Origin: Mycetocola spongiae
GTDB lineage: Bacteria > Actinomycetota > Actinomycetes > Actinomycetales > Microbacteriaceae
DNA: 64,000 nucleotides
NCBI RefSeq assembly: GCF_020424085.1
Contig: NZ_CP080203.1
Location: forward strand, 3,132,755 to 3,196,754
Direction: 5' to 3'
Positions 1 through 64,000 of the stretch are shown here, piece by piece (position 1 is the first letter of the stretch; each line of letters begins with the position of its first letter). Below the pieces are notes generated by a model. That model made no database searches and had not been told where the DNA came from. It saw nothing but the letters and a program-made list of their open reading frames with translations. Made by a program: the position numbers and the translations under genes.

Positions 1-1
1 C

Positions 2-751
2 GAATACGATCCGCGCTCCGCCGTGATCACCATCCGCGCGGGAGCCGGTGGCGTGGACGCCGCCGATTTTGCCGAGATGCTGATGCGCATGTATCTGCGC
101 TGGGCCGAACAGCACGGCCGCCCCGCGCGCGTGCTGGACACCAGCTATGCGGAGGAGGCGGGCATTAAATCCGCCACCATCGAGATCGACTCGCCCTATG
201 CCTTTGGCACGCTCAGCGTGGAGGCCGGCACCCACCGCCTCGTGCGGATGAGCCCCTTTAACTCCGCGGGTAAGCGCCAGACCAGCTTCGCCGCGGTCGA
301 GGTGGTGCCGCTCATGGACGTGACCGAGAGCATCGACATCCCCGATAACGATATTCGCGTGGATGTATTCCGCTCCTCGGGCCCCGGCGGCCAGTCGGTG
401 AATACCACCGATTCCGCGGTGCGCATCACCCACCTGCCCACGGGCATCGTGGTGAGCTGTCAGAACGAAAAAAGCCAGATCCAGAACCGCGCCGCCGCGA
501 TGCGCGTGCTCCAGTCCCGCCTGCTGCTTGTGCAGCGCGAGCAGGAAAACGCCAAGAAGAAGGAACTCGCAGGCAATATCACGGCCAGCTGGGGCGATCA
601 GATGCGCTCCTATGTGCTCGCGCCGTATCAGATGGTAAAAGACCTGCGCACCGACTACGAGGTAAATAACCCGTCCAATGTATTTGATGGGGACCTCGAC
701 GGCTTTATCACCGCGGGAATCCGCTGGCGCAAGAGCGCCGAACGCGCATAG
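2..751 (+). CDS. prfB: Peptide chain release factor 2, C-terminal part (5' end outside window)
   Basis: RF2 recognises UGA and UAA stop codons in the ribosomal A site and triggers hydrolysis of the peptidyl-tRNA ester. The frame is open from the first complete codon (base 2), so the window starts inside the gene and about 250 residues are visible; family members are about 370 residues. The catalytic GGQ motif, in the context [10 protein letters not shown], is encoded at about 380-400 and is followed by the conserved basic segment with CQNEKSQ. The start and the programmed frameshift site found in many prfB genes would lie upstream and cannot be judged. ftsE follows after about 95 bases, the order commonly seen in Actinobacteria. 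Confidence 0.97.
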
Positions 752-846
752 GCCACGTACAGCCCACGCCCAAGTTCCGCCAAACCCGGCGGACTTGGCG
801 TGTCTAGTCGTGAATTGCGGCGGATCGTGCATAGGCTCGAAGCGTC

Positions 847-1821
847 ATGATTCGGTATGAGAACGTCACCAAAAAATATCCCGGGACCAAGCGTCCCGCG
901 ATCGATGGCATCGACCTCGAGGTTGATCGTGGAGAATTTGTTTTTCTCGTCGGCGCCTCGGGCTCGGGAAAATCGACCTGCCTGCAGCTGATCCTCAAGG
1001 AGGAGCGGCCCACCGAGGGCACCATTCACGTGCTCGGAAACGACCTCGGGTCGATTTCCAACCGCAAGGTCCCCTATTTCCGCCGCCAGCTTGGTGTGGT
1101 CTTCCAGGACTTCCGCCTGCTGCCGAATAAGACCGTATTCCAGAACGTCGCGTTCTCGCTCCAGGTCATCGGCAAATCCCGCGGATTTGTGCAGGAGGCC
1201 GTCCCCGACGTCCTCAAAATGGTGGGCCTGGAAACCAAGGCCGACCGCTACCCCCACGAACTCTCCGGTGGTGAGCAGCAGCGCGTGGCCATCGCCCGCG
1301 CCGTGGTGAATAAGCCCCCGGTTCTGCTGGCCGATGAGCCCACCGGAAACCTCGACCCCGCCACCAGCGCGGGCATCATGAAGCTGCTCGAGCGCATTAA
1401 CGCCGGCGGCACCACCGTGGTCATGGCCACGCATGAGGCCGGCATCGTGGATAAAATGCAGCGCCGCGTGATCGAATTGGTGGACGGCCGGATCGTGCGC
1501 GATGAGCGCTCGGGTGGCTACGGTGATACCGGAATCATCCCCGAACTACGCCCGCAGATGGCCCGCGGCGAATCCGCGCAGGCAGCCGCCTCCGAGGTGG
1601 CCGAGGCCGCCCACGAGGCCGAGGAACTCACCCGCTCGCATCCCGTGGTGCCCGCGGAACACCGCGAATCCGACGTCGCCCAGCCCGCCACCACCTCGCT
1701 TCCCGTGGTCAACCCGACCGCCGATCTTGGCGATCACCTGGGCCTGGCCCAGAGCCTGGGCCTGCGCGGCCGCGACGGCGACGGCACCGAAGACGAGCAG
1801 AACGTAGGACCGGTTAAATGA
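847..1821 (+). CDS. ftsE: Cell division ABC transporter ATP-binding protein FtsE with long C-terminal tail
   Basis: FtsE is the cytoplasmic ATPase that, with FtsX, controls periplasmic or extracellular peptidoglycan hydrolases at the septum. The ABC core occupies residues 1 to about 220: Walker A GASGSGKST at 36-44, Q-loop near 87, signature LSGGEQQR at 139-146, Walker B ending ADEP at about 162-165, and the H-loop histidine at about 196. FtsE is usually about 230 residues, so residues 225-324 are an extra tail rich in Ala, Glu, Pro and Val. No ribosome binding site is obvious; a -10-like TAGGCT (832-837) lies 9 bases before the ATG, suggesting a very short leader. The stop overlaps the ftsX start (ATGA), indicating translational coupling. 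Confidence 0.97.
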   Translation: MIRYENVTKKYPGTKRPAIDGIDLEVDRGEFVFLVGASGSGKSTCLQLILKEERPTEGTIHVLGNDLGSISNRKVPYFRRQLGVVFQDFRLLPNKTVFQNVAFSLQVIGKSRGFVQEAVPDVLKMVGLETKADRYPHELSGGEQQRVAIARAVVNKPPVLLADEPTGNLDPATSAGIMKLLERINAGGTTVVMATHEAGIVDKMQRRVIELVDGRIVRDERSGGYGDTGIIPELRPQMARGESAQAAASEVAEAAHEAEELTRSHPVVPAEHRESDVAQPATTSLPVVNPTADLGDHLGLAQSLGLRGRDGDGTEDEQNVGPVK

Positions 1822-2738
1822 GAGTCTCCCTGATCTGGTCCGAGGTCTTCACCGGACTGCGCCGCAACCTGTCGATGGTGGTCTCGGTCATCCTCGTAAC
1901 GTTCATCTCGCTGACCTTTGTGGGCGCCGCGGCGCTTATGCAGATGCAGATCACGCAGATGAAGGGCTACTGGTACGACCGCGCCCAGGTGGCCATCTAT
2001 CTGTGCCCCGATAATTCCCTCGCGGCCTCCTGTGCCGCGGGAGGGGCCACCGATGATCAGCGCGAGGCCGTGGAAAATACCCTCAAATCCGCAGCGCTCA
2101 GCCCGCTCATCGATAAGTATTATTTTGAGAGCAAGGACGACGCGTTCACGCGTTTCCAGGAGAAATTCGCCGGAAACGAGATCGCCCAGTTTGTGACCCC
2201 GGACCAGCTCCAGGAGACGTTCTGGGTAAACCTCAAAAACCCCGCGCAATCCGACGTGATCGGCGAGGCATTCTCGAGTGTCCCCGGCGTGGAGGAGGTC
2301 ACCGATCAGCGTAAATACCTGGACGTGATCTTTAACATCCTGAATGTGGCCTCCTATACCGCGATCGGCATCGCCGGCCTGATGCTCGTGGCGGCCGTGC
2401 TGCTGATCGCCACCACGATTCGACTCTCGGCCTATTCGCGGCGCCGGGAAATCACGATCATGAGACTCGTGGGTGCCTCCAATAGGTTCATTCAAACCCC
2501 GTTTATCCTGGAGGGTGTGTTCTCCGCGTTTATCGGATCGCTGCTCGCGGGCGGCGCCGTGGTGGGAATAGTGCACTTCTTTGTGCAGGGCTATCTGCGC
2601 GATAACGTCCCGGCCGCGATGTCCAACCTGGTCGGGGTGGGCGATGCGCTGCTGGTTGTTCCCGTGCTGATCCTGATCGGAATGATCCTCGCGGCGCTCT
2701 CGGCCAACTTCGCAATCAGGCGCTACCTCAAGGCGTAG
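1818..2738 (+). CDS. ftsX: Cell division membrane protein FtsX
   Basis: FtsX is the permease-like partner of FtsE; ATP hydrolysis by FtsE is relayed through its extracellular loop to cell-wall hydrolases rather than moving a substrate. The 306 residues show the expected plan: one N-terminal membrane segment (about residues 20-43), a large extracellular domain (about 45-165, with two cysteines in the short segment CPDNSLAASC), and three C-terminal membrane segments (about 170-195, 225-250 and 275-297) of the FtsX/MacB fold. The ATG overlaps the ftsE stop by 4 bases. Length and topology fit actinobacterial FtsX. Confidence 0.97.
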   Translation: MRVSLIWSEVFTGLRRNLSMVVSVILVTFISLTFVGAAALMQMQITQMKGYWYDRAQVAIYLCPDNSLAASCAAGGATDDQREAVENTLKSAALSPLIDKYYFESKDDAFTRFQEKFAGNEIAQFVTPDQLQETFWVNLKNPAQSDVIGEAFSSVPGVEEVTDQRKYLDVIFNILNVASYTAIGIAGLMLVAAVLLIATTIRLSAYSRRREITIMRLVGASNRFIQTPFILEGVFSAFIGSLLAGGAVVGIVHFFVQGYLRDNVPAAMSNLVGVGDALLVVPVLILIGMILAALSANFAIRRYLKA

Positions 2739-2742
2739 CCGG

Positions 2743-2771
2743 TTATTTGGCCCCGGCCAAACCGATATACT
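2743..2771 (+). promoter_or_regulatory. Candidate promoter for smpB
   Basis: A -10-like TATACT (2766-2771) stands 17 bases after a weak -35-like TTATTT (2743-2748), just behind the ftsX stop. This would let smpB be transcribed separately from ftsEX. The call rests on sequence resemblance only. Confidence 0.4.
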
Positions 2772-2774
2772 AAA

Positions 2775-2802
2775 GGGCTGTCCGGTTAGTGCCGGGCAGC
2801 CC
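2775..2802 (+). other. Hairpin in the ftsX-smpB gap
   Basis: GGGCTG (2775-2780) pairs with CAGCCC (2797-2802), with an inner CCGG/CCGG pairing. The stem is followed by an A/T-rich stretch but no clean T run. It could be a weak ftsX terminator or part of the smpB leader. Confidence 0.45.
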
Positions 2803-2827
2803 AAGTATTTATTAAGGAGACAGACCC

Positions 2828-3304
2828 GTGCCCAAGGAACGTGGTGAAAAGGTTGTAGCCACCAATCGCAAGGCGCGCCACGATTATCTCATCGAGGAGA
2901 CCTTCGAGGCGGGAATGGTGCTCTCCGGTACCGAGGTGAAATCGCTGCGGATGGGGCGCGCCTCACTGGTGGACGGCTATGCCTTTATCGAGGGTGGCGA
3001 GATCTGGCTTGACGCCGTTCATATCCCCGAGTATTTCCAGGGCAGCTGGAATAATCATTCGGCCCGGCGCAAGCGCAAGCTGCTCCTGCACCGCCAGGAG
3101 ATTAATAAGATCAGCCATAAGGTGGCCCCCGGCGGCTATACGATCATCCCGCTGAAGATCTACTTCAGCAATGGCAACGCCAAGGTGGAGATCGCAATCG
3201 CCAAGGGTAAAAAGGAATACGATAAGCGCCAGACGCTGCGCGAACGCCAGGATAAGCGCGAGGCCTCGCGCGCCATGGCAATGCGCAACCGACTCGGCGA
3301 CTAG
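2828..3304 (+). CDS. smpB: SsrA-binding protein SmpB
   Basis: SmpB binds tmRNA and carries it into the A site of stalled ribosomes, mimicking codon-anticodon pairing. The 158 residues match the family length of about 155-160. Visible features are the N-terminal NRKARHDY segment, the TEVKSLRMG core motif, and a basic C-terminal tail (KKEYDKRQTLRERQDKR) that folds in the decoding channel. The start is GTG at 2828, preceded by AAGGAG about 7 bases upstream. Its RNA partner ssrA lies 2.6 kb downstream, the usual linkage. Confidence 0.97.
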   Translation: MPKERGEKVVATNRKARHDYLIEETFEAGMVLSGTEVKSLRMGRASLVDGYAFIEGGEIWLDAVHIPEYFQGSWNNHSARRKRKLLLHRQEINKISHKVAPGGYTIIPLKIYFSNGNAKVEIAIAKGKKEYDKRQTLRERQDKREASRAMAMRNRLGD

Positions 3305-3345
3305 CGGATTTCGGCGCGGTGCCCGGGATTCTCGGGTGGGCCTGC

Positions 3346-3351
3346 GATTAT
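3346..3351 (+). promoter_or_regulatory. -10-like element deciding the phosphatase start
   Basis: GATTAT lies 7 bases before the ATG at 3359, the spacing of a leaderless transcript. It overlaps the alternative ATG at 3350, which argues for the later start. Confidence 0.4.
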
Positions 3352-3358
3352 GGCAGCT

Positions 3359-4102
3359 ATGACTGTCTCCCACGCCCTCCCCGTTCCCGGCACCGCCAAT
3401 TTTCGTGACCTCGGCGGCTATCCCACCGTTGATGGCCGCCGCACCCGGCTCGGAGTGGTCTATCGCTCGGATGGCCTCGCGCACCTCGGTGAGGCCGGCC
3501 GCGAGGCGTTGCGCGGGCTGGGGATTCGCACGGTCATCGACCTGCGCGATGACACCGAGGTCAACCTGATGCCCGATGATCTTGCCGGGCTGGACGTCAC
3601 CGTGCGCCGCAACCCGCTCTTCCAGGGTTCGCTGGACGCCCAGGCTGCCCCCGGATCCAGCCTCGACGGCATGTACGCGGATATTTTGACCACCCACGGA
3701 TCCGTGGTGGCCACGGTACTGCGCGAGATCGCCGCCGCGGAGGCCGCGCCCGCCGTGGTGCACTGCACCGCCGGTAAGGACCGCACGGGCGTGGTGAGTG
3801 CCCTTGTTTTATTGACCGCGGGCGTTCCCCTGGACCTGGTCCTGGACGATTATGCGGCCACCGCCGCCAACCTCGCGGGGCCCTGGGTGGAGAAGATGAC
3901 GGCCGCCGCGGCCGCGCACGGCATCGCGGTAACCCCGCAGCTGATCGCGCTCATGAGCGCGAGCCCGCGCTCGGCGCTGCAGGGGGCGCTCTCGGGCATC
4001 CTCGCCGCCGAGGGAGGCCTGGACGCCTATCTGGACGGCATCGGTTTTGGCGCGGAGGATCGCGAGCGCCTGCGCGGCGTCCTGGTGGAGCCCGCGGCCT
4101 AG
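3359..4102 (+). CDS. Tyrosine/serine protein phosphatase (Y_phosphatase3 type)
   Basis: A cysteine-dependent phosphatase. The P-loop HCTAGKDRTG (C-x5-R) is encoded near 3760-3790, and the N-terminal FRDLGGY motif is typical of the IphP-like family (tyrosine-protein or phosphoinositide phosphatases). About 247 residues, normal for the family, with no signal peptide, so cytosolic. A start at 3350 is also possible; 3359 is preferred because of the -10-like GATTAT just upstream and the lack of a ribosome binding site. The stop codon shares a CTAG with the stop of the convergent VWA gene, so there is no intergenic space. The natural substrate is unknown. Confidence 0.9.
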   Translation: MTVSHALPVPGTANFRDLGGYPTVDGRRTRLGVVYRSDGLAHLGEAGREALRGLGIRTVIDLRDDTEVNLMPDDLAGLDVTVRRNPLFQGSLDAQAAPGSSLDGMYADILTTHGSVVATVLREIAAAEAAPAVVHCTAGKDRTGVVSALVLLTAGVPLDLVLDDYAATAANLAGPWVEKMTAAAAAHGIAVTPQLIALMSASPRSALQGALSGILAAEGGLDAYLDGIGFGAEDRERLRGVLVEPAA

Positions 4103-5712
4103 CCGAGGGCCGCGCGGGCGCTCGCGTGCAGCTGCTCGGAACCGAGCCAGGTGATCGAGCGCAGGATCGTGCCGGCGAGCTCCTCCGGTCCGTTGATCTT
4201 CCAGGCGTGACCGCCGGTCACCGCGACCACCTGCTCCATCTCGGAGAGATCGGCATCACCAAACCCCAAAAACAGGGTCTGCACGGGGCGCAGCGGATCG
4301 GCGGTCTCGGCGAGGGTGGCCAGCGCATCCGGCAGGTTGATCCGGTCCGGCGCAAACTCGTCGCGGCCATCGGTGACCACCACCAGGACCGGCGCATGCG
4401 TGGTATCTCCCAGGAGGCGGGCATCCGCGACGCCATCCACCACGGCCTGATATAGCGGCGTCCCCACCGGCTGGGCGGTGAGCTTATCGGAACCCGCGCG
4501 CAGCTCCTCGCGGCTATCCCGCAGCAGGCCGGAGGACATCGTGACCATATCGCTGTCGCCGCCGATGCGATAGCCAAACTGACGCCACTCCACAAACAGG
4601 TTATCGGGCATCGTGGTGGCCACCACGTCGATCGAGGCGCGCATCGCCTCAACCCCGGACATCTGGCCCTCGGCCCGTTCGCCCATCGACCCGCTGACAT
4701 CCAGGAGAATCAGGAGGTTCGCGGCCAACATATCGGGGTCCACCAGCGCGCTGACCGCAAAATAGCTCGCGGCCTCCACGCGCGGCAGGAGCGGCGTATC
4801 GGCATAGGAGGTGCTGCCGGCGGGCAGCAGGCCCAGCTCCTCCAGGCGCGGGGCGGGGGTATCGCGCGCCTCCGTAAAGAGGGTGTCCAGGAGGGCGGCC
4901 TGCGTGGGGGAGGCCGGGGCCAGCACCAGGGAGGAATAGTCCAGCGAGGCGAGCCCACCCGGGGGAATCGTGACGTCCGCGCGCTCGAGCGCGTGGAGCT
5001 CATCCACGGTGATGGTCACGGCGGAATCGGGAGAGGAGACCAGGCGCTCCAATATGGCACCCAGCTCGGCGGTGCCCGCCCCCTCCGGGGCGCCGGCGAC
5101 CCGCGCGATCTGGGCGGCCACCTGGGCGGCCACCCCGGACTCGGCGGACGCGGGCAGGCTCACGGCCACGCCCTCGGGCAGACCCGCGGCCAGCACGCCG
5201 ATCCACTCGGAGCCCGCGAGTAGCGGGGCCACCGCGGGAGGGGCGCTAAAAACAATCGGGCTGATCGCGAGTTCCGCGGCGCGGCCAGGCTCCACTCCCA
5301 GCGCCCCGGCCTGCTCGGTGGATTCCGCGACCCAGCCCTGCGCGATACCCGATCCCAGCTGGGCCCCCAGCTCGGACAGGCCCGCGGGCCGATGCAGGGT
5401 CAGATCGATGCAGCGATGCTCGGCCGCCTCCCGCAACAGGGTATGGGCACCGGCCGGGGCGATCACGCCCACGGGCTCGGAGAGCACCGCGCAGCCGGGG
5501 GAGGCGCCCGCGGCGCCGGCCTCGGGCACGGGATCGGCCGGGGAAAAAACACCAAAAAGAACCACGCCGGTCACGCCGGCCGCGGCGACGGTGGCAATCA
5601 GGGTCACCGTGAGTAGGCGCCGCCGGGCCGCGAGCGTCAGCCGGAGGGTGCGCCGCGAGCGGCGCGTGGGCGGGGTGCTCCCCGCGGGAGCCGATAACGG
5701 ATCACGATGCAT
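4099..5712 (-). CDS. Membrane-anchored protein with substrate-binding-like and VWA domains
   Basis: 537 residues. After a basic, Arg/Ser-rich N-terminus comes one membrane segment (about residues 33-55), so the rest is probably extracellular. Residues about 70-320 resemble the substrate-binding half of the actinobacterial 'substrate-binding and VWA domain' proteins. A von Willebrand A domain follows from about 333, with an intact MIDAS DVSGS motif (about 340-344) and a later TDGRDEF segment. VWA domains bind proteins through a metal ion; the binding partner cannot be inferred here. The gene stands alone between the phosphatase (stop codons overlapping in CTAG) and ssrA, which diverges from it. 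Confidence 0.85.
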   Translation of the reverse strand: MHRDPLSAPAGSTPPTRRSRRTLRLTLAARRRLLTVTLIATVAAAGVTGVVLFGVFSPADPVPEAGAAGASPGCAVLSEPVGVIAPAGAHTLLREAAEHRCIDLTLHRPAGLSELGAQLGSGIAQGWVAESTEQAGALGVEPGRAAELAISPIVFSAPPAVAPLLAGSEWIGVLAAGLPEGVAVSLPASAESGVAAQVAAQIARVAGAPEGAGTAELGAILERLVSSPDSAVTITVDELHALERADVTIPPGGLASLDYSSLVLAPASPTQAALLDTLFTEARDTPAPRLEELGLLPAGSTSYADTPLLPRVEAASYFAVSALVDPDMLAANLLILLDVSGSMGERAEGQMSGVEAMRASIDVVATTMPDNLFVEWRQFGYRIGGDSDMVTMSSGLLRDSREELRAGSDKLTAQPVGTPLYQAVVDGVADARLLGDTTHAPVLVVVTDGRDEFAPDRINLPDALATLAETADPLRPVQTLFLGFGDADLSEMEQVVAVTGGHAWKINGPEELAGTILRSITWLGSEQLHASARAALG

Positions 5713-5920
5713 ATTTTGTACGCTAACAGCGCGGCCGCCGCGCCCGGATTTTCCGGCAGTATTGTCCGAAGTTTTGGCGGGACTGTCCGGAAACTCCCTC
5801 CCGGGTGGCGTCGATATGGGCTATAGTGGAACTTCGCCGGGTTTCCCGGCTTGCCCGGGTTTTCCCGGTTCCTAACTCAACACGGTGTGCAATATGTGGC
5901 CCATTCTGCGGAATGAGCAG

Positions 5921-6291
5921 GGGGATGATCGGTTTCGACACTGCCTGCAAAACTGCGAGAAGCGGGCCGAGGATGCAGAGTTATCTCGTAAACGCTCTCT
6001 GTAAAAACAATAAGTGCCAATTCAAAGCGCACTGACTTCGCCCTCGCCGCCTAGGCGGGCCCGATAGTCCGTCAGACCGGGTGTGTCTCCGCCCCGGACC
6101 CTGGCGCCATTTAGGGGACTTGCTGTGTACTGACGCCTGGGCGGTACGCGGGACTTAAACTCTGGCTGGGCCTGTCGATCTAACTGCCTGTGGTAAAGAT
6201 CGGGGCCGAGAAAACGTTTTCATAGGCTACGCCCGTAGAAGGCGCAGAATTACAGCAGTGGACCGGGGTTCAATTCCCCGCATCTCCACCA
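5921..6291 (+). ncRNA. ssrA: Transfer-messenger RNA (tmRNA)
   Basis: tmRNA rescues stalled ribosomes and tags the incomplete protein for proteolysis. The 5' end GGGGATGATCGGTTTCGAC pairs through its first seven bases with CATCTCC before the 3' ACCA (pairs include G-U), forming the tRNA-like acceptor stem; the T-arm has GGTTCAATTCC. The tag reading frame runs 6016-6054 with GCC as resume codon and encodes ANSKRTDFALAA followed by TAG; the ALAA end is the usual protease signal. Length is about 371 nt, and CCA is encoded. The region 5713-5920 upstream should hold its promoter; a -10-like TATAGT is seen at 5822-5827 but the distance makes this uncertain. Confidence 0.97.
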
Positions 6292-6347
6292 CTGGCCACG
6301 TATTGCACACCGGTTGAGTGACGGTTTCTGCGGGGGTCCCCGCGCGC

Positions 6348-6353
6348 TAGGCT
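6348..6353 (+). promoter_or_regulatory. -10 element of a leaderless-type promoter
   Basis: TAGGCT ends exactly 6 bases before the ATG at 6360, placing the transcription start at or next to the start codon. No ribosome binding site is present. Confidence 0.5.
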
Positions 6354-6359
6354 GGGTCG

Positions 6360-6671
6360 ATGACCAGCACCGGCCGGGAACCCCAGCGAATTGAACTTCA
6401 TCTGCGCGCCCCGAGGCCGCGCTGGGCCCCGCGCCCCACCGTGGTTTTTGGCGGCCGCGGCCAGCCCGCACAATGGGGCGTGGGCACCTGGATGCTTCCC
6501 GCGGAGCGCCCGGCGCGCGTGGGGGTATACCTGTTTAATCGCCTCTGGAAATATGGCGCCGCGAGCATCATCATCACCGCGGATGCCCCCGCGGTCCTGG
6601 AATACCGGGCGCCGCTCCTGCCGTTTTTGCCCGGAAAACTGCGCGCGCTTCCGGGGCCTGAGGCGCGCTAG
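6360..6671 (+). CDS. Small hypothetical protein (103 aa)
   Basis: I do not recognise this protein. It has a proline/arginine-rich first third, then a more ordinary hydrophobic core with the segments WMLPAERPARVGVYLFN and GAASIIITAD. No signal peptide or clear membrane helix. Support for it being real: it is fully open in a gap that otherwise lacks a gene, a -10 TAGGCT stands 6 bases before its ATG, and its stop codon shares CTAG with the convergent oxidoreductase gene, a junction type seen at three other places in this window. Confidence 0.6.
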   Translation: MTSTGREPQRIELHLRAPRPRWAPRPTVVFGGRGQPAQWGVGTWMLPAERPARVGVYLFNRLWKYGAASIIITADAPAVLEYRAPLLPFLPGKLRALPGPEAR

Positions 6672-7678
6672 CTGGCCCGCGTGCCGAGGATATCGGCCAC
6701 GGCCCGCAGCGCGATTGCCGGGGCGAGCATGATGCCCGGATGGGCCACCGCAAGATAGAGTCCCGGGGTGCTGGAAAAGCCCAGATAGGGTTCGCCCCCC
6801 GCGGGCATCGGCCGCCAGCCGATCGTGGTGTCCAGCCATTGTGTGTGGTCCGCGCCGCGCAACGCGGAGCGGAAATACTCGGCGGCGGCCCGGCCGCTGC
6901 GTTCGAGGTCGGCCGCGTCGATTTCCCCCTCATAATCCCGCGGCATCAGCACCGTGCCATCGGGATACTGCCGCGCCTCGGCCTCGTCACACGCGATGAT
7001 GCCGCGCAGCAGGCCTGGTGGGGCGTTCAGGCGCACCATCACGGCGGGGGCGGGTGTCAGGTTCATTTCCACGCCCGCGGTGGCGCAGAGCGCGGGGGAG
7101 CCGGTACCCGCGGCGATGATCACGGTATCGGCGTAGAGCGGTTTCCCGTGGGCCTCGACCCCGCGGGCCACACCCGCCGCGTCCCGCAATACCCGGGTCA
7201 CCGGGGTGCCCGGCAGAACCCGGGCACCGTGGCCGCGCGCGGCGGCCAGCAGCGCCTCTGTGGCGCGCAGCGGATCCACCGAACCATCGCCCGCGCGATG
7301 CTCGGCCCGCGCGGGCGGGTTGAGCAGGGCGGGTTCGTGCAGGGAGGCGGTGGGCTCCGGCCTTGCCCCGGGCCGGGAAAAATACTCTCCCCAGACCAGC
7401 GCGCCCGAGCGCTCCACGATCAGGCCCGGAACCTCGCGGGCCAGTACATCCCATTCCTCGCTGCCCCGCGCGCGCAGATCCGCATGCGGGGTATCGCCCT
7501 CGGGGGAGCGGCCGATCCAGCCAAAGGAGTGCCGCGTGGCGCCGTGCCCCGCCGAGCCGGAATCCAGCACGCTCACGCGGGCACCGGCCGCGGCGAGCCG
7601 ATAGGCCAGGGCCGCGCCGATGATTCCGGCCCCCACAATCAGGACGGTGGCGGGGGCCGCGGAGGGGGAAGCGATCAC
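6668..7678 (-). CDS. FAD-dependent oxidoreductase, DAO family
   Basis: 336 residues of the D-amino-acid oxidase/glycine oxidase fold. The N-terminal dinucleotide-binding motif GAGIIGAALAY (about residues 16-26) is followed by an acidic end of the second strand (VLDSGSAG). The C-terminal GLYLAVAHPGIMLAP segment is typical of the FAD-contacting C-terminus of the family. It should oxidise an amine, amino acid or similar compound; the substrate cannot be read from sequence. The start is GTG at 7678, overlapping the stop of the upstream hydrolase by one base (TAGTG), so the genes are probably cotranscribed. Confidence 0.88.
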   Translation of the reverse strand: MIASPSAAPATVLIVGAGIIGAALAYRLAAAGARVSVLDSGSAGHGATRHSFGWIGRSPEGDTPHADLRARGSEEWDVLAREVPGLIVERSGALVWGEYFSRPGARPEPTASLHEPALLNPPARAEHRAGDGSVDPLRATEALLAAARGHGARVLPGTPVTRVLRDAAGVARGVEAHGKPLYADTVIIAAGTGSPALCATAGVEMNLTPAPAVMVRLNAPPGLLRGIIACDEAEARQYPDGTVLMPRDYEGEIDAADLERSGRAAAEYFRSALRGADHTQWLDTTIGWRPMPAGGEPYLGFSSTPGLYLAVAHPGIMLAPAIALRAVADILGTRAS

Positions 7679-8415
7679 TACGGGGCCGGCAGCGTGGAGA
7701 GGAAACGCGAAACGTTCTCTCCGATCAGTGCGCGCAGCTGCGGATCGGAGAGCGTGGAGGAGCCATCGCCGGGCTGGGCGCCATAATCACCGAAGCCCGC
7801 GTGATTGGCGCCCTCCAGCACCAGAAACTCGGTATCCGCGGGCAGGTTATGTGCCGCGTCGGCGATCTTGGTGGCCGTGCTCAGGCCGTCGTTTTCGGCG
7901 GCAAGCGAGAGCACGGGCAGGGTGGCCGCGGAGAGATCGTTGACGCAATAGCTGCCAAAGAGCACGAGGCCCGCGGCCTGACCGGTATCGGCGATCTGGC
8001 AGGCGCGGACGCCGCCGAGGGAGTGCCCGCCCACGGCCCAGGAGATCCCGGACGGGGCGGGGGCGATCAGGGAATCCAGCGGGGTGGCATCCACGATGGC
8101 CAGGCCCAGCGTGGGGAAGGAGATGAGCACGGGATGCCCGGCCTCCACGATGCCGGAGAGCTTATCCATATAGCCATAGGGGTCCACCTTGGCCCCGGGG
8201 ATAAAGACCAGGCCGGTGGGCTCGGTGGGAGTCTTCGCGGGCAGCATCAGGATGCCGGTATCGATGACCTCGATGCTCAGAGCCTCGTTATTCCAGGCGT
8301 GCAGCGCGGCCTCGCGCTCGCCGGAGAAGCGAATATTAATCCAGACGGCGGCACCCACCAGGAGCAGCACCACCAGGCAGGCCACCCAGATCAGGGTATT
8401 GCGGGCGATCCTCAT
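7678..8415 (-). CDS. Membrane-tethered alpha/beta hydrolase
   Basis: 245 residues from the ATG at 8415; the frame remains open upstream, but those codons overlap hisN and lack family features. An N-terminal membrane segment (about residues 7-27) probably anchors the enzyme with the catalytic domain outside. The nucleophile elbow GHSLGG is visible (about residue 130), with candidate acid AENDG and candidate histidine GANHAGFGDYG, in line with an alpha/beta-fold hydrolase (PF12695-like). Substrate unknown. The start overlaps the hisN stop (ATGA) and the stop overlaps the oxidoreductase start, making a tight three-gene operon. Confidence 0.85.
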   Translation of the reverse strand: MRIARNTLIWVACLVVLLLVGAAVWINIRFSGEREAALHAWNNEALSIEVIDTGILMLPAKTPTEPTGLVFIPGAKVDPYGYMDKLSGIVEAGHPVLISFPTLGLAIVDATPLDSLIAPAPSGISWAVGGHSLGGVRACQIADTGQAAGLVLFGSYCVNDLSAATLPVLSLAAENDGLSTATKIADAAHNLPADTEFLVLEGANHAGFGDYGAQPGDGSSTLSDPQLRALIGENVSRFLSTLPAP

Positions 8416-9215
8416 GCGCCGTGGCCCAGGCGGGAGAGCACGGCCTCGTGCAGCGCGCCATTGGTGGCGAGGGCGCTGCGCCCGGAGATGGTCTCGCTGC
8501 CGTCCACCGCGGTGAAGCGGCCCCCGGCCTCGGTGACGATGGCCACAAACGGCGCGATATCGTATTCCTTCACGTCGAACTCGGCCACAATATCGATCAG
8601 GCCCTCGGCGAGGAGCCCATAGGACCACATATCGCCATAGGCGCGATCGCGCCAGACATCCTCGGCGAGCGAGAGCAGCTGCGGCAGATAGCCGGCATCG
8701 CGCCACTGGCCGATGGACTGAAAACTGAGCGAGGCATCGGCGAGGGAGGAGACGCCGGAGACGCGCAGCCGGCGCGGGGGCAGGCCGTCCTCACTCAGCC
8801 AGGCGCCCTCGCCCGGGGCCGCAAACCAGCGCTTGCGGAAGGCCGGTGCGCTGGCCACACCCACGCGCGGAACGCCGTTCTCCGCGAGGGAGATCAGGGT
8901 GGCCCAATTGGGTACGCCGCGCAGGAAATTGGCGGTGCCGTCGATGGGGTCCAGGATCCACTGCCGGGAGGTGGCACCCTCGGTGCCGTATTCCTCACCG
9001 AGAATGCCGTCTCCGGGGCGCTCGCGGGCGAGGATCTCGCGCAGGGCACGCTCCACGGCCAGGTCGGCATCGGTGACATGGGTGCGGTCGGGCTTGGTGG
9101 ATACATGCAGATCGCCGGCCCGGAAGCGCTCAAGCGAGATGGCATCGGCGGCATCGGCGAGGCGGTGGGCGAGGGCCAGATCCTCGGCGGGGGAGGGCAG
9201 CGTCTGAGCGGTCAT
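8412..9215 (-). CDS. hisN: Histidinol-phosphatase / inositol monophosphatase family protein
   Basis: Metal-dependent phosphatase of the IMPase fold; actinobacterial members of this subgroup act as HisN, removing phosphate from histidinol phosphate, the penultimate histidine step. The metal-binding motifs are visible: GEEYG (about residue 75) and DPIDGTANF (about 92-100), plus a C-terminal region with VKEYDIAPFVAIVTEAGG. The start is taken as the ATG at 9215 (MTAQTL), giving 267 residues, close to the family length; the frame is open for 35 further codons without family similarity. Whether it is HisN or a general inositol phosphatase cannot be settled from sequence; no other his genes are in the window. 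Confidence 0.82.
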   Translation of the reverse strand: MTAQTLPSPAEDLALAHRLADAADAISLERFRAGDLHVSTKPDRTHVTDADLAVERALREILARERPGDGILGEEYGTEGATSRQWILDPIDGTANFLRGVPNWATLISLAENGVPRVGVASAPAFRKRWFAAPGEGAWLSEDGLPPRRLRVSGVSSLADASLSFQSIGQWRDAGYLPQLLSLAEDVWRDRAYGDMWSYGLLAEGLIDIVAEFDVKEYDIAPFVAIVTEAGGRFTAVDGSETISGRSALATNGALHEAVLSRLGHGA

Positions 9216-9320
9216 GGGTCCAGGATAGCGCGCGCCACGCCCACCCGGCGTGCCGAATTGGCGCCCGGACCCGGTACGAGGGTAATCTAGTGTTTTGTTC
9301 GGCCCACACGGGTTCAACAC

Positions 9321-9393
9321 GCACCTCTAGCTCAATCGGCAGAGCAACTGACTCTTAATCAGTGGGTTCTCGGTTCAAGTCCGAGGGGGTGCA
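9321..9393 (+). tRNA. tRNA-Lys (anticodon CTT), copy 1
   Basis: 73 nt. Acceptor GCACCTC pairs with GGGGTGC, anticodon stem ACTGA/TCAGT, loop CTCTTAA with anticodon CTT, T-loop GGTTCAAGTCC. No CCA is encoded (the next bases are CCG). Identical in sequence to the copies at 9428 and 28721. Confidence 0.97.
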
Positions 9394-9427
9394 CCGCGTG
9401 CCTCGGCCGCGCATAACTGAATAATTT

Positions 9428-9500
9428 GCACCTCTAGCTCAATCGGCAGAGCAACTGACTCTTAATCAGTGGGTTCTCGGTTCAAGTCCGAGGGGGTGCA
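9428..9500 (+). tRNA. tRNA-Lys (anticodon CTT), copy 2
   Basis: Identical 73-nt copy, 34 bases after the first. This copy is followed by a genomic CCA (9501-9503) and then by a strong terminator, so the two genes are likely transcribed together. Confidence 0.97.
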
Positions 9501-9505
9501 CCAAC

Positions 9506-9534
9506 GGCCCCCGGTTTTCCGGGGGCCTTTTTTT
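9506..9534 (+). terminator. Intrinsic terminator of the tRNA-Lys pair
   Basis: GGCCCCCGG pairs with CCGGGGGCC around a TTTT loop, followed by seven T. Confidence 0.93.
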
Positions 9535-9937
9535 GTGTCTTTTTGATATCAAACCGGGCCTGGCCCCCGTTTGGGTTACTGATATTTCCGAAAACTCGAT
9601 TAGGATCGAGATCAGAGATAACACTCGTTAGCTAACTTGCGCGGGTGACCGGGGGGATATCGATGACACCGCAGCCGACATAGCGCCGCCCGGGCCGCGC
9701 CCTCCGTGTTTTTGCCGGGGGAAAGCCAGATAGCGATTATCCGGGCCCCTGCGGGCCCGGCGAAGATCCGGGGTTAGTGCGCATCCATCCCTGCCCCGCA
9801 CGAGGTATACCACCGCACCCGGTATACCCGAGTATTAGTGCACCCGCCACACCGGTGACCCTCCGGCCGTGGCGGGTATCCGCGGTAGATCCCGGGCCGG
9901 AGGAGACAAACCCGCCCGGGCGAAAGGCACCACAGAC
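9535..9937 (+). promoter_or_regulatory. Palindrome-rich region upstream of the giant surface-protein gene
   Basis: About 400 bases without a gene. It holds four types of perfect dyad: TTTGATATCAAA (9542-9553), CTCGAT-TAGG-ATCGAG (9595-9610), GTTAGCTAAC (9627-9636), and the octamer GGTATACC twice (9804-9811 and 9821-9828, 17 bases apart). A ribosome binding site GAAAGG (9922-9927) precedes the chosen ATG at 9938. This density suggests regulator binding sites, but no regulator gene is adjacent and no single promoter stands out. Confidence 0.5.
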
Positions 9938-12900
9938 ATGACACAACCCGCATCCGGGTCCGGAAAAAAATTCCTCACCCTCCTGCTGGCCTCCGCGCTG
10001 GCCCTCTCCGGGCTCACCGCGATCGCCACGCTCAACGCGGCCGCGGCCGCGATGCCGGATAACGGATATAGTCATACCTTCTACGTGGATGATGCGCGCG
10101 ATGTGGCCGATGCAACCCCCGGCGACGGGGTCTGCGCAACCCGCTTCAGCGCGGGTACCCCGGCCGTGCCCACCTGTACGCTCTATGCCGCAATCCAGGA
10201 GGCCAATGCTCTGCCCGCCGACGCGAGCGTCCTGATCGCGCCGGCCCCGCAGATCCGCCTCGTCAACGGAACCTACGCGGCCTCCGCGGAAATCCAGCTG
10301 AACTGGAATACCACCAATAACCCCGCCCCCCAGGTGCCCGAGATGTCGCGCAGCATGGTGAACGATGCCGGCATTAACGCCGCGATCGACGGCGATACCA
10401 ATTCCCGCTATTGGGTACAGCACGATAACGTGACGCTGGACTTCCAGAACCGGCTCGGGTGGTCGATCGTGACCGACTCCGGATATAACGTGCTGCTGTT
10501 CACCGGAAAAAACCAGACGTTCCGCAACTTCACCAAGCTCACCAGCGCCGAGGGTGGCATCTATGTGGGCGCCACCGCCGAAAACTTCTCCGTGATTAAC
10601 GGTCAGGTGGCCAACCCCGCAACCACCCCGGCCCTGCCCTCAAATTATGCGCTGGAGCGCGGCATCGTGATCGTGGAGGGCGCCAAAAACACCCTGATCC
10701 AAAACGTCCATTTCCAGCGCAACTACTGGGACGCGATCCTGCTCGCCCCCGCACGCAACGGTGATCTGATCATCGACGGCCTCACCGTGGACCGCAGCAG
10801 CTGGGATCAGCCGGTGAACGGCGGCGGCTATGACCCCGTATACAACTATTTTGTGCGCAACTGGAATACCGCGGTCTCCGGCCAGAATATTCTCATCACC
10901 AATAACACCGTGCGCGCCTGGGGTGCCGATGGCGGAAACTCCAATGTGATCGACTTCACCGGCGGCACCTGGAATAACATGATGATCCGCGGCAATACCT
11001 TCACCGCCACGGTGAACCGCAGCAATAACCCGATCTATCTGAATAACCTCGGCCCGACCACCACCACGGTGCGTGATAACACGTTTATTTATGACGGCCC
11101 CGGGACCCAGAGCAGCAGCGTGAACTCCTCCTGGGTGCGCGTTAACGGCTCCACCACCGCCAATAGCAGCGATGGTGTGCGCATCTTTAATAACTCGGTG
11201 GTGGGCGGCTACTCCGCCGTGCAGATCAGTAATCAGTCGGTGACCGCCAAAACCAATCCGATCTATCGCAATATCATGACCCGGGTCGGCGGAATCGTCA
11301 CGGCGGCCAACGAGAATACACTGACCAATTCAAACGGAATCTATAACGCCGCCAATGGGCGCATCCGCACCGTATTCCCCACCGCCGCCACCGTGATCAG
11401 CGAGCCGGCGCAGGCCTGCCGCATCGATATCGCCGTGGCTCCCCCCGGCACCGGGGGCAATGCCATCCCCACCCAGGACATCTATGTGGACGTATTCCTG
11501 GGTCGCGGGGCATTCGCCGGGGGAGACGGCGAGGGCCTGGAACAGTATGTGGGCCGGATCAGCACCACCCAGGCGGCCCTCCCCGCAACCTTCGGCCTGC
11601 CCTATACCGGCACGGGTGATCAAAACGTCGTGCGCCTGCAGACCACCGAGGTGGCCACCGGCAATACCTCGCAGTATTCGCGCGTGGTGTCCGCCACCGG
11701 GCTCTCCAGCTGTGCGCCGCAGGCCTGGATTAAACAGGGAGGCTGGTTTAACGAGGCCGGTACCCTCTCCTCCACGCAGGAGGATCCCACCTCATTCCGC
11801 GATGTGAGCTTTGAGATTCGCGCCTCCGAGCCGGTGGGCAGCAACGCGCTGACCGCCGAGGACATCGTTTTCACCGGCACCGCACCCGGCCAGCAGGTGG
11901 TCTCCCTGACCCCGATCTCCCTGAATAGCTGGACCCTGGTGACCCGGGCGAACGGGACCGGAACCATCGTGCCCATGATTCCCGCGGGCGCCTTCAGCAA
12001 CGCCGCGGGGGTCAGCAATGTGGACCCCGCCAATACCACCGCGGCCCCGATTAACTTCGCCGGGTTCTCCGATATCGCCGAGACCACCGGCATCGCCGGA
12101 CCGGATATCGACCACTCGGTGCTCTATAACTCCCCGTTGGGAATCACGGGACCCGATCCGCTCGCGATCACCGTGGCCGAGCCCGGCACCGAGACGGCCA
12201 GCTTCCGCGTATCCAACCTCTCGGTGGACCCGGCGGGCCGGGTCACCAAGGCGCCCACGGCGCCGGTCATCCTGGGCCAGCAGTGGTCGGGCCTGGTGCC
12301 CGATGCCACGCTGCCCATCCCCGTGCCCGAGCAGACGGCGGCGGGAATCCTGCGTGCGCTACCCACCCACGAAAATCTGAGCGCGACCGAACCCACCCTG
12401 GATACCATCGACCGCTTTGTGGACGTCCCGGTGCAGGCGATAGATAACCTCGTGGTGGACGGCACCCGCGCGGCCACCCTCAACCTCACCGTGACCTCCG
12501 AGGACCCCGAGTTTAACGGGCTCATTCTGCGCCCGGTCCCCGTGACCGTGACCGATAATGATCGTCCCATCGCCACCGCGGCCACCCTCTCCGTGGAGAC
12601 CAACGGGCAGCTCGCCAACGGCCTCGAGAATAACGTGCTTCGCGCCCACGTGGAAAACGCCGACGGCGCCGCCGTGAGCAATGCTGCGGTGACCTTTGGC
12701 ATCCCGGAGAATACAACCTGGCCCGGCCCGGACGGTATTCCCGGTACCGAGGATGACGTGATCGGCGGGCCCGAGGCCACCGCCACGATCCTGACCGTGG
12801 AGGGCGGCGAGGCCCGCCTGCACCTGGTCAGCGAGATTCCCGGCAGCTATTCGGTAACGGCGCGCGTGAACGGGACCGAGACCATCTCGGGGTCTCCGCA

Positions 12901-15900
12901 GAGCGTCACGTTTAAGCGCGCCCCGATTGATATCGCCAATCCCGGAACCAATTTCACCGTGAGCGGCGGCTCCGTGATCGCCGATGGTGTGGCCACCCAT
13001 ACCGTGACCGTGAACCTCACCGACGGGGCCGGACATCCCGCGGCGGGCTGGGTAGACGCGCTGAGCGGAAGTGTTGTCCCCGCCGCCGGAACCGTGCTGA
13101 GCGGGTTTAGCGCGACCGAGACCCTCGGGGAATATACGGCCACGCTCACCTCCACCGTGGCCCAGACCGTCGCGGTAGCGGTGTCGCTGCGCGATGACGC
13201 CGGCACGGAAAACTCGCTGGGCCTGCTCGAGGGCGGAAACCGCAACGCGGTGTTTATTGCCGGAATACCCGAGATCGGCGAGGGCCGCTCCGGGGTCATC
13301 ATCGACGATAATAATGCCCGTCCCGCCGATGGAACGGCCGCCCATCAGATCACCGTGACGCTCGCCGATGCGCTGGGCAACCCGGTGACCGGTGTGGCCT
13401 CCCGCCTCTCCACCCGCGTGGCCGATAACGCCTCCGGGGCCGTGATCGTGAGCGCGCTCGCCGAGACCGGAACACCCGGCGTCTATCGGGCGCTGGTGCG
13501 CTCGACCTCCGCGGGTGCACACGAGATAACCGTGCTCTTTGATGGCGCCCTGGAGATTGGCTCCGTGAGTGCCCTCTTCGCGGCCGGCGCCCCGGACCTG
13601 GGCAACCCCGGAACCCGCGTGCGGGTGAGCACGGGGGAGCAGACCGTGGGTAGCGGAAGCCACAGCATCACGGTGACCCTCGCGGATGCGTTTGGCAACC
13701 CCGTCTCGGGCCAGGCCGCCAGCCTGGTCGCGACCACCCCGGGCGCGCTCGGCGGGGGAAGCATCACCGGCTTCACCGAGACGGCGACCGCCGGAACCTA
13801 TACCGCCACCATCACCTCTCAGCGGGCCGGGGATAAGGTGCTCACCACCCGCCTCGGCGTGGCCGCGATCACCGTGGACGGCAATGCCACCGCGCGCTTT
13901 ATCGCCGCCGCCGCGGACCTGGAAAATACGGGCTCCCGGATGGTCGTCTCGGGCGGCGAGGTCACCGCGGGTGAGGGCACCCACGGCGTGACCGTGACCC
14001 TCGCCGATCGCTATGGCAACCCCGTGAGTGGGCGCGCCGCGGATCTCGCCGCGATCAGCGCCGAGGACCTCGGAACCGGGGAGATCTCGGCCTTCACCGA
14101 GGGCGAGCGACCCGGCACCTATCTGGCCACCGTATCCTCCTCAATCTCGGGAGATAAAACCATCGAGGCCACCCTGGCCGGTGCGGAAATCACCGCGGGG
14201 GGCAATACGGTGGCCGCGTTTATCGCGAGCAGCGTGGACGTGGATAATATCGGCACCCGCTTCACGGTCACCGGCGGAGACCAGACCGTATCCGACGGAA
14301 CCCATACGATCACCGTGACCCTGTCCGATTCCCTCGGAAACCCCGTCCCGGACCAGGCCGCGGGAATCCTCTCCACGACCAGCGCGGACCTCGGCGGCGG
14401 GGCAATCTCGGCGTTTAGCGAGACCGATACCATCGGTACCTATACCGCGAGCGTGACCTCCACGCTGGCCGGGGATAAGCCGATCCGCACCGTATTTGGT
14501 GCCGATCGGCTGACCGTGCTCGCCGAGGGCAACGATACGGCCCGGTTTATCCCCGCCGCCGTGGACCCCGGCGCGAGCGGCTTTGAGGTGTCCTCGGGCA
14601 CCCAGACCGTGGGAACCGGAACCCATAGCGTGGACATCACCCTGCGCGATGGTTTTGGCAACCCGGTGAGCGATCGTGCCGCCGATCTGGCCGCCACCGC
14701 CACCCCCTCCACGGGCGTGACCCTGTCCGCCATCACCGAGATCTCGCCCGGACTCTATCGCGCCACGGTGGGCTCCACCGTGGCCGGAACCACCACCATC
14801 GCGGTGAGCCTGGACACCACGGATCTTGCGGCCACCGGTAATGCCGAGGCCCGCTTCCGGGCGGGCGCCGTGGACCTGGAAAACGGCAGCTTTTATACCG
14901 TCTCGGGCGGCAGCGTCTCGGTATCCGGGGTGCCACACTCCGTGAGTATCACCCTGCGCGATGCGTTTGATAACCCGGTAACCGGGCAGGCGGGCGCGGT
15001 GCTGGCAGCGACCGTGGACCCCCTCGGATCGGGCGGCATCGGTGCCTTCGTGGAATCCGAGCCGGGGCTTTATCTTGCCACCGTGACCTCCTCGGTTGCC
15101 GGAATTAAGGCGATCACCGCGACCTTCGGCGGGCTGAGCATAAGCGGCAAGGACAATACCGATGCCGACTTTATTGCCGGGGGAGTGGACCCCGGAAACG
15201 ACGCGACCCGCTATCGGGTATCCACGGGCACCGCAACCGTGGGATCCGGGGAGCACACGGTGAGCGTGACGCTCGCCGATAGCACCGGCAATCCGGTGCG
15301 CGGTCAGGCCCAGGGCCTATCCGCCATAAGCGCCCAGGCGCTGGGCGGCGGCGAGATCTCCGCGTTCACCGAGTCCGCGCAGACCCCGGGAACCTATCAG
15401 GCGCGGATCACCTCCACGCTCGCCGGCTCCAAGACCATCACGGTGCGCTTTGGTGCGGCCCCGGTGACCCTGAACGGAAACGGCATCGCGCGCTTTATCG
15501 CCGCCGATGTGGATCTCACCGGGGTGGGCTCCGGCTATCGGGTGTCCACCGGCACGGCCTCCGTGGCCGGCGGATCGCATACCGTGACGGTGACCCTGGC
15601 CGATGAATTTGGCAACCCCGTGGCCGTTCCCGCCGCGAACCTGGCCGCCGCGACCGCGGCCGGCCTGGGAACGGGAGTGATCTCCGGATTTACGGCCTCG
15701 GCCACCGCCGGCACCTTCACCGCCACGGTCACCTCAAGCCTCGCCGGGATCAAACCGATCACCGTGACCCTGGGTGCGGACCCCGTGACGTCGCGCGGAA
15801 ACGCGGACGCGAGCTTCATCGCGGGCGGCGTGGCACCGGGTTCCTCCCGGTTCACCGTATCCACGGACACGGTTCCCGCGGGAACCGGAAGCCATATGAT

Positions 15901-18900
15901 CACCACAACCCTCGCGGATGCGGCCGGAAACCCCGTTTCGGGACAGGCCGCGGGCCTGCTCGCCACCGCCGCCGGCGGGCTCGGAACCGGCTCCATCACG
16001 AGCTTTATTGAGGACGGCGCCCCGGGCAGCTATCGGGCCAGCGTGACCTCCAGCAGCGCGGGCTCCAAAACCATCTCGGTGACCTTCGGCGGCAGCGCAC
16101 TGGCAGCCGACGGAAACCGACTGGCCGTATTTAGTGCCGGGAATGTGGACCCCGGGGCCCTCGGCACCGGCTATTCCGTCTCGGGCGGCAGCGCCTCGGT
16201 CGAGGGCGGCTCGCATACCGTGACCGCAACCCTGAGCGATGCGCTGGGTAACCCCGTCTCGGGGGAATCCGCGCGGCTCGCCGCGGACACCGAGGATGCG
16301 CTTGGCGGCGGCGGCATCTCGGGCTTCACCGAGACCACCACCGCGGGACGCTATAGCGCGCTTATCACCTCCTCCATTTCCGGCGGCAAGGCCGTGACCG
16401 TGACCTATGACGCGGGCGATCTGGAACTGCGCGGAAACGGCATCGCCACGTTTATCGCCGGTGAGCCCGATACCTCCGCGGAGGGCACTCACTATCGGGT
16501 CTCCACGGGCGACCGGGTTGTGGGCGAGGGGGAACACACCGTGACCGTGAGCCTCGTGGACGCGGCCGGGAATGCCGTGACCGGCATGGACTCCACGCTG
16601 GAGGCACTCAGTACCCCGGGCCTCGGCTCGGGCGAGATCGGTGAGTTCAGCGAGTCCGAGACGGAACCGGGCACGTATACAGCCACGATCGGCTCAACGC
16701 TCGCGGGGGAAAAAACCATCACCGTCACCACCCACGATGACCCGATTAGCGCCGATGGCAATACGATTGCGAGCTTCATCGCGGCCGCCGTGGACCCCGC
16801 CGATGCGCTCAGCACCTATCGGGTATCCGCGGGCCAGGAGATCGTGGGCACGGGGGAACACACCGTGACCGTGACCCTCGGTGATGCCTATGGCAACCCC
16901 GTCTCGGGTGCCGCCGCGGGGCTGCTCGCGATCAGCGCCCAGGACATCGGCGATGGCATCATCTCCTCCTTCACCGAATCCGCGGAGGACCCCGGAACCT
17001 ATACCGCCAGCATCGGCTCCTCCCTGGCCGGGGATAAAACCATCACCGTCGGTTATGACGGGGTGGACCTGGCCACCACAGCCAATACCGTGGCGGAGTT
17101 TATCGCCGGCTCGGTGGACCCCGGAAACGCGGCCACCGGCTTCGCCGTCTCCACCGATGGTGTGGTGGTGGGCAGCGGAACCCATACGATCACCGTGACC
17201 CTGGCCGATGCCGCGGGCAACCCGGTCTCGGGGGCCGCGGGCACCCTGCTGGCCACCACCACGGCGGGCCTCGGCAGCGGATCGATCACGGCCTTCACCC
17301 CCGTCGCGGCCACCCCGGGAAGCTATACCGCAAGCGTGAGTTCCACCAGCGCGGGCAGCAAGCCGATTCAGGTGACCTCCGGCTCGCGGCCGCTGACCGC
17401 CGACGGAAACGCTGCCGCGCTCTTCCTGGCCGCGGCCGTGGACCCCGGCCAGGACGGAACCCGCTATAGCGTATCCACCGGAAATGCCGTGGTAGGCACC
17501 GGAAGTCATCTCATCACCGTGACCCTCGCGGATGGATTTGGTAACCCGGCCCCCGGCCATGCGGCCCGGCTCTCCGCCGAGGCGGAGGATCTCGGCGCGG
17601 GCGTCATCTCGGGATTTAGCCCCGGCACCACCGCGGGTACCTATACCGCGACCATCGGCTCAACCCTCGCCGGTAGCAAGGCCGTGAGCGTAAACCTGGA
17701 CACCACCGCACTCACGGTCTCCGGAAACGGCAGCGCCGTATTTATCGCCGCCGGGGTGGACCCCGACGGCGAGGACACCGGCTATCACGTCTCCACCGGG
17801 GAGGCCGTGGCCGGAGCCGGCTCCCATACCATCACGGTCACCCTGGCCGATGCCCTGGGCAACCCGGTCCCCGGAATCGCCGCGAGCCTCGTGGCCCTGA
17901 GCGAGGCCGACCTGGGCACCGGATCGATCTCGGGCTTTAGCGAGACCACCACCGCGGGCACCTATACCGCGACGGTCACCTCCACGCGCTCGGGCGAAAA
18001 GCCGATCACGGTGACCAGCGATGGCCAGGGCCTCGAGGCCTCGGGCAATACCCTCGCCCGGTTTATCGCGGGCGATCCCGCCCCGGGCAATGCCGGAACC
18101 GGATTCAGCGTGAGCACCGGGAGCGCCTCCATTGCCGGCGGAACCCATCTGATCACGGTCACCGTGGCGGATGCACTGGGCAACCCGGTACCGGGGCTCG
18201 CGGCCGATATCGCGGCCACCACAAGCGCCGATCTGGGCGATGGCGAGATCGCTAATATCACCGAGAGCGCCGTGCCGGGCACCTATATCGCTGAGGTCAC
18301 CTCCTCGCTCGCGGGAAGCAAACCCATCTCCGCGACGCTCGACGGCACGGCCCTCACGGCGCGCGGTAATACCGCGGCGGTCTTTATCGCCGGGGGAGTG
18401 AATCCCGGAAACGCCGCGACATCCTATGCGGTCAGCACGGGCAACGCGGTGGTCGGCACCGGCAGCCATACCATCACCGCGCTGCTCGCCGATTCCGGCG
18501 GGAACCCGGTGGCGGGGCAGTCCGCGGGCCTGACCGCGCAGACCCTGGACGCGCTGGGTACCGGCGTGATCTCGGGCTTCACCGAGACCACTACCGCGGG
18601 CACCTATACCGCCACGATTAGCTCCGCCGTGGCCGGCACCAAAACCGTGACCGTGCGCTTTGGCGCCACGGAACTCAACGCCGAGGGCAATACCGGGGCC
18701 GTCTTCGTTGCGGGTGCTGTCAGCCCCGAAAACCCGGGAACGGGCTTTATCGTCTCCACCGGGGAACGCGTGGTGGGGCTGGAAACCCATACGGTCACGA
18801 TCGTGCTGCGCGATGCGCTGGGCAATGCCGTCTCCGGTGCCGCCGCCGACCTCGCCGTGAACACCACCGCGAGCCTGGGCGAGGGCGAGATCGGGGCGAT

Positions 18901-21900
18901 CACCGAGGGCGGCAGCGCGGGCGTCTATACCGCCAGCATCGGCTCAACCGTGAGCGGCAGCAAGCCGATCACGGCGACCTGGGACGGCGCAGCGCTGAGC
19001 GCCACGGGCAATACCAATGCCGTATTTGCCGCGGGCGAGGTTGTGCCCAACGGCGAGGGCAGCGCGTTTAGCGTGTCCACCGGGGACGCCTCCGTGACCG
19101 ATGGATCACACCTGATCACCGTGCGGTTGGTGGATGGCTATGGCAACCCGGTACCGGGACAGGCCACCCGAATTGCCGCCGCGAGCGAGCAGCCGCTGGG
19201 CGACGGGGAGATCTCGGGATTTAGCGAGACACCCACCGCGGGCACCTATACGGCGAGCATCACCTCCTCGATCAGCGGCCCCAAGACGGTGGCGGCCACG
19301 TTCGAGAGCACCGAGCTCACCGCCTCCGGAAATAACATCGCGATCTTTACCGCGGGCGGCGTGGACCTCGGCAACGAAAACACCCGCTTCTATGTCGGCG
19401 AGGGCACGCGCGTGGTGGGGGTGGGCACCCACGAGATCACCGCGATCCTCGCCGATGCCGCCGGCAACGCCGTGCCCGGCCAGGCCGACTGCCTGAGCGC
19501 CGTGAGCGCTCAGGACCTGGGTGCGGGCTCCGTCTCGGGCTTCACCGAGACCGCGGTGGCCGGGACCTATACCGCGCAGGTCGGCTCGACCAGCGCGGGC
19601 GAAAAAACCATCACCGTGCGCTGCGGGGCCTCCGCGGTGGAGGTTGCGGGCAACGATATCGCGACCTTCATTGCCGCGGCCGTGGATCCCGGGGCGGAGG
19701 GCACCGGTTATCTGGTGACCACCGGGGACCGGGTCGTGGGCTCGGGGGGACATACCGTCACCGCGACGCTGAGCGATGAGTTTGGCAACCCCGTATCCGG
19801 CTTTGCCGTGGCGCTCGCCGCGGCCAGCTCCGCGGATCTGGGCGGCGGAGTGATCAGCGGATTTGTGGCGGGCAGCGTGCCCGGTACCTATACCGCCACG
19901 GTCACCTCCACGCGTTCCGGGGCCAAACCGATCACCGTGAGCCTGGATGATGTGGCGCTCAGCGGGGGAGCCAATACCGAGGCGGTGTTTATCGCCGCGG
20001 ACGTGGATCTCACCGCCGCGGGCACCGGCTTTGAGGTCTCCGCGGGCGAGGCCTCGGTGGCCGCGGGCTCGCATGCCGTGACCATCACCCTGCGCGATGA
20101 ATTTGGCAATGCCGTGCCCGGTCAAGCCCCGAGCCTGCTCGCCGCAACAGCGGCGGCGCTGGGCACCGGTGGAATCACCGCACCCGTGGAGACCACCACC
20201 GCCGGAACCTATTCCGCCACTATCACCTCCTCGCTGGCGGGGGAAAAGCCCGTGACCGTGACGCTCGCGGGCGAGGCCCTGACCGCGCTGGGCAATGCCA
20301 CCGCGACGTTTATCGCCGGGGGAGTGGACCCCACCCACGGGTCCTCGGGATTCATGGTGGGCACCGGCAGCGTACCCGTGGGCGGGGCCGGACACCCGAT
20401 CACCGTGACCCTGGCCGATGCCGCGGGCAACCCCGTGGCCGGCCAGGCCGCGGGCCTGCGCGGCACCTCGGTTGCGACGCTCGGGGACGGCGAGATTTCA
20501 GCCTTCACCGAGACGGATATCGCGGGAACCTATAGCGCCCAGGTCACCTCAACCAGCGCGGGCAGCAAGCCGATCGGCGTGACCTTCGGGGCCTCGGTGC
20601 TGCGCGCCGCGGGCAATGCCGATGCGCTCTTTGGCGCGGAGGCCGTGGACCTCGGGGCCGCGGGCTCGGGCCTGAGCGTGCCCGGCGGACCGGCCACCGT
20701 GGGAACGGGTTCGCACCCGATCACGATCACGCTGAGTGACCGCTATGGAAACCCCGTGGGCGGGATTACCACGCTGAGTGCCCGTACCGAGGCTGCTCTC
20801 GGCGACGGCGCAATTGGCGCGGTGACCGAGACGGCCACGGCGGGCACCTATCGGGCCATCATCACCTCAACCCTCGCCGGTCTAAAACCGGTGACCGGCC
20901 AATTTGGTGACCTGGAGATCCCGGTGCGCGGCAATGCCAACGCCGCCTTTGTCTCCGGCCCCGCCGATCCCGCGCATACCCTGATCGAGGCGACCGGCCC
21001 GATCCGCGCGGATGGGATCGAGGCGAGCACCGTGACCGTGCAACTGCGGGACGGCTTTAATAACCCCGCGACCGCGGTGGTTCCCGTGGCACTCAGCACC
21101 ACGCTGGGCACCCCGGGGGAGATGGTCCATATCGCCGAGGGCGAGTATCGCGGGCAGGTGCGCTCGCTGACCCCGGGAACCGCCGTGGTGACCCCCGTGG
21201 TTCAGGGCGTGCGCGCGGCAGTCACGGCGGAGATTATCTTCCTCGACGCCACCCCGCCGGCCCCGCCCGTGCCCGAACCCACCGCGGGCTCCTCGGTCTC
21301 GGGATGCTCCGAGCCGGGCAGCACGGTGACCGTTTATGATGCCGCCGGGCGCGTGATCGGGGTGACCACCGCCGGGGAGGACTGCCGCTTCACCGCGCAG
21401 CTGAGCCCCCGCCAGGAGCCGGGTGCCGTGATCTTCCTCACGGCCACCGATGCCGATGGTGATGTCTCCGAGCGGGCCAGCGTCCGGGTGGGCCTCATCA
21501 CGCTCGACCTGGAATCCGATCCGCTCACCGCGGGAGACGTGCAGCGCGCCTTTGGCCACCACTTCCAGCCGGGAGAGGAGGTCTCGGGCCTGCTGCAATC
21601 CGATCCGATTGCGCTGGGCACCCGCATGGCCGATGCCGAGGGCAACGTGATCTTCGAGGTGCGGATCCCGAGCGATTTTGAGCCCGGAATCCACCGCGTC
21701 ACGCTCACCGGCTCCTTCAGCGGTGCCGTATCCGCGACCTTTGAGGTCAGGGCCCCGGCCCCGATCATCACCGGACCGGGCCTCTCGCTCACGGGAGCCA
21801 GCGCAATCCTGCCCCTCGGGCTCGGCGCGCTGCTGCTGCTCGTGGGCGGATGGCTGCTGATCCTGCGCCGCAAGAAGAGGGAAAATGATGTCACACTCGA

Positions 21901-21907
21901 CCATTAA
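9938..21907 (+). CDS. Giant repetitive surface protein: beta-helix head, Ig-like repeat stalk, C-terminal wall/membrane anchor
   Basis: 3989 residues from the ATG at 9938, chosen because it gives a proper signal peptide (MTQPASGSGKK, then a hydrophobic run ending in Ala-rich sequence) and a spaced GAAAGG; the frame is open 23 codons further upstream. Domain order: a CSLREA-like segment (CTLYAAIQEAN, about residues 80-90), a right-handed beta-helix region (about 150-480), irregular Ig-like domains to about 990, then about 26 Ig-like repeats of the invasin/Big_1 type, each about 106 residues with the core LADALGNPVSGQ. Two further domains follow, then LSLTG, a hydrophobic segment and RRKKR at the end. 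LSLTG is a degenerate LPXTG-like motif; sortase attachment or simple membrane anchoring are both possible. Probable role is adhesion. No sortase gene is in the window. Confidence 0.9.
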   Translation: MTQPASGSGKKFLTLLLASALALSGLTAIATLNAAAAAMPDNGYSHTFYVDDARDVADATPGDGVCATRFSAGTPAVPTCTLYAAIQEANALPADASVLIAPAPQIRLVNGTYAASAEIQLNWNTTNNPAPQVPEMSRSMVNDAGINAAIDGDTNSRYWVQHDNVTLDFQNRLGWSIVTDSGYNVLLFTGKNQTFRNFTKLTSAEGGIYVGATAENFSVINGQVANPATTPALPSNYALERGIVIVEGAKNTLIQNVHFQRNYWDAILLAPARNGDLIIDGLTVDRSSWDQPVNGGGYDPVYNYFVRNWNTAVSGQNILITNNTVRAWGADGGNSNVIDFTGGTWNNMMIRGNTFTATVNRSNNPIYLNNLGPTTTTVRDNTFIYDGPGTQSSSVNSSWVRVNGSTTANSSDGVRIFNNSVVGGYSAVQISNQSVTAKTNPIYRNIMTRVGGIVTAANENTLTNSNGIYNAANGRIRTVFPTAATVISEPAQACRIDIAVAPPGTGGNAIPTQDIYVDVFLGRGAFAGGDGEGLEQYVGRISTTQAALPATFGLPYTGTGDQNVVRLQTTEVATGNTSQYSRVVSATGLSSCAPQAWIKQGGWFNEAGTLSSTQEDPTSFRDVSFEIRASEPVGSNALTAEDIVFTGTAPGQQVVSLTPISLNSWTLVTRANGTGTIVPMIPAGAFSNAAGVSNVDPANTTAAPINFAGFSDIAETTGIAGPDIDHSVLYNSPLGITGPDPLAITVAEPGTETASFRVSNLSVDPAGRVTKAPTAPVILGQQWSGLVPDATLPIPVPEQTAAGILRALPTHENLSATEPTLDTIDRFVDVPVQAIDNLVVDGTRAATLNLTVTSEDPEFNGLILRPVPVTVTDNDRPIATAATLSVETNGQLANGLENNVLRAHVENADGAAVSNAAVTFGIPENTTWPGPDGIPGTEDDVIGGPEATATILTVEGGEARLHLVSEIPGSYSVTARVNGTETISGSPQSVTFKRAPIDIANPGTNFTVSGGSVIADGVATHTVTVNLTDGAGHPAAGWVDALSGSVVPAAGTVLSGFSATETLGEYTATLTSTVAQTVAVAVSLRDDAGTENSLGLLEGGNRNAVFIAGIPEIGEGRSGVIIDDNNARPADGTAAHQITVTLADALGNPVTGVASRLSTRVADNASGAVIVSALAETGTPGVYRALVRSTSAGAHEITVLFDGALEIGSVSALFAAGAPDLGNPGTRVRVSTGEQTVGSGSHSITVTLADAFGNPVSGQAASLVATTPGALGGGSITGFTETATAGTYTATITSQRAGDKVLTTRLGVAAITVDGNATARFIAAAADLENTGSRMVVSGGEVTAGEGTHGVTVTLADRYGNPVSGRAADLAAISAEDLGTGEISAFTEGERPGTYLATVSSSISGDKTIEATLAGAEITAGGNTVAAFIASSVDVDNIGTRFTVTGGDQTVSDGTHTITVTLSDSLGNPVPDQAAGILSTTSADLGGGAISAFSETDTIGTYTASVTSTLAGDKPIRTVFGADRLTVLAEGNDTARFIPAAVDPGASGFEVSSGTQTVGTGTHSVDITLRDGFGNPVSDRAADLAATATPSTGVTLSAITEISPGLYRATVGSTVAGTTTIAVSLDTTDLAATGNAEARFRAGAVDLENGSFYTVSGGSVSVSGVPHSVSITLRDAFDNPVTGQAGAVLAATVDPLGSGGIGAFVESEPGLYLATVTSSVAGIKAITATFGGLSISGKDNTDADFIAGGVDPGNDATRYRVSTGTATVGSGEHTVSVTLADSTGNPVRGQAQGLSAISAQALGGGEISAFTESAQTPGTYQARITSTLAGSKTITVRFGAAPVTLNGNGIARFIAADVDLTGVGSGYRVSTGTASVAGGSHTVTVTLADEFGNPVAVPAANLAAATAAGLGTGVISGFTASATAGTFTATVTSSLAGIKPITVTLGADPVTSRGNADASFIAGGVAPGSSRFTVSTDTVPAGTGSHMITTTLADAAGNPVSGQAAGLLATAAGGLGTGSITSFIEDGAPGSYRASVTSSSAGSKTISVTFGGSALAADGNRLAVFSAGNVDPGALGTGYSVSGGSASVEGGSHTVTATLSDALGNPVSGESARLAADTEDALGGGGISGFTETTTAGRYSALITSSISGGKAVTVTYDAGDLELRGNGIATFIAGEPDTSAEGTHYRVSTGDRVVGEGEHTVTVSLVDAAGNAVTGMDSTLEALSTPGLGSGEIGEFSESETEPGTYTATIGSTLAGEKTITVTTHDDPISADGNTIASFIAAAVDPADALSTYRVSAGQEIVGTGEHTVTVTLGDAYGNPVSGAAAGLLAISAQDIGDGIISSFTESAEDPGTYTASIGSSLAGDKTITVGYDGVDLATTANTVAEFIAGSVDPGNAATGFAVSTDGVVVGSGTHTITVTLADAAGNPVSGAAGTLLATTTAGLGSGSITAFTPVAATPGSYTASVSSTSAGSKPIQVTSGSRPLTADGNAAALFLAAAVDPGQDGTRYSVSTGNAVVGTGSHLITVTLADGFGNPAPGHAARLSAEAEDLGAGVISGFSPGTTAGTYTATIGSTLAGSKAVSVNLDTTALTVSGNGSAVFIAAGVDPDGEDTGYHVSTGEAVAGAGSHTITVTLADALGNPVPGIAASLVALSEADLGTGSISGFSETTTAGTYTATVTSTRSGEKPITVTSDGQGLEASGNTLARFIAGDPAPGNAGTGFSVSTGSASIAGGTHLITVTVADALGNPVPGLAADIAATTSADLGDGEIANITESAVPGTYIAEVTSSLAGSKPISATLDGTALTARGNTAAVFIAGGVNPGNAATSYAVSTGNAVVGTGSHTITALLADSGGNPVAGQSAGLTAQTLDALGTGVISGFTETTTAGTYTATISSAVAGTKTVTVRFGATELNAEGNTGAVFVAGAVSPENPGTGFIVSTGERVVGLETHTVTIVLRDALGNAVSGAAADLAVNTTASLGEGEIGAITEGGSAGVYTASIGSTVSGSKPITATWDGAALSATGNTNAVFAAGEVVPNGEGSAFSVSTGDASVTDGSHLITVRLVDGYGNPVPGQATRIAAASEQPLGDGEISGFSETPTAGTYTASITSSISGPKTVAATFESTELTASGNNIAIFTAGGVDLGNENTRFYVGEGTRVVGVGTHEITAILADAAGNAVPGQADCLSAVSAQDLGAGSVSGFTETAVAGTYTAQVGSTSAGEKTITVRCGASAVEVAGNDIATFIAAAVDPGAEGTGYLVTTGDRVVGSGGHTVTATLSDEFGNPVSGFAVALAAASSADLGGGVISGFVAGSVPGTYTATVTSTRSGAKPITVSLDDVALSGGANTEAVFIAADVDLTAAGTGFEVSAGEASVAAGSHAVTITLRDEFGNAVPGQAPSLLAATAAALGTGGITAPVETTTAGTYSATITSSLAGEKPVTVTLAGEALTALGNATATFIAGGVDPTHGSSGFMVGTGSVPVGGAGHPITVTLADAAGNPVAGQAAGLRGTSVATLGDGEISAFTETDIAGTYSAQVTSTSAGSKPIGVTFGASVLRAAGNADALFGAEAVDLGAAGSGLSVPGGPATVGTGSHPITITLSDRYGNPVGGITTLSARTEAALGDGAIGAVTETATAGTYRAIITSTLAGLKPVTGQFGDLEIPVRGNANAAFVSGPADPAHTLIEATGPIRADGIEASTVTVQLRDGFNNPATAVVPVALSTTLGTPGEMVHIAEGEYRGQVRSLTPGTAVVTPVVQGVRAAVTAEIIFLDATPPAPPVPEPTAGSSVSGCSEPGSTVTVYDAAGRVIGVTTAGEDCRFTAQLSPRQEPGAVIFLTATDADGDVSERASVRVGLITLDLESDPLTAGDVQRAFGHHFQPGEEVSGLLQSDPIALGTRMADAEGNVIFEVRIPSDFEPGIHRVTLTGSFSGAVSATFEVRAPAPIITGPGLSLTGASAILPLGLGALLLLVGGWLLILRRKKRENDVTLDH
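12928..21240 (+). repeat. About 26 tandem Ig-like coding repeats, each about 320 bp
   Basis: Each unit encodes a strand pattern beginning VDPGN-x-GT-x-F-x-VSTG, then GSHTITVTLADA-x-GNPV, then GFTETTTAGTYTA and a closing KTITV segment. Units diverge at the amino-acid level but keep the phase and length, giving one unit every 318-324 bases between about 13590 and 20960. The first two and the last are the most divergent. Such an array is prone to unequal recombination, so copy number may differ between strains. Confidence 0.9.
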
Positions 21908-21929
21908 TCCACAGATCCCGGAGGGAAAA

Positions 21930-22301
21930 ATGACCGGATTTCGAACCACGGCGGCGGCCCTGATCCTCGCCGCCGGCCTCGCCCTCACGGGGTGCAGCGG
22001 CCCGGCCCCGGGCCTGCCCGAGGGCCTGCCCGCGGGATTCCAGCTGGCCCCCGGCGAGGTCTCCAATGCGGTCACCGCCGCGGATAATAACTGGTCCTTC
22101 TCGGTGCAGGTGGAGGACGAGGAGGCCCAGCGCGCGGCGGTGCAGCGCCTAACCGATGCGGGCTATCGCCTCCTCGGGGAAAACGAGACCGCCACGGGCA
22201 CCACGTATTCGCTCTCGGATGATCGGATCAACGCGACCCTGGTGCTCACCCAACAGGATGATCGCCACCTGGTGATCTATAACCTCGTGCGGCTGGAATA
22301 G
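21930..22301 (+). CDS. Small secreted lipoprotein
   Basis: 123 residues from the ATG at 21930 (GGAGGG lies 6 bases upstream). The N-terminus MTGFRTTAAALILAAGLALTGC ends in a lipobox LTGC, so the protein should be lipidated at Cys22 and held on the outer face of the membrane. The mature part starts GPAPGLPEGLPAGF and has no family I recognise. It starts 22 bases after the giant surface-protein gene and is probably cotranscribed with it; a helper role for that protein is possible but not shown. Confidence 0.8.
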   Translation: MTGFRTTAAALILAAGLALTGCSGPAPGLPEGLPAGFQLAPGEVSNAVTAADNNWSFSVQVEDEEAQRAAVQRLTDAGYRLLGENETATGTTYSLSDDRINATLVLTQQDDRHLVIYNLVRLE

Positions 22302-22310
22302 CGCACGGGT

Positions 22311-22341
22311 GCGGGGCGGGTGCCTCCCCCGCCCGCCCCGC
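22311..22341 (+). terminator. GC-rich hairpin after the surface-protein/lipoprotein unit
   Basis: GCGGGGCGGG pairs with CCCGCCCCGC. There is no T tract, so termination would be inefficient or factor-dependent. Confidence 0.5.
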
Positions 22342-22392
22342 TGTCACGGGGGAGAGTGCGCGTCAGCGCCGTGTAAGTGCCCCCGTGCAGAC

Positions 22393-22420
22393 TGTGTCCC
22401 GTAGCTTCTGAAAGGACACA
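22393..22420 (+). promoter_or_regulatory. Inverted repeat covering the ribosome binding site of the ABC ATPase gene
   Basis: TGTGTCC (22393-22399) and GGACACA (22414-22420) are perfect inverted repeats 14 bases apart. The right arm overlaps the AAAGGA ribosome binding site of the gene starting at 22426. It could be a repressor operator or an RNA hairpin that hides the ribosome binding site. Confidence 0.45.
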
Positions 22421-22425
22421 CACTC

Positions 22426-23409
22426 GTGAATACACACTCCCCCTGGGCCGTGGAGGCCGACGGCCTGGTGAAAACATTTGGCACCAACCGCGCCGTGGAC
22501 GGGGTCGATCTGCGCGTTGCCACCGGCAGCGTCTACGGCGTCCTCGGCCCCAATGGCGCCGGCAAGACCACCGTGATTTCCATGCTCGCCACGCTCCTGC
22601 GTCCCGATGCCGGCAGCGCCCGCATTTTTGGGCATGACGTGGGCAAGGAGGCGCAGATCGTGCGCCAGCTCATCGGCGTGACCGGGCAATACGCCTCCGT
22701 GGATGAGGGCCTCTCCGCGACCGAAAATCTCTTCCTCTTCTCCCGCCTGCTGGGCCTGGGCCGCGCCGAATCCCGGCGCAAGGCCGCCGATCTGCTGGAG
22801 GAGTTTGGCCTGACCGAGGCGGCCAAACGGCCCCTGAAAAACTTCTCCGGCGGAATGCGCCGCCGCCTCGATCTCGCCGCGAGCCTCATCTCGCAGCCCC
22901 CGCTGATCTTCCTGGACGAGCCCACCACGGGCCTGGATCCGCGCACCCGCGCCCAGATGTGGGAGACCATCCGCCGCCTCGTGGCGGGCGGCTCCACCGT
23001 GCTGCTCACCACGCAGTACCTGGACGAGGCCGATCAGCTCGCCGACCGCATCGCCGTGATCGACCGCGGCCGGGTGGTGGCCGAGGGCACGGGCGATGAA
23101 CTGAAATCCGCGGTGGGCAATTCCTCGCTGCTGCTGCGCCTGAGCGATGACTCCCGCCGCGAGGATGCCCTCGCCACCGCGGGCCGCGTGCTGGGTGTGG
23201 CCGGTACCGCCTCACCCGAGGCCGCGCGGATCACGGTGCCCCTCGCGCATCCCGATCGGGTCACCGATCTGCTGATCGAGCTGCGCGCCGAGGGCATCCA
23301 CCTGGACGAGTTCAGCGTCCAAAAACCGAGCCTGGACGATGTGTTCCTGGCCATTACCGGGCACGACGCCGCGAGCGAGACCCCGGAGAGCGAAGGAGCA
23401 GCAGCATGA
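22426..23409 (+). CDS. Drug-type ABC exporter ATP-binding protein (DrrA-like)
   Basis: 327 residues, the usual DrrA length. Walker A GPNGAGKTT (about residues 41-49), signature FSGGMRRRLDLA, Walker B with LDEPTTGLD, and the family-typical C-terminal extension (about 220-310) ending in SLDDVFLAITG. DrrA-type ATPases power export of hydrophobic drugs or lipids with a two-subunit membrane partner. The start is GTG at 22426 behind AAAGGA. The stop overlaps the permease start (ATGA). The substrate is not evident; a large SARP-type regulator faces the pair from the other side and may or may not control it. Confidence 0.92.
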   Translation: MNTHSPWAVEADGLVKTFGTNRAVDGVDLRVATGSVYGVLGPNGAGKTTVISMLATLLRPDAGSARIFGHDVGKEAQIVRQLIGVTGQYASVDEGLSATENLFLFSRLLGLGRAESRRKAADLLEEFGLTEAAKRPLKNFSGGMRRRLDLAASLISQPPLIFLDEPTTGLDPRTRAQMWETIRRLVAGGSTVLLTTQYLDEADQLADRIAVIDRGRVVAEGTGDELKSAVGNSSLLLRLSDDSRREDALATAGRVLGVAGTASPEAARITVPLAHPDRVTDLLIELRAEGIHLDEFSVQKPSLDDVFLAITGHDAASETPESEGAAA

Positions 23410-24260
23410 CCAGCCTCAGTACCGAAACCACCGCCGATCGTTCGCCGCTGCTCAATAGGATCACCCCGGGGCGCGATCGCGTCCTGCGGAACCGGGTCAC
23501 GCTCTCCGAGACCCTGCGCCACTCCTTCACGATGGCCTATCGGGGCCTGCTGAAGATTAAGCGCACCCCCGAGCAGCTCTTTGATGTCACGCTGCAACCG
23601 ATCATCTTCACCCTGATGTTCACGTATATTTTTGGCGGGGCCATCGCGGGGGATATTGCGAGCTATCTGCCCGTGATCATCCCCGGCATCCTGGTGCAGA
23701 CCGTGATCACCACCTCGGTGGTCACCGGAACCCAGCTGCGCGAGGACATGGATAAGGGCGTTTTTGACCGCTTCCGTTCGCTCCCGATCGCCCGGATCGC
23801 GCCGCTCTCCGGCGCGCTCCTCGCCGATACCGTGCGCTATACCATCGCGACGACCCTGACGTTTGTGATGGGTTACATCATGGGCTTCCGCCCCGCGGGC
23901 GGCATCCTCGCCGTGATCGGGGCCGCGCTGCTGGTGATTGTCTGTGCCTGGGCCATCAGCTGGATCTTTGCGTTCTTCGGCGTGATCGCCCGCTCGGCCT
24001 CGAGCGTGCAGGGTATCTCGATGATTGTGCTCTTCCCGCTCACGTTCCTCTCCAACGCATTTGTTCCCGTGGATACGATGCCCGGTTGGCTACAGACGTT
24101 TGTGAATATCAACCCGGTCTCCCACCTGGTCACCTCGGTGCGCGATATTCTCAACACCGGAGCCGTGACCGGCGAGGTCTTCTGGCCGCTGCTGGGCTCC
24201 GCGGTGATCGTCGCGATCTTCGCCCCGCTCACCGTGCGCGCCTATATGCGCCGCGCCTAA
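23406..24260 (+). CDS. ABC-2 type exporter permease (DrrB-like)
   Basis: 284 residues with six predicted membrane segments in the ABC-2 pattern, after a 45-residue cytoplasmic N-terminus. The family segment LPVIIPGILVQTVI is visible around residues 91-105, and the loop with FLSNAFVPVDTMPGWLQ is typical of daunorubicin-exporter-like permeases. Forms the membrane channel for the preceding ATPase, to which it is coupled by a 4-base overlap. Confidence 0.92.
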   Translation: MTSLSTETTADRSPLLNRITPGRDRVLRNRVTLSETLRHSFTMAYRGLLKIKRTPEQLFDVTLQPIIFTLMFTYIFGGAIAGDIASYLPVIIPGILVQTVITTSVVTGTQLREDMDKGVFDRFRSLPIARIAPLSGALLADTVRYTIATTLTFVMGYIMGFRPAGGILAVIGAALLVIVCAWAISWIFAFFGVIARSASSVQGISMIVLFPLTFLSNAFVPVDTMPGWLQTFVNINPVSHLVTSVRDILNTGAVTGEVFWPLLGSAVIVAIFAPLTVRAYMRRA

Positions 24261-24274
24261 TCCGCCAGGAGGAA

Positions 24275-24306
24275 CGGCCCCGATCCGCGCGGATCGGGGC
24301 CGTTTT
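24275..24306. terminator. Bidirectional terminator between permease and regulator genes
   Basis: CGGCCCCGATCC pairs with GGATCGGGGCCG, followed by TTTT on the + strand. It lies in the 71-base gap between two convergent stops. Confidence 0.85.
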
Positions 24307-24331
24307 GCGTTCGCCGCGGCGGGCAAGCCGT

Positions 24332-27300
24332 TCAGGCCGGTTTGGCCCCGAGCGTATTCCAGAGGGGATCGGCGAGCAGCTCGCGCGCGAGGGCCACCCG
24401 GCCGCTCAGGTCCAGCGCCTCGACCCGGGCCTCGGCCGCCGCAAACCGCTCGGCCCCAAAGGCCTCCGCCTGGCGGCGCTCATGGGTGGCAATACGCAGC
24501 GTGGGTAGCTCCTGGCGGGCCGAGAATGTGCGCGTGCAGATCAGCAGCGGCAGGGTCAAATCCGCGACCCGCGGATCGATCAGCGAATACGTGGAGATCG
24601 CGAGAACCATCGATCCCCAGACCGGAAGGTCGTTATTGGATCCGTGGAGCCGCTGCAGGGCCAGGGCCCGGCGGCGCAGCCGTTGCAGCGCCGGGAGGGC
24701 ATCCACCCCGGTGAGTCCGTGCGCCGCGACCGAACCCGAGGCCACCATCGAATACCACGGATAGGCGCGATCGCGCGGCGAGAGGAACATCCGCTCGGCC
24801 CGCACATACTCGGTCAGGCCACGCTCGGGATGCCCCGTGCGCAGCGAGAGCTCGGCGCGGCCCGCCCAGCCCACCGAGCGGAAATCCTCGTCCGGGTTTT
24901 TTGTCGCCGGGAAGTCCCCAGCGCCGATGCTCAGCGCCGCCATCGTCTCGGGGGTGCCCTCATAGATCGCCAGCAGCCACTCCATATGGCGGCGGTTCTC
25001 CTCCAGGTGCAGCGTGCGCAGCCCGGGCAGGGCCAGGCGTGCCCAGTGCACCGCGCGCCGATCATCGGCCATCTCGCTATAGAGCTGCGCGAGGATCAGC
25101 CGGGTCAGCGCCATGAGCCACAGATCATCCAGCGCCTCGGCGCGCTGCGCGGCCCGCTCGGCCAGCCCCAGCGCCACCCGCGCCCGGCCCGCGTTTTCAG
25201 CGAGCTGAGCGGAGAGAAACAGGCCGTATACCGATACCTCGGGCCGGGGATCGGCGCAGACCGCGGCGAGTTCCCGCTCGAGCGCGCGATGATCACCCGC
25301 GGCCCGCAGGAGGCGATAGAGCCCGGGAATGCGCGGATCGCTCACCGCTCCGGTGTCCAGGAGCGCCCGCAGCCGGCGCAGCGAGAGCACTCCCCGCCGC
25401 AGCGAGCCAAATAGCCCCAGCGCGCTCTGCATCAGCAGACCCATCGCGGCGGAATTGGCCAGCGCGCCGCGATAGCCGGTCTCCTCGGCGGGCAGCGGGG
25501 CCAGCGCGAGCGCAAGCGCCTCCAGCTCCCCAAATGTGTTTTGGCGCGCCCAACAGAACGCGAGCAGGCCAAAGATTGCGTGGGCCGTGGCGCTATCCCC
25601 GCGGTCGGCGGCGCGGCGCAGCGCCCAGATCAGGTTGTCCTGATCGGCGAGGGTGCGCGCAAAACCGGATACCTGTTGCGGCCCATCGGTGAGCGGCAGC
25701 AGTTCCAGGGCCAGCTCGCGGGCCCAGTCCAGGGCCCGCGTGAGCACCCGCTCCCGCCCGCCCAGCTCGGCGAGCGTGATGGTGCCAAATTCGCGCACCG
25801 TCTCCAGCATCTGGAAGCGCATCTCGCCGCTCTCGGGATGCTCAAAGGCACGCAGCAGCGATTGCAGGGCGAGCCCCTCCAGCTCGGCATCCACGTTGCG
25901 GCCGGAGACCGCGTGGGCGGCGGCGCGGGTGAAGCCATGCGGGAAGATCGAGGTGTTTAAAAACACCTCGCGTTCGGCATCGGTCAGCAGGTTCCAGCTC
26001 CACCCGATCACGGCAATCAGCGTGCGATGCCGATCGGGGATCGCGCGGTTCCCGGAGACCAGGAAATCCAGCCGGTTTTCCAGCCCCGCCGCGATCTCGG
26101 CGAGCGAGAGCGAACGGATGCGGGCCGCGGCCAGCTCGATCGCCAGGGGGAGCCCGTCCAGGCGATCGCAGAGCGCGGCCACCGCCGCGGAATCCAGGCG
26201 GGCACCGGGCCGGGCGGCCAGCGCGCGCTCGCGGAACAGCGTCACGGCGGGTCCGGGTTCCCCGTTGATCTCGGAGCGCAGCGGGGCGGGCTCCCATAGC
26301 GCCTCGCCCGGGATCATCAGCGGGGCGCGGCTCGTGGTGAGGATGCGCAGGTCCGCGCATAATTCGAGGGCCTCGGCGCCCCAGCGGGCCACGGCATCGA
26401 TCAGGTGCTCGCAGTTATCCAGCACCAGGAGGGTGGGCTTTTGGGCGAGCGCGGTCAGGATCCGTTCGCCCAGATCGGCGCGGGCCCGGGCATCGCCGAG
26501 CCGGGTATCGCCCACGGCCTCGCGCAGGCCCAGCGCGCTGCCGAGCGCCAGCGGCAGGTCGCTCGCGGCCCCGACGCCCGCGAGTTCCGTCACGATGACG
26601 CGCGCAATGAGCGGTGCGGCGGCGGCCGCCGCGGCATGCGCCAGGCGGGTTTTCCCGAGCCCGCCGGGCCCCAGGATGGTCACCAGCCGGCCCGTGGCCA
26701 GGGCGTGGCCGATGCCGCGCAGGTCCTCCTCGCGCCCGATCAGCGGATCGGGGAAGCGCCGGATCCCGGCGGTGCTGGCGGGCTGCATTAGCTCCGCGGC
26801 GGATGCCGCGGGTGTGGCGGCTGGCGGGGCGTCCCGGCGCAGGATCTCGGTGTTCAGCGCTCTCAGCGCGGGGGAGGGATCGCTACCCAGCTCGGACGCG
26901 AGGCGCTCGCGCAGCCCGGCATAAACGGCGAGGGCCGCTGCGGGCTCACCCAGGCTATCCAGCGCGCGGATCAGATCCTCGTGCGGGGCCTCGTTCAGCG
27001 GCTCGGCGCGGCAGAGCTCACCCAGCAGCGGGCGCGCCGCGGCGGGATTCCCCGCGGCTAGCAGTGCCGCGGCGTGTTTGGCCAGAAGATCGCGGCGCAG
27101 AACCGCGGCATATTCGGCCAGCTCGGCGGCCACGGGATGATCTCCCAGCCCGGCGCCGGGGGCCCCGGCCCAGAGCGCCAGCGCAGCGCCGCGCGCGGCA
27201 TCATCCTGTCCGTGCCGGGCGGCCTCGGCCGCGGCCAGATCGCTGCCCAATTCGAGCCGATATCCCGCGGGGCCAAGCGTGATGGCCCCGGCCGGTAGCA

Positions 27301-27520
27301 GGCGCCGGGTGCGTGAAATCAGGGTTTGCAGCGCCGCCCGGGCATCGCCGGGACCCTCCTCGCCCCAGATTTCCGCGGCCAGCCGGCCGGCCGAGACGGG
27401 ATCGGGGCCGGCGAGGGCGAGCACGGCGAGCAGGACGCGCGGCAGCAGGCCGCTGGGTTCGGTGCCGTCCACCGTGACCGGGCCGAGCAGGCGCAGGGGT
27501 GGATCGGGGAACGGGTGCAC
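24332..27520 (-). CDS. Large SARP/AfsR-type transcriptional regulator with NTPase domain
   Basis: 1062 residues. N-terminal OmpR-type winged helix (about 8-90, beginning LRLLGPVTVDG), bacterial transcriptional activation domain (about 95-230), then an AAA/NB-ARC-like NTPase with Walker A GPGGLGKT (284-291) and VLDNCEHLID as the Walker B region, followed by a long helical TPR-like C-terminal half. Proteins of this plan activate secondary-metabolite or transport genes in Actinobacteria. The start is GTG at 27520, 57 bases from the divergent acetyltransferase start. It faces the DrrAB-type exporter across a bidirectional terminator. No biosynthetic genes are nearby, so the target is open. Confidence 0.9.
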   Translation of the reverse strand: MHPFPDPPLRLLGPVTVDGTEPSGLLPRVLLAVLALAGPDPVSAGRLAAEIWGEEGPGDARAALQTLISRTRRLLPAGAITLGPAGYRLELGSDLAAAEAARHGQDDAARGAALALWAGAPGAGLGDHPVAAELAEYAAVLRRDLLAKHAAALLAAGNPAAARPLLGELCRAEPLNEAPHEDLIRALDSLGEPAAALAVYAGLRERLASELGSDPSPALRALNTEILRRDAPPAATPAASAAELMQPASTAGIRRFPDPLIGREEDLRGIGHALATGRLVTILGPGGLGKTRLAHAAAAAAAPLIARVIVTELAGVGAASDLPLALGSALGLREAVGDTRLGDARARADLGERILTALAQKPTLLVLDNCEHLIDAVARWGAEALELCADLRILTTSRAPLMIPGEALWEPAPLRSEINGEPGPAVTLFRERALAARPGARLDSAAVAALCDRLDGLPLAIELAAARIRSLSLAEIAAGLENRLDFLVSGNRAIPDRHRTLIAVIGWSWNLLTDAEREVFLNTSIFPHGFTRAAAHAVSGRNVDAELEGLALQSLLRAFEHPESGEMRFQMLETVREFGTITLAELGGRERVLTRALDWARELALELLPLTDGPQQVSGFARTLADQDNLIWALRRAADRGDSATAHAIFGLLAFCWARQNTFGELEALALALAPLPAEETGYRGALANSAAMGLLMQSALGLFGSLRRGVLSLRRLRALLDTGAVSDPRIPGLYRLLRAAGDHRALERELAAVCADPRPEVSVYGLFLSAQLAENAGRARVALGLAERAAQRAEALDDLWLMALTRLILAQLYSEMADDRRAVHWARLALPGLRTLHLEENRRHMEWLLAIYEGTPETMAALSIGAGDFPATKNPDEDFRSVGWAGRAELSLRTGHPERGLTEYVRAERMFLSPRDRAYPWYSMVASGSVAAHGLTGVDALPALQRLRRRALALQRLHGSNNDLPVWGSMVLAISTYSLIDPRVADLTLPLLICTRTFSARQELPTLRIATHERRQAEAFGAERFAAAEARVEALDLSGRVALARELLADPLWNTLGAKPA

Positions 27521-27577
27521 AGTGCCGATTATACGAGCCGGGACTTCGTCGGGGGTGTTCGCTACGCTGGGGGCATT

Positions 27578-28177
27578 ATGTTGTCACACGATGTTCCCAC
27601 CCAGCCCGAGTATCCCATCATCGAGGAGCGGTTCCGCCTGCGCCCCGTGCAGGAGGGGGATGTGGCGGCCATTAACTCCTATCGGTCGATCCCGGAGGTG
27701 GTGCGCTATCTGCCGCATCCCGCGCAGAGCCTCGCCGATACCCAAAACACCGTGGACCGCATGGTCACCGAGGCGGGCCTGCCGCGCCCCGGCACCTGGC
27801 TGGATCTGGCGGTGGTGCACCCGGGCACGGGCGCGCTGCTCGGGGAGGTCCTGCTGAAATGGGACGCCGAGGAGCCCGATTCGGGCGAGGTTGGGTTTGT
27901 ATTCCACCCGTCGGTGCACGGCACGGGCCTGCCCACCCTCGCGGTGAACCGCGTGCTTCGGATCGGCTTTGAGGACCTCGGCTGGCGGCGCATCATCGGC
28001 ATCGCCGATGCCCGCAATACCCGCTCGGGTGCGCTCATGCGGCGGCTCGGCATGCGCCAGGAGGCGCAGCATCTTGAGGCCGTGGAGTGCAAGGGCGAGT
28101 ATTGCACCATGGATGAGTTTGCGATGCTCTCGCGCGAGTGGCTCGCCCGCTCGGCGCAGGAGGGCCCGCGCGATTAG
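27578..28177 (+). CDS. GNAT-family N-acetyltransferase (RimJ/RimL-like)
   Basis: 199 residues. The ERFRLRPVQEGDVAAI opening, the EVGFVFHPSVHGTGL segment (beta 4 plus the acetyl-CoA loop) and NTRSGALMRRLGM near the end are typical of the Acetyltransf_3 group, which acetylates amino groups of proteins or small molecules. The ATG at 27578 was chosen because the family match begins there; the frame stays open upstream over the start of the divergent regulator gene. A -10-like TACGCT (27563-27568) is 9 bases before the ATG, so the leader is very short. Confidence 0.88.
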   Translation: MLSHDVPTQPEYPIIEERFRLRPVQEGDVAAINSYRSIPEVVRYLPHPAQSLADTQNTVDRMVTEAGLPRPGTWLDLAVVHPGTGALLGEVLLKWDAEEPDSGEVGFVFHPSVHGTGLPTLAVNRVLRIGFEDLGWRRIIGIADARNTRSGALMRRLGMRQEAQHLEAVECKGEYCTMDEFAMLSREWLARSAQEGPRD

Positions 28178-28195
28178 GCCGCGCCCCGGCGGGGC

Positions 28196-28543
28196 CTAGC
28201 TGCTGGTGGTTTCGCCAAACTCGTCCAGCACGTGCGCGCCATCGGTGATGGTGGTCTCCTCGCGCCACGGCTCGCGCGTGCGCAGATTGGATTCGCCGGC
28301 ATCGGCCGAGGGTTCGTGGACCACGTATTCCTCCTCGTCGTCCTGGGTCAGGGCCGCGAGGGCATCCTCGCTCTCAAAGCCGTCGTCGATGCTAAAGCCC
28401 TCGGCGAGGCCGGGCACCGCGGTGGGATCGCTCAGCTCGATATCGAGGTTATCCTCGAGTTCCTCGGTGCGGTCGGTCTCCAGTGCGTTTTCCAGGTCCA
28501 GGTCATAGGCGCGCGGTTCGGAGTCTTCGGTATATCCGGGCAT
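28196..28543 (-). CDS. Small, very acidic hypothetical protein (115 aa)
   Basis: Starts at the ATG at 28543 with a GGAGGG ribosome binding site 6 bases upstream. About a quarter of the residues are Asp or Glu, with almost no Lys and few hydrophobic stretches, so it is probably soluble and largely disordered (MPGYTEDSEPRAYDLDLENA at the start). No known domain recognised. It stands alone between the acetyltransferase, whose stop faces its own across 18 bases, and tRNA-Lys copy 3. Confidence 0.75.
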   Translation of the reverse strand: MPGYTEDSEPRAYDLDLENALETDRTEELEDNLDIELSDPTAVPGLAEGFSIDDGFESEDALAALTQDDEEEYVVHEPSADAGESNLRTREPWREETTITDGAHVLDEFGETTSS

Positions 28544-28720
28544 GATTGCCCTCCACTTCCCTCGGGACCTCCAACCTAAACCCGTTGGGCGCAAAAAACC
28601 AGGGCCCGTGTCGCACGGCGCACCCCGCGACGCGCCCGAGGGGAGGGGCCGTGTCGAAAGTCCCGCGCGGGGCGTGTATAGTAGTCATGTTGCCACCGCG
28701 TTCCGCGGAAATCGCAGCGC

Positions 28721-28793
28721 GCACCTCTAGCTCAATCGGCAGAGCAACTGACTCTTAATCAGTGGGTTCTCGGTTCAAGTCCGAGGGGGTGCA
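28721..28793 (+). tRNA. tRNA-Lys (anticodon CTT), copy 3
   Basis: Identical over all 73 nt to the two copies at 9321 and 9428. No CCA is encoded. It has its own terminator. Confidence 0.97.
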
Positions 28794-28801
28794 CTCGTAA
28801 G

Positions 28802-28832
28802 CCCCGTACCTCTCGCCAGGTATGGGGTTTTC
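28802..28832 (+). terminator. Terminator of tRNA-Lys copy 3
   Basis: CCCCGTACCT pairs with AGGTATGGGG (one G-T pair), then TTTT. Confidence 0.85.
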
Positions 28833-28881
28833 GTTATTTAACCCCCGTTCCCCGCCGCGCCGGGCTGGCGGGCCGCGGCGG

Positions 28882-29475
28882 TTATCCCGAGGTGGGGTTG
28901 GCGTTCCAGGTGGTGGGCATCAGCACCCAGATCAGCTCGGCGGTATCCTCGCCGATCACCTGCCAGGAGTGTGGTTCGCGGCCGTCCAGCGTGAGGGAGT
29001 CGCCGGGTCCGAGCTCCCAGACGGCATCGGCAAAGCGCATCGTGATGCGCCCGCGCACCAGGTATACGATGTCCAGCTCCACGGCCACCGAATACGGGGC
29101 ATCGCCGCTATGCCCACCGGGCTCCACCACTGTGCGCACCATCTGTAGCCGTTTTTCGGAGCGCGGGGTCATCAGGACCTCGTGCATATCCTTGCCGCCG
29201 AGCGTGATCCGCGGGGCGTCCTCGGCGCGCACGCAGATCTGTTCCGAGCGCTTAAACAGATCACCCACGGACACATTAAGCACATCGCAGAGCGCCACGA
29301 GCGTGCTCACGCTCGGGGAGGTTTGATCGCGTTCCACGCGGCTGATGAAGCCCTTGCTCAGGCCCGTGGTCTCGGCCAGCTGTTCGATGGTCATCTGTTG
29401 CGCCTGCCGCGCGGCGCGCAGTCGATCACCGATTGCCGTTCGCGTGGTATCGGGCGTAACGGGAAGAGCGCGCAT
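28882..29475 (-). CDS. XRE-family regulator with C-terminal cupin sensor domain
   Basis: 197 residues from the ATG at 29475, with GGAG at good spacing. An N-terminal helix-turn-helix (about 20-75: RLRAARQAQQMTIEQLAE, then GLSKGFISRVERD) is joined to a C-terminal cupin beta-barrel (about 110-190), with GDSLTLDGREPHSWQV as the barrel core. This architecture (PuuR/SutR-like) represses or activates catabolic genes in answer to a small metabolite. No adjacent catabolic operon points to the ligand. A -10-like TAGACT lies about 35 bases upstream of the start. Confidence 0.9.
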   Translation of the reverse strand: MRALPVTPDTTRTAIGDRLRAARQAQQMTIEQLAETTGLSKGFISRVERDQTSPSVSTLVALCDVLNVSVGDLFKRSEQICVRAEDAPRITLGGKDMHEVLMTPRSEKRLQMVRTVVEPGGHSGDAPYSVAVELDIVYLVRGRITMRFADAVWELGPGDSLTLDGREPHSWQVIGEDTAELIWVLMPTTWNANPTSG

Positions 29476-29584
29476 CGATCTCCAGGTGTCGCGTGCGGTG
29501 GACGCACCCAGTCTAAAGCAACCGTGGCCCGCGGCCACCGCTCCACGCCGGATACGCACCGTGTGGATTCCCGGCGGAAACGAC

Positions 29585-29619
29585 GGGGGCCGGCCCCGGA
29601 TCTTCCGGTGCCGGCCCCC
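29585..29619 (-). terminator. Long GC-rich hairpin downstream of the small membrane protein gene
   Basis: GGGGGCCGGC pairs with GCCGGCCCCC with an inner CCGGA/TCCGG stem. No clear U run on either strand, so its strength as a terminator is uncertain. Confidence 0.55.
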
Positions 29620-29633
29620 GGGGGTCGCGTGGG

Positions 29634-29828
29634 CTAGTCCTGAGGACCGCCGTATTTTTCCTTATTATTTTCCGCCACCGTGCCCAGGGCGAGCACCAGC
29701 GAGACGGCCCAGCCGAGCCAGAGCAGGGCCAGGCGCCAATCGCGCGGGCCGCGGGCAGTGCTGCGCAGCAGGCCCAGGCCGCTGGCTGCGGTAGTCAGGA
29801 CACCGAAGTTCATCAGATATTTACGCAA
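29634..29828 (-). CDS. Small single-pass membrane protein (64 aa)
   Basis: Starts at TTG (29828), chosen because AAGGGA stands 5 bases before it; the ATG at 29813 would leave that site too far away. It has one or two hydrophobic stretches, the clearest being LALLWLGWAVSLVLALGTVA, and a short charged end ENNKEKYGGPQD. No family recognised. It lies between the isomerase gene and a strong hairpin and may be cotranscribed with the isomerase (34-base gap). Confidence 0.55.
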   Translation of the reverse strand: MRKYLMNFGVLTTAASGLGLLRSTARGPRDWRLALLWLGWAVSLVLALGTVAENNKEKYGGPQD

Positions 29829-29862
29829 GGTGTTCCCTTCATTGCGGGTTGGAGGTTCCAGC

Positions 29863-30663
29863 CTAGCGCGCGGCCTGGCCGAGGTGAAGGCGCGCGAACT
29901 CCGCCGTCTCGCGCAGGGCCTGCACGCGCTCGGCATCGGTCTTGGCCTTGCGGGTGTTAATCTCGGCCACCACATCGCCGTCCCAGCCGCGCGCGGCGAG
30001 CATTTGCAGGGTCTCGGCCACGGGCTGGGTGCCGCGGCCCGGAAGCAGGTGCTCATCAAAAATCTTGCCGTCATCCTGCGACCCGGAACCATCACAGAGG
30101 TGCACATGGCGCAGTCGATCGCCAAAATGGGTGGCCAGATCCAGGGCGTTTTGGCCCGAGAGCGAGGCGTGGGAGAAGTCCAGCGTGACATCGTCGCAGT
30201 CCCAGTCGGAGGGATCCCAGCCGGGCGCATAGGCCTTCACGGAGCGGCCGCGCACCTTCCACGGAAACATATTTTCCACGGCGATCTTCACCCCGCTGGC
30301 CTCCGCCGTGGAACGCACAATATCGAGGAAGTTTTCCGAATAGCCCTTTTGCCAGCGAAACGGCGGATGCACCACCACGGTGCCCGCCCCGACGGCGGCG
30401 GCCAGCTCGGCGGATTTTTCCAGCTTGACCCGCGGATCGCGGCCCCATACAAACGTGGTCAGCAGCAGGACCGGCGCATGGATCGACAGGATGGGCAGCT
30501 CATACTTCTCGCTGAGTGCGCGCAGGGCGGCGGCATCGCGGGTGGTGTCATCATTGGTGACCATGATTTCCACACCGTCGTAGCCGGCTTCGCGGGCAAA
30601 CTGGAAGGACCTTTCGGTCTCCAGGGGATAGACGCAGGACGTACTCATACCAATTCGAATCAT
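29863..30663 (-). CDS. Sugar phosphate isomerase/epimerase-like TIM-barrel protein
   Basis: 266 residues of the AP_endonuc_2/xylose-isomerase-like TIM-barrel family. Metal-ligand-type residues are visible in EIMVTND, HPPFRW, AVENMFP (Glu), DFSHASLSGQ (Asp, His), HVHLCDG (His) and VAEINTR (Glu) near the C-terminus. Members isomerise sugars or inositol derivatives; the exact substrate is not evident. The start is the ATG at 30663; a -10-like TATGCT on the minus strand (30672-30677) ends 8 bases upstream, so the transcript is nearly leaderless. Divergent from otsA. Confidence 0.85.
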   Translation of the reverse strand: MIRIGMSTSCVYPLETERSFQFAREAGYDGVEIMVTNDDTTRDAAALRALSEKYELPILSIHAPVLLLTTFVWGRDPRVKLEKSAELAAAVGAGTVVVHPPFRWQKGYSENFLDIVRSTAEASGVKIAVENMFPWKVRGRSVKAYAPGWDPSDWDCDDVTLDFSHASLSGQNALDLATHFGDRLRHVHLCDGSGSQDDGKIFDEHLLPGRGTQPVAETLQMLAARGWDGDVVAEINTRKAKTDAERVQALRETAEFARLHLGQAAR

Positions 30664-30755
30664 TTGGCCCCAGCATAGACCGCGAAGCTCAAGAGCGGAT
30701 GACCTTTGCCGAATGCGCTGATAACCTATGGGCACATCAACGGGGAGAGCGCATA

Positions 30756-32267
30756 ATGACACTCACTACAGAAGCGACGTCCGAGGGATTTGAATTTGTG
30801 GTGGTCGCAAACCGGCTGCCCGTGGATCGCGCCCGGCAGGAGGACGGCAGTTTTATCTGGCGCACCTCGCCCGGGGGCCTGGTCACCGCGCTGAGCCCGG
30901 TCATGGAGCAGATGGGCGGGGCCTGGGTGGGCTGGGCGGGGGAGGACTCCGAGGGGGTCACCGAGTTTCAGCACGGATCCACCCATATCGTGCCGGTGCC
31001 GCTGAGTGCCGATGAGGTGGAGCTCTATTATGAGGGCTTTTCCAATGACACCCTGTGGCCGCTCTATCACGATGTGATTGCGCCGCCCACGTATCACCGC
31101 GAGTGGTGGGACGCCTATGTCACGGTGAACGAGCGCTTTGCCGCCGCGGCCGCCGCCGTATCCGCCCACGGGGCCACCGTCTGGGTGCACGATTATCAGC
31201 TTCAGCTGGTCCCGGGCCTGCTGCGCGAGCTGCGCCCCGACCTGATCATCGGCTTCTTTAACCACATTCCGTTCCCCGCCTATGGCCTGTTTTCGCAGCT
31301 GCCCTGGCGCAACCAGATCGTGAAGGGGTTGCTGGGTGCCGATGTGATCGGCTTCCAGCGCACCGCCGACGCGGCCAATTTCTCCCGCGCCGTGCGCCGA
31401 TTAATGGGCTATGAGACCAAGGGCACCAGCATCTACGTGCCGCTGGAATCCGATCAGGGAGACATGAACACGGGCGGCTATCGCAAGGGCGGGCCCACAC
31501 GCCGGGTGCTCGCAAAACACTTCCCGATCTCGATCGATTTCCAGAGTTTTGAGGAGCTCGCCCGCAGCCCCGAGGTGCAGGCGCGCGCCGCGCAGATCCG
31601 CGAGGAACTGGGCAGCCCCACCACGATCCTCTTTGGCGTGGACAGGCTGGACTATACCAAGGGCATCCGGCACCGGCTGAAGGCCTATGGTGAGCTCCTG
31701 GAGGACGGCCGGGTCAAGGCCGAGGACACCACGCTGGTGCAGGTAGCGAGCCCGAGCCGGGAGCGCGTGGAAACCTATCGGCAGCTGCGCGATGAGATCG
31801 AGCTGACCGTGGGGCGCATCAACGGCGATTACGGCACGATTGGCCATGCCGCGGTGAATTATCTGCACCACGGCTATCCGCGCGAGGAGATGGTGGCGCT
31901 CTATCTGGCCGCCGATGTGATGCTGGTCACCGCGCTGCGCGATGGCATGAACCTCGTGGCCAAGGAGTATGTGGCCACCCGCTTTGATAACGACGGCGTG
32001 CTGGTCCTGAGTGAGTTCGCGGGGGCCTCGGACGACCTGAAGCAGGCGCTGCTGATCAACCCGCACGATATCGCCGGGCTTAAAGACTCCATCATGGAGG
32101 CGATAAATATGCCCGCACGCGAGCGCGGCCGGCGGATGCGTTCGATGCGTAAGCGCGTGCGCGATAACGATGTGGCGCGCTGGTCCCATGACTTCCTCAC
32201 CGAACTCGCGCGCAGCTCCGCGGCGCGGCACTCGGAGGCGCTGGGGCACAGCGTCGGGACGATTTAG
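30756..32267 (+). CDS. otsA: Trehalose-6-phosphate synthase
   Basis: Glycosyltransferase family 20 enzyme that joins UDP- or GDP-glucose and glucose-6-phosphate to trehalose-6-phosphate. 503 residues from the ATG at 30756 (GGGGAGAG upstream). Conserved features: VVVANRLPVDR and the GGL loop at the N-terminus, HDYQLQLVPGLLR, GFFNHIPFPAYGLF, FGVDRLDYTKG, and DGMNLVAKEYVA near the end. It forms the classic two-step pathway with otsB, whose ATG follows the otsA stop directly with no intervening base. Confidence 0.97.
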   Translation: MTLTTEATSEGFEFVVVANRLPVDRARQEDGSFIWRTSPGGLVTALSPVMEQMGGAWVGWAGEDSEGVTEFQHGSTHIVPVPLSADEVELYYEGFSNDTLWPLYHDVIAPPTYHREWWDAYVTVNERFAAAAAAVSAHGATVWVHDYQLQLVPGLLRELRPDLIIGFFNHIPFPAYGLFSQLPWRNQIVKGLLGADVIGFQRTADAANFSRAVRRLMGYETKGTSIYVPLESDQGDMNTGGYRKGGPTRRVLAKHFPISIDFQSFEELARSPEVQARAAQIREELGSPTTILFGVDRLDYTKGIRHRLKAYGELLEDGRVKAEDTTLVQVASPSRERVETYRQLRDEIELTVGRINGDYGTIGHAAVNYLHHGYPREEMVALYLAADVMLVTALRDGMNLVAKEYVATRFDNDGVLVLSEFAGASDDLKQALLINPHDIAGLKDSIMEAINMPARERGRRMRSMRKRVRDNDVARWSHDFLTELARSSAARHSEALGHSVGTI

Positions 32268-33056
32268 ATGGCACAGTTTGCGCTGGACCGGGAGCTGAGC
32301 CGGGACCTGGAATCCTTTTGCCGCGCCGAGACTATTTTGGTGGCGCTGGATTTTGACGGCACCCTCGCCCCGCTCGTGGACGATCCGATGTCGGCGAGGG
32401 CCCTGCCCGAATCGGTCCGCGCGATCGGGGAGCTGGCCGAACTCGAGCGCACCCGTGTCGCCCTGGTCTCGGGCCGCGACCTGGCGAGCCTGGACACGCT
32501 TTTCCCCTCCTCCGACCGGGTGCTGCGCATCGCGTCCCACGGCGGCGAATATCGCCTGGACGGCGAGGGCGCCCCGCCGCTGAGCGCCGCCGAGCGCGAG
32601 CGGGTGGAGGCGCTCGCCGCGGGCCTGGCCCCGCCGATCGCGGCGGTTCCGGGGGCGGCGCTGGAGCGCAAGCCGGCCGGGGTAGCTGTGCATACCCGCC
32701 TCGCCGATCCCGCGCAGGCCGCCGCGCTGCAGCACGCGGTGCGGGAATGGATCACCCACCACGATCCGCTCCTGGCCGAACGCACCGGAAAGGACATCCT
32801 GGAATACTCGGTCCTGCCCGCACATAAGGGCGAGGGAATTGCACGTTTGCGCGATTTCACGCGCGCCGATGCGGTATTTTATGCCGGGGATGACGTGACC
32901 GATGAGGATGCCTTTGCCGCGCTGCGGCCGGGGGATTTGGGCGTGAAATGCGGGTTTGGTCCCACCCTCGCGAGCCGGCGCATCGCCGATCCCGAGGAGA
33001 TGGCCTCGGTGCTGCGGGCGCTTGTTAACTTTCGCATCCGTGCGCTCGCCGCCTAA
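32268..33056 (+). CDS. otsB: Trehalose-6-phosphate phosphatase
   Basis: HAD-superfamily phosphatase that removes phosphate from trehalose-6-phosphate. 262 residues. Motif I is DFDGTLAPL (about residues 26-34) with the two catalytic Asp; SGRDLASL lies in the motif II region; HKGEGIARL supplies the motif III Lys; and AGDDVTDEDAF is motif IV. The ATG directly abuts the otsA stop, ensuring coupled translation. Trehalose serves as osmolyte and stress protectant in this lineage. Confidence 0.96.
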   Translation: MAQFALDRELSRDLESFCRAETILVALDFDGTLAPLVDDPMSARALPESVRAIGELAELERTRVALVSGRDLASLDTLFPSSDRVLRIASHGGEYRLDGEGAPPLSAAERERVEALAAGLAPPIAAVPGAALERKPAGVAVHTRLADPAQAAALQHAVREWITHHDPLLAERTGKDILEYSVLPAHKGEGIARLRDFTRADAVFYAGDDVTDEDAFAALRPGDLGVKCGFGPTLASRRIADPEEMASVLRALVNFRIRALAA

Positions 33057-33084
33057 TATGTCCAAACCGTTACCCCGATGGTCC

Positions 33085-33090
33085 TAGACT
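33085..33090 (+). promoter_or_regulatory. -10 element of the leaderless-type ilvD promoter
   Basis: TAGACT ends exactly 6 bases before the ilvD ATG. No ribosome binding site is present. Confidence 0.5.
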
Positions 33091-33096
33091 CTGACT

Positions 33097-34791
33097 ATGT
33101 CCGAGATCGACCTGAAGCCGCGAAGTCGCGCCGTTACCGATGGAATTGAAGCCACCACCAGCCGAGGCATGCTCCGTGCCGTCGGTATGGGGGATGAAGA
33201 CTGGGACAAACCCCAGATCGGTATCGCGTCATCGTGGAACGAAATTACCCCCTGTAACCTTTCCCTCGACCGCCTCGCCCAGGGCGCCAAGGAGGGCGTG
33301 CACTCCGGCGGCGGATACCCGCTGCAGTTTGGCACCATCTCCGTATCCGATGGAATTTCGATGGGCCACGAGGGAATGCACTTCTCCCTCGTCTCGCGCG
33401 AGGTCATTGCCGACTCCGTCGAGACCGTGGTCATGGCCGAGCGCCTCGACGGCACCGTGCTGCTGGCCGGCTGCGATAAGTCGCTGCCCGGAATGCTGAT
33501 GGCCGCCGCCCGCCTCGACCTCGCCTCGGTCTTCCTCTATGCCGGGTCGATCGCCCCGGGCTGGGTCAAGCTCAGCGACGGCACCGAGAAGGAGGTCACC
33601 ATCATTGACTCCTTCGAGGCCGTGGGTGCCTGCAAGGCGGGCACCATGAGCGAGGAGGACCTCAAGCGCATCGAGTGTGCCATCGCCCCGGGTGAGGGTG
33701 CCTGTGGTGGTATGTATACCGCCAATACCATGGCCTCCGTGGCCGAGGCCCTCGGCATGAGCCTTCCCGGCTCGGCCGCGCCGCCCTCCGCCGACCGCCG
33801 CCGCGATTATTTTGCGCACCGCTCGGGCGAGGCCGTGGTGAATATGCTGCGCCTCGGCATCACCGCGCGCGATATCCTCACCAAGAAGGCGTTTGAGAAC
33901 GCCATCGCCGTGGCCATGGCCTTTGGTGGTTCCACCAATGTGGTCCTGCACCTGCTGGCCATCGCCCGCGAGGCCGAGGTGGATCTCACGCTTGAGGACT
34001 TCAACCGTATCGGCGATAAGGTTCCCCACCTGGGAGACCTCAAGCCCTTCGGTAAGTACGTCATGAACGATGTGGACCGTCACGGCGGAATCCCCGTGGT
34101 CATGAAGGCCCTGCTGGACGCGGGCCTGCTGCACGGCGATGCACTCACCGTGACCGGCAAGACCGTGGCCGAGAACCTCGCCGAGCTGAACCCCGATCCC
34201 CTGGACGGCGAGGTGATCCGCACGCTGGATAACCCGATCCACGCGACCGGTGGACTGACCGTGCTTCACGGTTCCTTCGCCCCCGAGGGCGCCGTGGTAA
34301 AGACCGCCGGTTTTGACGCCGAGGTCTTTGAGGGACCCGCCCGGGTATTCGAGCGCGAGCGCGGGGCCATGGATGCCCTGACCGAGGGCAAGATTTCCAA
34401 GGGTGACGTGGTGGTTATCCGCTATGAGGGCCCCAAGGGTGGCCCGGGTATGCGCGAGATGCTGGCCATCACCGCGGCCATCAAGGGCGCGGGACTCGGA
34501 AAAGATGTACTACTATTAACAGACGGTCGATTCTCAGGCGGCACAACCGGACTGTGCATCGGCCACATAGCACCCGAAGCAGTGGACGCAGGTCCCATTG
34601 CCTTCGTGCGCGATGGTGATCTAATACGGGTCAATATCGCAGCTCGCTCGCTTGACCTACTTGTTGACGAGACAGAGCTGGCCGCCCGCCGTGAAGGCTG
34701 GGCACCGCTTCCCCCGCGCTATACCCGTGGCGTCCTCGCAAAATACGCAAAGCTTGTGCATTCCGCCGCAGAAGGCGCCATCACCGGCTAA
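33097..34791 (+). CDS. ilvD: Dihydroxy-acid dehydratase
   Basis: Iron-sulfur enzyme making 2-keto acids for valine and isoleucine. 564 residues, full length. Cluster-ligand cysteines are visible in [10 protein letters not shown] and [12 protein letters not shown]; the C-terminal [15 protein letters not shown] motif is intact. The last 290 bases (from about 34500) use codons unlike the rest of the gene and the window (CTA, TTA, ACA, GCA, ATA), although the protein stays conserved, which suggests that this end came from another source by recombination. ilvB follows after 87 bases. Confidence 0.97.
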
Positions 34792-34878
34792 GCAGCTTGC
34801 GATCACGAGCTCCGTTCTGTGCCCCCGCGGCACCGGGCTCAAAGTCAGATCACACCATCGATGAGGAAGAATCAGCAT

Positions 34879-36699
34879 ATGTCAGCTGACAACCCGAACA
34901 CTAAGAGTCCGCAGGACTCGCCGATCCCCGGTCCGTCACGCACGGAGCAGGCCCCGGTTCTCACCGGTGCCCAGGCCGTCGTCCGGACCCTTGAGCTGCT
35001 GGGCATTACCGATGTTTTCGGTCTGCCCGGCGGCGCCATCCTTCCCGTCTACGATCCGCTTATGGACTCGCAGAAGGTGCGTCATATCCTCGTTCGTCAC
35101 GAGCAGGGAGCCGGCCACGCCGCCCAGGGTTATGCCTCGGCCACCGGCAAGCTGGGTGTCTGTATCGCCACAAGCGGTCCGGGCGCCACCAACCTCGTGA
35201 CCGCCCTCGCGGATGCCCACATGGACTCGGTGCCGCTCATGGCGATCACCGGCCAGGTGTTCTCGAACCTGATGGGTACCGACGCGTTCCAGGAGGCCGA
35301 CATCGTGGGAATCACGATGCCGATCACCAAGCACTCGTTCCTCGTGACCGATGCGCGCGAGATCCCCGAGACCATCGCGGCGGCAATGCATATTGCCACC
35401 ACGGGACGTCCCGGCCCGGTCCTCGTGGATATCACCAAGGACGCCCAGCAGGCGGAGGTGCCCTTCATCTGGCCCCCCACGATCGACCTGCCCGGCTACC
35501 GCCCGGTGACCAAGGCCCACGGCAAGCAGATTAACGCCGCGGCGCAGATGCTGCTTGAGGCCAAGAAGCCCGTATTTTATGTGGGTGGCGGAATCATTCG
35601 CGGCGGCGCATCCGCCGAGCTGCTGGAGCTGGTTGAGGCCGCGGGTGCCCCCGTGGTCACCACGCTCATGGCGCGCGGTGCGTTCCCCGATTCCCACGAG
35701 CTCAACCTCGGTATGCCCGGAATGCACGGCACGGTTCCGGCCGTCCTGGCGCTCCAGGAATCCGATCTGCTCGTGGTTCTGGGCGCCCGCTTTGACGACC
35801 GCGTGACCGGTAAGGCGGAGCTTTTTGCCCCGCATGCCAAGGTGGTCCACGTGGATATTGACCCCGCGGAGATCTCCAAGATCCGGGTGGCTGATGTGCC
35901 GATCGTGGGCGACCTGAAGGACGTCCTCGGCGATCTCACCGCGGCCTATACCGCGGCCCGCGCCGCGGCCGAGCCCGATCTGGCCGAGTGGTGGAGCTAT
36001 CTGAACGGGCTGCGTGCGCAGTTCCCGCTGGGTTTTGCCCCGACCACCGATGGCCTGCTCGCCCCGCAGCATGTCATCTCGCGGATCGGTGAGCTCACCG
36101 GCCCCGAGGGCACGTTTGTCTCGGGTGTGGGACAGCACCAGATGTGGGCGGCGCAGTTCATCAAATATGAGCGCCCCAACTCCTGGCTGAACTCCGGCGG
36201 AGCCGGCACCATGGGCTATTCGGTTCCGGCCGCTATGGGCGCCAAGGTTGCCGAACCCGAGCGCACCGTATGGGCGATCGACGGAGATGGCTGCTTCCAG
36301 ATGACCAATCAGGAGCTGGCCACCTGCACGCTGAATAATATTCCGATCAAGGTGGCGATCATTAATAACTCGTCGCTGGGAATGGTGCGCCAGTGGCAGA
36401 CCCTGTTCTACGACGGACGCCACTCCAATACCGATCTGAACACCGGTCACGATACCGTGCGCGTTCCCGACTTCCTGAAGCTCGCGGATGCCTATGGTTG
36501 CCTCGGCATCCGGGTGACCCGCGAGGACGAGGTGGACGCCGCGATTAAGCTCGCGCTGGAAACCAACGACCGCCCCGTGGTGATCGATTTTGTGGTGAGC
36601 GCCGATTCGATGGTGTGGCCGATGGTCCCGCAGGGCGTCTCGAATAGCTTTGTCCAGTACGCCCGGGAGAATACCCCCGGCTTTGATGAGGAGGTCTAG
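34879..36699 (+). CDS. ilvB: Acetolactate synthase large subunit
   Basis: Thiamine-diphosphate enzyme condensing pyruvate with pyruvate or 2-ketobutyrate, the first common step to valine, leucine and isoleucine. 606 residues from the ATG at 34879 (GAGGAA 10 bases upstream); an ATG at 34861 is an alternative. Domains: N-terminal Pyr domain with the catalytic Glu in [14 protein letters not shown], central FAD-binding domain (about 215-360), and C-terminal PP domain with [14 protein letters not shown] and the closing NN pair. ilvN starts 2 bases after the stop, so large and small subunits are coupled. Confidence 0.97.
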
Positions 36700-36701
36700 T
36701 C

Positions 36702-37211
36702 ATGTCGCGTCACGTATTGAGTCTCCTCGTCGAGGATAAGCCGGGTCTGCTGACCCGCGTGGCCGGTCTTTTTGCCCGCCGCGGCTTTAACATCGCGTCG
36801 CTCGCCGTGGGTGCCAGCGAGGTGGAGGGCCTGTCCCGCATCACCGTTGTCGCCGAGGTGGAAGGCCTGCCGCTGGAGCAGATCACCAAGCAGCTGAATA
36901 AGCTCGTGAACGTGATCAAGATCGTGGAGCTTGACCCCACCCAGTCGGTGGAGCGCGAGCATATGCTGATCAAGGTCAAGGTGGATAACACCACTCGTTC
37001 GCAGGTGCTGGAGGCGGTCACGCTATTCCGCGCCCGCGTCGTGGACGTGGCCACCGATGCCCTCGTGATCGAGGTCACCGGCGATACCGGCAAGACCCAG
37101 GCGTTCCTGCGGGTCCTTGAGCCCTTTGGCATCAAGGAGATGGCCCAGTCGGGTCTGCTCGCCATCGGTCGCGGATCAAAATCCATCACCGAGCGTGTTT
37201 TTAAGCACTAA
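36702..37211 (+). CDS. ilvN: Acetolactate synthase small (regulatory) subunit
   Basis: 169 residues. The N-terminal ACT domain (about 4-75, with VEDKPGLLTRVAGLFARRGF) binds valine for feedback inhibition and activates the large subunit; the C-terminal ALS_ss_C domain (about 80-160) follows with EREHMLIKV. Located 2 bases after ilvB. Confidence 0.97.
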   Translation: MSRHVLSLLVEDKPGLLTRVAGLFARRGFNIASLAVGASEVEGLSRITVVAEVEGLPLEQITKQLNKLVNVIKIVELDPTQSVEREHMLIKVKVDNTTRSQVLEAVTLFRARVVDVATDALVIEVTGDTGKTQAFLRVLEPFGIKEMAQSGLLAIGRGSKSITERVFKH

Positions 37212-38336
<1,125 letters not shown>

Positions 38337-38385
38337 TCTCACCCGGTAGTGCCGCGGACCCCAGGGCCCGCGACCACACCACTCA

Positions 38386-38423
38386 GGCGGCCGGTTTCCC
38401 CTCGGGGAGGCCGGCCGCCTTTT
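38386..38423 (+). terminator. Intrinsic terminator of ilvC
   Basis: GGCGGCCGG pairs with CCGGCCGCC with an inner CCCC/GGGG stem, then TTTT. Confidence 0.88.
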
Positions 38424-38428
38424 GCCGC

Positions 38429-38434
38429 TATCCT
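38429..38434 (+). promoter_or_regulatory. -10 element of a leaderless-type promoter
   Basis: TATCCT ends exactly 6 bases before the ATG at 38441. Confidence 0.5.
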
Positions 38435-38440
38435 GGGACC

Positions 38441-38974
38441 ATGAGTACCGAGCGCGAAGACGACGCCCTGAGCTGGGCCGGGGGAGAGGACGATCCCACC
38501 CTCGTAGATACCCCGGGTGCCCTGGCCGATGCCCCCGCCGAGGAGCCCGAGGTTCCGGCCGCGGGTACCGAGGTGGCGCCGGGATGGCGCGTGGTGGGTG
38601 GCACCGCCGCCGCATCCCCCGCGCGGGAGTCCTCCGCGGACGAGGCCGAGGCCGAGACCCCGGACCCCAATGCCCGTCCCGCCCAGATGAGTTCCCCCGT
38701 GCTGCTCCTGCACGGTGTGCTTGGCGGCATCTATCTGCTGTATGTCATCGGCTGGCTCGCCTCGGTGGGGCATTTCAGCACCGCCGGTACCGATCCCCTG
38801 CAAACCGCGATGACCGTGCTCGGCCAGGTATTTGCCGTGATCGCCCCGGCCCTGTGGTTTGGTGCGGTGCTTTGGGTCACCCGCCGAGCCGAGTCCGTGC
38901 GCTGGCGCCTGATCTGGCTGCTGATCGGTGCACTGGTCCTCGCCCCCGTTCCCTTCATCCTCGGAGTGCGCTAA
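38441..38974 (+). CDS. Membrane protein of unknown function (177 aa) with acidic N-terminus
   Basis: Residues 1-85 are acidic and Ala/Pro-rich, likely disordered. Three membrane segments follow: about 88-108 (VLLLHGVLGGIYLLYVIGW), 122-147 and 155-174. I do not recognise a family. The last base of its TAA is the first base of the ATG of the next gene (TAATG), so the two are translationally coupled and probably form a complex or a pair. Confidence 0.75.
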   Translation: MSTEREDDALSWAGGEDDPTLVDTPGALADAPAEEPEVPAAGTEVAPGWRVVGGTAAASPARESSADEAEAETPDPNARPAQMSSPVLLLHGVLGGIYLLYVIGWLASVGHFSTAGTDPLQTAMTVLGQVFAVIAPALWFGAVLWVTRRAESVRWRLIWLLIGALVLAPVPFILGVR

Positions 38975-39348
38975 TGTCTCGATTCTCGAAGAAGACCGTC
39001 GCACAGGCCGCGGGGGAGGCCACCCCCGCGCGCCCGGGCATCCATACCCCGCGCTGGATTATCCTCACGCTCGCCGTGTTTTTTGGCCTGTTTTTTGCCT
39101 ATGACGCCTGGGAGGGCGTGGGTAACCTCATCTCCTTCCCGCGCCTGGTCGCCGAGCTGGGCGGCGCCGTCTCGGCCTTCGGCTGGGTCCTGCTGGTGCT
39201 GGGCCTGCTGATGCCGATCCTGTGCTTTGCCGCGTCCTATCTGCTGGGTCGGCGCCGGGGGTTGCTCGCGATTGTGCTGATCTATCTGGCCGGCCTGGGT
39301 ACCTCGGCGGCGCTCACCTTCACGATCCTGCAGCTCGCGGCGGGATAG
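38974..39348 (+). CDS. Small membrane protein (124 aa), partner of the preceding gene
   Basis: Three predicted membrane segments (about residues 28-48, 62-88 and 97-120) after a basic N-terminus. No recognised domain. The ATG at 38974 overlaps the preceding stop by one base; longer in-frame starts upstream would overlap that gene almost fully and are rejected. Confidence 0.72.
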   Translation: MSRFSKKTVAQAAGEATPARPGIHTPRWIILTLAVFFGLFFAYDAWEGVGNLISFPRLVAELGGAVSAFGWVLLVLGLLMPILCFAASYLLGRRRGLLAIVLIYLAGLGTSAALTFTILQLAAG

Positions 39349-39383
39349 CGCTCGCGCGCATCCTCCCGCATCGCGCGAGATAA

Positions 39384-39515
39384 CGGCGCGAATTACGCCG
39401 CCGCCCGCGCGCGGTACGGCGGCTAAAGCCCCGGATTTACGCGGCAGCCGCGTCCGTGCTCGGGCAGCGGAGCACCCGCGTGCCCGGGGCCGGGCCGGGC
39501 TGCGGACGCGGCCGC
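39384..39515 (+). other. Structured region upstream of serA
   Basis: The 288-base gap before serA holds two dyads. A short hairpin CGGCG/CGCCG lies at 39384-39400. A long stem pairs 39444-39456 (GCAGCCGCGTCCG) with 39503-39515 (12 of 13 positions), enclosing an inner hairpin TGCTC/GAGCA. Neither has a T run. They may end the upstream transcript or form a serA leader; no known riboswitch is recognised. Confidence 0.4.
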
Positions 39516-39636
39516 GTGCGCATATTCCCGGAGCGCACATCGGCAATGATTTCACCTAGTAGAGTGTAAATATCTGGCGCCCCGATGACGCGGCGCGAGC
39601 TTCCCAACCGTTATCCCCTTCTAAGGATCCGTTTTC

Positions 39637-41226
39637 GTGTCGAAGCCTGTAGTCCTGATCGCCGAAGAATTATCGCCCGCCACCGTCGATGCCCTCGGGC
39701 CCGACTTTGATATCCGTCAGGTGGATGGGACCGACCGTCCCGCCCTGCTGGCAGCGCTTGCCGAGGCAAACGCCATCCTCGTTCGCTCCGCCACACAGGT
39801 GGATGCCGAGGCCATCTCCGCCGCACCGAAGCTGCAGGTTATCGCCCGCGCCGGTGTGGGACTGGACAACGTTGACATCAAGGCCGCCACCACGGCCGGT
39901 GTCATGGTTGTGAACGCACCGACCTCCAATATCATCTCCGCCGCCGAGCTCACCGTGGGTCATATCCTCTCGCTCGCCCGGCACATCCCCGCCGCCCACG
40001 CCGCACTCGCGCAGGGTCAGTGGAAGCGCTCCAAGTACACCGGTACCGAGCTCTTCGAAAAGACCGTGGGCATCATCGGCCTCGGCCGCATCGGCGCGCT
40101 CATCACCGAACGCCTTAAGGCATTTGGTGTGCGCGTGGTTGCCTATGACCCCTACGTCACGAGCGCCCGCGCCCAGCAGCTCGGCGTGACCCTGCTCACC
40201 CTGGACGAGCTGCTCGCCCAGAGTGACTTCATCACGATTCACATGCCGCGCACGCCCGAGACCCTCGGCATGATCGGTGTGGAGCAGCTCAAGGCCATGA
40301 AGCCCACCGCCTATGTGGTCAACGTGGCCCGCGGTGGACTCGTGGACGAGGATGCGCTTTATGACGCCCTGGTCTCGGGAGAGATCGCCGGCGCCGGACT
40401 CGATGTTTTTGTTTCCGAGCCCCCCACCGAGACCAAGCTCCTCGGCCTGGAAAACATCATCGTCACCCCGCACCTCGGTGCCTCCACGGGCGAGGCCCAG
40501 GAGAAGGCCGGCGTCTCGGTGGCCAAATCGGTGCGCCTGGCCCTCGGCGGCGACCTCGTCCCCGATGCCGTGAACGTGGCCGGTGGCATCATCGACCCCT
40601 ATGTGCGCCCCGGTATTTCCCTCGTGGAGAAGCTGGGCCAGATCTTCTCGGCCCTGACCGTCTCGCCGCTGTCCAGCGTGGACGTGGAGATCCGCGGAGA
40701 CCTCGTGCAGTACGACGTCTCGGTCCTGAAGCTGGCAGCGCTCAAGGGCATCTTCAGCCAGGTGGTCAGCGAATCGGTGTCCTATGTGAACGCCCCGCTG
40801 CTCGCCGAGCAGCGCGGCGTGGAGGTGCGCCTGATCACCGATCCGATCAGCGAGGACTTCCGCGATATCATCACGCTGCGCGGTGCGCTGGCCGATGGCA
40901 GCCAGATCTCCGTCTCGGGTACCCTGACCGGCCCCAAGCAGATCGAGAAGCTCGTGGAGATCAACGGCTATGACATCGAGGTGCCGATCAGCGAGCACCA
41001 CATCGTGATGCTCTATACCGACCGTCCCGGAATCGTGGCGCAGTACGGTACCCGCTTCGGCGAGGCCCAGATTAATATCGCCGGAATGCAGATTGCCCGC
41101 CAGGAGGCCGGCGGACAGGCGCTCACCGTGCTCACGGTGGACTCGCCCGTATCCGAGGAGCTCCTCGATCAGGTGCGCACCGATATCGACGCCACCGCCG
41201 TGCGCGCCGTCGCAATCACCGCCTAG
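39637..41226 (+). CDS. serA: D-3-phosphoglycerate dehydrogenase
   Basis: First enzyme of serine biosynthesis, oxidising 3-phosphoglycerate with NAD. 529 residues, the long actinobacterial form. Substrate and NAD domains occupy 1-310 with the Rossmann motif GIIGLGRIGALI (about 146-157); the catalytic Arg and His appear in NVARGGLVDE and TPHLGASTGEAQ. An intervening ASB domain (about 320-450) and a C-terminal ACT domain (about 455-529) give serine feedback control. The start is GTG at 39637 with TAAGGA upstream. Confidence 0.96.
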   Translation: MSKPVVLIAEELSPATVDALGPDFDIRQVDGTDRPALLAALAEANAILVRSATQVDAEAISAAPKLQVIARAGVGLDNVDIKAATTAGVMVVNAPTSNIISAAELTVGHILSLARHIPAAHAALAQGQWKRSKYTGTELFEKTVGIIGLGRIGALITERLKAFGVRVVAYDPYVTSARAQQLGVTLLTLDELLAQSDFITIHMPRTPETLGMIGVEQLKAMKPTAYVVNVARGGLVDEDALYDALVSGEIAGAGLDVFVSEPPTETKLLGLENIIVTPHLGASTGEAQEKAGVSVAKSVRLALGGDLVPDAVNVAGGIIDPYVRPGISLVEKLGQIFSALTVSPLSSVDVEIRGDLVQYDVSVLKLAALKGIFSQVVSESVSYVNAPLLAEQRGVEVRLITDPISEDFRDIITLRGALADGSQISVSGTLTGPKQIEKLVEINGYDIEVPISEHHIVMLYTDRPGIVAQYGTRFGEAQINIAGMQIARQEAGGQALTVLTVDSPVSEELLDQVRTDIDATAVRAVAITA

Positions 41227-41235
41227 GCAGTTCAT

Positions 41236-41282
41236 AAAAACGGCCGTCCCGGGAACCTCGGTTCCCGGGACGGCCGTTTTTT
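41236..41282. terminator. Bidirectional terminator between serA and tetR-type gene
   Basis: A perfect stem AAAACGGCCGTCCCGGGAAC with its complement; A run on the left and T run on the right make it work in both directions. It ends on the stop codon of the facing gene. Confidence 0.92.
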
Positions 41283-41823
41283 AGTACAGGCGGGCGACCA
41301 CCGCGAGGACCTCGTCGATCGAGGTAGAGCTCAGGGTATGGGCCTCGGCGGGGGTGCTGCAATCCAGCGTGGAGTTCATATAGAGCCCGTCGCTGACCAG
41401 CATGATGGTCTCGGCCACTGCGGGGTCTTGCACCTGCTGCTGGATCAGGTCGAGCCAGGTGCGGCGCACCGCGGCGAGGGCAACGCCCGCGCGGGAGTCC
41501 TCGGACTGGGCGAGCCGGGTCACGGCGATCATGGTGCGATCAAAATCCTCGCCTGTATATACGGAGGTGCGCAGCAGATAGTCGATTGAGCCGGCGGGTG
41601 CGCTGGCCATGAGGTGGGCATCGGCCTCGGCGCGCGCGGAGAGGCGCTCCAACAGGCCCTCGATCAGCGCGCCACGATTGCCAAAATGATATAAAAGGCC
41701 ACCCTTGGATACGCCCGCGAGCGCCGCGGTGGCGTCGAGGGTCGCGCCGCGCTCTCCGTGTTCGATGAGCAGGGTTTCAAACGCGTCGAGCACACGATCG
41801 CGCGCGGAAACGGTGGGGGTCAT
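41281..41823 (-). CDS. TetR-family transcriptional repressor
   Basis: 180 residues. The N-terminal helix-turn-helix (about residues 8-55) includes GATLDATAALAGVSKGGLLY and HFGNRGALIEG; the ligand domain fills the rest. Divergent from an MFS exporter gene 93 bases away, the standard arrangement in which the repressor controls both itself and the pump and is released by a pump substrate. A perfect dyad lies in the shared promoter region (41867-41880). Confidence 0.9.
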   Translation of the reverse strand: MTPTVSARDRVLDAFETLLIEHGERGATLDATAALAGVSKGGLLYHFGNRGALIEGLLERLSARAEADAHLMASAPAGSIDYLLRTSVYTGEDFDRTMIAVTRLAQSEDSRAGVALAAVRRTWLDLIQQQVQDPAVAETIMLVSDGLYMNSTLDCSTPAEAHTLSSTSIDEVLAVVARLY

Positions 41824-41845
41824 GGCTACTCTTTCACAAATTTTC

Positions 41846-41896
41846 GGAACTCGTGTTGAAGTCTACACCGTCCAGACGGTACAGTAAACGAGTTCC
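41846..41896 (+). promoter_or_regulatory. Promoter with nested operator-like dyads between tetR and the MFS gene
   Basis: An inner perfect dyad ACCGTC-CA-GACGGT (41867-41880) lies in the spacer of a candidate promoter TTGAAG (41856-41861) to TACAGT (41880-41885, 18-base spacer). An outer dyad GGAACTCG (41846-41853) and CGAGTTCC (41889-41896) flanks it. A repressor bound at the inner site would block RNA polymerase. Confidence 0.65.
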
Positions 41897-41916
41897 ACTA
41901 TTTGAGAAAGTTCGTC

Positions 41917-43437
41917 ATGTTTGCAAATGCACCCGCTATCGCCGCTAATGCGCTGAGCCGTCGCCGACGCTGGGCCGCGCTCGCGGTTCTGATGCTGCCC
42001 GTGCTCCTCGTATCGGTGGATAACACCGTCCTGAATTTTGCGGTCCCCGCGATCTCCGAGGCCCTGCGCCCCACCGGAAATCAGCTGCTCTGGATCATCG
42101 ATATCTATCCGCTGGTCCTCGCGGGCCTCCTGGTCCCGATGGGAAGCATCGGTGACCGCTTCGGCCGCCGCCGCCTCCTGATGATCGGATCGATCGGTTT
42201 TGGTGTGGTCTCGGTGCTCGCCGCGTTCTCACCCTCGCCGGAACTGCTGATCGCCGCGCGCGCCCTGCTGGGATTTTTTGGCGCAATGCTCATGCCCTCA
42301 ACGCTTTCGCTGCTGCGCAATATCTTCACGGATCGCAATGAGCTGCGGCTCGCGATTGCCATCTGGGCGAGTGCGTTTAGCGCCGGTAGCGCGCTCGGCC
42401 CGATCGTGGGTGGCCTGCTGCTGAATAGCTTCCCCTGGGGCTCGGTCTTCCTGCTCGCCGTCCCGATGCTGCTGCCCCTCGTGATCCTCGCGCCGCTGCT
42501 GCTGCCCGAGTCCAAGGACCCGAACCCGGGCAAGGTGGACCTGCTGTCGATCCCGATGGCGCTGCTCACGATGGCCCCGTTTGTTTTTGGTATTAAGTGG
42601 CTCGCGACCCACGGCATGAGCGCCGTGGGCATCGGCACCCTGCTCTTTGGTGTGCTGCTGGGCTATCTCTTTGTGCGCCGCCAGCGCCGCATCAGCAACC
42701 CGATGCTGGATATGACCCTGTTCCACCGGGGCCAGTTCTCGGGGGCCGTGCTCGTAAACCTGCTCAGCGTGATCGCGCTTGTGGGTGGCCTGTTCTTTGT
42801 CTCCCAGCACCTCCAGCTGGTGCTGGGCATGACGCCGTTTGACGCGGCCATGGTGCTGATCCCCGGTCTGGTCATCACGATCATCTCGGGACTGGGCATC
42901 GTGTTCTTCTCCAAGCGTTTCCGCGCCTCGATCGTGATCCCCGCCTCGCTGCTGTTCAGCATCGCGGGCTATGCGGTGATCGCGCTGAGTGGCGGGGATA
43001 TCGGTGCCTGGGGTATCGCGGTGGCCTTCAGCCTCCTCGGCCTGGGAATCGGTGCCGCCGAGACCGTGTCCAATGAGCTGATCCTGGCCAGCGCCCCGCC
43101 CGCCAAGGCCGGGGCCGCCTCGGCCGTATCCGAGACCGCCTATGAGCTGGGTGCGGTGCTGGGTACCGCCACGATCGGCACGATCCTCACGGCCTCCTAT
43201 CGCTCCAATGTGGTGCTGCCGGAGGGGCTCACGCCCGATCAGCAGCTCGCCGCGAGCGAGACCCTGGGTGGTGCGGTGAACGTCTCCGGGGAGATCTCCC
43301 CGGATCTGGGCGCCGTGCTGCTGGAATCCGCGCGGCACGCGTTTGATAGCGGTGCCGGTGTGGCCGCGTGGATCGGTGTGGCCCTCGTGGCCGGCGCCGC
43401 GATCATCGCCGCCTTCACCCTGCGCAAAACCACCTAG
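41917..43437 (+). CDS. MFS multidrug efflux transporter, DHA2 (14-TM) type
   Basis: 506 residues from the ATG at 41917, for which GAGAAAG is correctly spaced; TTG at 41902 is an alternative. The DHA2/QacA-like pattern is visible: SVDNTVLNFAVPAI in TM1, GSIGDRFGRRR in loop 2-3, and motif C-like GPIVGG in TM5, with about 14 membrane helices. Probably exports cationic or amphiphilic compounds by proton antiport under control of the divergent TetR-type repressor. Confidence 0.92.
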   Translation: MFANAPAIAANALSRRRRWAALAVLMLPVLLVSVDNTVLNFAVPAISEALRPTGNQLLWIIDIYPLVLAGLLVPMGSIGDRFGRRRLLMIGSIGFGVVSVLAAFSPSPELLIAARALLGFFGAMLMPSTLSLLRNIFTDRNELRLAIAIWASAFSAGSALGPIVGGLLLNSFPWGSVFLLAVPMLLPLVILAPLLLPESKDPNPGKVDLLSIPMALLTMAPFVFGIKWLATHGMSAVGIGTLLFGVLLGYLFVRRQRRISNPMLDMTLFHRGQFSGAVLVNLLSVIALVGGLFFVSQHLQLVLGMTPFDAAMVLIPGLVITIISGLGIVFFSKRFRASIVIPASLLFSIAGYAVIALSGGDIGAWGIAVAFSLLGLGIGAAETVSNELILASAPPAKAGAASAVSETAYELGAVLGTATIGTILTASYRSNVVLPEGLTPDQQLAASETLGGAVNVSGEISPDLGAVLLESARHAFDSGAGVAAWIGVALVAGAAIIAAFTLRKTT

Positions 43438-43455
43438 GCCCCTGGCCGCAGTGCC

Positions 43456-43492
43456 GCCGCGCCCCGATCCGCCTCGCGGGTCGGGGCGCGGC
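43456..43492. terminator. Hairpin between convergent MFS and DadA-like genes
   Basis: GCCGCGCCCCGA pairs perfectly with TCGGGGCGCGGC. Only a short T/A tail is present, so it is probably a bidirectional but moderate terminator. Confidence 0.65.
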
Positions 43493-43500
43493 GCATTGGC

Positions 43501-44742
43501 CTAGCGCAGCGGGTTAAACGGACGCAGCTCGGCGGGTACCGTGCCGGTCATGATCTGCTCGGCAAGCAGGCGGCCGGTGGCGGGCCCCAGCACGATTCCC
43601 CACATCCCGTGGCCCCCGGCCACAAAGATATTGGGGGCGTTGGTGGCCCCGATGATGGGCAGGCCGTCCGGGGTGACCGGGCGCGAACCGACCCACTCAG
43701 CGCGGCGATCCTCCAGGTCCATATTCTGAAATAGCGGGCGCACCGAGGCCAGGATCGCCTCGATCCGGCGGGGCTGAAGGGGTTCATCCGGGCCGCGGAA
43801 CTCCATGGTTCCCGCGATCCGCAGCCGCCCCTGATAGGGTGTGCAGGCCACGCGCCGGGCCGGGAAATAGATCGGATATTCGGCGGGCTGCTCGGTGGGA
43901 ACGCTGAAGGAATAGCCGCGGCCCGCCTGCACCAGGGTGCGCACCCCGAGTGGCCGGGCCAGCCCGGGCAGCCAGGCCCCGGTCGCGAGTACCGAAACAT
44001 CGGCCTCGTGGGTCCGGCCATCGTGGGTGAATACCCGCACGCCGGAGCCCGCGGGCTGCACGGCGGTGACCTCGGCATCGGTATGGATCACGCCGCCGCG
44101 CTCGTGCACCGCCCGGGCCAGATCCTCCACATAGGGGCCGGGCTCGATAAAGCGCTGCCCTCCCATCTGGAACACGGTGGATACCGCGGGGGAGAGCTGC
44201 GGCACCAGGCTGCCGGGATCGGCGAGGCGCGATAGCGGCACGCTCTGCCCGGCCCGCTCCACATGCGAGATCTCGTGCACAAACGGCGTGGACTCGCGCT
44301 CCCGCTCGAAGCCGATGATAAACGGGCCCTCGTGGGTGCGGGCGCGCACGCCGCCCGCGGCCAGCTCGTCAAACGCGTCCAGCGCCAGCGAATCTATCGG
44401 GGTGAGTGCTGCCATCGCGGTATCCCAGCGGCGCTGGGTGCCGTGGGCGGCAAATCGGGCGAGGAAATTCCAGAGCCGCGGATCCAGCCGCACCGGGATA
44501 TGCAGCGGGGCCGACGGGTCCAGTAGGGCCTTGGGTCCATAGGTCCAGATGCTGGGATCGGAGAGCGGCATGGCCATGCCCGGTGTGAGCCAGCCCGCAT
44601 TGCCCCAGCTGGAGCCCGCGGCCACACCCGCGCGATCCAGGACCGTGACCTCCACGCCGCGCTCCTGGAGATGCCAGGCCGTGGCCAGGCCCACCATGCC
44701 GGCTCCGATGATGACCGCGCTGCGCGGGGCGGTGTTGTTCAC
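43501..44742 (-). CDS. D-amino-acid dehydrogenase-like FAD oxidoreductase (DadA family)
   Basis: 413 residues from GTG at 44742, with AAGGGAG 5 bases upstream; the frame continues 100 codons upstream without similarity. FAD motif IIGAGMVGLATAWHL (about residues 12-26), SSWGNAGWLTPG, and the C-terminal GGHGMWGIVLGPATG match the DadA small-subunit family, which deaminates D-amino acids. Divergent from an Lrp-type regulator, as in the dad operons of other bacteria, so the regulator probably responds to an amino acid and controls this gene. Confidence 0.88.
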   Translation of the reverse strand: MNNTAPRSAVIIGAGMVGLATAWHLQERGVEVTVLDRAGVAAGSSWGNAGWLTPGMAMPLSDPSIWTYGPKALLDPSAPLHIPVRLDPRLWNFLARFAAHGTQRRWDTAMAALTPIDSLALDAFDELAAGGVRARTHEGPFIIGFERERESTPFVHEISHVERAGQSVPLSRLADPGSLVPQLSPAVSTVFQMGGQRFIEPGPYVEDLARAVHERGGVIHTDAEVTAVQPAGSGVRVFTHDGRTHEADVSVLATGAWLPGLARPLGVRTLVQAGRGYSFSVPTEQPAEYPIYFPARRVACTPYQGRLRIAGTMEFRGPDEPLQPRRIEAILASVRPLFQNMDLEDRRAEWVGSRPVTPDGLPIIGATNAPNIFVAGGHGMWGIVLGPATGRLLAEQIMTGTVPAELRPFNPLR

Positions 44743-44791
44743 GAGTACTCCCTTGTGTTCGTTGAACCTAACTCTCCCCTCATCCTGAACA

Positions 44792-44813
44792 GGATTCGAT
44801 ACGATAGCAATCC
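44792..44813. promoter_or_regulatory. Inverted repeat between DadA-like and Lrp-like genes
   Basis: GGATT (44792-44796) and AATCC (44809-44813) are inverted with 12 bases between, in the 145-base divergent gap. The surrounding sequence is A/T-rich for this genome. A candidate Lrp-type site; short arms make it tentative. Confidence 0.35.
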
Positions 44814-44887
44814 AAGCGCAGATAATTCTCTTATCCGGCGCGGTGATGGAGCAAAGCGGTGTTTTACTGCGGGAAAGGCAATAATCG

Positions 44888-45397
44888 ATGAAGAAAATTC
44901 GGGACGAAAAACTCGACGATATCGACTCCGCGATCATCGCGATCCTGCAGGCCGATGCCCGCACCCCGAATAATCTTGTGGCCGAGCGCGTGGGCATCGC
45001 GCCCTCCACGTGCCTCGCCCGCATCCGCACGCTGCAATCCCGGGGCATCATCCGCGGCTTTCATGCCGATATCGACCCGGTGGCCATCGGCCGCGGCCTG
45101 CAGGCCCTGATCTCGGTGCGGCTGCACGCCCACGCCCGCTCCGATATCGCCAGCTTTGGGGACTATCTGGCGGGGCTGCCCGCGGTGGAGAGCATCTTTT
45201 TTGTCACGGGGGAGCGCGATTATCTGATCCATGTCGCGGTGGCCGATTCCGGCGAGCTGCGGGACCTGGTGGCGCATAACCTGAGCGTGCGGCCCGAGGT
45301 CGCCGGCACCAATACCAGCGTGATTTTTGAATATGTGCGCCCCTCGCGTGAGCGCGAGTCCGGGCCCGTGGATGCAGCGCACCCCGCGCGCGTATAA
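44888..45397 (+). CDS. Lrp/AsnC-family transcriptional regulator
   Basis: 169 residues. N-terminal winged helix-turn-helix (about 8-55, [20 protein letters not shown] and [12 protein letters not shown]) and C-terminal RAM amino-acid-binding domain (about 70-150). Feast/famine regulators sense amino acids and form octamers. The divergent DadA-like oxidase is the most likely target. The start is the ATG at 44888 with GGGAAAGG upstream. Confidence 0.92.
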
Positions 45398-45441
45398 GGT
45401 TGGGGGAGGATCAATCCCCACACTATGCCAGCAGGAGAAAA

Positions 45442-46488
45442 ATGTCGCGCAGCGTCAAACTTGCCGTGATTCCCGGAGACGGAATCGGACCCGAGGTTGT
45501 GGCCGAGGCGGTGAAGGTTCTCGATGCCGTGGCGCAGGATTCCGGCGTTCACTTCGAGAAGACCCACTTCTCGCTTGGTGCCGCGCGGTTCCTGGAGACG
45601 GGCGATGTTCTCACCGATGAGGACCTCAACGCGATTAAGGCCCAGGACGCCATTATTCTCGGTGCCGTGGGCGGCGTTCCGGGCGATCCCCGCCTGAAAA
45701 ACGCCAATATTGAGCGTGGGCTTCTCCTGAAGCTGCGTTTTGCGCTGGACCACTACGTAAACCTGCGTCCCACCCGCGTATACCCCGGTGTGGCCAGCCC
45801 GCTGGCCGAGCCCGGCGAGGTGGACTTCATCGTGGTCCGCGAGGGCACCGAGGGACCCTATGTGGGCAATGGCGGCGCGATCCGTCAGGGCACCGCGCAG
45901 GAGATCGCCAATGAGGTCTCCGTGAATACCGCCTATGGTGTGGAGCGCGTGGTGCGCTACGCATTTGAGCTGGCCACGCGCCGCCGCAACCGCCTCACCC
46001 TGGTGCATAAGACCAATGTGCTCACCTATGCCGGTGGCCTGTGGCAGCGCATCGTGAACGAGGTGGCCCCCGAGTTCCCCGGCGTGAGTGTGGACTATCT
46101 GCACGTGGACGCCGCCACCATTTTTCTGGTCACCGATCCCGCGCGCTTTGACGTGCTGGTGACCGATAACCTCTTCGGTGATATCCTCACCGACCTGGCC
46201 GGCGCGATCAGCGGCGGCATCGGGCTCTCGGCCTCGGGAAATATTAACCCGACCGGAGCCTTCCCGAGCATGTTCGAGCCGGTACACGGTTCCGCCCCGG
46301 ACATCGCCGGAAAGCAGATCGCCGATCCGACCGCGGCAATCCTCTCGATCGCGATTCTGCTTGACCACCTGGGCCTGGGCGAACTGTCCGAGCGCGTCAC
46401 TGCGGCGGTCAACGCCGATATTGCCGAGCGCAACGGAACGCCCCGCCCCACCGCGGCCGTCGGTGACGCCATCGCCGCCCGCGTTTAA
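45442..46488 (+). CDS. leuB: 3-isopropylmalate dehydrogenase
   Basis: NAD-dependent oxidative decarboxylase of leucine synthesis. 348 residues from the ATG at 45442 (GCAGGAG upstream). [12 protein letters not shown] at the N-terminus, the Arg-rich substrate segment [27 protein letters not shown], and [14 protein letters not shown] near the C-terminus are diagnostic. The [12 protein letters not shown] loop fits the actinobacterial LeuB group. It begins a run leuB-ilvE-FAH gene with gaps of 29 and 9 bases, probably one operon. Confidence 0.96.
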
Positions 46489-46517
46489 CGCGAAGAAAAT
46501 TTGAGAAGAGGATCGTC

Positions 46518-47609
46518 ATGACCGCACTAGAGTTCAGCGTGGAGAAAAACCCCGCCGCCCGCTCCGAAACCGAGCGCGCCGAGATTCTGGAAAATCCCGG
46601 CTTTGGTAATTTTTTCACCGACCACATGGTCACCATCGACTGGTCGGTGGATGCCGGCTGGCATAACCCCGCCGTGGTGCCCTATGGCCCGCTGCTGATG
46701 GACCCCGCCTCCTCCGTGTTGCACTATGGCCAGGAGATCTTCGAGGGGCTGAAGGCCTATCGGCACGCGGATGGCTCGATCTGGACGTTCCGCCCCGAGA
46801 AGAACGGCGAGCGGCTGAACCGCTCCGCCCGTCGCCTCGCGCTGCCCGAGCTGCCCGTGGAGGACTTTGTGGAGTCCATCCGCGCGCTGGTTCGCGCCGA
46901 TAGCGACTGGGTTCCGGCCGAGCCCGATACCTGCCTGTATCTGCGCCCGTTTATGATCGCCAATGAGTCGTTCCTCGGTGTGCGTGCCGCGCAGTCGGTG
47001 CGCTATCTGGTGATCGCCTCGCCCGCCGGCTCGTATTTCTCGGGCGGTGTGGCCCCCGTGAAGATCTGGCTGTCCACGCAGTATTCGCGCGCCGGTCGCG
47101 GCGGCACGGGAGCCGCCAAATGCGGCGGAAACTATGCTGCCTCGCTGCTGCCCCAGCAGGAGGCCGCGGCCAATGGCTGCGCCCAGGTGATGTTCCTGGA
47201 CGGCGAGACCGGAACCCGCATCGATGAGCTCGGCGGAATGAACGTGTTTTTTGTGCGCTCCGATAAGACCATCGTCACGCCCGAGCTCACGGGCTCGATC
47301 CTCGAGGGCGTCACGCGCGATAGCATCATCGAGCTGGCCCGCGACCGCGGTTATACCGTGGAGGAGCGCGCGATCACGATCGACGAGTGGCGCGCAGGGG
47401 ACGCCGATGGCACGATCACAGAGGTCTTTGCGTGTGGCACCGCCGCCGTGATCACCCCGATCGGGCAGCTCAAGGCCGAGGGCTTCACGATCGGCCGCGA
47501 GGACGCCACCCCGGGCGAGCTGACGATGTCGCTGCGCGAGGAACTCACCGATATTCAGTACGGACGCCGCGAGGATACTCGCGGCTGGCTCGTGCGCCTG
47601 GATAAGTAG
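46518..47609 (+). CDS. ilvE: Branched-chain amino-acid aminotransferase
   Basis: PLP fold type IV enzyme performing the last step to valine, leucine and isoleucine. 363 residues, the longer type typical of Actinobacteria. The PLP lysine is in GAAKCGGNYAASL (about residue 200); DELGGMNVFFV and the GTAAVITP phosphate-binding loop near the C-terminus are present. Placed directly after leuB with GAGGA as ribosome binding site. Confidence 0.96.
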   Translation: MTALEFSVEKNPAARSETERAEILENPGFGNFFTDHMVTIDWSVDAGWHNPAVVPYGPLLMDPASSVLHYGQEIFEGLKAYRHADGSIWTFRPEKNGERLNRSARRLALPELPVEDFVESIRALVRADSDWVPAEPDTCLYLRPFMIANESFLGVRAAQSVRYLVIASPAGSYFSGGVAPVKIWLSTQYSRAGRGGTGAAKCGGNYAASLLPQQEAAANGCAQVMFLDGETGTRIDELGGMNVFFVRSDKTIVTPELTGSILEGVTRDSIIELARDRGYTVEERAITIDEWRAGDADGTITEVFACGTAAVITPIGQLKAEGFTIGREDATPGELTMSLREELTDIQYGRREDTRGWLVRLDK

Positions 47610-47618
47610 GGATCACCC

Positions 47619-48386
47619 ATGAAGATTGCACGCTTTAGCCATGATGACCGCATCAGCTACGGAATCGTGGACGGCACCGAGATTGTGGTGCTCGACGGCG
47701 ACCCGATGTTCTCCGGTTTTGAGACGCTGGACGAGCGGGTGCCGCTCGCCGATGTGACGCTGCTGGCCCCCTCGATCCCGCGCTCGAAGATTGTGGCCGT
47801 GGGTAAGAACTACCGCGATCACGTCACGGAGATGGGCGGCGCGGATGCGCAGCCCCCGACCGAACCGCTGCTGTTCTTTAAGCCCAATACCTCGGTGATC
47901 GGGCCCAATAATCCGATCATCATCCCGCCGCAGACCTCCGAGGTGTCCTATGAGGCCGAGCTGGCCATCGTGATCGGCTCGGTGGCCAAAAACGTGCCCG
48001 CACGCGATGCCCATAAGGTGATCTTCGGCTATACGCTGGCCAATGACATCACCGCGCGCGATCTGCAGCGCAGCGACGGACAGTGGGCCCGCGCCAAGGG
48101 CTTTGATAGCTTCTGCCCGCTCGGCCCGGTCATCGAGACCGAGTTTGAGCCCGCCGGAAAGCGCATTATGTCGCGCCTGAACGGCGAGACGCGGCAGGAT
48201 GGCTCGCTGGATGACATGATCCACGATATCCCCGCGATCGTCGAATATGTCACCGCTGCATTTACGATGCTGCCCGGCGACGTGATCCTCACCGGGACGC
48301 CCGCGGGCGTGGGCACAATCGCCTCGGGCGATGTGCTTGAGGTGGAGATTGAGGGCCTGGGCATCCTGTCCAATCCCGTGGCCTAG
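47619..48386 (+). CDS. Fumarylacetoacetate hydrolase family protein
   Basis: 255 residues of the FAH fold; the family includes hydrolases, decarboxylases and isomerases of beta-diketo or oxo acids. GKNYRDHVTEMGG starts the core; the metal-ligand Glu pair (SYEAELAIVIG) and Asp (LANDITARDLQ) are intact, and GDVILTGTPAGVG closes the domain. The gene follows ilvE by 9 bases; the same neighbour order is common in Microbacteriaceae, but its role there is not established. Confidence 0.9.
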   Translation: MKIARFSHDDRISYGIVDGTEIVVLDGDPMFSGFETLDERVPLADVTLLAPSIPRSKIVAVGKNYRDHVTEMGGADAQPPTEPLLFFKPNTSVIGPNNPIIIPPQTSEVSYEAELAIVIGSVAKNVPARDAHKVIFGYTLANDITARDLQRSDGQWARAKGFDSFCPLGPVIETEFEPAGKRIMSRLNGETRQDGSLDDMIHDIPAIVEYVTAAFTMLPGDVILTGTPAGVGTIASGDVLEVEIEGLGILSNPVA

Positions 48387-48473
48387 GGCCAAGCCGCGCC
48401 GCGGTGGTGTGTACACGCCACCGCGGCGCACCCGTCTGACCGGGCGGCCTGCCCGGAAGGCGCGCGGGGGCGG

Positions 48474-48479
48474 TAGAGT
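48474..48479 (+). promoter_or_regulatory. -10-like element before gltX
   Basis: TAGAGT ends 8 bases before the ATG at 48488, implying a leader of 0-2 bases. AGGGAG partly overlaps this spacer, so a normal ribosome binding site close to the start cannot be excluded. Confidence 0.4.
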
Positions 48480-48487
48480 AGGGAGCG

Positions 48488-50002
48488 ATGTCTACCGCAC
48501 CCATTCACCCCGTGTCCACCGCCTCCGGTTCCGATATTCGTGTACGGTTTTGCCCGTCGCCCACCGGTACCCCCCACGTCGGCCTGATCCGCACCGCCCT
48601 GTTCAACTGGGCCTTTGCCCGGCATAACGGCGGAAAGCTGATCTTCCGCATCGAAGATACCGATGCCGCCCGCGACAGCGAGGAAAGCTATCAGCAGATC
48701 CTGGACGGCCTGCGCTGGCTGAAGATCGACTGGGACGAGGGCGAGGGTGTGGGTGGAGACCACGGACCGTACCGGCAGTCGCAGCGCTCCGATATTTACC
48801 GCGGCGTGATCGACCAGCTCCTGGCCTCGGGCCACCTCTACGAGTCCTTCTCCAATGCGGAGGAAATCGACGCCCGCAACGAGGCCGCCGGCCGCCCCAA
48901 GCAGCTCGGCTACGATAACTTCGACCGCGATCTGACCGCGGAGCAGCGCGCCGCGTTCCGCGCCGAGGGCCGCTCTCCCGCGCTGCGCCTGCGCGTGCCG
49001 GATAGCGAGATTTCCTTTAACGACCTGGTGCGCGGCGAGATCTCCTTCCCCGCCGGCTCGCTCACCGATTATGTGGTGGTACGCCCGAACGGTGCGCCCC
49101 TGTATACGTTTGTGAACCCCGTGGACGACGCCCTGATGGGCATCACCCACGTGCTGCGCGGCGAGGACCTGCTGCCCTCGACCCCGCGCCAGATTGCGCT
49201 GTATCACGCACTGATCGAGATCGGTGTGGCCAGCCATGTGCCGCAGTTTGGTCACCTGCCCTATGTCATGGGCGAGGGTAATAAGAAGCTGTCCAAGCGC
49301 GATCCCGCCTCCAACCTGTTCCACCACCGCGACCGCGGGTTTATCCCCGAGGGCCTGGTGAACTATCTGGCGCTGCTCGGCTGGGGTCTCTCCGCCGACC
49401 GCGATGTGTTTAGCATCGAGGAGTTTGTGGCGGCGTTTGACGTGGCCAATGTAAACCCCTCTCCCGCGCGCTTTGACCTGAAGAAGGCCGAGTCCATTAA
49501 CGGCGATCACATTCGCCTGCTGGATGTGGCCGATTTTGCCGAGCGCACCATTCCGTATCTGGTCGCCGAGAACATCGTGTCCGAACCGCTGACCGCTGCC
49601 CAGCGCGCGATCCTCACCGAGGCGGCCCCGCTGGTTCAGGAGCGCATCACGCTGCTGGGCGAGGCCCCCGGAATGCTCGGCTTCCTGTTCACCGATGCCG
49701 CGGGCATCGAGTATCAGGCCGATGCCCTGAAGTCCCTGCCGGCCAATGCCGCCGAGGTCCTGGACGCCGCAATTGCCGCGTTGCAGACCGTGCAGGACTT
49801 CCACACCGACCCGATCCAGGACGCCCTGAAGGCGGCCCTGATCGAAAATCTTGAACTAAAGCCGCGTATCGCCTACGGCCCGCTCCGGGTGGGAATTTCG
49901 GGCCGCCGGGTATCGCCGCCGCTGTTTGAGTCCATGGAAATCCTCGGCAAGACCGAGACGCTGGAGCGCCTCGTGCGCCTGAAGGGGGAACTGCCCGAAT
50001 GA
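48488..50002 (+). CDS. gltX: Glutamyl-tRNA synthetase
   Basis: Class I aminoacyl-tRNA synthetase charging tRNA-Glu (three identical tRNA-Glu genes lie at 56-57.5 kb); in many Actinobacteria a non-discriminating form also charges tRNA-Gln. 504 residues. The HIGH-type motif appears as [13 protein letters not shown] (about residues 23-35), the KMSKS-type motif as KKLSKRD (about 262-268), and the anticodon-binding domain fills the last 170 residues. The stop overlaps the start of the next gene (ATGA). Confidence 0.97.
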
Positions 50003-50934
50003 GTCATTATGACGTCATCGTGATCGGAGGAGGTCCCGCGGGACTCTCCTGCGCACTGAACCTGGTGCGCTCGCGCCTCCGGGTCCTGCTGCTGGACAGC
50101 AACCGTCCGCGCCATGCCGCGACGCTGGTCGCCCACGGCTTTTTGACCCGGGATGGTGTGAGCCCCTCGGAGCTGCGCCGCCTCGGCCGCGAGGATGTCG
50201 AAAAATATGACGAGGCCACGATTGCCTTTGCTGCCGTGGACTCGGTGAAATCCGAGGAAAAGGGCGGCTTCCGGGTGCTCGCCACGGGCGTGCGCGGCGA
50301 GGCCGATGTGGAGGCCACCGCCGACCGTGTTGTGGTGGCCACGGGCCTCACCGAGACGCTTCCGAAGATCGATAACCTGCGCGCCTATTACGGCACGAGC
50401 ATTCACAGCTGCTTCGAGTGTGACGGCTATGAGAAGAGCACGCAGCGCCTCGTGGTGATCGGCGAGACCGATGACCTCGCGCTGCGCACGTTCCAGGCCA
50501 CGCTGTGGTCGGATGACGTGGTGGCCCTCACCAATGGTTCGGATTCGGTGCCGCCCGAGGCCGAGGCCCAGATGGAGGCCAATGGCATCCTCCTGGACCG
50601 CCGCGAGATCAAGGAGCTCGTGGGCGACCGCGATGGCTTCACCGGTGTGCGCTTTGTGGACGGCGAATTCCTCGGCTGCGATGCGGGCTTTATCCGCCCG
50701 GAGTGGGTGGCGAATTCAGCGTTCCTGGACACTCTGGAGGTGCGTAAGCAGGCCGATGGGCTGATTCGCGTGGACGCCCAGGGCCGCACCAACGTGCGGG
50801 GACTCTATGCCGCGGGTGATATCACCCCTCCCGGTCCGCAGCAGCTGATTATCGCCGCGGGGGCCGCTGCCCGCGCCGCGCAGGCCATCATTCAGGACAT
50901 TCTCGACACGCGGTACGCCGACGATTTGGACTAG
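49999..50934 (+). CDS. Thioredoxin-reductase-like NAD(P)/FAD oxidoreductase
   Basis: 311 residues. N-terminal FAD motif [13 protein letters not shown] (about 8-20); a redox-active type CFEC in [10 protein letters not shown] (about residue 138), comparable to the CATC of thioredoxin reductase; and the C-terminal [15 protein letters not shown] contact. Unlike true TrxB, the second dinucleotide site lacks a clean GxGxxA ([12 protein letters not shown]), so NADPH use is uncertain. Translationally coupled to gltX by a 4-base overlap, an unusual pairing. Confidence 0.85.
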
Positions 50935-50992
50935 GCAATCGACCTGGGCTATATTTGAAGCACGGCAGGGGAAGTAAAGCGCCCCTGCCAAA

Positions 50993-51064
50993 TGGGGTAT
51001 GGTGTAATTGGCAACACGGATGATTCTGGTTCATTTGTTCTTGGTTCGAGTCCAGGTACCCCAG
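50993..51064 (+). tRNA. tRNA-Gln (anticodon CTG)
   Basis: 72 nt. Acceptor TGGGGTA pairs with TACCCCA, discriminator G, anticodon loop TTCTGGT with CTG, T-arm GGTTCGAGTCC. No CCA is encoded. The U1-A72 end pair is typical of tRNA-Gln. Confidence 0.95.
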
Positions 51065-51088
51065 CACTAAGGTCTAAAACAGGCCCAC

Positions 51089-51117
51089 AACCCCCTCGGG
51101 AAACCGAGGGGGTTTTT
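51089..51117 (+). terminator. Terminator of tRNA-Gln
   Basis: AACCCCCTCGG pairs with CCGAGGGGGTT around a GAAA loop, then TTT. Confidence 0.92.
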
Positions 51118-51221
51118 GCGTTTCCGGAAGAATAATTTCGCGACTCAAGACGTTACGAACCATTGTGTCTGGTGTTGATGCGGTGCTAGATTTCGACTCA
51201 CAAACCTGTTTGGGAGAAATC

Positions 51222-53300
51222 ATGATGCAACGTCTCGTGGCGGGAGCGTGCGTCGGCACACTCCTCGTGGGGGTCGGCATTTTTGCCGCGGCCCTGCCCG
51301 CCCACGCCGATACCCTCACCGTCAGCAGCACCGTGGACGGGAGCACCGGATCCCTGCGCGACCTCGTGAACCGCGCCAATATCACGGCGGGTCCGGACGT
51401 GATTAATATCCCCGCGGGCATGGAGATCACGCTCGGCCAGGGCCCGCTGCTGATCGGCGAGGACCTGGTGCTGCGCGGCGCCGAGGACCGGCCCCGTATC
51501 GCGCTGGCTACGGGGGCAAATACAACCCTTCCGCTGCTTCGGGCGGCTACGGGCGCGGCGCTGACCGTGGAATCTATAAATTTTGGTGGGCCCGCCGTTC
51601 AGTACAACGCCCTGGGCACGGATGCCCACGCTGGTGAGCTGATCGTGCGCGATGTCGAATTCCATAATTTTGTGCAGGCCCTCAACCTGCGGGATATGAG
51701 CCGCGACGTGCTGGTGGAACGCGCCACCTTTGGGCCGGGAATGACCGGAATTGCCGCGGGGGGAGTGGAGCCGGGCGCGGGATTTACCGTGCGTGATTCC
51801 ACGTTCACGGGGCTCAGCAATCACGCGATCCAGATCGCCGGATTCGCCGCGAGCGTCGGGAAAAATATCACCCTCGGCGGGAATAGCTTCAGCGCTATTG
51901 GAGACGGCGAGGGGCTTGATGCCGCCGTCTACCTGGGCTTTGTGAACGCAATCCAGGACGCGGGGGTGCCGCTCCTGAATATCACCGGGAGCGTGGTGCG
52001 CGAGAGCAACTTCAGCGAACTGAGCGGCGCGGTCTTCCGGGTCGGCTCGATGGTGGGATATACCGCCGGCCGTGAACCGAGCATTCGCATCTCCGGAAGC
52101 ACGATCGAACGCTCCAATGGCGTGCGCCTGATCCATGCCGATGCTAATTCCTCGGGGGACGACCGGATCCTGATCGAGAATTCCACGGTGACCGGCCCGG
52201 CCGAGGCCCGCCTCCTGGACGTGTTTCAGCAGCAGGACACCCGCTCCTATCTGACGCGCGTGCAATTGATCCACAATACGCTCTCCGGAACCCTCCAGAC
52301 CCCGCACGGCGGGGTCATCCGGGCGGAAATCGACAGCACGGTGATCAACAGCGCGAACGCGCCGCTCTTTGACGTGAGCGGCCTACATATCGCCAGCAAC
52401 GTGGTGGTCACCGATCCCGGCACCGGGCTCGAGGGCGTGCGGGTGATCGCGCCCGAGGACCTGGGACTGCTGCCCCTGGCCGCGGGCCCCAACGGCCTGC
52501 CCGTGCGGCCGCTCGCGGCGGATTCACCGCTCCTGGATACCGGGTCCACCCGCTCGGCACTGACCGTGGACGAGCGCGGCAAGCCGCGGGTTTCCGGGCC
52601 GCGAAGCGATGTGGGGGCCGTGGAGATGCAATACTCGGTGCTCAGTATCTTTGGCCCCGGGGATGTACCCACGGGGCAAAACGCGCGCTTTGAGATACGC
52701 GTGATTCAGGCCGGCGAACTCCCGATCCGGGTGCTCGCTCAGACCGCGGACTATACGGCCCTCGTGGACCGGGACTACGTGCGCTCCGCGGGGAGCCTGA
52801 ACTGGGCTTCCGCCACCGCGGGCTCGCAGTACCTGACCGTGCCCACACTGATTCGCGCCGGAAATAACCATACGGAGTTTCTGGCCCAGCTGAGCGCGCT
52901 CTCGGGTGCACTGATCGAGGAGGGGACGGCCGTGGCCCGGATTCTTGCCCCCGATGTGGTGGACGCCAGCCCCTCGGTATCCCCGAGCCCGACCGCGACC
53001 ATCGTTATCGGAAGCCCCAGCCCGACCGTGACCGGGGGCCCCGGCCCGAGTCCGAGCGCGACCGGGGGCACCTCGTCGAGCCCGTCCTCCTCGCCCCGCG
53101 ATCTTCCGGGCACCGGCGCTCCCTCGGCCGTGGCCTCCGCGGGGATCCCGGGCCCGATCGGCACGTCCTCCGGCCCCGGGTCCGCGGCCACGCTGGGTGA
53201 GACCGGGCTTCCCGGGAACGCACTCGGGGTATCGGCACTCCTGGCCACGCTCCTGCTGCTTGCCGGTTCCGGGCTCCTGCTGCGCCGCCGGATCGGCTAG
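51222..53300 (+). CDS. Secreted beta-helix surface protein with C-terminal sorting/anchor signal
   Basis: 692 residues. There are two adjacent ATG codons (51222 and 51225) behind GGGAG; either gives the signal peptide (MQRLVAGACVGTLLVGVGIF, ending AHA). The mature start TLTVSSTVDGSTGSLRDLVN belongs to the CSLREA-type beta-helix opening also seen in the giant protein at 9.9 kb. The right-handed beta-helix region runs to about residue 480, followed by a domain to about 585, a Pro/Ser/Thr-rich linker with LPGTG, and finally LGETG, a hydrophobic helix and RRRIG. LGETG lies directly before the helix, where a sortase motif should be; the perfect LPGTG lies about 35 residues earlier. Confidence 0.85.
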   Translation: MMQRLVAGACVGTLLVGVGIFAAALPAHADTLTVSSTVDGSTGSLRDLVNRANITAGPDVINIPAGMEITLGQGPLLIGEDLVLRGAEDRPRIALATGANTTLPLLRAATGAALTVESINFGGPAVQYNALGTDAHAGELIVRDVEFHNFVQALNLRDMSRDVLVERATFGPGMTGIAAGGVEPGAGFTVRDSTFTGLSNHAIQIAGFAASVGKNITLGGNSFSAIGDGEGLDAAVYLGFVNAIQDAGVPLLNITGSVVRESNFSELSGAVFRVGSMVGYTAGREPSIRISGSTIERSNGVRLIHADANSSGDDRILIENSTVTGPAEARLLDVFQQQDTRSYLTRVQLIHNTLSGTLQTPHGGVIRAEIDSTVINSANAPLFDVSGLHIASNVVVTDPGTGLEGVRVIAPEDLGLLPLAAGPNGLPVRPLAADSPLLDTGSTRSALTVDERGKPRVSGPRSDVGAVEMQYSVLSIFGPGDVPTGQNARFEIRVIQAGELPIRVLAQTADYTALVDRDYVRSAGSLNWASATAGSQYLTVPTLIRAGNNHTEFLAQLSALSGALIEEGTAVARILAPDVVDASPSVSPSPTATIVIGSPSPTVTGGPGPSPSATGGTSSSPSSSPRDLPGTGAPSAVASAGIPGPIGTSSGPGSAATLGETGLPGNALGVSALLATLLLLAGSGLLLRRRIG

Positions 53301-53313
53301 CGCCACACCCTCG

Positions 53314-53350
53314 GGCCCCGCACCGCGCCGTGATCGCGCGGTGCGGGGCC
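53314..53350 (+). terminator. Strong GC hairpin after the surface protein gene
   Basis: GGCCCCGCACCGCGC pairs perfectly with GCGCGGTGCGGGGCC. No T tract follows. Confidence 0.7.
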
Positions 53351-53453
53351 TCGGCCGTGTCCGGGGCCCCGTGCAGCCATGGAATATAGCCCTCGATATA
53401 CTCGGGGGATGGTGTTGCCACCCGATAGCGCACCGAGCCGAAGTGGAGTAACT

Positions 53454-54404
53454 GTGGTCGTAGCGGTAGTGGGCGAAGCCCTGATCGATCTGATTCAGGA
53501 ATCCGATGGCCGCTATCGGGCCACGCCCGGCGGCGCGCCCGCAAATGTGGCCATCGCGCTGACCCGCCTCGGGCAGAACACCCGCTTTTTTGGGCGCCTC
53601 GGAAACGATCGTTTTGGCGCGCTGGTGGGCGAGAATCTGCGCCGCAACGGTGTGGCCCTGGACGACTGCGTGAGCGCGGCCGAGCCCACCTCGATTGCGA
53701 TTGCCAACCTCGGCGTGGGTGGGGCCGCGGAATACGCGTTTTATCTGGACGGCACGGCCGATTGGCAGTGGACCCGCGAGGAGCTCGCGGGCCTGGGAAC
53801 GGGCGCGCGGGCGCTGCACCTGGGATCCCTCGCGGCGGCCGTGGAACCCGGCGCGAGCGTGATCGCCGAGCGCGTGGAACAGATCTTTGCCGAGGGTAAT
53901 ACCCTGATCTCCTTTGACCTCAACCTGCAGCCGAGCATGGGGGCCGACCGGCAGGGGGAGCGCGAGCGGGTAAATCGCCTGGTCTCGGCCGCGCATCTCG
54001 TGAAGGCGAGCGTGAGCGACCTCGCCTGGCTCTATCCCGATCGTTCCGCGGAGGAGGTGGCCACGTCCTGGTCGCAGGGCCGCGCCGTGGCGATTACCCG
54101 CGGGCGCGAGGGCGTGAGCCTGTTCCGCCCCGGGGTGAAGCCCGTGAGTATGGCCGCGCGGCCCACCACCGTGGTGGATACCGTGGCCGCGGGCGATACG
54201 TTTGTGGCCGCGCTCCTGCACCGGCTATTAAGCGGCGTGGGGCGCGATCCCGCGGCGATCATGCGGCAGGGGCCCACCGAGTGGATGGAGCACCTGCGCT
54301 TTGCCGTGGCCGCCGCCTCGCTCGCATGTGAGTGGCCCGGGGCCAATCCGCCCATGCTGAGCGAGGTTAACCGCGCGGTGGATGTGGGTCGCCAGCAGGG
54401 CTAG
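53454..54404 (+). CDS. PfkB-family carbohydrate kinase
   Basis: 316 residues from GTG at 53454, with GGAG 5 bases upstream; a -10-like TATACT lies at 53396-53401. Ribokinase fold: the sugar-binding GEALIDLI start and TPGGAPANVAIALTRLG (family signature 1), then DTVAAGDTFVAAL (signature 2, with catalytic Asp in AAGD). Fructokinase-like members start GEALIDL, so fructose is a reasonable guess but not proven. The stop shares CTAG with the convergent MBL-fold gene. Confidence 0.9.
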   Translation: MVVAVVGEALIDLIQESDGRYRATPGGAPANVAIALTRLGQNTRFFGRLGNDRFGALVGENLRRNGVALDDCVSAAEPTSIAIANLGVGGAAEYAFYLDGTADWQWTREELAGLGTGARALHLGSLAAAVEPGASVIAERVEQIFAEGNTLISFDLNLQPSMGADRQGERERVNRLVSAAHLVKASVSDLAWLYPDRSAEEVATSWSQGRAVAITRGREGVSLFRPGVKPVSMAARPTTVVDTVAAGDTFVAALLHRLLSGVGRDPAAIMRQGPTEWMEHLRFAVAAASLACEWPGANPPMLSEVNRAVDVGRQQG

Positions 54405-55039
54405 ACGCTCAGGGTATCTCCCGCGATTAGCGCAAAATACTCGCCGCCGCCGGCGCGGGTGACCTCGCCCAGGCGCTGATCCGCGAACCCGCGGCCAATC
54501 GCGGACAGTACGGCGTCGTGTGTGGGAAAAACCCGACGCGGACCCACGGCGGTCACAAAATCCATCGCCTCCGAGATTTTCAGCCACGGCGCACCCGCCG
54601 GTGCGGCCAGGATGTCCACCGCAATTCCCTCGGGAACGGCGAAACTATCTCCCGGATAATACAGGCGCTCATTCACCCACACACCCACGTTATCGATCAC
54701 CGGGATGCTGGGATGAATCACGGCATGGGAGCCGCCAAAAAACCGCAGGTTAAACGCCCCCACCGAGACGGACTCGCCCGCGGATACGGCCTCAACCGGG
54801 AAATCCGCCGCCGCCGCGACCAGGCCCGCCGGGCCAAAAAAGCGCGCCCGCGGCGAGTGCTCACGGACCCGATCCAGCTGCTCGGCGCTCCAGTGATCGG
54901 GATGCTCATGGGTAATCACCACGGCCGTGATCCCGTGGGCATCGGCGAGAGGCTCCTCGAAGGAACCGGGATCGATGAGGAGGCGTTCGCCGGCCTCCTC
55001 GATCAGCAGCGAGGCATGGGTGCGCTTCAAAATATCCAT
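54401..55039 (-). CDS. MBL-fold metal-dependent hydrolase (UlaG-like)
   Basis: 212 residues from the ATG at 55039. The metal-binding motif THEHPDHW (HxHxDH, about residues 46-53), FFGGSHAVIHPSIPVIDNVG, and YYPGDSF with the bridging Asp support an active metallo-beta-lactamase fold. The family hydrolyses phosphoesters or lactones; substrate unknown. Convergent with the PfkB kinase with overlapping stops, and divergent from the lipid-kinase-like gene 67 bases away. Confidence 0.87.
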   Translation of the reverse strand: MDILKRTHASLLIEEAGERLLIDPGSFEEPLADAHGITAVVITHEHPDHWSAEQLDRVREHSPRARFFGPAGLVAAAADFPVEAVSAGESVSVGAFNLRFFGGSHAVIHPSIPVIDNVGVWVNERLYYPGDSFAVPEGIAVDILAAPAGAPWLKISEAMDFVTAVGPRRVFPTHDAVLSAIGRGFADQRLGEVTRAGGGEYFALIAGDTLSV

Positions 55040-55094
55040 GCCCCCAGCAAAACCTATTTCCCCGAGACACGCACGTAAAACCCACCCCTCCTGC

Positions 55095-55100
55095 GATACT
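55095..55100 (+). promoter_or_regulatory. -10 element of a leaderless-type promoter
   Basis: GATACT ends exactly 6 bases before the ATG at 55107. No ribosome binding site is seen. Confidence 0.5.
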
Positions 55101-55106
55101 GGCGAC

Positions 55107-56033
55107 ATGAACGCACCGTCGCGCCGACTCCTCGTCGCCATCAACCCCACCTCCGGCGTGGGCCGCGGCGGGGGAGTGGCCGCCGAGGCCCTCGCCGAAC
55201 TGCGCGCCGCCGGACACGATATACGGCCCGTGAGCGCCGCGGGAGCCGCGGAGCTGGCCCGTGACCTCACCAACACCCTCCGGGGCGCGGGAGGATGGGC
55301 CCCCGAGGCGCTGATCGTGATCGGGGGCGACGGCATGATCTCGCTTGCGCTGAATGTGCTCGCCGATCCCCAAATCGACCCCCATCTGCCGCTCGGCCTC
55401 ATCCCCAGCGGAACCGGAAACGACTTCGCGCGCGGCCTGGGCCTCAACCCCCGCCGCCCCGGCGAAGCCGTGCAGCGGATACTGGACGCACTCGCCCACG
55501 GCCCGCGCATCCTCGACCTCGGCGAACTGCGCTGGGCCGGGGGCCACAGGCGCTTCGCCGGCGCCGCCAACCTCGGCTTTGACGCACTGGTCAACGCGCG
55601 CGCAAACCGCTGGCGGCATCCCCGCGGCAGCCTGCGCTATGTCCTCGCGATGCTGCGCGAACTCCTCAACCTGCGGCCCCGGGAATACCTGCTCACCGTG
55701 GACGGCCGGGAACACACCCTCTCCGCACTGATCCTCACCGTGGCCAATAACGGCAGCATCGGCGGAGGAATGCGGATCGTACCCGGGGCACTCCTCGACG
55801 ACGGCATCCTGCACCTATTCTCCGTGAGCCCCGGCAACAGGCTCCGCTTCCTCCTGCTCTTCCCGCGGGTATTCCGCGGAACGCATACGGGACTCAAAAA
55901 CGTGAGCATCGGCGACCTGCGCGAGATCCACATCAGCGGCGGAGACATCCTCGCCTATGCCGACGGAGAGGCGGTTGCGGTCCCGCCGCTGAGCATTCGA
56001 GTGCTGCCCGGCGCGCTCCACATGCTGATCTAA
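55107..56033 (+). CDS. Diacylglycerol/lipid kinase family protein (YegS/DgkB-like)
   Basis: 308 residues. LLVAINPTSGVGRG (about residues 8-21) opens the fold, IGGDGMISLALN (about 72-83) holds the nucleotide-binding GGDG, and IPSGTGNDFARGLGL (about 100-114) is the GTGNDFAR motif of lipid kinases. The C-terminal half binds the lipid. Phosphorylates diacylglycerol or a related lipid at the membrane. Starts as a leaderless-type gene. Confidence 0.92.
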   Translation: MNAPSRRLLVAINPTSGVGRGGGVAAEALAELRAAGHDIRPVSAAGAAELARDLTNTLRGAGGWAPEALIVIGGDGMISLALNVLADPQIDPHLPLGLIPSGTGNDFARGLGLNPRRPGEAVQRILDALAHGPRILDLGELRWAGGHRRFAGAANLGFDALVNARANRWRHPRGSLRYVLAMLRELLNLRPREYLLTVDGREHTLSALILTVANNGSIGGGMRIVPGALLDDGILHLFSVSPGNRLRFLLLFPRVFRGTHTGLKNVSIGDLREIHISGGDILAYADGEAVAVPPLSIRVLPGALHMLI

Positions 56034-56048
56034 GGGGATCAACCACCC

Positions 56049-56082
56049 CGCCCGACACGCCGAAAATACGGCGTGTCGGGCG
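56049..56082 (+). terminator. Hairpin after the lipid kinase gene
   Basis: CGCCCGACACGCCG pairs perfectly with CGGCGTGTCGGGCG around a 6-base loop. Only a short T tract follows. Confidence 0.75.
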
Positions 56083-56087
56083 TCGAT

Positions 56088-56117
56088 TTGTACTCACGAA
56101 AAAAGACATGGCATACT
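56088..56117 (+). promoter_or_regulatory. Promoter of tRNA-Glu copy 1
   Basis: TTGTAC (56088-56093), an 18-base spacer, then CATACT (56112-56117) within TGGCATACT. The -10 is exactly 15 bases before the tRNA. The same ATGGCATACT or ATGCCATAAT element, at the same 15-base distance and followed by ACGTTGTTCA, precedes the other two intact tRNA-Glu genes (56886-56891 and 57357-57362). Confidence 0.65.
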
Positions 56118-56132
56118 CATAAACGTTGTTCA

Positions 56133-56205
56133 GGTCCCATCGTTTAGCGGCCTAGGACACCGCCCTCTCACGGCGGCAGCACGGGTTCAAATCCCGTTGG
56201 GATCA
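56133..56205 (+). tRNA. tRNA-Glu (anticodon CTC), copy 1
   Basis: 73 nt. Acceptor GGTCCCA pairs with TGGGATC, D-arm GTTTAGCGGCCTAGGAC, anticodon stem CCGCC/GGCGG with loop CTCTCAC, T-arm ACGGGTTCAAATCCCGT. Genomic CCA at 56206-56208. Own promoter and terminator. Confidence 0.97.
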
Positions 56206-56211
56206 CCAACT

Positions 56212-56247
56212 ACACCCCCTCATCTTGATGAGGGGGTGTGTTTTTTT
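56212..56247 (+). terminator. Terminator of tRNA-Glu copy 1
   Basis: ACACCCCCTCAT pairs with ATGAGGGGGTGT around CTTG, then G and seven T. The same hairpin with a GAAA loop is reused after the degenerate units. Confidence 0.95.
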
Positions 56248-56252
56248 AGCAG

Positions 56253-56327
56253 GGTCAACTGTGGGACACCGCACTGTGTTGATTATTTGGCACGGCGGCA
56301 GCACGGGTTCACATCCCGATGGGATCA
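56253..56327 (+). pseudogene. tRNA-Glu-derived degenerate unit 1
   Basis: 75 nt. Keeps GGTC at the 5' end, GGGACACCGC, and everything from GGCGGCAGC through the T-arm (TTCACAT loop) to GGGATCA. The D-arm is replaced by AACTGT and the anticodon loop by ACTGTGTTGATTATTTGGCA. No CTC anticodon and no promoter. Followed by its own terminator copy (56333-56368). Confidence 0.85.
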
Positions 56328-56373
56328 CAACTACACCCCCTCATGAAAATGAGGGGGTGTGTTTTTTTAGCAG

Positions 56374-56448
56374 GGTCAACTGTGGGACACCGCACTGTGT
56401 TGATTATCTGGCACGGCGGCAGCACGGGTTCAAATCCCGTTGGGATCA
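56374..56448 (+). pseudogene. tRNA-Glu-derived degenerate unit 2
   Basis: 75 nt, nearly identical to unit 1; the T-arm and acceptor 3' strand are identical to the real tRNA (TTCAAAT loop, CCCGTTGGGATCA). Terminator copy at 56454-56488. Confidence 0.85.
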
Positions 56449-56493
56449 CAACTACACCCCCTCATGAAAATGAGGGGGTGTGTTTTTTAACAG

Positions 56494-56567
56494 GGTCAGC
56501 TGTGGGACACCGCACTGTGTATATTTTTGGCACGTTGGCAGCACGGGGTCGAATCCCGTTGGGATCA
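56494..56567 (+). pseudogene. tRNA-Glu-derived degenerate unit 3
   Basis: 74 nt. The variant inserted block ends GTATATTTTTGGCA instead of GTTGATTATYTGGCA. It has CACGTTGGC in the anticodon-stem 3' strand and GGGGTCGAATC in the T-arm. Followed by a genomic CCA and a terminator copy (56574-56608). Confidence 0.82.
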
Positions 56568-56613
56568 CCAACTACACCCCCTCATGAAAATGAGGGGGTG
56601 TGTTTTTTAACAG

Positions 56614-56688
56614 GGTCAACTGTGGGACACCGCACTGTGTTGATTATCTGGCACGGCGGCAGCACGGGTTCACATCCCGTTGGGATCA
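56614..56688 (+). pseudogene. tRNA-Glu-derived degenerate unit 4
   Basis: 75 nt, like unit 2 but with the TTCACAT T-loop of unit 1. Its terminator (56695-56730) has one mismatch (GAAGGGG). Confidence 0.84.
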
Positions 56689-56735
56689 CCAACTACACCC
56701 CCTCATGAAAATGAAGGGGTGTGTTTTTTTGACAT

Positions 56736-56778
56736 AGTCGGCTGTGGGACGCCGCGCCGCGCATATTGGCGCGGCGGG
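56736..56778 (+). pseudogene. tRNA-Glu-derived unit 5, strongly decayed
   Basis: Only AGTCGGCTGTGGGAC and a G/C-altered version of the next block (GCCGCGCCGCGCATATTGGC) align to the other units; the T-arm and terminator are lost. Followed by about 125 bases of unrelated-looking sequence before tRNA-Glu copy 2. Confidence 0.6.
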
Positions 56779-56906
56779 CTGACGAACCCACGGGTCAGCG
56801 CTCATCCGACTTCCGGCAGCCCCACCCGGAAACCCCCGCGCCACCCATGCGACACGGGGTGGTCACGAAGGCAAAAAAACTATGCCATAATTGAACACGT
56901 TGTTCA

Positions 56907-56979
56907 GGTCCCATCGTTTAGCGGCCTAGGACACCGCCCTCTCACGGCGGCAGCACGGGTTCAAATCCCGTTGGGATCA
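56907..56979 (+). tRNA. tRNA-Glu (anticodon CTC), copy 2
   Basis: Identical to copy 1 over 73 nt, with genomic CCA at 56980-56982. A -10-like CATAAT (56886-56891) lies 15 bases upstream. Confidence 0.97.
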
Positions 56980-56985
56980 CCAACC

Positions 56986-57018
56986 ACACCCCCTCATGAA
57001 AATGAGGGGGTGTTTTTT
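56986..57018 (+). terminator. Terminator of tRNA-Glu copy 2
   Basis: ACACCCCCTCAT with GAAA loop and ATGAGGGGGTGT, then six T. Confidence 0.94.
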
Positions 57019-57026
57019 CTTAATAT

Positions 57027-57100
57027 GGTCAGCTCTGCGACACCGCCCTGTGTATATTTTTGGCACGGCGGCAGCACGGGTTCAAATCCCGCTGGGATCA
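57027..57100 (+). pseudogene. tRNA-Glu-derived degenerate unit 6
   Basis: 74 nt with the GTATATTTTTGGCA type of inserted block, as in unit 3, and GACACCGCCCTGTG, one base closer to the true tRNA than the others. T-arm intact; CCCGCTGGGATCA at the 3' end with CCA following. Terminator copy at 57107-57139 (mismatched). Confidence 0.82.
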
Positions 57101-57147
57101 CCAACGACACCCCTCATGAAAACGAGAGGGTGTTTTTTTCTTAATAT

Positions 57148-57199
57148 GGTCGGCTGTGGGACACCGCACTGTGTATATTTTTGGCACGGCGGCAGCACA
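57148..57199 (+). pseudogene. tRNA-Glu-derived unit 7, truncated
   Basis: Begins GGTCGGCTGTGGGACACC, carries the GTATATTTTTGGCA block and GGCGGCAGCAC, then breaks off; the T-arm, acceptor and terminator are missing. Confidence 0.75.
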
Positions 57200-57377
57200 G
57201 ACCCACCGTCCCAGGTGGCCATTGGCCACGAGGGTCGGGGACCCGGCCAGCACCCGAACCGGCGCAACTCGGCCTCCCTAAGAACCCCGGAAAACGACGA
57301 CCCGAACCGACGCGCCCGGCCCGCGCACGCGGTTCGGCGGCTCCCCGGTTTTATGGCATACTTAAACACGTTGTTCA

Positions 57378-57450
57378 GGTCCCATCGTTTAGCGGCCTAG
57401 GACACCGCCCTCTCACGGCGGCAGCACGGGTTCAAATCCCGTTGGGATCA
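57378..57450 (+). tRNA. tRNA-Glu (anticodon CTC), copy 3
   Basis: Identical to copies 1 and 2, with genomic CCA (57451-57453). A -10-like CATACT (57357-57362) lies 15 bases upstream. Confidence 0.97.
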
Positions 57451-57456
57451 CCAACC

Positions 57457-57491
57457 ACACCCCCTCATCCTGATGAGGGGGTGTGCTTTTT
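57457..57491 (+). terminator. Terminator of tRNA-Glu copy 3
   Basis: ACACCCCCTCAT, loop CCTG, ATGAGGGGGTGT, then GCTTTT. Confidence 0.9.
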
Positions 57492-57492
57492 A

Positions 57493-57792
57493 GACACCGC
57501 ACTGTGTTGATATTTGGCACGGCGGCAACACGGGTTCACCCCCGTGGATCTCCAGGTACGTTCCCTCATCTTGATGAGGGGGTGTGCTTCTCGACACCGC
57601 ACTGTGTTGATATTTGGTACGGCGGCAACACGGGTTCACCCCCGTGGATCTCCAGGTATGTTCCCTCATCTTGATGAGGGGGTGTGTTTTGGGGCACCGC
57701 ACTGTGTTGATATTTGGCACGGCGGCAACACGGGTTCACCCCCGTGGATCTCCAGGTGCGTTCCCTCATCTTGATGAGGGGGTGTGCTTCTC
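57493..57792 (+). repeat. Three exact-period 100-bp tRNA-derived repeats
   Basis: Units start at 57493, 57593 and 57693, each GACACCGCACTGTGTTGATA, then GGCGGCAACACGGGTTCACC, CCCGTGGATCTCCAGGT and a hairpin CCCTCATCTTGATGAGGG. Compared with the 121-bp family they lack the 5' GGTC block and the acceptor strand, and the T-arm is changed to a perfect CACGGG/CCCGTG stem. The hairpin has lost its ACAC/GTGT base and most of the T run. Units differ from each other at only a few positions. Confidence 0.85.
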
Positions 57793-57865
57793 GACACCGC
57801 ACTGTGTTGATTTTTGGCACGGCGGGCTATACCTGGCACGGCCACCGCACGGGTTCCACTCCCGC
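57793..57865 (+). repeat. Decayed end of the tRNA-derived array
   Basis: Starts like the 100-bp units (GACACCGCACTGTGTTGATT), then repeats TGGCACGGC twice and ends in a T-arm remnant ACGGGTTCCACTCCCG at about 57849-57864. This is about 75 bases before the next gene. Confidence 0.6.
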
Positions 57866-57940
57866 ACCGAATATCGTGGCAAATCCCCTCCGTCCGCGGG
57901 GAGGTTGTCCCCCTGCGCAGAATTCTCGGAAGGTTCAACG

Positions 57941-58816
57941 ATGAGCGTGCCCCCGGCAAAGCGTTCCGGCTCCATCGGCGCGGTGGGCCTTGTCCTGATC
58001 GGGCTCGCCTGTCAGGACGTCGGCGCGGCCTTCGCCGTACTCGTCTTCCCGCAGGTCGGTGCCGTCGGAATGGTGGCCCTGCGCATCGTCTTCTCCGCAC
58101 TCGTCCTCCTGCTGATCGCCCGCCCCCGCCTCCGCGGACACTCCCGCGCCGACTGGTATACGGTCCTGGCCTTTGCGCTGGCCCTCGTCGGAATGAACAC
58201 CCTGTTTTATCTCTCGATCGGCCTCATCCCCCTCGGCACCGCCGTGGCCATCGAGGTACTGGGCCCACTAATCCTCGCCGTGGTAACCGGCACCGCCCGC
58301 TCACGATGGATCTGGGCCGCCCTGGCCCTCGTGGGCATCCTCCTGCTCGGCCGCAGCGGGCTTGGCACCCTGGACCCCGTGGGAGTGGCCCTCGCGGCCG
58401 GCGCCGGCGTAATGTGGGCCGCCTATATCCTCACGTCCTCACGCACCGGGGCACGCTTCCCCGGGCTCGACGGGCTCGCCCTCGCGATGGGCATCGGCGC
58501 GATCATCATCCTGCCCTTTGGCATCTTCCTCTCCGGCGGCGCAATCTTCCGTCCGGAAATCCTCGGCCTGGGCTTTATCGTGGCATTTATGTCCTCCACG
58601 CTGCCCTATACGCTGGAACTCATCGCGCTGCGCCGCCTGCCCACCACCACGTTCTCGATGCTGCTCTCGCTGGGCCCCGTCGTGGCCGCCGCGGCGGGAT
58701 TCATCGTGCTTGGTCAGGTCCTCGGCTGGCTCGAATTACTCGCGATCGTGCTGGTGGTCATCGCCAGCGCCGGGGCCGTCTACTCCTCGCGCACACGCCC
58801 CGACCTGACCCCCTAA
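57941..58816 (+). CDS. EamA/DMT-family transporter (RhtA-like exporter)
   Basis: 291 residues from the ATG at 57941 (GGAAGG upstream). Ten predicted membrane helices made of two EamA halves; the second half includes LGFIVAFMSSTLPYTLELIALRRLP, close to the RhtA type that exports threonine, homoserine or similar amino acids. Frames that extend upstream into the tRNA-derived array are artefacts of the repeats. The nearest upstream element is the decayed array end. Confidence 0.88.
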   Translation: MSVPPAKRSGSIGAVGLVLIGLACQDVGAAFAVLVFPQVGAVGMVALRIVFSALVLLLIARPRLRGHSRADWYTVLAFALALVGMNTLFYLSIGLIPLGTAVAIEVLGPLILAVVTGTARSRWIWAALALVGILLLGRSGLGTLDPVGVALAAGAGVMWAAYILTSSRTGARFPGLDGLALAMGIGAIIILPFGIFLSGGAIFRPEILGLGFIVAFMSSTLPYTLELIALRRLPTTTFSMLLSLGPVVAAAAGFIVLGQVLGWLELLAIVLVVIASAGAVYSSRTRPDLTP

Positions 58817-58892
58817 GAGCCATCGCCCGGGCCCCCGGCACGCCCCGGGCGAAATCCGCCCCGCCCCGCGCAAACTTAAGCTAAGCTGGGCC

Positions 58893-59003
58893 ACGCGAAG
58901 GGGAGTATCCCACCTCGCTGCGATCGTCATCACGATCCGCCACGACGGCGGGTCCGGGCGCAGCGGTGTCACCTGTGTGGCACGGGAGAGACTTTCAGGG
59001 CTT
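58893..59003 (+). promoter_or_regulatory. Probable yybP-ykoY (manganese) riboswitch upstream of terC-like gene
   Basis: The leader carries GAAGGGGAGTATCCC (58897-58911), a central GATCGTCATCACGATC, and GGGAGAGACTTTC (58984-58996), in the order and spacing I recall for the leaders of TerC-family genes in Actinobacteria (Rfam RF00080). These RNAs sense Mn2+ and raise expression of exporters. A -10-like TAAGCT lies just upstream (about 58878-58886). A covariance-model search would decide it. Confidence 0.72.
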
Positions 59004-59044
59004 TGCCGCACCCGCTAGGCGGACGGCACACGTGAAAGGTTTTC

Positions 59045-60031
59045 ATGCATCCCCTGCTACCCCTGCCCTTCGAGATCATCTCGTGTGTGGTTCTGGTGCT
59101 CATCCTCGTGGCCGATCTGCTGATCGTCACCAAGCGCCCGCATATCCCCTCCATGAAGGAGGCCACCGCCTGGGTGAGCTTCTATGTGGTGCTCGCGCTC
59201 ATCTTCGCCGTCACCATCTACTTCCTCGCGGGCCACGAATTCGCCGGACAGTTCCTCGCCGGATGGCTCACCGAATATAGCCTGTCCATCGATAATCTCT
59301 TTGTGTTTGTGATCATCATGGCCAAATTCAGCGTGCCCCGGAAATATCAGCAGGAGGTGCTGATGGTGGGAATCATCATCGCGCTGATCCTGCGCGGAAT
59401 CTTCATTCTGGCCGGCGCCGCCCTGATCGAGAACTTCTCCTTCATCTTCTACCTCTTTGGCGCCTGGCTGCTCTATACCGCGTGGAAGCAGGCCTTTGGT
59501 AAGGAACACGACGATAACGAGAGTCCCTTCGGCGGCTGGTTGAAGAAGCGCCTTAAGGTGGCCGATGACTTCGACGGCAATAAGCTGCGCACCACGATCG
59601 GCGGACAGCGCTTCTGGACCCCGATGATCATCGTCTTCATCTCGATCGGCACCACCGACCTGCTCTTTGCACTGGACTCGATCCCCGCGATCTTTGGCAT
59701 CACCCAGAGCCCGTTTATCGTATTCACCGCGAATGTTTTTGCGCTCATGGGTCTGCGCCAGCTGTACTTCCTGCTTGGCGGCCTGCTCGAAAAGCTCGAA
59801 TACCTCAAATACGGCATCGCGTTTATCCTCGCGTTTATCGGCGTGAAGCTGGTGCTGCACGCGATGCACACCAATGAGCTGCCCTTTATCAACGGCGGCG
59901 AGGGCTTCTCCTGGGCCCCCGAGATCAACACCTGGGTATCGCTCGGCGTGATCCTCGGTGCGATGGCCGTGTCCACGGTCGCGAGCCTCGTGAAGTCCCG
60001 CAGCGACGCGGCCAAGGAGATCGCCTCCTAA
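59045..60031 (+). CDS. TerC-family integral membrane protein
   Basis: 328 residues with about nine membrane helices. The family motifs with buried acidic residues are visible: EYSLSIDNLFVFVIIM (about residues 79-94) and GTTDLLFALDSIPAIFGI (about 202-219). TerC proteins are linked to Mn2+ export or metal loading of exported proteins, and to tellurite resistance. The upstream riboswitch candidate supports a manganese role. The start is the ATG at 59045 behind GAAAGG. Confidence 0.93.
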   Translation: MHPLLPLPFEIISCVVLVLILVADLLIVTKRPHIPSMKEATAWVSFYVVLALIFAVTIYFLAGHEFAGQFLAGWLTEYSLSIDNLFVFVIIMAKFSVPRKYQQEVLMVGIIIALILRGIFILAGAALIENFSFIFYLFGAWLLYTAWKQAFGKEHDDNESPFGGWLKKRLKVADDFDGNKLRTTIGGQRFWTPMIIVFISIGTTDLLFALDSIPAIFGITQSPFIVFTANVFALMGLRQLYFLLGGLLEKLEYLKYGIAFILAFIGVKLVLHAMHTNELPFINGGEGFSWAPEINTWVSLGVILGAMAVSTVASLVKSRSDAAKEIAS

Positions 60032-60048
60032 GCCGCCGCCCCACCCGT

Positions 60049-60092
60049 CCGGCCCTCCCTTCCCGCCCCGCGCGGGGGAGGGCCGGCGTTTT
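60049..60092 (+). terminator. Intrinsic terminator of the terC-like gene
   Basis: CCGGCCCTCCC pairs with GGGAGGGCCGG, followed by CGTTTT. Confidence 0.82.
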
Positions 60093-60161
60093 GGCGCGGG
60101 GCCGCGCATACCCGCGGCGGGGCTCGCCGCCGCGGGCGCCCCTCCCGCGCCCGGGTTAGCG

Positions 60162-60183
60162 TAGGCTCGAAACGATTCGTTTC
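60162..60183 (+). promoter_or_regulatory. Promoter -10 with adjacent perfect inverted repeat (operator candidate)
   Basis: TAGGCT (60162-60167) is followed directly by GAAACG-ATT-CGTTTC (60169-60183), a perfect 6+3+6 dyad covering the expected transcription start of the MFS gene. Binding there would block initiation. No regulator gene is adjacent, so the regulator would act from elsewhere. Confidence 0.6.
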
Positions 60184-60196
60184 AGGAAAGTGTGTC

Positions 60197-61405
60197 GTGC
60201 AAAAGCAAGCTCTTCCCCGCCAGGTGTGGGTTCTGGTCAGTGCCTCGTTTGTGATCGCCCTCGGCTATGGCATCGTCGCCCCCGTGCTGCCGCTTTATGC
60301 CAAGGAATTTGGCGTGAGCTTCACCCAGGTCTCCGCGGTCATCAGTATCTTCGCGGCGATGCGCCTGCTCTTTGCCCCGGCCTCGGGTGCGCTGGTGCAG
60401 CGCTTCGGGGAACGCAATACCTATATTGCGGGCCTGCTGATCGTGGCGCTCTCCACGGGGGCCTGCGCATTTGCCACGGGCTATTGGCAGCTGCTGGTCC
60501 TGCGCGCGATCGCCGGAATCGGCTCCACCATGTTCACCGTCTCGGCGATGGGCCTGCTGATCCGGATCAGCCCTCCCACGATGCGCGCCCGCATCTCAAG
60601 CCTCTACTCGGGAAGCTTCCTGATCGGCGGCGTGGCCGGACCCATCGTCGGCGCCATCGCGGCCTCCTGGGGCCTGCGGGCACCGTTTGTGATCTATGCC
60701 GGCGCGCTGTTCATCGCCTGCATCGTGGTGGCCACCACGCTCGGCAGCGCCCACCTCGGCGAGCCCGGCACCGTGGATACCCGACCCACCGTATCGCTCG
60801 CGCGCGCCTGGACCCACCGCTCCTATCGCGCCGCAATCGCCGCGAACTTCGCCAATGGCTGGGCCTCATTTGGGGTCCGCGTCTCGCTGGTACCGCTGTT
60901 TATGGCCGCGGTATTCCTCGACCGCCCCGAGGCCGCCGCCCTCGCGCTCACCACCTACGCGCTGGGCAATGCGCTGATCATCCTCCCGGCCGGAAAATGG
61001 TCGGATCGGCACGGCAGGCGCCCGTTTATCATCCTCGGCTTTGCGCTGGCCGGGCTCTCCACCGCGGCCTTCGGCTATGCCGATAACCTGCTCTGGGCCC
61101 TGATCCTCTGCGCCCTCGCGGGCGTGGGAACCGGCCTCTCCGCCCCCTCCCAGCAGGCGGTTGTTGCCGATGTGATCGGGCAAAAGGCCAAGGGGGGCCA
61201 GGTGCTCGCGACATTCCAGATGGTCTCCGATCTAGGCGCGGTCCTCGGCCCCCTCCTGATCGGGCTGCTCGCCGATAGCGCGGGCTTTGGCCCGGCATTT
61301 GCCGTGACCGGCGGCCTCCTGCTGATCGCCGCCCTGGTCTGGCTGTTTATGCCCAAGGCACCCGTGCGCACCGAGACCGGCGCGATCGACGTGATTCCCC
61401 GCTAG
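60197..61405 (+). CDS. MFS transporter (12-TM, DHA1-like)
   Basis: 402 residues, GTG start at 60197 with AGGAAAG upstream. Twelve membrane helices in two halves; GKWSDRHGRRPFI in the middle loop is the MFS signature, and GYGIVAPVLPLYAKEFGVS in TM1 is typical of the DHA1 drug group. Substrate unknown. The stop shares a CTAG with that of the convergent dppF-like gene. Confidence 0.9.
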   Translation: MQKQALPRQVWVLVSASFVIALGYGIVAPVLPLYAKEFGVSFTQVSAVISIFAAMRLLFAPASGALVQRFGERNTYIAGLLIVALSTGACAFATGYWQLLVLRAIAGIGSTMFTVSAMGLLIRISPPTMRARISSLYSGSFLIGGVAGPIVGAIAASWGLRAPFVIYAGALFIACIVVATTLGSAHLGEPGTVDTRPTVSLARAWTHRSYRAAIAANFANGWASFGVRVSLVPLFMAAVFLDRPEAAALALTTYALGNALIILPAGKWSDRHGRRPFIILGFALAGLSTAAFGYADNLLWALILCALAGVGTGLSAPSQQAVVADVIGQKAKGGQVLATFQMVSDLGAVLGPLLIGLLADSAGFGPAFAVTGGLLLIAALVWLFMPKAPVRTETGAIDVIPR

Positions 61406-62187
61406 AGCTCGGGAAGCCGCGGCACCGCGGCCAGCAGCGTGCGAGTATAGGGATGCTCGGGCGCACCCAGCACCCGCATCGTGGGGCCCTGCTCCACGAT
61501 GCGTCCCTCGCGCAGCACCGCGATCCGCTCGCAGAGCGCCGCCACGATACTCAGATCATGGGACACCAGCAGCAGGCCCGTGCCCGCGGGATCGGCCTCG
61601 CTGCGGCCCAGCCCGCGCAGCAGATCGATGATCTGCATGCGCACCGACATATCCAGCGCCGAGACCGGCTCATCCGCAAGAATCAGATCGGGGGAGGGGG
61701 CGAGGGCACGCGCAATCGCGATGCGCTGCCGCTGGCCACCCGAAAACGCGTGCGGATAACGGTCGGCGGCATCCGCGGGCAGATCCACGGACTCCAGCAG
61801 CTCCCGCACGCGCGCGGCGCGGCGCTCCCGATCGGGCTCGATGCCCAGCGAACGTAGCGGTTCGCCGATGCTGCGGCCGATGCTCGCCCGCGGATCCAGG
61901 GAGGAATAGGGGTCCTGAAATACCGTTTGCACCCGGGAGCGGAACGCACGCATCCGCGCCGCGGAGCGCAGATCCAGCGGCTCGCCCTCAAAAAGCACCC
62001 GGCCCGAGCCGGGCCGATCCAGGCCCAGCAGTGTGCGCAGGATCGTGGACTTACCCGCGCCGGACTCGCCCACCAGGCCCACGCGCTCCCCGCGGCCCAG
62101 GGCCAGGGTGATCTCGTGCAGGGTATCGGTATCCTTGCCCGGATAGCGGAAGCCGAGGTTCTCGGCGGCAAGCAGCGGAACGGTCAT
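61402..62187 (-). CDS. Peptide ABC transporter ATP-binding protein (DppF/OppF-like)
   Basis: 261 residues. Walker A GESGAGKST (about residues 38-46), signature FSGGQRQRIAIARAL, Walker B LILADEPVSALD, and a C-terminal GPTMRVLGAPEHPYTRTLL of the oligo/dipeptide family. Last gene of a minus-strand operon dppB-C-D-F, each joined to the next by a 4-base overlap. No substrate-binding protein gene is visible; it would be upstream, beyond the window. Confidence 0.92.
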   Translation of the reverse strand: MTVPLLAAENLGFRYPGKDTDTLHEITLALGRGERVGLVGESGAGKSTILRTLLGLDRPGSGRVLFEGEPLDLRSAARMRAFRSRVQTVFQDPYSSLDPRASIGRSIGEPLRSLGIEPDRERRAARVRELLESVDLPADAADRYPHAFSGGQRQRIAIARALAPSPDLILADEPVSALDMSVRMQIIDLLRGLGRSEADPAGTGLLLVSHDLSIVAALCERIAVLREGRIVEQGPTMRVLGAPEHPYTRTLLAAVPRLPEL

Positions 62188-63005
62188 GAGCGATTCTCCG
62201 GGGATACCACGGGCAGGAAGGACTCGAGGGTGCGCGCGGTATCCACGAGCAGCCGGGTATAGGGCTCGCGCGGTGCCGAGAGCAGCTCGTGCGTGGCCCC
62301 GCGCTCAACCTCGTGGCCCGCACGCATCACGAGGATCTCCTCGGTCATCCGGGAGACCACCGCGAGGTCGTGGCTGATCAGCAGCAGCGACATTCCGCGC
62401 TCGCGCACGGCGCTATCAAGCAGCTCCAGGATCTCGGCCTGCACGCTGATATCCAGCGCGGTGGTGGGCTCATCGGCGATCAGGATTCCCGGCTCGCAGG
62501 CCAGGGCCGCGGCGATGGCCACGCGCTGGCGCTGCCCGCCGCTGACCTCGTGAATAAACGAGCGCGCGATGCGTTCGGGATCGGGCAGGGACACCGCGGA
62601 GAGCGCATCAAGCACCGCGCGGCGCAGTTCGGCCCCGCGCAACCCCCGATGATGGGCGAGCGGCCAGGCCACCTGTTTCCCGATCCGCATCAGCGGATCC
62701 AGCGCCGTCAGCGGCTCCTGAAAAATGGCGGTAATGCCGGAACCGCGGATGCCGTTCAGCGTCGCGGCACTCGCGCCGATCAGCTCCGTCTCGCCGATCC
62801 GGGCGCTCCCGGAGACGGTCAGCCCCGCGGGCAGCAGGCCCAGCACGGCCAGCGCGGTGAGGCTCTTACCGGAACCGGACTCGCCGATAATACCCAGCCG
62901 GTGGCCCGGGGCGAGGCTCAGGTCGATTCCCGAGACCAGCGCATCGCCGTCCCCGGTCAGCACCCGGATATCGCGCGCACTCAGCGCGGCGGCCTGAACA
63001 CTCAT
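62184..63005 (-). CDS. Peptide ABC transporter ATP-binding protein (DppD/OppD-like)
   Basis: 273 residues. Walker A GESGSGKSL (about 37-45; Leu replaces the usual final Thr/Ser, as seen in many OppD proteins), signature VSGGQRQRVAIAAAL, Walker B ILIADEPTTALD, H-loop ISHDLAVV. Pairs with the following ATPase to drive uptake. Start and stop overlap the neighbours by 4 bases. Confidence 0.92.
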   Translation of the reverse strand: MSVQAAALSARDIRVLTGDGDALVSGIDLSLAPGHRLGIIGESGSGKSLTALAVLGLLPAGLTVSGSARIGETELIGASAATLNGIRGSGITAIFQEPLTALDPLMRIGKQVAWPLAHHRGLRGAELRRAVLDALSAVSLPDPERIARSFIHEVSGGQRQRVAIAAALACEPGILIADEPTTALDISVQAEILELLDSAVRERGMSLLLISHDLAVVSRMTEEILVMRAGHEVERGATHELLSAPREPYTRLLVDTARTLESFLPVVSPENRS

Positions 63006-63877
63006 CGATTCCTCCGCAGCGTGGGATCAAGACTTTCCCGCAGGCCATCGGCCAGCAGATTGGCGCCCACCACGGTGATCACCAGCAGAATACCGGGGAT
63101 GATCGCCGAGAGCGGGGCCACGGTGACCGTGGCCTGGGCCTCCTGCAGCAGCCGGCCCCAGGACGCATTGGGCGGCGGCGAGCCGAGCCCCAGATAGGAC
63201 AGCGACGCCTCGGCGAGGACCGCGCCGCCAAATTGCAGCGCGAGCGGCACCACGAGGGTGGGCCAGAGATTGGGCAGCACATGGAAAAATAGGATGCCCG
63301 CGCGGCCGGTGCCCGAGAGCCGGGCCGCGGTGACATAGTCCTGCGCGAGAATGCGCTGGGCCACCACGCGGGTGAGCCGGGCGATCACGGCGGAACCGGC
63401 CAGACCAATCGCGAGGATCGCGGATTCCATCGACGCGCCGCGCCAGGCCACGATCAGCATCGCGAGCAGCAGCGTGGGAAACGCGATTGCGATATCCAGC
63501 AGGCTGGTGAGTGCATCATCCACCCAGCGCGAGGAAAACGCCGCGGCGAGCCCCAGCGCGAGGCCCAGCACGGTGGCGATCAGCACCGAGCCCACGCCCA
63601 CGGTGATGGCCAGGCGCGCGCCGATCAGCAGCTGCGTGAAGACGTCTCGGCCGAGCCGGTCTGTCCCCGCCCAGTGCTCGGCACCGGGCGGGGTGAGCCG
63701 CCCACCCGAGGTATCGGAGGGGTCAAACGGGGTCCACAGCAGCGAGATCAGGGCGGCCAGCAGGATCACGCCCAGACCGATCCCCCCGACCCAGAGGTTC
63801 ACCGAACCGCGCCGGCTCATCCGCGCGCGGCGGGCGCGCTCGGCGGGCAGGACCGGGACGGTATCGAGGCCGCTCAT
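63002..63877 (-). CDS. Peptide ABC transporter permease (DppC/OppC-like)
   Basis: 291 residues. Basic N-terminus, first membrane helix (about 27-48), then the periplasmic loop with PPGAEHWAGTDRLGRDVFTQLL, diagnostic for OppC/DppC, followed by five helices with the EAA-type loop EASLSYLGLGSPPPNASWG near the C-terminus. The start overlaps the dppB stop by 4 bases. Confidence 0.93.
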   Translation of the reverse strand: MSGLDTVPVLPAERARRARMSRRGSVNLWVGGIGLGVILLAALISLLWTPFDPSDTSGGRLTPPGAEHWAGTDRLGRDVFTQLLIGARLAITVGVGSVLIATVLGLALGLAAAFSSRWVDDALTSLLDIAIAFPTLLLAMLIVAWRGASMESAILAIGLAGSAVIARLTRVVAQRILAQDYVTAARLSGTGRAGILFFHVLPNLWPTLVVPLALQFGGAVLAEASLSYLGLGSPPPNASWGRLLQEAQATVTVAPLSAIIPGILLVITVVGANLLADGLRESLDPTLRRNR

Positions 63878-64000
63878 GCGCGGGCCCCCGAACGACGGTT
63901 ACCCGAGACGCTGGAGCGCAGGCGCGGGTCCAAGAGGCGCTGGGCCACATCGCCGATAAAGCCCAGGAGCAGCACGAGCACCGTGGAAAACAGCAGCACA
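63874..64000 (-). CDS. Peptide ABC transporter permease (DppB-like), C-terminal end only
   Basis: 41 complete codons are visible before the window edge: a hydrophobic stretch (VLLFSTVLVLLLGFIGDV), then AQRLLDPRLRS and a short basic tail ending at TGA (63876-63874). The LLDPRLR end is typical of DppB/OppB permeases. The 4-base overlap with the dppC-like gene supports the call. Confidence 0.85.
   Translation of the reverse strand, partial: VLLFSTVLVLLLGFIGDVAQRLLDPRLRSSVSGNRRSGARA

Follow-up and report, generated by a model that had tools for sequence, protein, structure and literature searches.

The tRNA-Glu genes and the units downstream of them

The window (i.e., the whole 64,000-nucleotide stretch of Mycetocola spongiae DNA analysed here) contains a locus where three tRNA-Glu(CTC) genes are accompanied by units derived from them: eight complete ones, of which five measure about 121 bp and three 100 bp, and some partial ones (Table 1). 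The three genes, called by both ARAGORN and Rfam, are identical across all 76 nt (three 100% matches), as the earlier note on this DNA had claimed. After each gene comes a strong intrinsic terminator and then the derived units, which fall into three sub-arrays: A, with four complete units (A1-A4) and a partial one (A5); B, with one complete (B1) and one partial (B2); and C, with three complete (C1-C3), a partial one (C4) and then a more diverged relic. Tandem Repeats Finder reports two arrays with a period of 121 bp, at 56169-56755 and 56943-57198, and one with a period of 100 bp, at 57462-57825, with 91-92% matches. A block pattern common to the units, CACCGCNCTGTGT-N(4-12)-TGGNACGG, is found at nine places in the window and in none of 100 shuffled versions of it.

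Table 1. Coordinates, within the window, of the tRNA-Glu(CTC) genes, their terminators and the units derived from them
Feature	Position	Strand	Basis
tRNA-Glu(CTC) gene 1	56133..56208	+	ARAGORN, Rfam RF00005, 55.9 bits
Intrinsic terminator of tRNA-Glu 1: 13-bp stem, CTTG loop, T7	56211..56240	+	terminator scan
First repeat in natural register, the duplicated segment: 3' half of tRNA gene 1, terminator and block	56169..56290	+	
Derived unit A1: leader, block, tRNA 3' half, terminator	56249..56369	+	repeat analysis
Derived unit A2	56370..56488	+	repeat analysis
Derived unit A3: tRNA 3' end identical at 19/19 nt	56489..56608	+	
Derived unit A4: one broken pair in terminator stem	56609..56730	+	
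Partial unit A5: leader and block (GC-rich hairpin version), lacking tRNA 3' half and terminator	56731..56778	+	
tRNA-Glu(CTC) gene 2	56907..56982	+	ARAGORN, Rfam
Intrinsic terminator of tRNA-Glu 2: 12-bp stem, GAAA loop	56986..57013	+	terminator scan
Derived unit B1: terminator stem with two substitutions and one deletion	57021..57140	+	
Partial unit B2: leader, block, first 14 nt of tRNA 3' half	57141..57198	+	
tRNA-Glu(CTC) gene 3	57378..57453	+	ARAGORN, Rfam
Intrinsic terminator of tRNA-Glu 3: 13-bp stem, CCTG loop	57456..57485	+	terminator scan
Derived unit C1: 100 nt, shortened T-loop, hairpin lacking T-run	57493..57592	+	
Derived unit C2	57593..57692	+	
Derived unit C3	57693..57792	+	
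Partial unit C4: block alone	57793..57826	+	
Diverged relic of tRNA 3' half, 3' of C4	57830..57864	+	repeat family D3, 83% to its reference copy

The seven units of 120/121 bp counted previously thus correspond to A1-A5 and B1-B2, with A5 and B2 only partial, and the three to four units of 100 bp to C1-C3 and the partial C4. The same note's description of the units as keeping the T-arm and the 3' acceptor strand needs amendment: A5 has no tRNA 3' half, B2 has only 14 nt of it, and the C units have a shortened T-loop and a damaged acceptor strand. Nor is the terminator kept throughout the 121-bp family. It is intact in A1-A3, but the stems of A4 and B1 are damaged, and A5 has none.

One might worry that such an array is an artefact of assembly, as tandem repeats can be misassembled and the sample includes only one genome of the species. 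This is very unlikely. Private substitutions and differences in period set the copies apart, and the assembly is a single contig of 3,196,754 bases, with completeness of 100 and contamination of 0.27.

The natural register of the repeats

In its natural register, each copy extends from the CACGGCGG of the anticodon stem up to the base before the next such motif. Defined in this way, the repeated segment consists of the tRNA 3' half, the terminator and the downstream block, and it begins within each real tRNA gene. In sub-array A, further copies start at 56291, 56412, 56531 and 56652. The distance from motif to motif is 118-122 bp for the copies of A and B and 100 bp for those of C, except for the tRNA-headed C copy, at 104 bp. 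The tRNA-headed copy and the next copy are 93% identical in A, 91% in B and 82% in C.

The earlier note had found it puzzling that a shared block foreign to tRNA should be kept in every derived copy. The register resolves the puzzle: the block is present in every copy because it lies inside the duplicated segment. Two other features are what would be expected. The sub-arrays end with CGCGGCGGGCTGAC (A), CACGGCGGCAGCACAGA (B) and CACGGCGGGCTATA (C), that is, on a block lacking a full tRNA half, which is the outcome to be anticipated if a segment running from inside a gene to a point in its flank was duplicated in tandem. Also, the leader and T-tract are much alike within a sub-array, as expected from local expansion: in A, TTAGCAGGGTCA is found in copies 1-2, TTAACAGGGTCA in copies 3-4 and TTGACATAGTCG in the last, and in B, TTAATATGGTC is found in both copies. 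In sub-array C the hairpin tail is directly followed by the block. Among the readings offered previously, duplication of one damaged gene comes closest. Duplication stands, but what was duplicated is the back half of an intact tRNA gene along with its terminator and flank.

We think it likely that the three identical tRNA-Glu(CTC) genes each head a tandem array of their own 3' half, terminator and flanking block, the extra copies probably having come from slippage or unequal crossing-over in this lineage, and we predict that they are mostly untranscribed by-products. Recombination between direct repeats is most likely how the array originated and how it turns over. In a first duplication, the CACGGCGG of the anticodon stem would have become fused to a stretch of similar sequence in the block downstream. 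The roughly 40 bp of homology could then have served in later rounds, so that the variants of leader and T-tract have stayed much alike in any one sub-array. In A and B the tRNA part may be refreshed by exchange with the real tRNA genes, C being left to decay.

As to where the block itself came from, there are two clues. Between the A1 block and the 5' half of the tRNA, 11 of 12 nt (GGACACCGCNCT) agree, a score attained by 16 of 5000 shuffles, and there is an 8-nt match to the tRNA leader of a congener, reached by 155 of 5000. The two matches point in different directions.

Distribution of the array in this genome and in relatives

Each of three congeners (G001, G002 and G003) has three tRNA-Glu(CTC) genes, separated by 154-155 and 195-201 bp, and within a stretch of 3.5 kb exactly three copies of the 40-nt tRNA 3' half (allowing up to 14 substitutions) and no units. 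A gene encoding an EamA transporter lies 3' of the triplet in G002 and G003, as in M. spongiae, and in G001 an EamA match adjoins the tRNA genes, on one contig with them. On the upstream side the neighbours are not the same, being a YegS/diacylglycerol-kinase gene in M. spongiae and another open reading frame in G003 (carbohydrate-kinase-like by eye). With three candidate regions scored per genome, and among the matches listed, there are eight tRNA-Glu matches in M. spongiae, four in each congener and from zero to three in the other 295 of 299 genomes of the family. The tandem tRNA-Glu pairs of other genera (five loci, L045-L049) have two copies of the tRNA half each and no more.

The search of related genomes that had been proposed as a check came out on the side of passive decay. 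A 64-nt query covering leader and block, with at most two candidates scored per genome, was run against 398 genomes of the family and 396 of the order, two samples that overlap. Among the matches listed, it found the M. spongiae genome itself and, besides that, one match of 25 bases in the 397 other family genomes and nothing in the 395 other genomes of the order. The 25-base match (in G190) sits in sequence judged by eye to be coding and was set aside as chance. The exact block pattern is absent from genome_contigs and viral_contigs, from which the M. spongiae genome may itself be excluded. A literature search, limited in subscription journals, found no report of this Mycetocola array. The tripled tRNA-Glu gene is therefore common to the members of the genus sampled, and the units are, as far as sampled, specific to the lineage.

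Within the genome, the same may be asked of other tRNA genes. For 57 of them, identified by ARAGORN in the window and in 36 fetched stretches, a copy of the 3' 18 nt (with up to three mismatches) was sought in the 700 nt downstream. Six had such a copy, which in four cases was simply another tRNA gene. Copies outside tRNA genes were found only for tRNA-Glu(CTC) 1 and 2. The third tRNA-Glu(CTC) gene is not picked up owing to the greater decay of the C units, which match at 11 of 19 nt.

Integrases commonly use the 3' halves of tRNA genes, and the repeated part here starts in the anticodon arm, both of which would fit a set of scars left at an attachment site, or a small mobile element directed at the 3' half of the tRNA. 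Even so, an origin of that kind appears highly improbable. There is no space between copies for a gene encoding an integrase or transposase, and the open reading frames of at least 90 amino acids look by eye like translated repeats. Outside the array, the only match in the genome is to tRNA-Glu(TTC). The phage and plasmid matches listed cover only that part of the query that runs from tRNA 2 to tRNA 3, and none of the phage and plasmid records (38 and 150) covers 80% of it. Those open reading frames, read by eye as translated repeats in shifting frames over the array, also led us to reject a coding role.

Variation between copies

If the units were passively decaying, then substitutions should be spread evenly over them. 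The four inner copies of A and B behave in this way: variable columns number 6 of 37 in the tRNA half, 1 of 5 in the spacer, 4 of 29 in the terminator, 5 of 23 in the leader and 5 of 25 in the block, or 21 of 119 in all (chi-square p = 0.95). Inclusion of the last A copy makes the segments differ (p = 0.048), an effect that comes from the block of A5. Over all seven A/B copies, however, the tRNA half is less variable than the rest (6 of 37 columns as against 32 of 82; Fisher p = 0.019). The test put forward in the earlier note thus favours passive decay in the inner copies but not in the full set. Since two of the seven A/B copies are working genes, we read the lower variation of the tRNA half as gene conversion with those genes, though selection instead is possible. 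Taken by itself, the lower variation over the seven copies counts against the units being by-products.

There is a sign of concerted evolution among the tRNA-Glu copies. All three tRNA-Glu genes of M. spongiae carry an A in the variable loop where all three copies in each of the three congeners carry a G. The units themselves approach the last 19 nt of the tRNA to different degrees: A3 matches at all 19, A4 at 18 contiguous nucleotides, A2 and B1 at 18 with an inner mismatch, A1 at 16 and C1-C3 at 11.

Terminators and transcription

A scan for terminators finds intact sites of one type on the forward strand only after the three tRNA genes and after A1-A3, six in all. The terminator stems of A4 and B1 are damaged as described, and the hairpins of the C units lack a T-run. 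Terminator-like scores are found also at the starts of C2 (57591) and C4 (57791). The pairing of the terminator is kept in 96.9% of cells, as against 73.6% at most for slid versions. In the C hairpins, all substitutions in the 5' arm preserve pairing within the 13-pair stem. That arm consists almost entirely of A and C, so that any transition keeps the pairing, and the observation amounts to a weak hint. A scan for promoters over 56000-58000 found none, missing even those of the real tRNA genes, so the scan says little.

Perhaps, then, the units are a stack of extra terminators, retained to stop read-through into the next tRNA gene or into the EamA gene downstream. The six intact terminators, three of them behind derived units, and the terminator-like starts of C2 and C4 could be cited in support. 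We regard this as unlikely, in view of the damage to A4 and B1 and the lack of a T-run in the C hairpins. No such stack exists in the congeners. Also, four intact terminators follow the first tRNA gene but only one each follows the second and third, a distribution that fits drift better than need.

With the units lying 3' of terminators and having no recognisable promoter, the only transcripts to be expected would come from read-through. Judging from the sequence, most units are probably silent.

Loss of tRNA identity and folding of the units

No derived unit scores as a tRNA, either by ARAGORN or by the Rfam model RF00005 at E ≤ 1; at the array only the three tRNA-Glu genes do so. Over 56000-58000, Rfam gives 24 matches at E ≤ 1: the three tRNAs and 21 matches to unrelated families, all 21 below the gathering scores of those families. 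RtT RNA (Rfam RF00391) is absent from these 24 and from the eight matches at gathering score in the window.

Six of the eight complete units (A1-A3, B1, C1 and C3) were folded and compared with shuffled sequences. The tRNA-derived parts of A1-A3 and B1 fold no better than shuffles (z from -0.44 to +0.10), and their folds differ from one another. The values for C1 and C3 are -1.35 and -0.78. The block hairpin of A1, taken alone, reaches z = -1.87, with 11 of 200 shuffles as good, and a different hairpin at the start of C2 reaches -1.60, with 15 of 200. The power of this test is evidently small, given that the fold of the real tRNA-Glu has a z of only -1.70. Across nine distinct block sequences, 53 of 54 cells (98.1%) are paired for the block hairpin, as against 68.5% at most for slid versions. 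Covariation, however, does not rise above shuffles: the observed level was reached by 106 of 500 shuffles for the terminator and 52 of 500 for the block hairpin. In the A5 block hairpin, one pair is changed at both of its positions. A conserved RNA structure was rejected on the basis of single folds (six of eight units) and of pair counts that show no covariation above shuffles, even though the A1 block hairpin beats most of its own shuffles.

These results bear on the idea that the units are genes for small RNAs, made by read-through of terminators from the tRNA promoters and comparable with RrA, RrB and RrF of E. coli. A1-A3 do each lie between successive intact terminators, and PMC8144298 describes an E. 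coli precedent transcribed by read-through and interacting with Hfq and CsrA. The pairing of the block hairpin in nearly all cells, the better-than-most fold of that hairpin in A1 and the lower variation of the tRNA half over seven copies all fit as well. Nonetheless, we consider the idea improbable, as the tRNA-derived part has no common fold, covariation lies within the range of shuffles, the unit occurs in no other sampled genome, and variation is even across the four inner copies. Still less probable is a particular form of it, in which leaky-terminator read-through from growth-controlled tRNA-Glu promoters would yield lineage-specific RNAs carrying the T-arm and 3' end of the tRNA, short products that would work either by base pairing or as decoys of the enzymes that handle tRNA, their dosage set by the number of repeats. 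Tandem duplication with little or no transcription of the products remains the reading that we prefer, and the array is most likely a lineage-specific and probably neutral one, resembling the tRNA-linked repeats of E. coli.

Comparison with tRNA-linked repeats and tRNA pseudogenes

According to PMC8144298, E. coli K-12 has 22 tRNA-linked repeats (TLRs), distributed over ten loci with between one and five at each, and every repeat has 18-19 bp in common with the tRNA or rRNA gene upstream, at the 3' end of that gene. The class has been known in E. coli since 1978 and had no known function before the rr small RNAs, an early claim of function for the tyrT-tyrV (rttR) repeats having been retracted (PMC8144298). 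RrA, RrB and RrF lie between two terminators, 3' of rRNA operons; these three repeats are transcribed by read-through of the first terminator, interact with Hfq and CsrA, have no clear phenotype in that account, and are conserved across Enterobacteriales (PMC8144298). In E. coli MG1655, we find that the last 19 nt of tRNA-Tyr recur exactly downstream of tyrV, at +160, +338 and +516, a spacing of 178 bp.

The units of both organisms lie 3' of a tRNA gene and bear copies of its 3' end. TLRs are situated directly downstream of a tRNA or rRNA gene, and all three Mycetocola sub-arrays begin in the 3' half of a tRNA-Glu gene. A further mark of TLRs is transcription within the primary transcript of the tRNA or rRNA. 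The differences are several. The stretch shared with the gene is 18-19 bp long in the E. coli units but up to 40 nt in those of Mycetocola, where it starts at the anticodon stem. The Mycetocola units carry, or once carried, an intrinsic terminator of their own, 3' of the tRNA part within the unit, and there are three sub-arrays interleaved with three tRNA genes. Strict identity over 18-19 bp is found in only two of the eight complete units, A3 (19/19) and A4 (18 contiguous), so we call the array a TLR-like variant rather than a plain member of the class.

The Mycetocola units also resemble the tRNA pseudogenes of tandem tRNA arrays, in that they have lost the D-arm and anticodon loop but keep the T-arm, and in that the A1 block has the 11-of-12-nt match to the tRNA 5' half. 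They differ from them in that the register of the repeats begins in an intact gene and includes the terminator and flank. Since the 5' acceptor strand is not kept, the units are not simply decayed whole genes.

By this comparison, tRNA-linked repeats seem to have arisen independently in an actinobacterium. The array is genuine and orderly, though of a type already known. Congeners have the triplet and no units, and the sub-arrays seem to have decayed to different extents. On these grounds the locus suggests a course for the birth and loss of such repeats, and it suggests as well that a function need not be invoked for every array found 3' of tRNA genes.

Other tRNA genes of the genome

Three tRNA-Lys(CTT) genes in the window are identical in body sequence, and the third carries no encoded CCA. 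Elsewhere in G000, apparently the window's own genome, two clusters of three tRNA genes each lie about 8.5 kb apart, and since their Rfam scores are pairwise equal, the two suggest a duplicated cluster.

Surroundings and spacers of the tRNA-Glu genes

On its upstream side, the tRNA-Glu cluster is flanked by a YegS/DAGK-like gene in the window genome and by a different gene in G003, a congeneric genome, while the downstream EamA gene is common to both, so a rearrangement breakpoint possibly adjoins the cluster. Within the cluster, the block (a non-tRNA segment) of the partial derived unit A5 forms a GC-rich hairpin, CCGCGC/GCGCGG as against CTGTGT/GCACGG in the other blocks. At one pair both bases differ, with C-G in place of U-A. 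The A5 version may be either the ancestral form or drift.

Locations of features (plain positions refer to the window)
Feature	Location	Remark
tRNA-Lys(CTT) 1	9321-9395	tandem with copy 2
tRNA-Lys(CTT) 2	9428-9503	tandem with copy 1
tRNA-Lys(CTT) 3	28721-28794	19 kb from tandem pair
tRNA cluster L123	G000:C1:479821-480113	
tRNA cluster L124	G000:C1:488302-488598	
YegS/DAGK-like gene	54927-56033	
G003 upstream gene	L034 257-1207	
A5 block hairpin	56750-56777	
Repeats in tRNA-Glu gap	L045 512-574	
Repeats in tRNA-Glu gap	L046 446-835	
Repeats in tRNA-Glu gap	L047 436-831	

In three other family genomes (stretches L045, L046 and L047), where tandem tRNA-Glu genes start 460-712 bp apart, the gaps contain repeats of their own. 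One is a GTTGGCTCGAGGGAGCNTGCGACCGAA element, which in L047 has an inverted AGCCAAC at its end. L046 also has three copies of 160 nt, spaced 115 bp apart. The spacer between tandem tRNA-Glu genes looks like a repeat-prone site.
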